Shown in pieces: positions 1 to 35,997 of a stretch of DNA of 35,997 nucleotides. The DNA is taken from assembly GCA_029259345.1 (NCBI GenBank), contig JAPDIX010000018.1:1-35997 (forward strand), written 5' to 3'. This DNA is from Archaeoglobi archaeon (GTDB lineage: Archaea; Halobacteriota; Archaeoglobi; Archaeoglobales; Archaeoglobaceae). The notes under the pieces are model-generated. The model was not told the origin of the DNA, ran no database searches, and saw only the letters and a list, made by a program, of their open reading frames with translations. Numbering within the stretch: the stretch's first letter is position 1; each line of letters begins with the position of its first letter. A program made the translations under genes and the position numbers.

Positions 1-609
1 TTAGAGGGAAATGGAATAAGGGACATAATTGTGGTTACAGGTCATAAGGGTTACAAGTTGAGAGAATATCTTTCTCTGTTCGATCTAAACTTTAAGTTCG
101 TTCATAATAATCTTTATAAAAACACAAACAATATATACAGTTTGCATCTTGCCATTGATTACGTTCAGAAGGGATTTTACATTTTGAACTCGGATGTCCT
201 CTTTCATCCAAAGATATTCGACTACCTTCACGAAAACACCAATGATAATTTGACACTATCTGTTGATACTGTTAAAAAGCTTGGGGAAGAAGAGATGAAG
301 GTAAAGATCGTTAATGGTTCTGTTAAGAAGATCAGCAAACAGATACCACCGAACGAAGCTAACGGTGAGTATATAGGGATTGCGAAGGTTCATCAAAATG
401 CTGTAGATGATCTGAGCGAGCACATAGCTCTGGTTATGGACAAAAAAGGGAGAAGAGTCTTTTACGAGGAGGCTTTTCAGTCAATGATTGATGCCGGAAT
501 TGAAGTTTCCTACGAGTCCACGAGAGGTTTGCCGTGGATAGAGATAGACACTCCGTCCGACCTAATGGCTGCAAGGTATATCATTTATCCGAGCATTCAG
601 CAGAGTTAA
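1..609 (+). CDS. Nucleotidyltransferase, LicC-like/sugar-nucleotidyltransferase type (5'-truncated by window edge)
   Basis: Frame is open from the window edge; 'VHNNLYKNTNNIYSLHLA...FYILNSDVLFHPKIF' and '...PWIEIDTPSDLMAA' match the pattern of NTP transferases of the choline/inositol-phosphate cytidylyltransferase type. Confidence 0.65.
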   Translation, partial: LEGNGIRDIIVVTGHKGYKLREYLSLFDLNFKFVHNNLYKNTNNIYSLHLAIDYVQKGFYILNSDVLFHPKIFDYLHENTNDNLTLSVDTVKKLGEEEMKVKIVNGSVKKISKQIPPNEANGEYIGIAKVHQNAVDDLSEHIALVMDKKGRRVFYEEAFQSMIDAGIEVSYESTRGLPWIEIDTPSDLMAARYIIYPSIQQS

Positions 610-697
610 AACTTCAATATCGCTCTGGCTGAATAATAATAGGGGTTCATGGTGAACCTTAAGATAAAAATATATAGATTCAAACTTTACTTTAAGT

Positions 698-1861
698 ATG
701 GCAATCGGTTTTACCTTTACCGAAGAGCAAGAAGATATAAGGAGGGCTGCAAGAGAATTTGCAGAAAAGGAGTTCACACCTGAACTGGCAAGAGAGTGCG
801 ATAGAGAGGAGAAATTTCCCTTCGAACTCTGGAAGAAGTGCGCTAAACTTGGATTTCATGCAGTGGATATCCCGGAGGAGTATGGCGGTGGTGGATACGG
901 GCCCATAGAGAAAATGATTGTGATGGAGGAATTTTCAGCGGTAAATCCCGGTCTTGGGCTTGCCTGCCTCATTCCGACATTCGGCTTTGAGATACTGCAT
1001 CTGCATGGCAGTGAGGAGCAAAAGGAGAAGTGGCTTCCAAAACTGGCAAAAGGAGAAGTGATAATGGGTATGGCAAATACTGAGCCAGATGCGGGCAGTG
1101 ATGCTGCCAATATCAAAACAAGAGCTGTTAAGGAGGGAGATAGCTGGGTAATTAACGGGACAAAGCAGTTCATCAGCAATGGATCTATAGCTGACTTTCT
1201 GCTGGTTACTGCAAGGACGAGAGAAATGGATCCGAAGGCCAAGCACAGAGGAATAAGCTACTTTATTGTTGAAACAGGCAGAGAGGGATACAAAGCAACA
1301 AAAATTTTGGGGAAGATGGGGATCAGGGCGAGTGACACGGCAGAGGTCAGCTTCAGCAACGTCAGGGTTCCGGAGGAGAACCTTGTTGGGGAAGAGGGCA
1401 AGGGATTCTACTACATGATGGAGTTCTTCGACATAACCCGAGTTTGGGTTGCTGCACAGGCTGTTGGGATTGCTAAGGGGGCTTTGAAGCTTGCAGTGGA
1501 TTATGTTAGGCAGAGAAAGGCCTTCAACGTTCCGTTGGCTGCCTTCCAGTACATCCAGTTCAGACTGGCTGAGCTGGCAACAAAAATTGAGGCGGCAAGA
1601 ACACTCGTTTACAGAGCTGCTGCTGTGCAAGTTGAGCAGGGTAAGCCAGACAACATGCTCTCAGCTATGGCTAAATGGTATGCTGGTGAAGTTGCTGTTG
1701 AAACATGCAACTGGGCTCTCCAATTCCACGGTGGTTACGGTTACATTGATGAGTATGCCATCAACCAGTTCTACAGGGATGCGAAAATAACTGAAATCTA
1801 CGAAGGGGCAAAGGAAATAGAAAAGCTTATTGTGGCGAGAAATTTGCTCGGAGTTCGCTAA
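698..1861 (+). CDS. Acyl-CoA dehydrogenase
   Basis: ACAD motifs 'MANTEPDAGSDAANIKTRA', 'QFHGGYGYIDEYAINQFYRDAKITEIYEGAKEIEKLIVAR'. Confidence 0.95.
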   Translation: MAIGFTFTEEQEDIRRAAREFAEKEFTPELARECDREEKFPFELWKKCAKLGFHAVDIPEEYGGGGYGPIEKMIVMEEFSAVNPGLGLACLIPTFGFEILHLHGSEEQKEKWLPKLAKGEVIMGMANTEPDAGSDAANIKTRAVKEGDSWVINGTKQFISNGSIADFLLVTARTREMDPKAKHRGISYFIVETGREGYKATKILGKMGIRASDTAEVSFSNVRVPEENLVGEEGKGFYYMMEFFDITRVWVAAQAVGIAKGALKLAVDYVRQRKAFNVPLAAFQYIQFRLAELATKIEAARTLVYRAAAVQVEQGKPDNMLSAMAKWYAGEVAVETCNWALQFHGGYGYIDEYAINQFYRDAKITEIYEGAKEIEKLIVARNLLGVR

Positions 1862-1878
1862 TTTTTTTATTTTTAAAA

Positions 1879-3057
1879 TTAGGAGAGCTTGGAATACCAC
1901 TTCTTCAGCTCTTCAAACTGCTCGTGTGTGTTGATCACATTGGTATCCATTGGACTCTTGAAGAAAAAGGCCATTTCTTTCACAACTCCCTTCACACCCT
2001 TCTTCTTGGCAAAGAGCAGAAATCTGGCAATATCAAGGATAAGAGGTGCTGCGACAATTGCATCTATGGCATCCCAGATGAAGTAGAACTTCATCAGCCT
2101 GCCGAGGAAACCCTTGAAGTGTATGAAGTCGAAGGCAGTTTTATTGTCAACAAGGCTTGGGAAGTACTGTATCTCCGTAATGCTGTATGGGGAGTAGCCG
2201 AGCATTTTTTCCAGAACCTTATCCTTGCTCAAAACTTTACTCTCCTTGTTGTCCCTCGCTGAGAGAACTTTGCCATCGTAGTCACCAAGGATGTTGTAGC
2301 TCATCCATCCCACTACCTCCATGTTTCTATAGGCAAACATCGGTGCGAGAGTCGTTTTGACAAGTGTCTCTCCCGTTTTCCCGTCATTTCCTGTATGTGG
2401 AACGCCCATTTTTTCTGCAAGCTCCTTTAAAGCCGGAATGGCCGAGCCGGGACTGGGTGTGAAGTTCGCGTATGGTAGTCCAAGCTTTAGGGCTGCGTAG
2501 GCGTATAACATGCTTGCTGAAGCATACTCTTTCCTATTTTCGTCAATCATCCTCTCAAACCCTTCCAACGTTCCGTGATACTCCTCGCTGAGATTTGGCA
2601 GTGGTTCGGTGGAAGCAACGTTTATAACCACAGTCTCATCATCGGCAAATTTCTTGATATCCTCTGTCAGTCTGCCGACTATCTCTTCCAGAGTAAGCCC
2701 GTCATCCTCAAGCGTCTCTATCCTCCCAAGGCCTTGGATTCCTGTTCCGCAGTTAAGTGCTGTGCCTTTTCTTGCAATTATTTTTTCCAGATCTTCTTTG
2801 ACTGCATCGAGTAAATCCCTTTCGAAATGTCTGTTGAGTTTCCAGTGCTCTTCTGCGGCATCAAAAGCGTTTTTTAACATTCTTACTTCATGACCGCCAA
2901 ATTCAAATTCAAATGGAGCGTATTTGTCAATCCCTTTAAAAGGAGGAAGCTCAGAAACTAAACCCGTTTTTGGAGCCATATCTTTGGCTATCGCATTTGC
3001 ACCCACCATTGCAGTGGTAGAGACAATACCGTAAGCACCAATAACCCAGATTTTCAT
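1879..3057 (-). CDS. Inositol-3-phosphate synthase family protein
   Basis: N-terminal Rossmann 'WVIGAYGIVSTTAMVG', 'FTPSPGSAIPALKELAEKMGVPHTGNDGKTGETLVKTTLAPMF', typical of MIPS. Confidence 0.9.
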   Translation of the reverse strand: MKIWVIGAYGIVSTTAMVGANAIAKDMAPKTGLVSELPPFKGIDKYAPFEFEFGGHEVRMLKNAFDAAEEHWKLNRHFERDLLDAVKEDLEKIIARKGTALNCGTGIQGLGRIETLEDDGLTLEEIVGRLTEDIKKFADDETVVINVASTEPLPNLSEEYHGTLEGFERMIDENRKEYASASMLYAYAALKLGLPYANFTPSPGSAIPALKELAEKMGVPHTGNDGKTGETLVKTTLAPMFAYRNMEVVGWMSYNILGDYDGKVLSARDNKESKVLSKDKVLEKMLGYSPYSITEIQYFPSLVDNKTAFDFIHFKGFLGRLMKFYFIWDAIDAIVAAPLILDIARFLLFAKKKGVKGVVKEMAFFFKSPMDTNVINTHEQFEELKKWYSKLS

Positions 3058-3127
3058 GAGTCATCACCCCCCTCAGAAATTTGTGGGTCTTTTTGATTCC
3101 TAAAGCTGCTCGGAATAAAAATTTTCT

Positions 3128-4162
3128 CTAAAAGTATTTTTTGGTACTTTCCAGAGATTTTGCTACTATTTCCACAGCGCTCTCCACATCTTTTATATCT
3201 ACGACCTCCACCGGGCTATGAATATATCTTGCAGGCACGCTAACAACTCCAGCAGGAATTCCGGATTTTGTGAGATTGATTGCGGTTGCATCTGTTGTCC
3301 CCCCCTCCGCCACTTCAAGCTGGTATGGGATGTTGTGCTTCTCTGCAGTCTCGGTCAACCACCTCAGAACTTTGGGCGATGCGATCAAACCCCTACCAGA
3401 AGCGTCAATCACAGTAATTGCTGCCCCCTTTCCGAGCTTTATATCCATATGCGCGGTTTCACTGCCCGGAAAGTCAGCAGCAACACAACTGTCAACAGCT
3501 ATCGCAGCATCGGGCTCAATGGCAAAGGCTGATGTTCTCGCACCCTTCAACCCGACCTCCTCCTGAACAGTTGCAACAGCGTGGATCGTGATGTCGGCTT
3601 TACTCCTCTTCACAGCCTCGATCATCACAGCTACGCCAACTCTGTTGTCGAAAGCCTTTCCTGTAAGCTTCCCGTTCGCCAGTTCAACAACCTCTCTATC
3701 TAGAGCAACCGGTGTTCCAACATTTATTCCCATTTCAAGAACCTCTTCTTTGCTACTCGCCCCAACATCCACGAACATATCCTTGATCTCAACAGCCTTC
3801 TTCCTCTCCTTCTCCTTCATAAGATGAGGTGGTGTGCAGCCAATAACACCGTAAATCTTCTTTTTTCCGTAGAGAACGACTCTCTGTGCAAGGGCTATCT
3901 GGGAGAACCAGCCCCCAATTGGAGCAACCCTTATGAAGCCCTTCTCGTCAATATACTTCACAACAAAGCCGATCTCATCAATGTGCGCAGCAACCATTAT
4001 CTCCGGTTTTCCTCCATTTTTTGTGCAAATCAGGTTCCCCATACTGTCTGTTTTAATCTCATCAGCCCACCCCTCAAGCTCTCTTTTTACTATTTCCCTC
4101 AATTCATCTTCATATCCGCTTATTCCATGAGCATTGCTCAGTTTTGCAATAATTTCCTTCAG
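3128..4162 (-). CDS. M42 family metallopeptidase (glutamyl aminopeptidase/endoglucanase type); predicted non-AUG start
   Basis: 'MVAAHIDEIGFVVKYIDEKGFIR', 'GKAFDNRVGVAVMIEA', 'VQEEVGLKGARTSA', 'VDSCVAADFPG'. The listed ORF starts at TTG 4102, but the conserved 'LKEIIAKLSNAHGISGYEDE' continues in frame upstream to CTG at 4162. Confidence 0.9.
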   Translation of the reverse strand: MKEIIAKLSNAHGISGYEDELREIVKRELEGWADEIKTDSMGNLICTKNGGKPEIMVAAHIDEIGFVVKYIDEKGFIRVAPIGGWFSQIALAQRVVLYGKKKIYGVIGCTPPHLMKEKERKKAVEIKDMFVDVGASSKEEVLEMGINVGTPVALDREVVELANGKLTGKAFDNRVGVAVMIEAVKRSKADITIHAVATVQEEVGLKGARTSAFAIEPDAAIAVDSCVAADFPGSETAHMDIKLGKGAAITVIDASGRGLIASPKVLRWLTETAEKHNIPYQLEVAEGGTTDATAINLTKSGIPAGVVSVPARYIHSPVEVVDIKDVESAVEIVAKSLESTKKYF

Positions 4163-4171
4163 AGTATCACC

Positions 4172-4738
4172 TCACTCAAGCACGGCATGCCTCGCCTCAA
4201 GATCACTTTCAGTTAGGTGCTTTTTCATCATTATCTCTGCAACAAGGGCATCCAGAAATATCATTGTTGTTAGCTCAAACATTGTGCCGAGGGGGGCAAG
4301 CTGAGATATCTTTTCGTCCCTCTCGGCCTTCACTTTGCCCTTTATCAGAACGATCACATCCGCCATTTCAGCGAGGCTTGAGTTTCTACTTCCTGTTATA
4401 GCTATAAGCTTTGAGCCTATATCTTTTGCCTTTCTGCTTATGTTAACGACAGATGTTGTTTCTCCACTGCCTGATATGGCTATAAGCGTGTCATTCTTTG
4501 TAATTCTTGGCGTGACGGTCTCTCCGACGACGTAAACCGCGTAACCCAGATGCATTAACCGCATGGCGAAGGCTTTTGCAATATAACCACTCCTCCCAGC
4601 TCCAATGACGAAAATTGCTTTAGAATTGTCAATCAGGTTGATCACACTCTCTACGTTTTCTGGATTTATGTGATTCTTCAAATTCCTTATGTGTTCTGAG
4701 ACCAAATCAAGAAATTTAAACAAAGTTTCTCCTGTCAT
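4172..4738 (-). CDS. hxlB: SIS-domain sugar isomerase, 6-phospho-3-hexuloisomerase-like
   Basis: 'AIFVIGAGRSGYIAKAFAMRLMHLGYAVYVVGETVTPRITKNDTLIAISGSGETTSVV', typical of PHI. Confidence 0.85.
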   Translation of the reverse strand: MTGETLFKFLDLVSEHIRNLKNHINPENVESVINLIDNSKAIFVIGAGRSGYIAKAFAMRLMHLGYAVYVVGETVTPRITKNDTLIAISGSGETTSVVNISRKAKDIGSKLIAITGSRNSSLAEMADVIVLIKGKVKAERDEKISQLAPLGTMFELTTMIFLDALVAEIMMKKHLTESDLEARHAVLE

Positions 4739-4774
4739 AGGTCTTATTATCTCCTTTCACTTTCTGTTTTTAAA

Positions 4775-5740
4775 CTATACGACGGCCATATTAATAACCA
4801 CTTCTGCAATATCTGCTGAATAGCTCGCAATTCTTGAAATGCTATCAATTATTGATTTGAGATACAGGGCCTCCTCTACATCAGCAGACAAGGAACGGCT
4901 GTAGAATCTTTTTTCGAGCTCTTCAAATTCGTCAAACTCTTCAAGCACCACTTCTGCAATCTCTATTTCGTTTTCAAGAAAAGCGACAAGCGCTGTGCGT
5001 AGCATTTCAAGGTCTACATCAACCAAGTCGCAGAGATACTCAACGGGTTTACCAAGCTCGAGTAAGTTCTCTGCCATATTCGCGGCGTGATCAGCAACTC
5101 TCTCAAGTGACCTGACAACCGTTCTATATTCCTGAATTTTCTCAACAGGTATCTCAAGTTCAGAAGCTACATCAGCATGCATGTTTGCCAGTTTCAACTG
5201 TCTGAGAAGCAGAAAATGCAGCCTATCCACCTCTCTTTCCCTTGCTATTATTGAGTTGCAGATGTATCTGTCGAACTTTTTAAGGGCGGTACAGAAATCC
5301 GAAACCATGCCCACGCAGGTGTTACCCATTCTTCTCATGATATTTTCGGTCTTTAATCTTGAGTTGTCCAGAAATATCTCCATTACAATTTCTCTCCCAG
5401 TATCCTCCACAACCTCGGCACCAATTAGAATGTCTGTTGCCCTCGCAATCGCAGACCTCTGTTCCTCATTGTAAACTGCCAGTCTTATGGAATCCATGCC
5501 CGCGAGATAGTAGGAGATTATTCTTCGCATAAGGGTCTCATGCCTCAACTCCTTGGAATCAATACTGGCCAGTTTCTTCTTTAAATCAGCCTTCTTTGGG
5601 TATATTGTTATGAAATTCTTTCCTATGCTCATTATAACCTCATTTCCTGCCTCAATCCCGTTCTCCTTAACCCATTTCTTGGGGAGTGTTAGGATATAGC
5701 TACTCTTACCACTGAAAAAAACCCTTCTACTCTCTAGCAT
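4775..5740 (-). CDS. AbrB-like N-terminal domain plus PhoU domain protein (phosphate uptake regulator)
   Basis: N-terminal 'SRRVFFSGKSSYILTLPKKWVKENGIEAGNEVIM' swapped-hairpin; PhoU-like helices 'EYRTVVRSLERVADHAANMAENLLEL'. Confidence 0.88.
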   Translation of the reverse strand: MLESRRVFFSGKSSYILTLPKKWVKENGIEAGNEVIMSIGKNFITIYPKKADLKKKLASIDSKELRHETLMRRIISYYLAGMDSIRLAVYNEEQRSAIARATDILIGAEVVEDTGREIVMEIFLDNSRLKTENIMRRMGNTCVGMVSDFCTALKKFDRYICNSIIAREREVDRLHFLLLRQLKLANMHADVASELEIPVEKIQEYRTVVRSLERVADHAANMAENLLELGKPVEYLCDLVDVDLEMLRTALVAFLENEIEIAEVVLEEFDEFEELEKRFYSRSLSADVEEALYLKSIIDSISRIASYSADIAEVVINMAVV

Positions 5741-5755
5741 GGTATATATTCAAAA

Positions 5756-5773
5756 TAGAGGTATATATCTCTA
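5756..5773. promoter_or_regulatory. Near-perfect palindrome TAGAGGTATATATCTCTA in the phoU-like/pit divergent promoter
   Basis: 16 of 18 positions symmetric; overlaps the candidate TATA box of the leftward gene, about 25 nt from its ATG. Confidence 0.5.
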
Positions 5774-5827
5774 TCGCTTTTACCAATTGAATGAAAAAAG
5801 ATATATACTCAAAATTGAACCCAATTC

Positions 5828-6835
5828 ATGGTTATGGACATTTTAATAATCACAGCAGCTGTCGTGGGCTTTTATGTTGCGTGGAACATTGGTGCGAACG
5901 ATGCTGCAAACTCCATGGCAACTTCTTATGGCAGCAGAGCTTTAACGCTGAAACAGATTATTATTATTGCCTCCGTGCTGGAGTTTTGCGGGGCAGCACT
6001 TTTTGGTAAGAGAGTAACGCACACCGTGGCAAAGGGAATAGTCCCCATTGAATTGCTGGATCACAACCTTGTCGTTTTCGGAGCTCTGGCAGCATTGCTC
6101 TCCGCTGGATTCTGGATCACAATCGCAACCTACTACCATCTCCCGATCTCAACCACACACTCGATTGTCGGTGCGATGCTCGGATTTGGCCTCGCAGCGG
6201 TATCGCATGACCATCTAACGCTTGAGCAGATTAGATGGGATGTGGTGGCAAAAGTTGTTCTTAGCTGGATTGTTTCCCCTCTGATGGGTGCCGCAATAGC
6301 TTTTGTTGTTTTCATGCTGATACGTGTTATTTTATTTAGTAGGTATACCAGTGCCGGTATTGAGCATGTTTTCCGTTATCTTCAGGTTTTAACGGCATGC
6401 TATATGGCCTTCGCCCACGGAAGCAATGATGTGGCAAATGCAACAGGCCCTATTGCAGCCATAATGGGGTACAGTGGTGAAGTCCCATTCTGGGTTCTTT
6501 TCTTTGGAGGTATTGGAATTGCGATTGGAATCGCAACGTGGGGTTACAGAGTTATCGAAACTGTGGGTAAGCAAATAACTGAGCTTACTTATACAAGAGG
6601 ATTCTCTGCTGAGTTTGCAACTGCAACAACCGTTCTCGCAGCATCATCTCTTGGAATGCCTGTTTCAACAACCCACACTCTTGTGGGCGGCGTTATCGGT
6701 GTGGGGTTAGCTGGTGGTCTGGCGAGCGTCAATCTGAGGATAGTGCAAAAAATTATATTCTCATGGATTGTAACAGTTCCAGTAGCGGCTGCGATGACGA
6801 TAAGCCTCTATACGCTGGTGGTGGTGTTTATATGA
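5828..6835 (+). CDS. pit: Inorganic phosphate transporter, PiT family
   Basis: Duplicated '[19 protein letters not shown]' and '[15 protein letters not shown]' plus '[16 protein letters not shown]' / '[16 protein letters not shown]'. Confidence 0.95.
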
Positions 6836-7512
6836 AGTTTTTTAGATCTGTAGGCGAAGTTTTTGGGTATTCACCATTCAGATCTCTCGCTCAGCACGCC
6901 AGAATGTGCGGGAGGGCGGTGGGGTTGCTTCAGCGTCAATTTGAAGCATTGCGACTGGAGAATTATGAGAAGGTTGAGGAGCTAAGAGATGAAATTGATG
7001 AACTTGAGCATCATGCGGATCAGATAAAAGAGGAGATAAGAGGGAATGTTACAAAATCGTTGATGCTTCCAGTTGACAGACATGACCTCCTCGAATTCTT
7101 GAAGGTTCAGGATGATATAATAAACAATTGTGAGCATGTGGGACACATGGTGACCTTCAGAAGAGTTAGAGTTCCTACTGACGTTTGGGACGAGTTCTCG
7201 GTTCTGCTTTCCAAGCTGATGGAAATCGTCAACCAATATGAGGAAATGGTTGAAAGCATAAGACAGCTAATTGATACCTCTTTCAGTAAGAGGGAGGTGG
7301 AGAGAGTAATGGAATATGTTCCAGTTATAGAGCAGCTTGAACACGAGTGCGACCTCGTCCAGATTGGCCTCCACACGAAACTTTTCAATCTTGAAGACGC
7401 AAATCCGCTGGATGTTCACCTGATGGTAACTTGGGTCGTACATCTTGGCTACATTGCAAATGCGGCTGCAAGAGCATCTGATAGGTTCAGGATAATGGTT
7501 CTTGGTCGCTGA
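6832..7512 (+). CDS. DUF47/PhoU-like accessory protein of Pit
   Basis: '[26 protein letters not shown]...[51 protein letters not shown]'; ATGA overlap with pit. Confidence 0.92.
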
Positions 7513-8503
7513 GGTTTTCGTCGCTCGTGTAGTAGTTGTATATGGCCGTGGCTAAGCCAGCAATCATGGGGGCTACAAAGAAACCGCTAATTCCACCCAC
7601 AATACCTCCTCCGATGAATGCGAGCATTAGAATGAGAGGGTGAATTTTTGAAGTGTATCCAACAACATACGGTCTTAATATTAATTCGGGAAAGATGTAT
7701 AGAAACACCACACCCGTTATGAGGAACGTTAAGCCTTTCCCAATGTCAATTAGGAGCAGATAAAGCGATACGGGTAGAATAATCATCCATTCTGCAAAGA
7801 TTGGTATCAGCGCTGCAAGAAACATCAAACCGGAAAGAAGTGGAGCAAAGGGAACATCAAAATACAGGAAAAATGGCAGACTTGCAAGACCAATCATAAT
7901 TGCCACTACAAAATTTCCGAACCACAAGGATTCAAAAGTATAATCAAGCTCTTCTATAAATCTTCTTAGCTCCTCTCTACTGTCATCAGGGACAATGCTC
8001 GTTGCCCTACTGACGAATCTCTCCATATCCGCGAGAGAGTAAAAGCACACCACAATGGAGATAAAGAAGTTCAGGATTAGCAGCGTAGCTCTCTTTGTGA
8101 TTTCAACCGCTGATGGTTGCACGGTTTTCTGAAGTATTGAAAATATGTTTGAGGTAACCCATTTCACGTATTCCTCTCCTCTCTCAACTCCGAATTTGCT
8201 CAGCAAATCGAGCAGCCCGGATTCTATAATCTGATAGTGTGTGATAAGGTAAATGGCTTGATTCAACCCCTGAAAGAGGCCATAAAAAATCAGAACGGAA
8301 ATCGGGACAATCACAATTATGGTTGCAACTGCAGACGCTTTTATTTTCCCGATTGGCTCCAGCTTCCTTTTTATCGGTTTTGCAACGTAAGCAAAAACGA
8401 TCCCCATCACTATCCCGTCGAGCAGAGGTAGGAAGAAATAAAAGGTCAGACAAATTATGGCGAGGACTGATACTATTAGCAGTATAGTCCAGATTTTATT
8501 CAT
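7487..8503 (-). CDS. AI-2E family (PerM-like) transporter
   Basis: Multi-TM; 'LLDGIVMGIVFAYVAKPIKRKLEP', 'EELILRPYVVGYTSKIHPLILMLAFIGGGIVGGISGFFVAPMIAGL'. Confidence 0.9.
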   Translation of the reverse strand: MNKIWTILLIVSVLAIICLTFYFFLPLLDGIVMGIVFAYVAKPIKRKLEPIGKIKASAVATIIVIVPISVLIFYGLFQGLNQAIYLITHYQIIESGLLDLLSKFGVERGEEYVKWVTSNIFSILQKTVQPSAVEITKRATLLILNFFISIVVCFYSLADMERFVSRATSIVPDDSREELRRFIEELDYTFESLWFGNFVVAIMIGLASLPFFLYFDVPFAPLLSGLMFLAALIPIFAEWMIILPVSLYLLLIDIGKGLTFLITGVVFLYIFPELILRPYVVGYTSKIHPLILMLAFIGGGIVGGISGFFVAPMIAGLATAIYNYYTSDENLSDQEPLS

Positions 8504-8507
8504 GTCA

Positions 8508-9215
8508 TTACTTGTTCATTCTCTTTATGTAGCTAACGGTCTTTCGGAATATGGCGTTTAGGGTCTGTATTTCATGCTTTCTTACCCTTGCTCTGCCAAG
8601 TATCCTGCGCAATACAACAACAGTTCTGTTAATTCTGTGTTCTGGGTATTCAACAGCTTTAAGCATATTTGTGAGATTTCTCAGAAAAACTTCGACATCT
8701 CCTACAGTAGCTGGTTCATCACCCTCATCGACTTTCATCTTAAGCTCCGGAGAACGGAGAAAGTAAAGGATAACAGCAGCAGCATGGCTTACATTCATAA
8801 CAGGATACTCTTCACTAGTTGGAACTCTTACGATAATGTGGCAGAGAGCCAGTTCATCATTGTATAAACCGTAATCTTCTCTCCCGAAAAGAACTGCGAC
8901 CTTGTTAGCCCCTTTAACGAGCTCAGAAAGCTCCTCAGGTGTTGCTAAGGTCTTGCGAAGATACTTGTAGTCTCCTCCCTCAATACCAGTAGTTCCCACA
9001 ACCAGATTCATCTGATGTAAAAACTCCTGCAGGTTCTCAACTTTGATTGCTCCCTCAAGCAAATCCTTCGCATGTGCTGCAGTGTGGTAACTTTCTTCTG
9101 TTACATTGCAGTTATACAGACAGATATTTTTGATTCCATAGTTTTTTGCGACTCTCGCTATAAATCCTACATTTTCAGGGATTTTTAGCTCAACAAGGAC
9201 AATGTAGATTTCCAT
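8508..9215 (-). CDS. SpoU/TrmJ-like RNA methyltransferase
   Basis: 'MEIYIVLVELKIPENVGFIARVAKNYGIKNICLYN', 'KVAVLFGREDYGLYNDELALCHIIVRVPTSEEYPVMNVSHAAAVILYFL' SPOUT motifs; internal ATG at 9215 is preferred over the listed start at 9341. Confidence 0.92.
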   Translation of the reverse strand: MEIYIVLVELKIPENVGFIARVAKNYGIKNICLYNCNVTEESYHTAAHAKDLLEGAIKVENLQEFLHQMNLVVGTTGIEGGDYKYLRKTLATPEELSELVKGANKVAVLFGREDYGLYNDELALCHIIVRVPTSEEYPVMNVSHAAAVILYFLRSPELKMKVDEGDEPATVGDVEVFLRNLTNMLKAVEYPEHRINRTVVVLRRILGRARVRKHEIQTLNAIFRKTVSYIKRMNK

Positions 9216-9294
9216 TGTTGCTATTGAGGGCTTTTGGATTAATTTTTGTTTCCTTGGGTTAGGTTCAAGTATAGGGTGGGGTAAAGTCAAACTC

Positions 9295-10032
9295 ATGAAA
9301 CTCGCTGAAATATGTGAATTTCTTGACGAGTACCTGAACATTAAAGAATATCAGGATGTTTCAAACAACGGTCTGCAGGTTGAGGGTGGAGAAGAGATCG
9401 AGAAGATTGGCTTTGCCGTTGATGCCTGCATGGAAAGCTTTAGAGCTGCAAAAGCAAATAGTGCAAATATGCTCATCGTTCATCACGGTATGATTTGGGG
9501 CGGGATAGATTACGTGAAGGGAGTGGTTAGGAGAAGGTTGGAGTATCTCTTGAGGAATGGCATATCACTCTACGCCGCCCATTTACCCCTCGATGCTCAC
9601 AGAGAAGTCGGGAACAACGTCATGATCTTGAAAAAAATCGGTGCAGAACCTCAAAAGGAGTTTGGAGAATACAAGGGTGTGAAGATTGGCTACTCTGCAG
9701 AATTTAACAGTCCAAAGAGCGTGGTGGAGATAGCTGAAAGGTTTGAACATTCACTCATTCTCCCATTCGGCACGGATAAGGTAAGAAAGGTGGCAGTGGT
9801 ATCGGGAAGAGGAGGCTTTGCTATTCCTGAGGCCATAGAAGAGGGGATTGAACTGCTTATAACGGGTGAGGCGGAGCATGAAGCCTATCATGTTGCCAAA
9901 GAAGGCGGATTAAACGTCATCTTCCTCGGACATTATGAGAGTGAGAGGTTTGGGGTTGAGAGCCTTAGAAGGGTTGTGGCTGAAAGGCTTGGAATAGACA
10001 CTGTCTTCATCCACGTCCCGACGAACCTCTGA
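9295..10032 (+). CDS. NIF3-like dinuclear metal protein
   Basis: 'VSNNGLQVEG...NMLIVHHGMIWGG', 'LITGEAEHEAYHVAKEGGLNVIFLGHYESERFGV'. Confidence 0.93.
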   Translation: MKLAEICEFLDEYLNIKEYQDVSNNGLQVEGGEEIEKIGFAVDACMESFRAAKANSANMLIVHHGMIWGGIDYVKGVVRRRLEYLLRNGISLYAAHLPLDAHREVGNNVMILKKIGAEPQKEFGEYKGVKIGYSAEFNSPKSVVEIAERFEHSLILPFGTDKVRKVAVVSGRGGFAIPEAIEEGIELLITGEAEHEAYHVAKEGGLNVIFLGHYESERFGVESLRRVVAERLGIDTVFIHVPTNL

Positions 10033-10624
10033 AAGCCTTTGATGCATCTTTTAATCCCATAGAAATAAGATGCTGCTTTAAGTCCCTCTTCAGTTTTTCA
10101 ACGTTCCCCTTTTTTGCTGAAACAGGGTAAATTACGTGCTTCCAGTTCTGCCAAGGGGGTTGCATTCCGAGCTTTTCAGCTATCGTATCCAACAATCTCG
10201 GATCCTCAACCTTATCCATTTTATTCGCCGCAACAAAAACTTTGGGTGTAACTTCATCGAGAAACTCAAACATCTCAATCTCGATCGGAATTTCCCCCCT
10301 ACTCTCCCACCTTTCCGCTATTTCAACAAAGGAACTGGCATCTATAACCTCAACAGACGCTACTATTCGTGAGGCATTGTTCTCTATGTAGCGGACAACA
10401 AAATCCTTGATTCTCTCGTTGAATCCTTTTCCAACACCACTGACGTATCCAAAACCCGGTAAGTCGGTGAAAAGAACCCTACCAACCTGAAACGTATTCG
10501 GCTTTATTGTTGTTCCCGGCCTTTTACCCTTCCTTGCGTTGGTTTTTAGGAGGGTTGAAAAGAGGGTTGACTTGCCTACATTCGACCTGCCGGCAAATAC
10601 AACCTCCTTAAGGCCAGAGACCAT
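10007..10624 (-). CDS. engB: EngB family GTP-binding protein
   Basis: 'EVVFAGRSNVGKSTLFSTLL', 'RPGTTIKPNTF', 'FTDLPGFGYVSG', 'AANKMDKV'. Confidence 0.92.
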   Translation of the reverse strand: MVSGLKEVVFAGRSNVGKSTLFSTLLKTNARKGKRPGTTIKPNTFQVGRVLFTDLPGFGYVSGVGKGFNERIKDFVVRYIENNASRIVASVEVIDASSFVEIAERWESRGEIPIEIEMFEFLDEVTPKVFVAANKMDKVEDPRLLDTIAEKLGMQPPWQNWKHVIYPVSAKKGNVEKLKRDLKQHLISMGLKDASKAFRGSSGRG

Positions 10625-10796
10625 AGTAGGCGTTTAGTATTATGACAAGAACACCGGTGAGAATGCCTGCTACCAGAATAGTCTTTGGACTGACTTTGAT
10701 CTGGGTTTTCTCCTCCTCAAAATATCTCATTATACCTGCTGAAGACATCAGTGGTGGGGTCTTTGCCTTATCCTTCCGAACCTTAGCTTTAGCCAT
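10608..10796 (-). CDS. secG: Preprotein translocase Sec61-beta subunit
   Basis: Small protein 'PPLMSSAGIMRYFEEEKTQIKVSPKTILVAGILTGVLVIILNAYYGLWP'. Confidence 0.92.
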   Translation of the reverse strand: MAKAKVRKDKAKTPPLMSSAGIMRYFEEEKTQIKVSPKTILVAGILTGVLVIILNAYYGLWP

Positions 10797-10833
10797 GGTA
10801 AAAGTTTTGTGGGGGAATATTTAAACTCTTCCC

Positions 10834-11802
10834 ATGGATACATACAGCGGCATCTTGGTCACCCACGAAGGGATATTTTACGGTGATCTGATTGTTGACG
10901 AGTTGACTTTCGAGGAAAGCAGGATTGAGAAAGATGATTTCGTAATCTCTCCAACGTTCTTCAATGCTCACACACATCTTGGCGATGCTGCTTTCCGAGA
11001 AGCTCCGAGAGAGGATTTAGAGTTACTTGTCGGGCCGAACGGATACAAGCACAGAATGCTCGCTCAAACTGATAAATCTGTTTTGAGAGATTACGCTGCT
11101 CTCGAGGTAAAGGAGAGCCGAAAATGCGGAACGTCACACTTTCTCGACTTCAGAGAGGGCGGGAAAGTGGGGCTTGCTGTAACAGAAGGTTTGGATGGGG
11201 TTCTAACCCTTGCCCGACCCTCAAGCGTTGAAGAGGCGGAGAAGATGGATGTATTTGGCTTTGCATACAGCAGCACAAGGGATCATGAAATGGATTTGAT
11301 TGAAGAAGTTAGAGGGCTTGCGAAAAGGAAGAAAAAGATTTTTGGAATTCATGCTGGAGAAAGGGATTGCGAAGATGTTGAATCCGCATTGTCTCTTCAT
11401 CCTGACCTCGTCGTGCACATGAACATGTGCCAGGAGATGATCAAGGCTTTTATTGATTCAGGGATCCCTGTTGTAAGCTGTATTCGAAGTAACGCTTTTT
11501 TCAACCTCATCAACCTAAGGAGCTATGAGATTCTTAGCGAATACGATCTCTGGCTCATTGGAACAGACAATGCGATGATCTCTACAGCTTCAATACTCGA
11601 CGAGATGCATTTTGCGGCTTATTTGATGGGTAATGAGGAGGCAATTTTCAGAGCGGCAACGTCTGGCTATGGAATTTTTAGTCTGAGACATGGTTATATA
11701 ATCTTTAACAGAGAATACAGTTTTAAACGAACGTCCAATCCGATTTTAACGCTCGTTAGAAGAGCGGGGATTCGAGACATTGAAAAGGTCGTGCTTCCCT
11801 GA
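10834..11802 (+). CDS. Amidohydrolase-superfamily metal-dependent hydrolase
   Basis: 'ISPTFFNAHTHLGD', 'IFGIHAGER', 'DLVVHMNMCQEMIKAFIDSGIPVVSCIRSN', 'IGTDNAMIS'. Confidence 0.82.
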   Translation: MDTYSGILVTHEGIFYGDLIVDELTFEESRIEKDDFVISPTFFNAHTHLGDAAFREAPREDLELLVGPNGYKHRMLAQTDKSVLRDYAALEVKESRKCGTSHFLDFREGGKVGLAVTEGLDGVLTLARPSSVEEAEKMDVFGFAYSSTRDHEMDLIEEVRGLAKRKKKIFGIHAGERDCEDVESALSLHPDLVVHMNMCQEMIKAFIDSGIPVVSCIRSNAFFNLINLRSYEILSEYDLWLIGTDNAMISTASILDEMHFAAYLMGNEEAIFRAATSGYGIFSLRHGYIIFNREYSFKRTSNPILTLVRRAGIRDIEKVVLP

Positions 11803-13397
11803 CTATCTCAAACGTCTGTATTCCTTTGCTTTTTTCAAAGCTTCATTTTTTAAGCTCTTCCTTTCGAAGTGGAGGTCTACACAGTGCTGTGGAGTAAGTC
11901 CCGCTTTATTCCTTATCTCTCTTGTAATCGTCTCTTTTTCAACCTTCTCCGCTTTATCCGTTAGAATCAGCAAGTCCACATCGTTTGCATTTTCAACTTC
12001 ACCCCTTGCCACGCTCCCTACGATATAAACCTCACTGTCGTCAAACCTCTTTCCTATTTCGTCCAGCACACCCGGAATCCATGTGTTCCATGTTCTGATG
12101 TTCTCTTCCCTTTTCCTTAGCTTTCTGTCAATGTAACTCTCGATCTCTCTCCCCGTCCAGAGCCTATATGCCCATTCGGAGAGAAATGAGACAGCAATTA
12201 AGGTAAACATGACCGACAGGGCATATGTGCTCTCTTTCATTATCCTCAATACCAGAATTGTAAAGGCAGATAATGCCATTGCTGCACCCAGAGAAGGAAT
12301 GACAGGATTTAGCCTGGTTTTGTTCCTAAGCTTTAACGCAGCAAGATTGACAGCAAAGAACACGAGCAAGAACCCTCCGCTACCCGCAGTCGCTATCGTT
12401 TCGAGGTTTGCAGTGTTTGATAAGATGACTGAGAGCAGAGATACTACAACCAATCCCTCGTAAGCCTGCCTCCAAACCCTCCTCTCGATTGCATGAGGGA
12501 GCTGCCCGAACTTTGCCACCATGTAGCTTGCTCTTGCAGTGCCGTAAAGAGTTGCGTTGATTGCAGAGCTTGTTGAGGCCAAGGCTGCAAAGGTTACAAG
12601 CCAGAATCCAAACTTTCCCAGAGAGGGTTCTGCTGCTATTGCCAGAGCATAGTCTCTTGCTTGAACTATTTTATCGTATGGTAAAGTTCCAACTGTAATG
12701 ATGGCAATGAAGATGTAGATTAACATTACGAGTATTACGGAGGCGTAAAATGCTTTTGAAAGGACTCTTGGGTGCTCAACATCCCCTCCAGCGTTTGCGA
12801 TGAGTTCAAACCCCTCGTATGCGAGGAATATGATCATCCCACCTGCCACGATGCCGGTCGTATCAGCCCAGTAAGGGGGCATCAGTCTTTCCGGCCTGAC
12901 GAGAGCTATGCCAGCCCCTACAACAGCCATTAGGACTGTTATCTTGAAGGCAACAAGCAAGTCTTCAGCTCTCCCGCTCACAACTGCCCCGTAAGCATTG
13001 AGAATCGTGAAAAGCAGGATAACAAAGGTGACAAAGATGCTCCTGAGTAGTGGTATTCCAAGCGCATTAGCAGCATAGCTGCCGAATGCATAGGCATATA
13101 AAGACATCATTATAACATAGCTTATGAGAAGCAAAATGTTCATCCCACCGGAAAACAGCCCAGTCCCAAATGCTTTTGTCAGGAACTCAATAGTCTCTCC
13201 CTCGCTCGGATACCTCAGGCTAAGCTTGGCGTATGAATAGGCAGTTGTCAGCGCCACTATACCCGCAAGAAAAAAGGCTATTGGAGCAGCCCTTTGGTGA
13301 GCTGAACACTCAATCCAAGGACGGCAAATATGCCCCCACCAATCATCCCTCCAACGCCTAGGCTGAAAGCCTCCCAAAACCCGATTTTCTCACGCAT
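11803..13397 (-). pseudogene. APC-family amino acid permease with C-terminal nucleotidyltransferase domain; interrupted by a single-base frameshift near 13290-13292
   Basis: N-terminus 'MREKIGFWEAFSLGVGGMIGGGIFAVLGLSVQLTKG' lies in ORF 13278..13760; continuation 'AAPIAFFLAGIVALTTAYSYAKL' lies in ORF 11803..13377. C-terminal 'SEVYIVGSVARGEVENANDVDLLILTD' is an NTase motif. Confidence 0.8.
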
Positions 13398-13499
13398 ATA
13401 GCCTAAAATCTTGAGGTCATTTATACAAGTTTTTGTGAATCCTATAAAGCAGTTAAAAAGGAAAATTTTAACTACATAGTGAATCAGAAACAAACAAGC

Positions 13500-13517
13500 C
13501 CGATACTGAAGTATCGG
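13500..13517. promoter_or_regulatory. Perfect 8-bp inverted repeat CCGATACT-GA-AGTATCGG upstream of the redox operon
   Basis: Read directly; about 38 nt before the ATG at 13556. Confidence 0.45.
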
Positions 13518-13555
13518 ATTTACAGAACACCGATGTCTGAAAAAGAAAACAGGTG

Positions 13556-14764
13556 ATGTCTGTGAGAAAGATTGAGGTTGTGTTTGGTTTAACATTGTTG
13601 CTTTTAATATTGGTCGGCGCATTAGGAATACTGCAAATGCACACTCATCCCCTAATGCCCATCGAACCCTTTGAATCTGCAGAGGGAGTCCCTTGGAGGC
13701 TGTTGGTTGCCCTTTATGTCTTCTTTGTGGTCTCCACCACTGGTCTCTGTATAATCGCATCTCTCGGAGAGGTTTTTGGGTTTACCAAGCTTGAGCCAAT
13801 AGTCAAGGAAGGTTTGCTGATGGCTCTCGTCACAATACTCGTCGGATTGATGACGATAGGTCTAGAGATAGAGCAGGTCATGAGGGGCTATTACGCTTTA
13901 GCCGGACATGTAAACACGACCAGTGTGATGTTCTGGATGATTATGTTTTACGTTCTGTATGTCATCTTTCTTGTCGTGGAGATGTGGTTCTACTTCTACG
14001 ATGATCTGATAAAGCAAAGAGAGGAAGGCGGACTCAGAGGTTTGGTTGCAAGAATACTTACCATTCCAAAAGCAAGTGATACAAAGGATTTTGCGAAAGT
14101 TATCGGATTTGTGACAGTTTTTACAGCCATAATCGCCCACAGCAACCTTGGAGCACTTTTCGGAGTTAACTATCCCCCCTTCTGGCATGGTCCGTTGCTC
14201 CCAGTCTACTTTATCCTCTCAGCCATAGTCAGCGGTGCAGCCCTTACAGTTGTTGGCGTCTACATTACAGACTACATCAGGGGTGTTAAAATCGAAGGTG
14301 AGAGATATGAAGCAATTCAGATGCTGAGGGTCATTCTTGGTTTTGCCATCGTTGTGACAATTTTCTTCACAGCATGGAAGTTCATAATTAAAGCCTATCC
14401 CAACTCCACACTACTATCAAGGGAGAGCGTCTTGCCGTTTGTAAATGGAGAGTTTGCCTTTAACTTCTGGGTAATGGAAGTTGTGGTGGGTCTGCTTATA
14501 CCCTTAATTCTGCTTGCAGCTCCTCAGACTGGAAGGAAAGCTGAAGGGGTTTTTGCAGCCTCTCTCCTCACAGTGATTGGTATTTTCTTCCTGAGAATTG
14601 ATCTTGTGATGGGCGGACTTGCTCTGAAACTCATTACAGGGATGAGCTTTCCGTCACCAGTCTATCATCCCTTTGAGATCATGGCAACGCTCGGCTTCTT
14701 TGCGCTCACGATTTTCCTCTACTATGTCGGTTACAAACTGCTGCCGATGGAGGTGAGAGAGTGA
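13556..14764 (+). CDS. NrfD/DsrP-like integral membrane quinone-interacting subunit
   Basis: Multi-TM; context with FeS protein; 'GGLALKLITGMSFPSPVYHPFEIMATLGFFAL'; SD AGGTG before ATG 13556. Confidence 0.8.
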   Translation: MSVRKIEVVFGLTLLLLILVGALGILQMHTHPLMPIEPFESAEGVPWRLLVALYVFFVVSTTGLCIIASLGEVFGFTKLEPIVKEGLLMALVTILVGLMTIGLEIEQVMRGYYALAGHVNTTSVMFWMIMFYVLYVIFLVVEMWFYFYDDLIKQREEGGLRGLVARILTIPKASDTKDFAKVIGFVTVFTAIIAHSNLGALFGVNYPPFWHGPLLPVYFILSAIVSGAALTVVGVYITDYIRGVKIEGERYEAIQMLRVILGFAIVVTIFFTAWKFIIKAYPNSTLLSRESVLPFVNGEFAFNFWVMEVVVGLLIPLILLAAPQTGRKAEGVFAASLLTVIGIFFLRIDLVMGGLALKLITGMSFPSPVYHPFEIMATLGFFALTIFLYYVGYKLLPMEVRE

Positions 14765-15498
14765 ACAGAAGGGACTTTCTCAAGCTAATCGCCGGATCTC
14801 TCCCGGCTGTAGCGCTTGTCAGAGGACAGAGTGCAGATGAGTCGGAGAAGAGCTATGTAATGGTTGTGGATGTTAACAAATGTACAGGGTGTGGAAATTG
14901 CGTTGTAGCGTGCAAGACTGAAAATGACGTGCCGATGAACTTCAAACTTTCCAGAACCTGGATTGAAGGTTATGCAGTCAAGGAGGAGATTCCGATTGAA
15001 GAAAGCGATGTTAGAAAGGAAGTACTCAGCACATCCAAAAACCCGTTCCTCGATAAAAGCTGGATTGAAACAACAAAGGGTCGAAAAACGTTTTACGTTC
15101 CAAAATTATGTAACCACTGCGCAAATGCACCTTGCGTGAACGTTTGCCCTGTTTACGCCAGATTTTATACCAAAGATGGAGTCGTTCTGGTGGACAAGGA
15201 GACTTGTATCGGTTGTAAGTACTGCATCGTCGCATGTCCTTATGGGGCAACCTTCATGCATCCAGAGCAGAAGGTTACAGACAAATGCACCTTCTGCTAC
15301 CACAGAATTAAGAGGGGTCTCAAACCCGCCTGCGTTCTTGCATGTCCAACAGGAGCGAGAGTTTTTGGAGATATAAACGATGAGAACAGCGAGGTAAGCA
15401 GATTGGTGAAAGAGAACAGGGTTGCTGTGTTGAAGCCAGAGGAAGGAACATTTCCAAGAGTGCTGTATATAGGTTTGGATTCGTATGTGGTGGAGTAA
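14761..15498 (+). CDS. Tat-exported polyferredoxin (DsrO/HmeA-like)
   Basis: 'MNRRDFLKLIAGS' twin-arginine signal; 'CTGCGNCVVACK', 'CNHCANAPCVNVCP', 'CIGCKYCIVACPYGA', 'CTFCYHRIKRGLKPACVLACP'. Confidence 0.93.
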   Translation: MNRRDFLKLIAGSLPAVALVRGQSADESEKSYVMVVDVNKCTGCGNCVVACKTENDVPMNFKLSRTWIEGYAVKEEIPIEESDVRKEVLSTSKNPFLDKSWIETTKGRKTFYVPKLCNHCANAPCVNVCPVYARFYTKDGVVLVDKETCIGCKYCIVACPYGATFMHPEQKVTDKCTFCYHRIKRGLKPACVLACPTGARVFGDINDENSEVSRLVKENRVAVLKPEEGTFPRVLYIGLDSYVVE

Positions 15499-15510
15499 AG
15501 GGTGGTTGGA

Positions 15511-15924
15511 GTGAAGAGAAGAACGTTGATACTTGGACTGGGGTTTGCAGTGCTTGTTTACTTAGTCCTTTTTTTCTACGTTTTCGGACTCTCTCCAATG
15601 ATCACAAGCAGCAGCCAGTCAAAGTGGGTGGAGATGGAACTTTCCAAGGAACCGAAATTTGCAGACACCGAAATTTGCAAGGAGTGTCATTATCAGCTTT
15701 ACATCGGAATGAAGAATCACTCAGCAGTAAACTGCGAAGCCTGTCATGGAAGTGGTGTTGAACACACCATCAAGAGGTCAAGTGATACCATTATGATAGA
15801 TAAAACAAGAGATTTCTGCCTGAAGTGTCACTTGGATGTAGATGGAAGGGACGTAATCAAAACAGTAAACGAGACCCACTATGCTGGAGTGTACTGTGTC
15901 GTCTGCCACGATCCTCATAAGTAG
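15511..15924 (+). CDS. Membrane-anchored tetraheme cytochrome c
   Basis: N-terminal TM segment; CKECH, CEACH, CLKCH, CVVCH. Start could be GTG 15502 or GTG 15511. Confidence 0.88.
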   Translation: MKRRTLILGLGFAVLVYLVLFFYVFGLSPMITSSSQSKWVEMELSKEPKFADTEICKECHYQLYIGMKNHSAVNCEACHGSGVEHTIKRSSDTIMIDKTRDFCLKCHLDVDGRDVIKTVNETHYAGVYCVVCHDPHK

Positions 15925-15997
15925 CTTGGAGGTGTGAAGTTTGAAAATCGGAAGATTAATAAGTAAATCCCGTAACGGCCGAACTGGAGGTTATCCG

Positions 15998-16345
15998 ATG
16001 AGTAGAAGCCTAATAGCCTTTACCATCCTTTTAAGTGTATTTGTCCTCGGATGCGTCCAGCAGGAAGAAATCACATCCGTTGAAGAGTTGAAGGACTGTC
16101 AATGCCATGAGCTTGCCTACAAGTATCCAAAGCACGTCAATGGCACACCCTACTGCCTTGACTGTCATGAGATCGAGAAACACCCTGATGTGGATGCTGT
16201 TATCTCAGCCGATAATTGTTCCGAATGTCACGAGTCAAGCCTCTTCAGAATTCACATGCCCAACTACTCCTGTTCGGTCTGCCATGGTGATGCAAAGACG
16301 ATACATGAGAAGTTTGAAAAGAGTTTTGTGGAGGGGACAGAATGA
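15998..16345 (+). CDS. Small lipoprotein-like multiheme cytochrome c (three CxxCH plus one CxCH)
   Basis: SD GGAGG before ATG 15998; lipobox 'VFVLGC'; 'DCQCH', CLDCH, CSECH, CSVCH. Confidence 0.85.
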   Translation: MSRSLIAFTILLSVFVLGCVQQEEITSVEELKDCQCHELAYKYPKHVNGTPYCLDCHEIEKHPDVDAVISADNCSECHESSLFRIHMPNYSCSVCHGDAKTIHEKFEKSFVEGTE

Positions 16346-16788
16346 GAAAGCTGGCTGTTTTTATTCTGGTCTCTATTTTTGTGATGCTACCTGTAATCTC
16401 ACTGGCAATAAGCGGCAGCGGTGACAATAATAAAACTGAGAATGAAGTACTGGGTTCTGACCTTTCATGCTTTGACTGTCACAGCAATGCGAGGATCTAT
16501 CCAAAACATCTCGACGGCTACAGTTACTGTGAAGAATGTCACGGTTTGGATATACATCCCATCCACACATTTGATTGCAAAACCTGCCATCAGAATGAGC
16601 CTTTAACACCCTTCTGCCATGGAGCAGACCCAGATGTTGTTGTTCCGGTTTCTGACGGGATTATCTGCAAAGCCTGTCACGAGAATAATCTTGTCGTCGT
16701 CCATGAGGAGGACTGCCAGAGCTGCCACCAGGACATTAACGAGATACACAGGAAAGCTGACATTGTAGGAGGTGTTGACGATGTTTGA
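16342..16788 (+). CDS. Pentaheme-like cytochrome c
   Basis: Signal sequence; CFDCH, CEECH, CKTCH, CKACH, CQSCH; additional TPFCH. Confidence 0.88.
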   Translation: MRKLAVFILVSIFVMLPVISLAISGSGDNNKTENEVLGSDLSCFDCHSNARIYPKHLDGYSYCEECHGLDIHPIHTFDCKTCHQNEPLTPFCHGADPDVVVPVSDGIICKACHENNLVVVHEEDCQSCHQDINEIHRKADIVGGVDDV

Positions 16789-18697
16789 AGTCATCTACTA
16801 CGTCATGCTCGTCGTCAGCCTTTCTGTCTTCTTCTATGGCCTGTGGCAGAAGTGGAAGTTCATAAACATGGGCTTGAAGGGAGAGGCCAGAACAAGCAAG
16901 CCCTTAGAAAGACTTTGGTTCGTCGTAAGGGACGGTTTGCTACTGGTGAGGCTGTATCTCCGTGAATCCAAAATGGGGCTGTCACACTTCCTTTTCCTCT
17001 GGGGTGTGGTTGTTATACTTGTCAACATTTTGATTTTCACGATCTCATTTGCGATTCCAGACCTCTTCAGGGCAACTTATCCATGGTTGAAAGCATCAAT
17101 GACAGCAGCGGGAGTTATGATCTTGCTTGGATTGGCGATAGCCGCCGTAAACAGGTATGTAATTAAACCAAGCAGATTTGCAAAGAAGTTTGAGTTTGCC
17201 TGGGATGACAATCCCGTGCTTGCTATCTTTATCCTTGCTGCACTCTTTGGATTTCTTCTCAAAGAATTTGTGAGGTTCAGCGAACTCAACTCAACCGCTC
17301 TACCTTACGTGCTCTGGTTCCTTCACACTGCATTAATCCTTGGATTCATTGCTCTCATCCCATACACAAAACTCCTCCACATTATAGCAGCGCCAATTAA
17401 CATCTTCACAAGAAGCGAAAGGAAACCAGGTGTGATGAGAGAACCACTGGGTGAAGACTACACGGGAGCAATTACTCCTCTCGACCTCACAAGAAGAGAC
17501 TTGCTTGCAAGCCTCGCATGTATGAGATGTGGAAGGTGTCAGGACATCTGTCCAGCGGCAAATTCAGGAACGACACTCAATCCCATGTTTCTGATGCAGA
17601 ACATACGGAGGCTGGAAAAGGTCCTTCTGGGGAAGAGTAAGGGTAATGGTAGTGAAGAGGGATCTGAGCAGGAAGTTCAGAATCCAGAAGATATTCTCCT
17701 GGTAGAGACGGTGCTTGATGAGGAGGCTGTTTGGGCGTGCACAACATGCAGAGCCTGCATGGAGATGTGCCCGGTTTACGTAGAGCAGATGGAAATCATA
17801 GGGGAAATGAGAAGGGGATTGATAGAGAGTGGTGAGACTCCACCGGACGTAAGGGATTTCCTGCAAAACATCCAGAAGCAGAAAAATCCATGGGGTGAGG
17901 GCAAGTTCAAGAGGGATCAGTGGATCAAAAAGAGTGAGATAGAAATTCCGGCTGTCAAGGAGAACCCTGAATTTGAGTGGCTGTGGTTTGTCGGCTGTGC
18001 CCACAGCTTTGACAACAGAAACATTCCGGTTGCAAGAAAACTTGCAAGACTTCTAAATGATCTTGAAATAAACTATGCGGTTCTCGGCAGGGAAGAGGGA
18101 TGTTGTGGAAACGACGTGAGGAGAGTGGGTGAGGAGGGACTGTTCCAGGTGCTCATGGAAGAGAACATGCAGACCTTCGAGAAATACGGTGTTGAAAGGT
18201 TGTTTGCCACCTCACCCCACTGCTACAACACTTTCAAGAACGAGTATGGGGGATATGAGGTCAAGTTCATACTTGAAATTCTATACGATGCAATAAAGAG
18301 CGGTAAGCTTGAGCTGAAGTATCCCATAAACAAGAGAGTGACCTTCCACGACCCATGCTATCTCGGAAGATATAACGGAATGTACGATCTCCCAAGGGAA
18401 ATCCTGAAGGCAATTCCGGGAATTGAGCTTGTTGAAATGCCGAGAAACAGAGAGAGGAGTTTTTGCTGCGGTGCCGGTGGAGGAAACCTCGTGAGAGAGT
18501 ATCCGGGAGAGGACAGACCGAATAACATCAGAGCAAGAGAGGCAGCATCAACGAATGCTGAAATACTGGCAGTAGCCTGCCCTTTCTGCATGATAATGCT
18601 CGAAGATGGTGTTAAGGCAGAAAAGCTGGACGACAGGATACAAGTCCTCGATGTTATTGAGCTGGTTTACGAGTCAGTTTACGGCAAGGAAGAATAA
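16781..18697 (+). CDS. Fused cytochrome b (NarI/HdrE/DsrM-like) and HdrD/DsrK-like FeS subunit
   Basis: N-terminal TMs; 'CMRCGRCQDICPAANSG', 'CTTCRACMEMCPVYVEQ'; CCG domains 'EGCCGND' and 'FCCGAGGGN...ACPFC'. Confidence 0.93.
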   Translation: MFEVIYYVMLVVSLSVFFYGLWQKWKFINMGLKGEARTSKPLERLWFVVRDGLLLVRLYLRESKMGLSHFLFLWGVVVILVNILIFTISFAIPDLFRATYPWLKASMTAAGVMILLGLAIAAVNRYVIKPSRFAKKFEFAWDDNPVLAIFILAALFGFLLKEFVRFSELNSTALPYVLWFLHTALILGFIALIPYTKLLHIIAAPINIFTRSERKPGVMREPLGEDYTGAITPLDLTRRDLLASLACMRCGRCQDICPAANSGTTLNPMFLMQNIRRLEKVLLGKSKGNGSEEGSEQEVQNPEDILLVETVLDEEAVWACTTCRACMEMCPVYVEQMEIIGEMRRGLIESGETPPDVRDFLQNIQKQKNPWGEGKFKRDQWIKKSEIEIPAVKENPEFEWLWFVGCAHSFDNRNIPVARKLARLLNDLEINYAVLGREEGCCGNDVRRVGEEGLFQVLMEENMQTFEKYGVERLFATSPHCYNTFKNEYGGYEVKFILEILYDAIKSGKLELKYPINKRVTFHDPCYLGRYNGMYDLPREILKAIPGIELVEMPRNRERSFCCGAGGGNLVREYPGEDRPNNIRAREAASTNAEILAVACPFCMIMLEDGVKAEKLDDRIQVLDVIELVYESVYGKEE

Positions 18698-18703
18698 AAA
18701 ATT

Positions 18704-20410
18704 TTAAGCGGATTTTTTAATTTCTTCTTCTCTCAAAACCCTCCTCAGGATCTTCCCAACCGCAGACTTCGGCAGTTCATCTCTGAACTCGACTATTCTT
18801 GGAACTTTGTAAGCTGCTAGCCTTTCTCTGCAGAATTGAATAATCTCCTCCTCACTAACTTTACCCTTGTATTCTGGCTTTAGAACGATAAATGCCTTTA
18901 CAGTCTCACCCCTGTATGGATCGGGAACACCAACAACTGCAGCCTCAGTAACAGCAGGATGCTCGTAAAGAACCTCCTCAACCTCTCTCGGATAGATGTT
19001 ATAACCACCAGCAATTATCATATCTTTCTTCCTATCAACTATGTAGAAGTATCCGTCTTCATCCATCTTTGCCACGTCTCCAGTCAGTAACCATCCGTTG
19101 ACCAGCACCTTCTTTGTCTCTTCCTCCATCTTGTAGTAGCCCTTCATCACCTGCGATCCCTTGATGACTATTTCTCCAACTTCGCCAACAGGTAGAATTT
19201 TACCCTCATCATCTATGATCACTGCGTAGGTGTCTGGAAATGGAATCCCTATACTCCCCTCCTTGTTCAGCCCATAAACCGGATTTCCAAGTGCTACAGG
19301 GGAAGTTTCGCTCAGTCCATATCCCTCAACAAGCTTTCCCCCAGTTATTTCCTCAAATCTCCTCTTCACTTCGATTGGTAAGGGTGCAGCACCACTTATG
19401 CAGGCTTTAACTGACCTCAAATTGTACTTCTTTACCTCGGGGTAGTTTATTATTGCCGCATACATCGTTGGGACACCGCAGAAAATAGTTATTCCGTACT
19501 TTTGAATGCTTTCGAGAAGTCTCTTGATATCTCTTGGGTCGGGTAGGAGGATTATAGTCCCTCCGAGAGCTATAGGAGCGTTCATAGAGGTTGTCATCCC
19601 GAAGCTGTGGAAGTATGGAAGAACTCCGGCAAACACATCATCTGGAGACCTGTCAGTGACCCATTCGAGTGTCTGATATACGTTGGCAACAAGATTGTAG
19701 TGGGTGGACATCACTGCCTTAGGCACACCGGTTGTTCCGCCGGTGTATAGGAATGTTGCGACATCTTCTTTGGGATCTATTTCTGGTCTGTCCTTTGTTG
19801 GAGGACTCTTTAGCACATCTTTCCAGTAAACAACCTTATCACTTTTCTCAACCTTTACCTTTTCCTTCTTCAGTGGATACAGGAAGTTAAGGGGGAATGG
19901 CAGATAGTCTTCAATTTTACATATAACAGCCTTTTTTATCTTTCCTTCCCTTATCAGGTTCTTGACTCTCGGGTAAACCATCTCCACGAAAAAGCCATAC
20001 TCAGCTTCACTGTTTTCGAGAATATATGTGATTTCCCTCTCTGTATAGAGCGGGTTACACTGCACAACGGTTGCACCTGTCTTAAGAATACCATAGTATG
20101 CTGCGACATAGTGGGGGGTGTTGGGTAGGTCAACAATCACTCTGCTACCTTTCCTAACACCAAGTTTGTATAGGAAGCTAGCAACTCTATCGCTCATCTC
20201 ATCAACTTGCCTGTAAGTTATTTTCTTTCCAAAGAATATAAGAGCAACCTTATCTGGATATTTGCTGGCTGTTTCCTCCAGAAGTTTGTAGAGGGGTACC
20301 TCAGGATAATCTATGTTTGGTCTCACCCCCTCATCGTAGAATTTGAGCCATATTCTGTTTATCTCTTTCTCATCTACATCCCTTATTGTTTTTCCTTCTA
20401 CTCCAAGCAT
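18704..20410 (-). CDS. Long-chain fatty-acid-CoA ligase (AMP-forming)
   Basis: 'FLYTGGTTGVPKAVMSTHYNL', 'GYGLSETSP', 'WLLTGDVAKMDEDGYFYIVDRKKDMIIAGGYNIYPREVEE', 'KSAVGKILRRVLRE'. Confidence 0.96.
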   Translation of the reverse strand: MLGVEGKTIRDVDEKEINRIWLKFYDEGVRPNIDYPEVPLYKLLEETASKYPDKVALIFFGKKITYRQVDEMSDRVASFLYKLGVRKGSRVIVDLPNTPHYVAAYYGILKTGATVVQCNPLYTEREITYILENSEAEYGFFVEMVYPRVKNLIREGKIKKAVICKIEDYLPFPLNFLYPLKKEKVKVEKSDKVVYWKDVLKSPPTKDRPEIDPKEDVATFLYTGGTTGVPKAVMSTHYNLVANVYQTLEWVTDRSPDDVFAGVLPYFHSFGMTTSMNAPIALGGTIILLPDPRDIKRLLESIQKYGITIFCGVPTMYAAIINYPEVKKYNLRSVKACISGAAPLPIEVKRRFEEITGGKLVEGYGLSETSPVALGNPVYGLNKEGSIGIPFPDTYAVIIDDEGKILPVGEVGEIVIKGSQVMKGYYKMEEETKKVLVNGWLLTGDVAKMDEDGYFYIVDRKKDMIIAGGYNIYPREVEEVLYEHPAVTEAAVVGVPDPYRGETVKAFIVLKPEYKGKVSEEEIIQFCRERLAAYKVPRIVEFRDELPKSAVGKILRRVLREEEIKKSA

Positions 20411-20525
20411 GATTTTTTATCACCTTTACAAGTATTTTAATTTTTTTAATCATCAAATTTTTAAGGTGCAGGGTGTTATTTATGGGTTAAGAAAAAATTA
20501 AATACTTAGAATTTTAATAGCCTCA

Positions 20526-20810
20526 GTGGATGCAGTAGTGTTATCTCAAAAAATAAAGGTGGAGAAGGCAGCTTTGTTTGGGGATGACGTGTCAGTGTGT
20601 GGTATGGACTATAATGATGCATCAAAATTAAAAGAGCTGGTAGATACTCTAATCCCGGCTGAATGCTACATTGGGTATATTTTACTTGATGAGGAGGGTA
20701 TTGTTTTCAGAAAAGGTTATGGTAGTATGGCATTAGTGGTTGTCGAAAGAAACAGAATCAGATGGTGTTTAAACAAAATGGAGGAGATATTCGACAATGG
20801 CAGAGGTTGA
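20526..20810 (+). CDS. Hypothetical protein (94 aa)
   Basis: Intact ORF, own candidate promoter, 14-nt overlap with next ORF; no family recognised with certainty. Confidence 0.6.
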   Translation: MDAVVLSQKIKVEKAALFGDDVSVCGMDYNDASKLKELVDTLIPAECYIGYILLDEEGIVFRKGYGSMALVVVERNRIRWCLNKMEEIFDNGRG

Positions 20811-21132
20811 GTTTGCATACGTTGGTGAGGGGATTAAAGGAAATTCGAGCTTCGCAATCTCTTACTTGGTGGCAGTAAAAGATATTGTCGTGGAGCACAA
20901 CATCTCTGAAATTGCCTTCTCATCAAACGGTTTTTCTGGAATTTTGCTGAAAAGTCCAATTTTAATTTTTGTTAAAGTGGAAGGCGAGATTCCAGAAGCA
21001 AAGTTTCGTGCAAGAAAAATCCTGAAAGAGCTAGGTTTCATTGAAAAGAGAGATTTGGAGAGTATTTTGAAATTTGCTGAGGAAATTGACGAACTTCCTA
21101 TAGAAGAAGTTTTGAAAAGGATAAAGGAATAA
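20797..21132 (+). CDS. Hypothetical protein (111 aa)
   Basis: Intact ORF translationally coupled with the upstream ORF; no family recognised. Confidence 0.65.
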   Translation: MAEVEFAYVGEGIKGNSSFAISYLVAVKDIVVEHNISEIAFSSNGFSGILLKSPILIFVKVEGEIPEAKFRARKILKELGFIEKRDLESILKFAEEIDELPIEEVLKRIKE

Positions 21133-21133
21133 A

Positions 21134-22321
21134 TTACCGCTCTGCAAGCTCTTTAACAAACCTGAAATTTTTAATCATCTCTTCTCTCTTCATCGCGAGA
21201 ATAGGGATTGAGAGTGCTATATACACTGCAGAGATGATGTACCTTACTTCGACTCCGGGTAAAACAAGCTGGATAAGAAAAAGAGTAAGTAGAGCGAATG
21301 CCTCCTTCCAGCTTATTTTCAAATCACACAGGATTGCGAAGCCGAAGAGTGACTGAGATGCGGTGAGCAAGATTTCCTCACTCTGTCTTGCATCGAGAGG
21401 TAAGCTCTGAACTCTGAAGGCTGAGATGCTGTATATGAGAACTATTGTCCCTATAAGAAGCGTCCACTGGTTGATTTTCGAGGATATAAGGGTGTTCATA
21501 GCTGCAGTAACTCTCAATCTCCTCACGAAGTATCCTGCTACTATCAATTCTGGTGCCTCACTTGCCAGAGGGGCAATCCACTGAACAGCTAAGAACTCAT
21601 TAACCCCAAACTCTCTGGCTGTGCCAAGTAATCCTTCAGAGAATGCCTCAACGCTCAGCAATATCACTGCACCAGCAAAAAGGAAGAGAACTACAACAGA
21701 AAACCTTCTTGCCTCTTTCTTCAAACTGCAGAGATACGCTGGCACTCCAACTACAGCAAGCTCTTCCTTCTCCGCTCTTAACGTCAGAATAACGTAAAAA
21801 ATGTACATGGAAACGAACACAAACATGTCAAAAAAAGATATTTCTCCCTTAAAAGGGAGAGTGAAGGCGTAAAGGGTTGCAATCAGGAGGAAGAAATTCT
21901 CAAGTCTGATCCCCTCATCAAGGTGCACCTCCCTTTTTCTTGTGGTAAAGATGGCTGTTAAAGCCACAAGACTCCAGCCTATACCAATCAGCAATCTGTT
22001 CGCTCCGGTCATGTTTGCTGTTGCATAATGTATATAGTCTCCACCCACTGTGCCTGCTTTCCATGCAAAATAGCCATCAACAGCATACTCTGGGAGCACC
22101 GCAAGTAGAGCAACCACTGCAAGGCTGAAAGACCTTGGAACATCCATCTCAGCAGTTTCAGCAGCCCATGATATCAAAAAAGATGCAGAAACTATCGCAA
22201 GACCTGAAAGAAAGGTTTGCAAAGTTGCTGGATGATGAGTATGGGTTGATAGTGAAATGAGCCAAGGGAGGGTTAGAAGTATTATCGCAACCATCTGAAT
22301 TTTTTCTTTTGCAAAATTCAT
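21134..22321 (-). CDS. Sodium/calcium exchanger-like (CaCA) membrane protein
   Basis: Two repeats with 'LLAVLPEYAVDGYFAW' and 'APLASEAPELIVAGYFVRR' alpha-repeat-like motifs, multi-TM. Confidence 0.85.
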   Translation of the reverse strand: MNFAKEKIQMVAIILLTLPWLISLSTHTHHPATLQTFLSGLAIVSASFLISWAAETAEMDVPRSFSLAVVALLAVLPEYAVDGYFAWKAGTVGGDYIHYATANMTGANRLLIGIGWSLVALTAIFTTRKREVHLDEGIRLENFFLLIATLYAFTLPFKGEISFFDMFVFVSMYIFYVILTLRAEKEELAVVGVPAYLCSLKKEARRFSVVVLFLFAGAVILLSVEAFSEGLLGTAREFGVNEFLAVQWIAPLASEAPELIVAGYFVRRLRVTAAMNTLISSKINQWTLLIGTIVLIYSISAFRVQSLPLDARQSEEILLTASQSLFGFAILCDLKISWKEAFALLTLFLIQLVLPGVEVRYIISAVYIALSIPILAMKREEMIKNFRFVKELAER

Positions 22322-22394
22322 GGTTGGGGAAGTGACTCTCGTTATTTAAATTTGGGGTGGAAATCATTATTTACTCACACCACCAAAGAATTTT

Positions 22395-22577
22395 ATGAGA
22401 AGAAAACTCCTTGAAATCCTTGCATGTCCAGTCTGCAAGTCTGATTTGGAGGTTGAAGTTCACGAGGAGAATGAAGAAGAGATTATTTCGGGCAAACTGA
22501 GGTGCAAGAAGTGCAACGTAGAATATCCGATTGAGGAAGGAATTCCAAACATGCTTCCACCGGAGCTGAGAACATGA
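22395..22577 (+). CDS. Trm112 family small zinc protein
   Basis: '[16 protein letters not shown]...[26 protein letters not shown]'. Confidence 0.92.
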
Positions 22578-24178
22578 AGTATATCGTCGTCACCGGGGGA
22601 GTGATGAGCGGGCTTGGTAAGGGGATTACAGCGGCTTCCATCGGCAGACTGTTCGTTGAAATGGGTTACAGAGTTGTTCCAATTAAGATTGATCCCTACA
22701 TCAACATAGATGCTGGCACAATGAACCCATTTCAGCACGGCGAGGTTTACGTTTTAAAGGATGGAACTGAAGTTGATCTTGATCTTGGACACTACGAGCG
22801 ATTTATAGGGGTTGAGCTTACAGGAGACCACAACATAACAACCGGAAAGATCTATAAGAGCGTAATTGAGAAGGAGAGGAAAGGCGAATATCTTGGACAG
22901 ACGGTGCAGATTATCCCTCATGTTACAGACGAGATAAAGAGCTGGATCAGGAGAGTTGCGGAGAAAAGTAACGCCGAAATATGTCTTGTTGAGATTGGTG
23001 GAACTGTCGGTGATATTGAGGGAATGCCCTTCCTTGAAGCTGTAAGGCAGATGCACAACGAGGAAAGGGAGGAGGATTTTGCTCTTGTGCATGTAACTCT
23101 TGTCCCTCTTGATGCTGGAGGAGAGCAGAAAACAAAGCCAACCCAGCATAGTGTGAAAGAACTGAGAGAGGTTGGCTTGCATCCTGATGTTATAGTCGGC
23201 AGATGTAAGGAGAGGCTAAGGGAGGCTACGAAGAGAAAAATCGCCCTATTCTGTGATGTGCCAGTCGAGGCAGTCATAAGCAATGAAGATGCAGATGACA
23301 TCTACGAAGTCCCACTGATTTTCAAGAGGGAGAAAGTTGATGAGTATCTGATAAATAAGTTTAAGCTTGAGAGTAGGGAGAGAAGGGGTGAATGGGACAG
23401 GATAGTTAACAAGCTGAAGTCTTTCAGTGAAGAAATCTCTATTGCGATTGTTGGCAAGTACGTGGATGTCAGAGATGCTTATCTCAGCATAAGGGAAGCT
23501 CTAAAACACGGAGGGATTTATGCTGGATGCAAGGTTAACTATCTGTGGGTGGACAGTGAGGAACTTGAGAAATTTGACGAAGTTGAGCTTGATGTTGACG
23601 GCATTCTTGTTCCGGGTGGTTTTGGGTCTAGAGGGGCAGAGGGTAAGATAAGGTCGATAGAGTATTCGAGAGAGAACAACATCCCCTTCCTCGGTATTTG
23701 CTTTGGCTTTCAGTTGGCGGTGATTGAATTTGCTAGAAACGTTGTTGGATTGGAGGGTGCAACAAGTTCAGAACTTGCAGAAGGAAAGGCTGAGCACGCC
23801 GTCATTGATATTTTGCCAGAGCAGAAAGAAGTTGAGGAGATGGGAGGAACGATGAGACTTGGGGATATTGAAGTAACCATTAAGCCCGGCACGATTGCCC
23901 ACAGGCTTTATGGCAGAGAGAAAGTTTATGAAAGGCACAGGCACAGGTTTGAGGTAAATCCAGAATACATACCGCTAGTTGAGGAGCATGGACTTGTTTT
24001 CAGCGCGCACTCGGATGGGGGGAGAAGGATGGAGATTGCAGAGTTACCGAATCACAGATTCTTTTTCGCCACTCAGTTCCATCCGGAATTCAAATCCCGT
24101 CCCTACAACCCGTCACCACCATTTGTCGGTTTTGTTACAGCAGCATTGGAGTTTAAGAGGGATAGCGATGAACGTTGA
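22574..24178 (+). CDS. pyrG: CTP synthase
   Basis: '[25 protein letters not shown]', '[40 protein letters not shown]', GATase '[12 protein letters not shown]'. Confidence 0.98.
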
Positions 24179-25079
24179 GAAGTTTGTGGAGAACGCGATA
24201 AGGGAGATCAGGGAGAAGGTTGGAAATGGGAAGGCAATAATAGCCCTCTCTGGTGGGGTTGATAGTTCCGTGTGCACAGTGTTGGGTTACAAGGCCATCG
24301 GAGACAGGCTAATTCCTGTTTTTGTTGACACTGGTCTGATGAGAGAAGGAGAGCCAGAAAGGATTAAGGAGATATTCGGGGAGATGGGACTTGTCTTCAT
24401 TGATGCAAAAGATGAGTTCTTCGAAGCTCTGAAGGGTGTTACCGATCCTGAAGAGAAGAGAAAGGTTGTTGGGGAGCTTTTTGTAAGAATATTTGAGAGG
24501 GTTGCAGAGGAGCATGGAGCTGAATATCTGATTCAGGGAACGATTTATCCAGATATCATTGAGAGTCAGGGAGGGATAAAGAGTCACCACAATGTTGGGG
24601 GTTTTCCAACCAAATACAGATTCAAAGATGTAATTGAACCTCTCAGGGAACTTTACAAGGATGAAGTCAGGGAGGTTGCGAGATACTTGGGATTGCCAGA
24701 GGAAATTTCGGAGAGAATGCCGTTCCCCGGCCCGGGCTTGGCTGTGAGGGTAGTGGGAGAAGTGACGCCCGAAAAGGTTGAGGTGGTTAGAAAGGCGAAC
24801 AAAATAGTGGAGGAGGAGCTTGCAGATTATGACAAATGGCAGTGCTTTGCAGCTCTGATAGGTAGAGCTACTGGAGTGAAAGGGGATATCAGGGTGTGGG
24901 GATACGTTATATCCGTCAGGGCTGTTGGATCAAGGGATGGGATGACAGCTGATCCGCTTAACATCGAGTATGAAAAACTTAGACGCATCGCTCTGCGCAT
25001 CACCGGTGAGATTCCGGAAGTTTCCAGAGTGGTTTATGACATAACGCCAAAGCCACCAGCCACTATCGAGTATGAGTAG
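24168..25079 (+). CDS. guaAB: GMP synthase subunit B (ATP-PPase)
   Basis: '[37 protein letters not shown]', '[15 protein letters not shown]', '[13 protein letters not shown]'; internal ATG 24168 preferred. Confidence 0.97.
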
Positions 25080-25199
25080 ACCGTTGAATCTACTATTTAT
25101 TTTTATATCATCGAAAATTCGAATTTAAGGGATGTTGCAGGTATTGGATACCTTATTCCCCTTTTTGTGGGTGTTTGCAAGCGCAAAACTTTTATTCTT

Positions 25200-25230
25200 T
25201 TGTAAACCTAATTTAATTAATGGTTGACGA
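25200..25230. promoter_or_regulatory. Candidate BirA-type biotin operator TTGTAAACC-N13-GGTTGACGA spanning the bioY start
   Basis: Left arm TTGTAAACC; right arm matches its reverse complement at 7/9 positions. Confidence 0.4.
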
Positions 25231-25840
25231 TATTAAAAGGGTTGTGCTGGCGATAGCGATGGCTTTAATCACGGCAATAAGCGCTCAGTTGAACTTCAAA
25301 GTTGGTCCTGTACCATATACAATGCAGAACTTTGGGGTTATGCTCTCGGGATTCTTGCTTGGGCCGTGGTACGGGCTTCTTGCCATGTTGATATATACAG
25401 CCCTTATAGCTCTCTCCCTTCCCTTTGCAGCTGGGGGTGGTGGACTGGGTGTTTTAATTGGCCCTACAGCAGGTTTTATATATGGATTCGCAATATCTGC
25501 GTTTCTGGCGGGTTTACTGAGGAGGATAATCTGGAGAACGGGAGCCCCAAGGGATGTTATTATGCTGTGGCTATCAACACTGATAGCAGTTATTCCAGCA
25601 TATCTTCTCGGATTTGCGGTCTTCTACAGCTTTGCTGTTGGAAATGCAAAAATGCTTGGGTGGACAGATAGTGTGGCAAAAACTTTTGATTTAAACCTCT
25701 CTGACCCATTTTTGATTGTTTTTACAACAACAGTTCTGGTATTCCTGCCACAGGATTTCTTTGTTGACCATTTGCTTGCTGTTCTCGTTTATCGCTACGT
25801 TCACGATATGATCAAGCAGAGGGGGGTTGAAATTGATTGA
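25220..25840 (+). CDS. bioY: BioY-like biotin ECF transporter S component
   Basis: 'KVGPVPYTMQNFGVMLSGFLLGPWYGLLAMLIYTALIALSLPFAAGGGGLGVLIGPTAGFIYGF'. Confidence 0.9.
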   Translation: MVDDIKRVVLAIAMALITAISAQLNFKVGPVPYTMQNFGVMLSGFLLGPWYGLLAMLIYTALIALSLPFAAGGGGLGVLIGPTAGFIYGFAISAFLAGLLRRIIWRTGAPRDVIMLWLSTLIAVIPAYLLGFAVFYSFAVGNAKMLGWTDSVAKTFDLNLSDPFLIVFTTTVLVFLPQDFFVDHLLAVLVYRYVHDMIKQRGVEID

Positions 25841-26939
25841 ATTCAGTGTTAGATCTTATTTTTATCCCAACGGAAGCCTTGGGCTGGAATGCTTTTCAGA
25901 AAAGTTTGAGGGCTGTGAGTTCCTGGAAGGGGAGACAGGTTCGGGCAAAACAACTGTTTTGAGGATGATGAATGGTTTAATTCCCGAATTCTACGGTGGT
26001 AAGCTCGATGGATTTATCAGAGCTTTTGGAAAAAAGCCAAATCCGAGAGATATCTACTACATCAAGCAGAATCCTGAGGAGATGGTGACCTGCCTTGATG
26101 TCATTGACGAAGTTGCTTATCCATCAATTCAGCAGGGAAAAAAGGTTTCAGAGGCTAAAAGAGATGCCGAGGAGGTTTGTGAGGAGGTTGGAATTGGACA
26201 TCTGGTAGACAGGAAAACTTATGAAATATCAACGGGTGAGCTTCAACTGGTTGAAATTGCTGCTGCAATCACTTCGGGTAGCAAATTCATTGTTTTGGAC
26301 GAACCATTTGCTTATCTGAGTAGGAGAAACGCTTTAAGAGTCATTAGAATAATCAGGGATTTGAAGCATGTTGTTTCAGAGCACCGAATTGAATTTGAGA
26401 AGTATTTTGATAGAACCGTCAGTCTTGGACTTGAAATTAAGAGTATTGGTATTCCAGAAACAGAGAAAGGAGATGTTGTTTATAACGGAATTTTGGAGCT
26501 AAGAGAGGGAGAGGTTGTGGCTATCACAGGTGATAACGGCGCTGGAAAGACCATGATGCTGAAAGAAATTGCGAAAGATATGCGGAAAAAGGGAATCAAC
26601 TTTTCCCTCTTTTTGCAACATCCCCCATATCACCTAACAGAAAATACAGTGGAAAAGGAGGTTGAAGGTGTAAACAGGGAAATCGTTACGGCATTCGGGC
26701 TTGAAGGCATAAAGAACAGACATCCGCAATCTCTTAGCAGTGGACAAATGAGGAGGGTAGCAATTGCCAAAGCCTTTAAAGCGAAAATTCTGCTCCTTGA
26801 CGAACCAAGTGCTGCACAGGACGTCAATTTTAGAAAAAAACTCGTTTATCTGCTGAGGAAGTTCGGCAAAACTGCAGTAATAGCCACACATGATGAAGAA
26901 CTTGTGAGATACTGCGATTGGAGGGTAGAGTTGTGGTAG
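25827..26939 (+). CDS. ECF transporter ATPase with two fused nucleotide-binding domains
   Basis: Two Walker A (GETGSGKTT, GDNGAGKTM), two signatures (STGELQ, LSSGQMRR), two Walker B (FIVLDEPF, ILLLDEPS). Confidence 0.93.
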   Translation: MKLIEFSVRSYFYPNGSLGLECFSEKFEGCEFLEGETGSGKTTVLRMMNGLIPEFYGGKLDGFIRAFGKKPNPRDIYYIKQNPEEMVTCLDVIDEVAYPSIQQGKKVSEAKRDAEEVCEEVGIGHLVDRKTYEISTGELQLVEIAAAITSGSKFIVLDEPFAYLSRRNALRVIRIIRDLKHVVSEHRIEFEKYFDRTVSLGLEIKSIGIPETEKGDVVYNGILELREGEVVAITGDNGAGKTMMLKEIAKDMRKKGINFSLFLQHPPYHLTENTVEKEVEGVNREIVTAFGLEGIKNRHPQSLSSGQMRRVAIAKAFKAKILLLDEPSAAQDVNFRKKLVYLLRKFGKTAVIATHDEELVRYCDWRVELW

Positions 26940-27598
26940 TCAATTCTTTAAAGGAGGGCTTAAGGGATGGGGGAAGAGAGGGTAGAATTTGTTTGACCTC
27001 AGCAACAATCCTTTCCCTTTCTGTTTATATCTCAGCGATGGCTTTTGGGGTGTCTTTACTAGTCATAACATTATCGGCAGTTGTAACCTCAGGCAGATCG
27101 CTGAAAGTCCTGAAGGCTTTTTTCCCCTTCTACGTCTTTTTTGTTATAACTGCAATTTTTTTCGGTTTTCAGGTAGTCAAGAATCTGCTTGCATTCATGG
27201 CTGTAATTTCAGCAGGAGCTTTAATTTATGCAACTAACATAAAGGAGGTTACTGGCGCTCTGCTATACCTCAAAATACCCCAAAAGGTCGTTAGCATGGT
27301 ATCCTTAGCGATCTCCATGCTTCCCTTGCTTGTGTCAGACTTCAACAACATGAGGGAAATTCACAACGCAAAAAGCATAAGGGGTTATTACAAGCTTCTC
27401 AAAGCCTTCACGTCAACAACGATACTAAGGGCGATAAGCACCTCCGAATCTCTTTATTCAAAAAGCTTCAGCTACAAAGCTTTGGGTGAATTGAGGCAAC
27501 CAGAAATAAAAGACATTGTGGTGTTTCTGCTGTCACTGTTAATTTTAATTTACGCAATATCCCTCGAAGTATCGATCTGGACGCCCTCTTCGACGTAG
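26918..27598 (+). CDS. ecfT: ECF transporter transmembrane component (EcfT-like)
   Basis: Hydrophobic; position after the ATPase; 'NNMREIHNAKSIRGYYKLLKAFTSTTILRAISTSESLYSKSF' coupling-helix-like. Confidence 0.8.
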   Translation: MEGRVVVVNSLKEGLRDGGREGRICLTSATILSLSVYISAMAFGVSLLVITLSAVVTSGRSLKVLKAFFPFYVFFVITAIFFGFQVVKNLLAFMAVISAGALIYATNIKEVTGALLYLKIPQKVVSMVSLAISMLPLLVSDFNNMREIHNAKSIRGYYKLLKAFTSTTILRAISTSESLYSKSFSYKALGELRQPEIKDIVVFLLSLLILIYAISLEVSIWTPSST

Positions 27599-28266
27599 AA
27601 CCTGAAGTATTCGCTCACAGGTCTCTTGCCCCTTAGTTTCGGAACTGCGAACTTACACACTATCCTTTCTCCAACCCTCTCTGCTTCGATGTCGAAGACG
27701 ACATCTGAGATGTCGAGAACCTTGCTAACGACATTTACTGGATGAAGGTTTTTGACAAGATAGCAATAAATAACAGTTCCGTTCTCCTTGGAGATCGTAT
27801 AGAGTTTGTTCAACAACCAATCCTTCATCCCCCACTCCACTGAGAGATTCAGGAAAAATGACAGGGAGTCGAAGACAATATTAAACTCTTCACTGTCTTC
27901 AGTTATTTTTGTAAGCTGATCATCCACAAAATCAAAAATCTCCTTGTCTCTGTATTTATCCTCCACAATGAATTGCCCATACTCATTCAGATAATACTGA
28001 CTATAAATATCAACAAAATTTACGTTTTCAGCATCCAAACCCAGCTTTTGTATATCTATTTTGACAAACTTTGGGGATCTGTTGGTTGTAAAGTAGTAGC
28101 TTTTCATAACGGTCGCGAATTGATATAGAAAAGCTTCAGGCATCGCAATTGGGTCTGCATAAACACACACGAAGCTACCCTGAGGGATTCCACCATCAAG
28201 TCTTCTATCGAGTAGAACGATACCAGTTGGTATATCGATAGTCTTAAGTACCTGCGTTTGTTCCAT
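27550..28266 (-). CDS. RecA-superfamily (KaiC/RadA-like) protein with degenerate P-loop
   Basis: 'TGIVLLDRRLDGGIPQGSFVCVYADPIAMPEAFLYQFA' has the KaiC-like arrangement without GKT/S; 'EEFNIVFDSLSFFL' Walker-B-like. Confidence 0.7.
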   Translation of the reverse strand: MEQTQVLKTIDIPTGIVLLDRRLDGGIPQGSFVCVYADPIAMPEAFLYQFATVMKSYYFTTNRSPKFVKIDIQKLGLDAENVNFVDIYSQYYLNEYGQFIVEDKYRDKEIFDFVDDQLTKITEDSEEFNIVFDSLSFFLNLSVEWGMKDWLLNKLYTISKENGTVIYCYLVKNLHPVNVVSKVLDISDVVFDIEAERVGERIVCKFAVPKLRGKRPVSEYFRFYVEEGVQIDTSRDIA

Positions 28267-28394
28267 TATTAATCACTTATAGTTCTATAATTTAAACTTT
28301 TCCTATCATCATTATAATGTAGAGTTGATTATTTAACTAGTAGATTATAAAATTCAAACAACAAAAACTTTTATTTCTGAGGGTTAAGAAAATT

Positions 28395-28961
28395 ATGATG
28401 AGTTCGAGAAAAGTCAGAGTTCAAACTACATTGGATTCTGAAATTTACAACAACATAATCAAAAAGCTGCTCCCAAAATATAGTCATTTGAACAAACTTA
28501 TTGAGGAGGCTGTAAAGTGTCTTTACGCAAAGGAAATGGGCGAAATTACAGAACTGGATCAGCTTCTGATTAAGATGATGAAAGAGGTTGGTATGGTTGC
28601 TATCGGGTTTGAAAGTGCTGAACATGCTGCGAGTGGTAACATCGAGAAAGCTGTAAAGGAGAATGAGATTGAATTTATGCTGGAGTGGTTTTACGGAAAA
28701 CCTCTGAGCAAGATATCTTTTGAGGAGACTGTGGATTTCCTCAAAATAGCTCTTCTTGCAAGAAACTGGGCGTCAGATGTAAAAATAAACGACGAGGGAG
28801 ATGAGGTTCACGTGCTTGTAAGGTCAAATGTAGGGAAAAATCTCAGTGAAATTTTCTGCAAGGCGGTGAAACATTTTGCAGAATCTAAGTTCGGGTTAAA
28901 GACTGATTACTCAATCTACAGCCATGGTTTCAACATAATACTCAAAAAACCACATTTATAA
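28395..28961 (+). CDS. Hypothetical protein with RHH-like N-terminus
   Basis: 'KVRVQTTLDSEIYNNIIKKLLPKYSHLNKLIEEAVKCLYAKE' resembles ribbon-helix-helix; C-terminal domain unrecognised. Confidence 0.55.
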   Translation: MMSSRKVRVQTTLDSEIYNNIIKKLLPKYSHLNKLIEEAVKCLYAKEMGEITELDQLLIKMMKEVGMVAIGFESAEHAASGNIEKAVKENEIEFMLEWFYGKPLSKISFEETVDFLKIALLARNWASDVKINDEGDEVHVLVRSNVGKNLSEIFCKAVKHFAESKFGLKTDYSIYSHGFNIILKKPHL

Positions 28962-28995
28962 GTAAATATGCACACGTGTGCTTCTGCATGTTTAC
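28962..28995. promoter_or_regulatory. Nested palindromes: GTAAATATGCA ... TGCATGTTTAC arms (10/11), with perfect GCACACGTGTGC inside
   Basis: Read directly between the RHH-like gene stop and the SCP2 gene. Confidence 0.5.
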
Positions 28996-29071
28996 CTGTG
29001 CGTCGGAAAACTAATTTTTAATCAGCGTAATGTCAAAAAGTTAAAATATTTGCTCATTATTAGAAGTGCAC

Positions 29072-29695
29072 ATGGCAGTGGTTTATCCGTCAAAGGAATG
29101 GATGGAAGAGCTATATAAGAAAGTGAACAGCGATGAAGAATATAAGAAGGTGGCTGCAAACTGGGAAGGCGACTACCTGTGCGTTGTGGAGCTGGATGAG
29201 GAGGCCTTGAAGGACTTCCAGAACCCGAAAGTTTTAAAGGGCTTCCTTGAAATGCTGGACAGCATTCCGAAAGAGAGAAGAGAGAAATTCAAAGGGACGG
29301 TTAACGAAGGGCTTTTGGTAGCTCTCGGACTTTCAGTTGATACAGATATAAGCACCGTAGATGTTGATGAGCTTGCGAAGAAGATTTCAGAGATGGATCC
29401 AAAAGTTGTATTGGAAGCTGCAAAAGGTGCATCGCTAAATATGTGGCTGGACTTCTGGCACGGTGAGTTGAGAAATGTCGCGGTAGCTGCTCCGGGAGAA
29501 CACGAGGATGCAAAGTTTAAACTTATTGGCCCTTATTCAGTGTTCAAGCAGCTTGTTATGGGAAAGGCAGATGCCATAACACTTGTTGTGAGTGGAAAGC
29601 TAAAACTGCAGGGTGATATGGGTTACATGATGCGTAATATGGCTGCCGTAAGAAAATTCACCGAGCTAATGTCTTCAATTCCTATCGAATCTTAA
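29072..29695 (+). CDS. SCP2 sterol-carrier-like domain protein
   Basis: C-terminal 'FKLIGPYSVFKQLVMGKADAITLVVSGKLKLQGDMGYMMRNMAAVRKFTELMSSIP', typical of SCP2. Confidence 0.8.
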   Translation: MAVVYPSKEWMEELYKKVNSDEEYKKVAANWEGDYLCVVELDEEALKDFQNPKVLKGFLEMLDSIPKERREKFKGTVNEGLLVALGLSVDTDISTVDVDELAKKISEMDPKVVLEAAKGASLNMWLDFWHGELRNVAVAAPGEHEDAKFKLIGPYSVFKQLVMGKADAITLVVSGKLKLQGDMGYMMRNMAAVRKFTELMSSIPIES

Positions 29696-29718
29696 TTTTT
29701 TTAAAAAAGGGGAAAAGC

Positions 29719-31035
29719 ATGTCAAAGTTTCTTGATTTAGATGAACTTACTGAAGAAGACAAGATGCTCAAAGAGGAGGTTCATAGATTTGCTACCGAGG
29801 TCGTTAGGCCAGCATCCATAGAACTGGACAGAATGGATCCTGAAGACAGAATTAAGCCTGATTCACCCTACTTTAAGGTTTTCAAGCAGATGAAAAAGCT
29901 TGGATACCACAAAATAAATCTGCCAGAAGAGAAGGGTGGGCTGGCTTTGACACCTCTTCAGCGCTACATGATATTCGAGGAACTCGGTTGGGGCAGTCTT
30001 GGGTTTGCCACAGCAATAGGTGTTGACCAGATACCCTTTGTAACTGCTGCAGTGTTTGGGTCAGAAAAGCTCTACGAGGAGGCAGTCATACCCTGGATTG
30101 AGGACGACAAAGGGAAATATCATGGTTGCTGGGGGGTTACGGAACCTGAGCATGGCAGTGATTACCTAATAGCTTTTAGAGAGGAGCCGGACTTACTCAG
30201 AAAGTTTGGTAAAGGTAACGTCATCATAGAGAAAGACGGTGATGAATGGGTCATCAGTGGACAGAAATCTGCATGGGTTTCTTCAGCTCCAGTTGCCACA
30301 CACTGTGGACTCCATGCTCAGGTCAAGGATGCGAAGTTCTTTGCTGACGGAGCCTTCTGCCTCGTTCCACTTGACATCGATGGGGTGAAGAAGGGTAAGC
30401 CGGTTGATATGCTTGGAATGCGTGATGACCCTCAGGGAGAGCTCTTCTTCGATAATGTAAGGATTCCCGACCACTACACTATCGTTGCCCCCGGATTCTT
30501 CTACGGCGTGTTTGCCGACCAGTTGCTGTGTTTGACAAGCTGCGGAATGGGCGCCTTTGCAGTTGGATTAGCAAGAGCTTGCTTTGAGGAGGCTCTGAAC
30601 TACGCAAGGCAGAGGGTTCAGGGTGGTGTGCCAATTGCCAAGCACAAGAACATAAAGCTCAAACTTTACGAGATGTTTGAGAAGATCGAGACTGCTCGTT
30701 ATTACGTCAGAAAGGCAACTGAATACACCCATAGAAGGGTTATAGAGTTGCAAACAGCAGATGCATCGCCAAGACATGCAAGGGCGGCGCAGATATATGC
30801 CAAGAAAGTTGCATTCGAAGTTGCTCACGAAGCTCTGCAGATATTTGGAGCTTATGGGTTGAGCAAGGAGTTTATAATTGAAAAACTGTTCAGAGATGCA
30901 AGATGTATGCTAATTGAGGATGGAACGGTAGAAGTTTTGAGTTTGGAGGCTGCAGACGATGTTATCTCAAACTACGAAAAGGATTATTACGATGTTGAAC
31001 ATATAACTAATTTGATGGATTATTTTGAGGGGTGA
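29719..31035 (+). CDS. Acyl-CoA dehydrogenase family protein (atypical active-site region)
   Basis: 'GVTEPEHGSDYL', 'FDNVRIP', 'ALQIFGAYGLSKEFIIEKLFRDARCMLIEDGTVEVL'. Confidence 0.93.
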   Translation: MSKFLDLDELTEEDKMLKEEVHRFATEVVRPASIELDRMDPEDRIKPDSPYFKVFKQMKKLGYHKINLPEEKGGLALTPLQRYMIFEELGWGSLGFATAIGVDQIPFVTAAVFGSEKLYEEAVIPWIEDDKGKYHGCWGVTEPEHGSDYLIAFREEPDLLRKFGKGNVIIEKDGDEWVISGQKSAWVSSAPVATHCGLHAQVKDAKFFADGAFCLVPLDIDGVKKGKPVDMLGMRDDPQGELFFDNVRIPDHYTIVAPGFFYGVFADQLLCLTSCGMGAFAVGLARACFEEALNYARQRVQGGVPIAKHKNIKLKLYEMFEKIETARYYVRKATEYTHRRVIELQTADASPRHARAAQIYAKKVAFEVAHEALQIFGAYGLSKEFIIEKLFRDARCMLIEDGTVEVLSLEAADDVISNYEKDYYDVEHITNLMDYFEG

Positions 31036-31041
31036 TGTGTT

Positions 31042-31788
31042 ATGTTGAGGGGAATTCCGTTTGATTCGCCTCTTTATGAGGTAGATGAGGATAGGGGGAT
31101 AGAGTATAGGAATTGTGATGCCATAACTGGGTTTTTTACAATTAAGAACGACATCAGCGATTTGCTACCTGAAGGTCTCAAGCCCTACAGCGAACCTGCT
31201 CAGGGTGGGATATGGATATCCCATTACTCCTTCAGCACTGTTGGGGAGTATCATGAATACATTACCGTGATTCAGGTTGAGGACGAGCAGGGAGGTATGG
31301 GTTACTACATACCATACATTTACGTAACAAACGACTCTGCTCTTGCTGCTGGCAGAGAGCTTGCTGGAGCACCAAAGAAATTGGCTACAATTGATCTGAT
31401 AAAGGAGAACGATGTTGTGATGGGCTACCTTGAAAGACCCACTGGAAAGAGACTTGTAACATTTGTAATGAAGCCCAATACAAGGGCTGCTGGTGATATG
31501 ATTGACTTTGTACTTCCAAAACCAACCTACCTGTATTCTGTGAGACATCTTCCACCGATAAAGGGCAAGGGTGGTGTCACGCAGCTTGTCAAGTGGTATG
31601 CTGAGATTGATTTCCATGTTGACCCGAACGGAGAGAAAGTGATATTCAATGGACCGGGAACGGTGACTTACGACTCGCCATCGGCGATTGATCCCGTCCA
31701 CAAGGTTGAAATTGAAAACCTTCTGACTGCCATCTACTTCCAGTTTGACATGAAACTCGGATTTGTTGACATTTTAAGGGAGTACTGA
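31042..31788 (+). CDS. Acetoacetate decarboxylase-family protein 1
   Basis: 'YYIPYIYVTNDSALAAGRELAGAPKKLA' with conserved KK pair; 'MGYLERPTGKRL'. Confidence 0.88.
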   Translation: MLRGIPFDSPLYEVDEDRGIEYRNCDAITGFFTIKNDISDLLPEGLKPYSEPAQGGIWISHYSFSTVGEYHEYITVIQVEDEQGGMGYYIPYIYVTNDSALAAGRELAGAPKKLATIDLIKENDVVMGYLERPTGKRLVTFVMKPNTRAAGDMIDFVLPKPTYLYSVRHLPPIKGKGGVTQLVKWYAEIDFHVDPNGEKVIFNGPGTVTYDSPSAIDPVHKVEIENLLTAIYFQFDMKLGFVDILREY

Positions 31789-31798
31789 TGGTGAAACA

Positions 31799-32614
31799 AT
31801 GCTGAAAAGAAGCAGAGAGGGACTTTCAATTCCTCTGGATGCAAGCCTTTACGGTGCATTAGGTGCAGGGATGGTTGCAAGGGATGCTGTAACTGAATAT
31901 CTTAACTGCGAGTGTGTCATGGCATTTTTTACAACAACTGAGGATGTTGAGGGATTGCTGCCTGAAGGAATGGAGTTGGCTGCTAAACCTCCAAACGCAG
32001 CAGTCTTTATAGCCCATTATCCTTTTTCAACTCTCGGCCCATACTATGAGATGTTCACGTTGATTCAGGTGGATTTTGAGGGTGAGCTTGCCTACTACTT
32101 GCCCTACATCTACGTAGACAACGATGCGGCAATGGCAGGTGGAAGAGAGGTCGTGGGCGCTCCGAAGAAATTTGCCAAAATGGGGATCGTGAAATACAAT
32201 GATCTCGTGATGGGCTATCTGGAAAGGCCACCGGGTAAGAGACTTCTGTCTATAACCATCAAGCCTGAACAGAGAATACCTGACGCTATGGTTGAAGCTT
32301 TCTTGCAGGAGGCTACGCCAATATATTCAATCAGGCTTCTCCCACCGATTGAGGGAGGAGACGGTCTAGCTCAGCTCGTCAAATGGTATGGATACATCAG
32401 GCTACACGAAGATGATGAGAAAAGGGTGACCTACCATCATGTGAAGCTCGGAACGAAGAGAATATGGGGTGGAGAGACCACCGTTCTTTATGATTCCCCC
32501 TCCCTCTCCGATCCAGTGCACAAGATTGAAGTCAAAGACGTTTTGCTGGGAGCATACATGCAGTATGATATGGGTCTGAGGCCTGATAAGGTTGTGAAGG
32601 AGTGGAGACTTTAA
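31799..32614 (+). CDS. Acetoacetate decarboxylase-family protein 2 (paralog)
   Basis: 'YYLPYIYVDNDAAMAGGREVVGAPKKFA', 'MGYLERPPGKRL'; clearly homologous to the preceding ORF. Confidence 0.88.
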   Translation: MLKRSREGLSIPLDASLYGALGAGMVARDAVTEYLNCECVMAFFTTTEDVEGLLPEGMELAAKPPNAAVFIAHYPFSTLGPYYEMFTLIQVDFEGELAYYLPYIYVDNDAAMAGGREVVGAPKKFAKMGIVKYNDLVMGYLERPPGKRLLSITIKPEQRIPDAMVEAFLQEATPIYSIRLLPPIEGGDGLAQLVKWYGYIRLHEDDEKRVTYHHVKLGTKRIWGGETTVLYDSPSLSDPVHKIEVKDVLLGAYMQYDMGLRPDKVVKEWRL

Positions 32615-32822
32615 TTTTTTCCAATTAGGGGTTAAAGAGTGGGCTAGTATTGCTAAAATACTTGGTTGAAAACTGTGGTGGAAAACTTCGGGGTAGGAAG
32701 GTTGTTGGAAAAATGAGGGTAGCTATCAGTCAAGATGGATCGGCAGTTATACTGTGAAATTAAACAGCATGGCGTGACACAAAAACCGAAACTATCATAA
32801 ATAAATGTTTGAGTGTGAAAGT

Positions 32823-33944
32823 ATGAAAGTAGGTATTAAAGTAGGTATTGTTGGGGCAGGAACGATGGGCGCTGCAATAGCTGCTCTTTTCGCTAATGCT
32901 GACTATAATGTGGTTCTTGTTGACGTTAGTGAAGAAGCCCTTAAGAAAGCTAAGGAAAGACACAGAGGAGAGTGTTTAGAGGAGCTTGAGCAGGCTGGAC
33001 TGAAGAAAAAAGAAGATTTAGTCTCCAAGACAAAATACGCAACGAATCTGGAAGAACTTAAGGGTTGTGGCTTTGTTGTTGAGTGCATAAAGGAAAGACT
33101 TAAGGACAAGATAGAGCTTTTAAAAAGGGTTGAAGAGATTGTTGGTGAGGACATAATTTTTGCAACCAATTCATCAAGCTTTAAACCCTCGGAGATGGCA
33201 ACATATCTAAGAAAGCCTGAAAGACTAACCCTTTTCCATTTCTCAAACCCTCCGATACTCATGCCGCTTGTTGAGGTTGGTGGGGAAACGGTGGCAGAGG
33301 ACGTTGTTGCGAAAACCGTAGAGATAGCGAAGAGCATAGGGAAAGAGCCCGTCGTTCTCAAAAAAGAGTGCAGAGGGCATGTGCTGAATCGCATTCTCGG
33401 TGCTGCTGGTGCTGGAGTTGGATACTGCCTCCTCTATCACACTCCGGAGGAGATAGATGCAGCAATGAAAAATCTTGGCTCCCCCTTTGGCTTCTTCGAA
33501 ACTATAGATCTAATAGGTCTTGATGTTGTATACGACGTTCTGATTAGCTACAGAGAGGTTTACGGGGAAAAATTTGCTGGATTCAAGGTGACGGAAACAA
33601 TCATCAAAAAGATGATTGAGTGGGGAAAGCTGGGGAAGAAGACGGGAGAAGGTTTTTACAAGTGGGTAGATGGAAAGGCAATCATATCGGAGGCCAAGCC
33701 AGCAGACCTAACCCCTCTCATTGCTGCAATCGTTAATGAAGCGTTTAGGATAGTGGAGGATGGGATTACAGACAGAGAGACTGTTAATGAGGTTTACAGG
33801 CTGGCAACTAACTCTCCCGCAGGCGTTTTCGATATTGCCGAGATGCTTGGCTATGAGAGGATACTTGAAGTACTGGGAGGAATCTACGCTAAGACTGGGC
33901 TTGAAGTCTTCAAACCTGCTGAAAGCTTGAAGTTGATGAAATAG
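32823..33944 (+). CDS. 3-hydroxyacyl-CoA dehydrogenase
   Basis: 'KVGIVGAGTMGAAIAALFANADYNVVLVDVSEEALKKA', 'ATNSSSFKPSEMA', 'LFHFSNPPILMPLVEV', 'TGEGFYKW'; start could be 32805. Confidence 0.95.
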   Translation: MKVGIKVGIVGAGTMGAAIAALFANADYNVVLVDVSEEALKKAKERHRGECLEELEQAGLKKKEDLVSKTKYATNLEELKGCGFVVECIKERLKDKIELLKRVEEIVGEDIIFATNSSSFKPSEMATYLRKPERLTLFHFSNPPILMPLVEVGGETVAEDVVAKTVEIAKSIGKEPVVLKKECRGHVLNRILGAAGAGVGYCLLYHTPEEIDAAMKNLGSPFGFFETIDLIGLDVVYDVLISYREVYGEKFAGFKVTETIIKKMIEWGKLGKKTGEGFYKWVDGKAIISEAKPADLTPLIAAIVNEAFRIVEDGITDRETVNEVYRLATNSPAGVFDIAEMLGYERILEVLGGIYAKTGLEVFKPAESLKLMK

Positions 33945-34039
33945 CATAAACATTTTGACTTCTTGGAGGCATGCTGATGTAGCCAAAAATTAAATAATTG
34001 CAATTACAAAAAATATAGTTAACCTGAGGTGATAAATGG

Positions 34040-35316
34040 ATGAAACTGATTGCAGGTTTTATGGTTCTGGTCGCAATATTTGTGAGTGTAGTGGTGGCAG
34101 CAGCACCTTCTGATAACGGATCTCCTGATAACAATTCACAGAGATATTATGTGATGTCGGATAATCCCGCATTGAAATTGATGTTCGGAGCGAGACACGA
34201 TTTCGGGAAAGCGTTTTCCGCAGAGCTAACGGAGAGGGAAGTCGGCTTGCTGAAGAAACTGGGTGTGAAACTCGAGCCAGTAGGAATATTCTACATAAAT
34301 GCAAAGCCATTCTGTAACAACAATGGACAATGCGATCCTGAACTGGGAGAGAATCCAAGCTGTTCGGACTGCAAAAATTCGGATGAAGAAGAGCCCACAG
34401 AAGGGAGAGCGTGTTCTCCAGCAGACCAGTATCCTTGGGGAGTGGAAATGGTTAACGGAGGTTCAGGAGGCTCGGGCGTTGTTGTAGCTGTGCTGGATAC
34501 GGGAATTGACACCGATCACCCAGACCTCAAAGGAAACATAATGGATTGTAAGGACGCTACAAAATTAAGAATCAAGAAAGGTTGTGAGGATAACAACGGA
34601 CACGGGACGCATGTTGCAGGGACTATCGCGGCCAATGGAGGAAGTGATGGCGCGGGGATCTTTGGTGTAGCGCCCGAATCCAAGCTGATGGTTGTGAAGG
34701 TAGCGGTGCAAGCGGTTTCTGCTGGGGAGATGACATCGCAGCGGGAATACGTTATGCTGCAGATCACGATGTAAACATAATCTCGATGAGTCTGGGCAGC
34801 GATTCTCCGGATCCGCTCATTCTCGATGCCGTCGATTACGCTGTGAGCAATGACGTGCTTGTTGTGGCTGCGGCAGGAAACGATGGTGAGGACGGTATTG
34901 GTAGCATAGACTATCCTGCTGCATATGTTAAAGTGGTTGCAGTGGGAGCTATAGACTCAGGCATGAACGTGCCCTACTGGAGTTCCAGAGGTGTAAATCC
35001 GGGCGAGCAGGAATATGTAATTGAGGAGAAAGAGGTGGAGTTCGGCGCACCCGGTGTGGGTGTTTACTCCACATGGAACGACGGATGCTATGCCGTACTG
35101 GATGGAACAAGCATGGCAACACCACATGTCAGTGGATTGGCAGCAAAGGTGTGGAGTGACGGATCGGCAGATATAGACGGCGATGACAATGTTACTGCAG
35201 AGGAAGTTAGAGCGTATTTGCAAGGGTTAGCCAAGAATAACCCGAATAACGATCTATATACTCCTGGAGACGACCCAGCAACAGGCTTTGGACTGCCAGT
35301 AGCACCTACTGAATAA
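34040..35316 (+). pseudogene. Subtilisin-like serine protease split by a single-base frameshift near 34699-34702
   Basis: Signal peptide; Asp 'VVVAVLDTGID' and His 'NNGHGTHVAGT' in ORF 34040..34774; Ser 'DGTSMATPHVSG' in the shifted frame, whose upstream extension reads 'SGASGFCWGDDIAAGIRYAADHDVNIISMSLGSDSP'. Confidence 0.9.
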
Positions 35317-35480
35317 TAGCCATTTCTTTTTCTTTTTTAAATCTACTTAGTCGGGTTGTGTCACCCTTCTTAACTCTCCAGACTGCAATATAGCTCGCTA
35401 CATCTTCGATCAACATCTGTTTTCCCGGAACAGCCTGAGGAGTGCTGAAAGTTATGATAGGGATTAGAACTCGAATAAGA

Positions 35481-35497
35481 GAGCCGCCGGCGGGATT
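35481..35497 (-). other. tRNA 3'-end-like fragment (candidate att site)
   Basis: Minus strand AATCCCGCCGGCGGCTC fits the end of a T-loop (AAT), T-stem 3' strand (CCCGC), acceptor 3' strand (CGGCGGC) and U73; no 5' part of a tRNA is present nearby. Confidence 0.5.
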
Positions 35498-35558
35498 ATA
35501 TATACTAATTACAAAAGCCAACCGAAAACTATATTTGAGGAAGGCTAGTAGTGGAGTC

Positions 35559-35997
35559 ATGGTATTGTACAATATTGATAAGTGGATTAATTCTGAGCTT
35601 GGTCGTTTGGAAAAATCAGATGTCTGTGACAGAAATAAAGACCTGATTAAGGAGTTTTACACCAAACTTTTAGCTGAAGGATTGAGTAGAGCAAGGATAT
35701 ATAAATACATCATGACTTTGAGAGTTATCTCACAGAATTATAATAAACCATTTGATGATTGGGATGAGAGGGATGTCATCAATGTCCTTGCTTTTCTGGA
35801 AACTAACGGGTACAAGAGGGAAACGATAAATGACTACAAGAAGGCGTTGAAGAAGTTCTTTTCATGGTTGAAAGGTAAAGACTGGAAGCCTTTGGAAAAT
35901 ATAAAGATAAAAAAAGAGAGAAACAAAAAACCCGACTTTTTGACGGAAGACGAGATTATGAAGATGATTGAAGTAATGGAGCACCCAAGAGATAAGG
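35559..35997 (+). CDS. Tyrosine recombinase/integrase N-terminal part (truncated by window end)
   Basis: Frame open to window edge: 'MVLYNIDKWINSELGRLEKSDVCDRNKDLIKEFYTKLLAEGLSRARIYKYIMTLRVISQNYNKPFDDW...YKRETINDYKKALKKFFSWLKGKDWKPLENIKIKKERNKKPDFLTEDEIMKMIE', a SAM-like core-binding domain pattern. Confidence 0.85.
   Translation, partial: MVLYNIDKWINSELGRLEKSDVCDRNKDLIKEFYTKLLAEGLSRARIYKYIMTLRVISQNYNKPFDDWDERDVINVLAFLETNGYKRETINDYKKALKKFFSWLKGKDWKPLENIKIKKERNKKPDFLTEDEIMKMIEVMEHPRDK

Follow-up and report, generated by a model that had tools for sequence, protein, structure and literature searches.

The window analysed here, a stretch of 35,997 nucleotides from an Archaeoglobi archaeon, carries six genes whose products combine cytochrome b, CCG domains, an NrfD-like protein, an iron-sulfur protein and cytochromes c, an anatomy which overall recalls DsrMKJOP. 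This raises the question of what the cytoplasmic partner of such a system is and by which route electrons pass between it and the periplasm. A sequence-only reading had proposed a fusion of DsrM and DsrK in a distinct conduit linking quinone, the periplasm and a cytoplasmic thiol/disulfide or other acceptor.

Organization of the locus

The six open reading frames lie head to tail on the + strand in the order P-O-J1-J2-J3-MK, as read from the window:

approximately 13556-14764, + strand: P, NrfD-like integral membrane quinone-reactive subunit, about 10 TM helices (Pfam NrfD)
14761-15498, + strand: O, Tat-exported polyferredoxin, four [4Fe-4S] sites (Fer4_11 and others; 16 Cys)
15502-15924, start perhaps GTG 15511, + strand: J1, membrane-anchored tetraheme cytochrome c (4 CxxCH, one N-terminal TM helix)
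15998-16345, + strand: J2, lipoprotein cytochrome c (3 CxxCH and one CxCH; lipobox VLG-C, read directly)
16342-16788, + strand: J3, exported pentaheme cytochrome c, paralog of J2 (5 CxxCH and a conserved single-cysteine CH site)
16781-18697, + strand: MK, EtfD/EMO-type fusion of cytochrome b, two [4Fe-4S] and two CCG domains
18704-20410, - strand: acyl-CoA synthetase, genomic context (AMP-binding, 351 bits), convergent, 6 bp from the MK stop

P and O overlap by 4 bp, as do J2 and J3, and MK also overlaps J3, so the mostly overlapping arrangement described earlier is confirmed. The MK frame was likewise present, with a start previously placed at GTG 16772; the ATG at 16781 (638 aa) is the likelier start because a Shine-Dalgarno sequence, GGAGGTG, precedes it. 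Four relatives share the complete six-gene order, with P proteins 73-95% identical, and in a fifth the order breaks off where the contig ends. We therefore rejected the possibility that the cluster is unique to the source genome, and the recurrence of the order also indicates that it is not an assembly artefact.

MK and the EtfD/EMO family

EtfD is the ETF:menaquinone oxidoreductase of beta-oxidation, ETF being the electron-transfer flavoprotein. The best PDB match of MK by sequence was EtfD of M. smegmatis (9ojn, E 5e-75; next best 4e-6), and Foldseek with the AF2 model (pLDDT 88) matched the same structure over the full length (E 8e-33, TMq 0.88). MK has five TM helices, two [4Fe-4S] sites and two CCG domains, and its ligand positions were mapped onto those of EtfD (PMC13083937), with residues counted from start 16772. 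The heme-b His pair of EtfD corresponds to H72 and H203, the cubane cysteines to C250/253/256/260/323/326/329/333, and cluster D2 to the five cysteines C529/565/566/603/606; all of these are invariant, and so is His483, the equivalent of EtfD His583, which caps D2 and makes this cluster non-catalytic in EtfD (PMC13083937). The first CCG domain differs: EtfD has a linear [3Fe-4S] D1 motif, whereas all archaeal members have C409, C444, C445, S481 and C484, i.e. a CC doublet and a Ser in place of Cys581. Bacterial MK homologs retain the EtfD motif, while FadF and DgcB are without D1 cysteines, so that the EtfD-type D1 is a variant and not a requirement (PMC13083937). HMM labels alone (TfrB, LdhH, TmcB) are misleading in this case, because the NCBIfam matches listed for MK include no EtfD/EMO model.

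The gene neighbourhoods point in the same direction. The six-gene cluster lacks etfBA, to which MK has no link in the window; etfB-etfA directly precedes MK homologs in two Acidobacteria and in the archaeon G055 (loci L061, L063, L097). For the closer MK ortholog, in G056 and G055 (loci L099, L077), the overlapping or directly adjoining gene encodes an acyl-CoA dehydrogenase.

Three architectures were distinguished in Archaeoglobi: MK alone (type A), J2-J3-MK with P-O-J1 unlinked (type B) and the six-gene cluster (type C). Acyl-CoA synthetase adjoins MK in type C or J2-J3-MK in type B, in several type B loci lying upstream in the same direction, and in A. fulgidus it adjoins an unfused CCG paralog. 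In type B, the partner linked to J2-J3 is MK rather than P, an arrangement as compatible with direct contact as with a quinone step. Among 59 Archaeoglobi genomes, a sample in which shared ancestry inflates the counts, MK was present in 34, every one of them with at least three acyl-CoA dehydrogenases and 32 with a strong ETF match. No dsrA was detected in 23 of these 34, and 22 genomes with dsrA have no MK. Six genomes rich in acyl-CoA dehydrogenases are without MK, and five of them have a close unfused CCG paralog. One set of 17 genomes carries J2, J3 and P-O-J1 together, although they are unlinked in 11.

Sequence and fold, the ligands, the gene neighbourhoods and the co-occurrence pattern thus all place MK in the EtfD/EMO family, and therefore its cytoplasmic partner is predicted to be, most likely, an electron-transfer flavoprotein. 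The proposed thiol/disulfide partner is not supported.

The NrfD-type module and the small cytochromes

P and O proved to be what the sequence had suggested, P matching Pfam NrfD (E 4e-37, 129 bits) and O carrying the directly read Tat motif RRDFLK together with cysteines for its four clusters. The Pfam family NrfD_2 (PF14589) was matched nowhere, and P scored weakly on the NrfD, HybB, HmcC and QrcD equivalog models, all far under cut-off. The NrfD model gave 57 bits (cut-off 348) and NrfC 161 (cut-off 378), the latter for O. An AF2 model of P, built from only five orthologs, reached pLDDT 59. J1 was found in 19 copies across 18 Archaeoglobi genomes as the third gene of P-O-J1; in G055, deca- and dodecaheme cytochromes come next after this trio.

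The earlier count of at least 12 CxxCH motifs holds (4 in J1, 3 in J2 and 5 in J3), with 0.03-0.05 per protein in shuffled controls. J2 is indeed a lipoprotein with three CxxCH, but the earlier description missed both its paralogy with J3 (tblastn E ~1e-12) and a fourth, non-canonical site, CxCH (DCQCHE), which replaces one CxxCH and is invariant in every aligned homolog. A literature search found no paper on a CXCH heme motif, which is no proof of absence. The additional CH site of J3 is found in the conserved PFCHGADP/LCHSAPSD. A comparison across 394 genomes of the phylum placed clear J2 homologs in Archaeoglobi only. In a genome-wide scan, the dense CxxCH groups among the contigs listed, up to contig 29, were the window cluster and DsrJ; no large multiheme acceptor was obvious among these contigs, and as the genome is 80% complete one may still exist.

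Proposed electron path and its alternatives

MK is probably an ETF:menaquinone oxidoreductase which couples beta-oxidation to an NrfBCD-like menaquinol:cytochrome c module. Electrons would pass from acyl-CoA dehydrogenase to ETF and the CCG clusters of MK, then over its two [4Fe-4S] clusters and the cytoplasmic-side heme b to menaquinone. Menaquinol would be re-oxidised by P and the electrons handed through O and J1 to J2/J3, and from there to some periplasmic or extracellular acceptor. The family of MK, its ligands, neighbourhood and co-occurrence, and the presence of J2-J3-MK and P-O-J1 in the same genomes come from the computations; the path and its direction, with a quinone step from MK to P, we infer, and the six proteins may form one complex. 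Of the conduit envisaged earlier, the conserved quinone-reactive cytochrome b, the NrfD subunit and the periplasmic cytochromes c remain, and the thiol/disulfide end does not.

A more far-reaching version, which we regard as rather unlikely, is an ETF dehydrogenase permanently connected to a periplasmic cytochrome chain of its own, bypassing the general menaquinol pool and with one heme on the invariant CxCH. If true, fatty-acid electrons would exit the cell via cytochromes c, and CxCH would bind a c-type heme with just one residue separating its two cysteines.

It is unlikely that MK sends ETF electrons straight across the membrane to J2/J3, avoiding an unfavourable menaquinone step, with P-O-J1 separately feeding or draining the same cytochromes. 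J2-J3 adjoins MK wherever it is present, P-O-J1 stands apart in type B, and in GB_MAG3_049 a second J2-J3 pair lies downstream of a QmoC-like cytochrome b gene, which suggests docking on cytochrome b subunits. However, the membrane part of MK has only three His, the H72/H203 pair being cytoplasmic-side by helix order, and near the periplasm it offers no set of ligands for a second heme, so that a direct jump to J2/J3 would be long.

We find it quite improbable that the locus encodes a DsrMKJOP/Hme-like complex in which menaquinol or periplasmic electrons pass through the K part to a cytoplasmic disulfide, e.g. DsrC. Besides the overall anatomy, O reached 191 bits on the DsrO model (cut-off 200), although it scored higher on TtrB (204, against a cut-off of 416), and AF0755 of A. 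fulgidus was published as a fused hdrDE/DsrMK feeding DsrC (PMC3949148, PMC4543118). Against this, MK scored 62.6 bits on the DsrK model, where the cut-off is 400 and DsrK of the same genome reached 624 (G000:C10), and aligned by BLAST with that DsrK at 37% identity over 81 residues. It had no significant BLAST match to the genome's own DsrM, and the DsrM model was missing among the 25 families listed for MK. J1, J2, J3 and P did not match the DsrJ and DsrP models, P being 22.8% identical to the genome's DsrP, and the true DsrMKJOP lies at a separate locus in the order O-P-M-K-J. The EtfD-type His capping D2 and the presence of MK in genomes without detected dsrA likewise argue against this reading. 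The description of MK as a DsrM+DsrK fusion is thus abandoned, EtfD being the best match by sequence and by fold.

Least likely of all is a reverse flow, from a periplasmic low-potential donor (e.g. hydrogenase via cytochromes) through P-O-J and menaquinone to MK and on to ETF, which would then serve enoyl-CoA reduction, a role suggested for the Syntrophus EMO: EMO was suggested to run both ways (PMC8805022) and AF0755 rises under H2/CO2 alongside the lipid genes and those of the vht hydrogenase (PMC3949148), but these cytochromes are missing from A. fulgidus, no donor enzyme is linked, and most type B genomes have no dsrA and large acyl-CoA dehydrogenase sets, which fits fatty-acid oxidation.

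Comparison with known systems

Like DsrMKJOP and Hme, the cluster would join a cytochrome b-CCG unit through quinone to a periplasmic FeS-cytochrome-NrfD unit, but no subunit reaches the Dsr model cut-offs. Scores on the Hmc, Tmc and Qrc models were far under cut-off (HmcC 41/550 bits, QrcD 34/570, HmcF 47/750, TmcB 80/735), and the cluster contains no large multiheme cytochrome as these systems do. The gene order and cytochrome set differ from those of Dsr, Hme, Hmc, Tmc and Qrc, in line with what had been suggested for Dsr, Hme and Tmc.

P-O-J1 resembles NrfBCD, which supplies cytochrome c nitrite reductase with electrons: a single operon brings together an NrfD-like protein, an NrfC-like protein and a small multiheme cytochrome, and by analogy P-O-J1 may be quinol-oxidising. 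The likeness would concern the manner of working and not equivalence: the order is P-O-J1, J1 is a membrane-anchored tetraheme, there is no NrfA within the cluster and the equivalog scores fall far short.

AF0755, the type A ortholog of MK (67% identical), is solitary, in a genome without close relatives of J2/J3 or P-O-J1. It is induced under H2/CO2 with thiosulfate, and the authors of that study read AF0755 as part of a Vht-to-DsrC route; many beta-oxidation genes are up-regulated in the same condition (PMC3949148). On the present data, AF0755 and its orthologs, so far taken for a fused heterodisulfide reductase that serves sulfite reduction, are more likely the ETF dehydrogenase of archaea, and relatives that lack dsrA have it too.

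The closest parallels are Mycobacterium EtfD (Rv0338c; PDB 9ojn) and the Syntrophus/Syntrophomonas EMO (DUF224), which likewise fuse a NarI-like cytochrome b to two [4Fe-4S] and two CCG domains. They share with MK the heme-b His pair, cubane cysteines, D2 ligands and capping His, as well as the tie to ETF and beta-oxidation, although the Syntrophus EMO is reported to be diheme. What sets MK apart is its linkage to a polyferredoxin, an NrfD protein and three cytochromes c, and we found no description in the literature of an EtfD-type enzyme linked to these heme proteins. In one lineage an EtfD-type enzyme is thus coupled with cytochromes and an NrfD module of its own, which bears on the route by which fatty-acid electrons (near -10 mV) re-enter the respiratory chain of hyperthermophilic archaea.

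The six-gene cluster

The sequence-only reading had placed six head-to-tail ORFs at 13556-18697; all are present, with 12 CxxCH motifs in total (0.03-0.05 per shuffled protein).

11803-13377 and 13278-13760, - strand: amino-acid permease with C-terminal nucleotidyltransferase domain
13556-18697, + strand: cluster of NrfD-like membrane protein (P), Tat polyferredoxin (O), cytochromes c J1, J2 and J3, and fused cytochrome b/CCG protein (MK)
15998-16345, + strand: J2
16342-16788, + strand: J3
16781-18697, + strand: MK, residues numbered from 16772

The operon is real and conserved, its nearest named carrier being Archaeoglobus sp. UBA230 (MK 94-95% identical). It lies on contig C9 of an Archaeoglobus-like genome (1.49 Mb, 80% complete). 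The permease gene looks frameshifted in the assembly, close to a stretch of A nucleotides near 13270, because its N-terminal part (MREKIGFWEAF...) sits in a different frame.

MK is of the EtfD kind

MK had been read as a DsrM+DsrK fusion, which did not hold: its score with the DsrK model is 62.6 bits (cut-off 400), against 624 for the DsrK of this genome. BLAST of MK gave short matches to this DsrK (37% over 81 residues) and no significant match to the genome's own DsrM. This genome does have dsrA, and its DsrMKJOP genes are on contig C10, ordered O-P-M-K-J. The single outstanding PDB match of MK by sequence search (E 5e-75) was 9ojn, the structure of M. smegmatis EtfD, an ETF:menaquinone oxidoreductase (PMC13083937). 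An AlphaFold2 model built from 31 homologs (pLDDT 88) aligned with EtfD along its entire length (TM 0.88 by query length, E 8e-33), and what other chains matched was confined to the HdrB-like or NarI-like parts. HdrDE and DsrMK may have no solved structure in the library searched, in which case a preference for them could not have come from the fold comparison by itself. The fused subunit was misread as DsrMK, and the system is of the kind of EtfD and its Syntrophus/Syntrophomonas relatives, EMO.

With EtfD as reference (ligands from PMC13083937), MK has retained both heme-ligating His (72 and 203), all eight Cys of both cubanes, all five Cys of the second CCG cluster (D2) and its capping His (483), which in EtfD renders D2 non-catalytic (PMC13083937). 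The first CCG site (D1) differs: it is Cys409, Cys444, Cys445, Ser481, Cys484 in archaeal members, but Cys, Cys, Thr (or Ser/Val), Cys, Cys in EtfD and bacterial homologs. By this Cys pattern archaeal D1 matches neither the linear [3Fe-4S] set of EtfD nor the full Hdr set.

Gene neighbourhood and distribution

Full-length homologs from bacteria (33-37% identity) come directly after etfB-etfA at L061 and L063, each from an acidobacterium; at L053 and L064, from two further Acidobacteria, an acyl-CoA synthetase gene lies just upstream. For the sister family f2, L097 has a homolog placed directly after etfBA, and at L099 and L077 the gene for the closer ortholog abuts or overlaps one for an acyl-CoA dehydrogenase. 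In UBA230, as in the window, an acyl-CoA synthetase gene converges on MK; at several J2-J3-MK loci it lies upstream in the same direction. On contig C10 (L074 2730-9918) a 3-hydroxyacyl-CoA dehydrogenase/hydratase gene is followed by etfB-etfA and directly by dsrO-P-M-K-J; beta-oxidation may also be linked to DsrMKJOP.

Co-occurrence was tabulated by hand for 59 genomes of the class. MK is present in 34 (31 full length, three cut by contig ends). At least three acyl-CoA dehydrogenase matches occur in all 34 of these versus 6 of the 25 without MK, a co-occurrence relied on for direction only, because shared ancestry inflates Fisher values. A strong ETF match was found in 32 of the 34, a dsrA match is absent from 23, and 22 genomes with dsrA are without MK. 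Of the six genomes that have many acyl-CoA dehydrogenases but no MK, five have an unfused paralog that shares about 65% identity with the CCG part. At the A. fulgidus locus L101 an unfused CCG paralog occupies the slot flanked by the orthologous acyl-CoA synthetase and a window-like permease, and its own-genome counterparts likewise carry the SPHC motif. Unfused CCG proteins of L072, L101, L103, L104, L105 and L107 are about 58-65% identical to the CCG part of MK; some adjoin HdrA/QmoA-like flavoproteins, and they occur also in genomes without MK.

Three architectures

MK stands alone in 13 genomes (type A), as J2-J3-MK in 10 genomes of the tree plus truncated G049 (type B), and as P-O-J1-J2-J3-MK in the window, G003, G009, G012 and G021, with G011 cut at a contig end (type C). 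A quick maximum-likelihood tree places types A, B and C in one clade apiece (support 93, 100 and 96, respectively) and joins B and C in a further clade (100). No genome of family f1 combines A with B or C; occurrence of both A and C in genera g1 and g2 suggests replacement or transfer. G001, which we take to be A. fulgidus, has the fused gene next to one on the opposite strand, the same arrangement as that of AF0755 and AF0756 (PMC3949148).

In the 11 type B genomes (including G032) the P-O-J1 genes are separate from J2-J3-MK; wherever their surroundings were read, the three form a cluster of their own. The same 17 genomes carry J2, J3 and P (matches of at least 40% identity), and P occurs without the other two in G055. 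A survey of 394 genomes of the phylum gave, beyond Archaeoglobi, no clear J2 homolog and one distant P homolog (32%).

Cytochromes and the P-O-J1 module

P-O-J1 is alike in content to NrfBCD, with no equivalog cut-off reached. In G055 the genes next in line encode 10- and 12-heme cytochromes, and related J1'-O'-P' clusters adjoin a cytochrome with 12 hemes in G024 and one with eight in G012. By analogy, P-O-J1 would oxidise menaquinol and feed cytochromes. In GB_MAG3_049 (L107 3294-5281), P-O-J1-J2-J3-MK is closely preceded by a further J2-J3 pair and, ahead of that pair, a QmoC-like gene, so that the run of genes encodes five cytochromes.

J2 and J3 are paralogs. In place of the first CxxCH, J2 has CxCH (residues 33-38, DCQCHE), with a single residue between the cysteines, invariant in all aligned homologs and possibly a non-canonical heme attachment site. 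J3 has a conserved extra Cys-His (PFCHGADP) that lacks a second cysteine three residues before it and aligns with an ordinary CxxCH of more distant pentaheme homologs; it may serve as a single-thioether site or as a structural/axial ligand.

Proposed electron route and comparison with known systems

Helix order and His positions predict the MK heme site at the cytoplasmic side, and MK lacks ligands for another heme; for these reasons electrons would more likely pass from ETF through MK, menaquinone and P to J2/J3, in a redox loop. They may also run in the reverse direction, since EMO in Syntrophus was proposed to run in reverse (PMC8805022) and AF0755, the A. fulgidus ortholog, is induced with H2, alongside beta-oxidation genes (PMC3949148). 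The open-access literature searched covers AF0755 but yielded no description of a cytochrome-linked form. FadF and DgcB, in which the D1 cysteines are absent, are yet thought to accept electrons from ETF (PMC13083937). The loop from ETF to J2/J3 would resemble the quinone cycling proposed for DsrMK/DsrJOP (PMC8076601), with ETF replacing DsrC.
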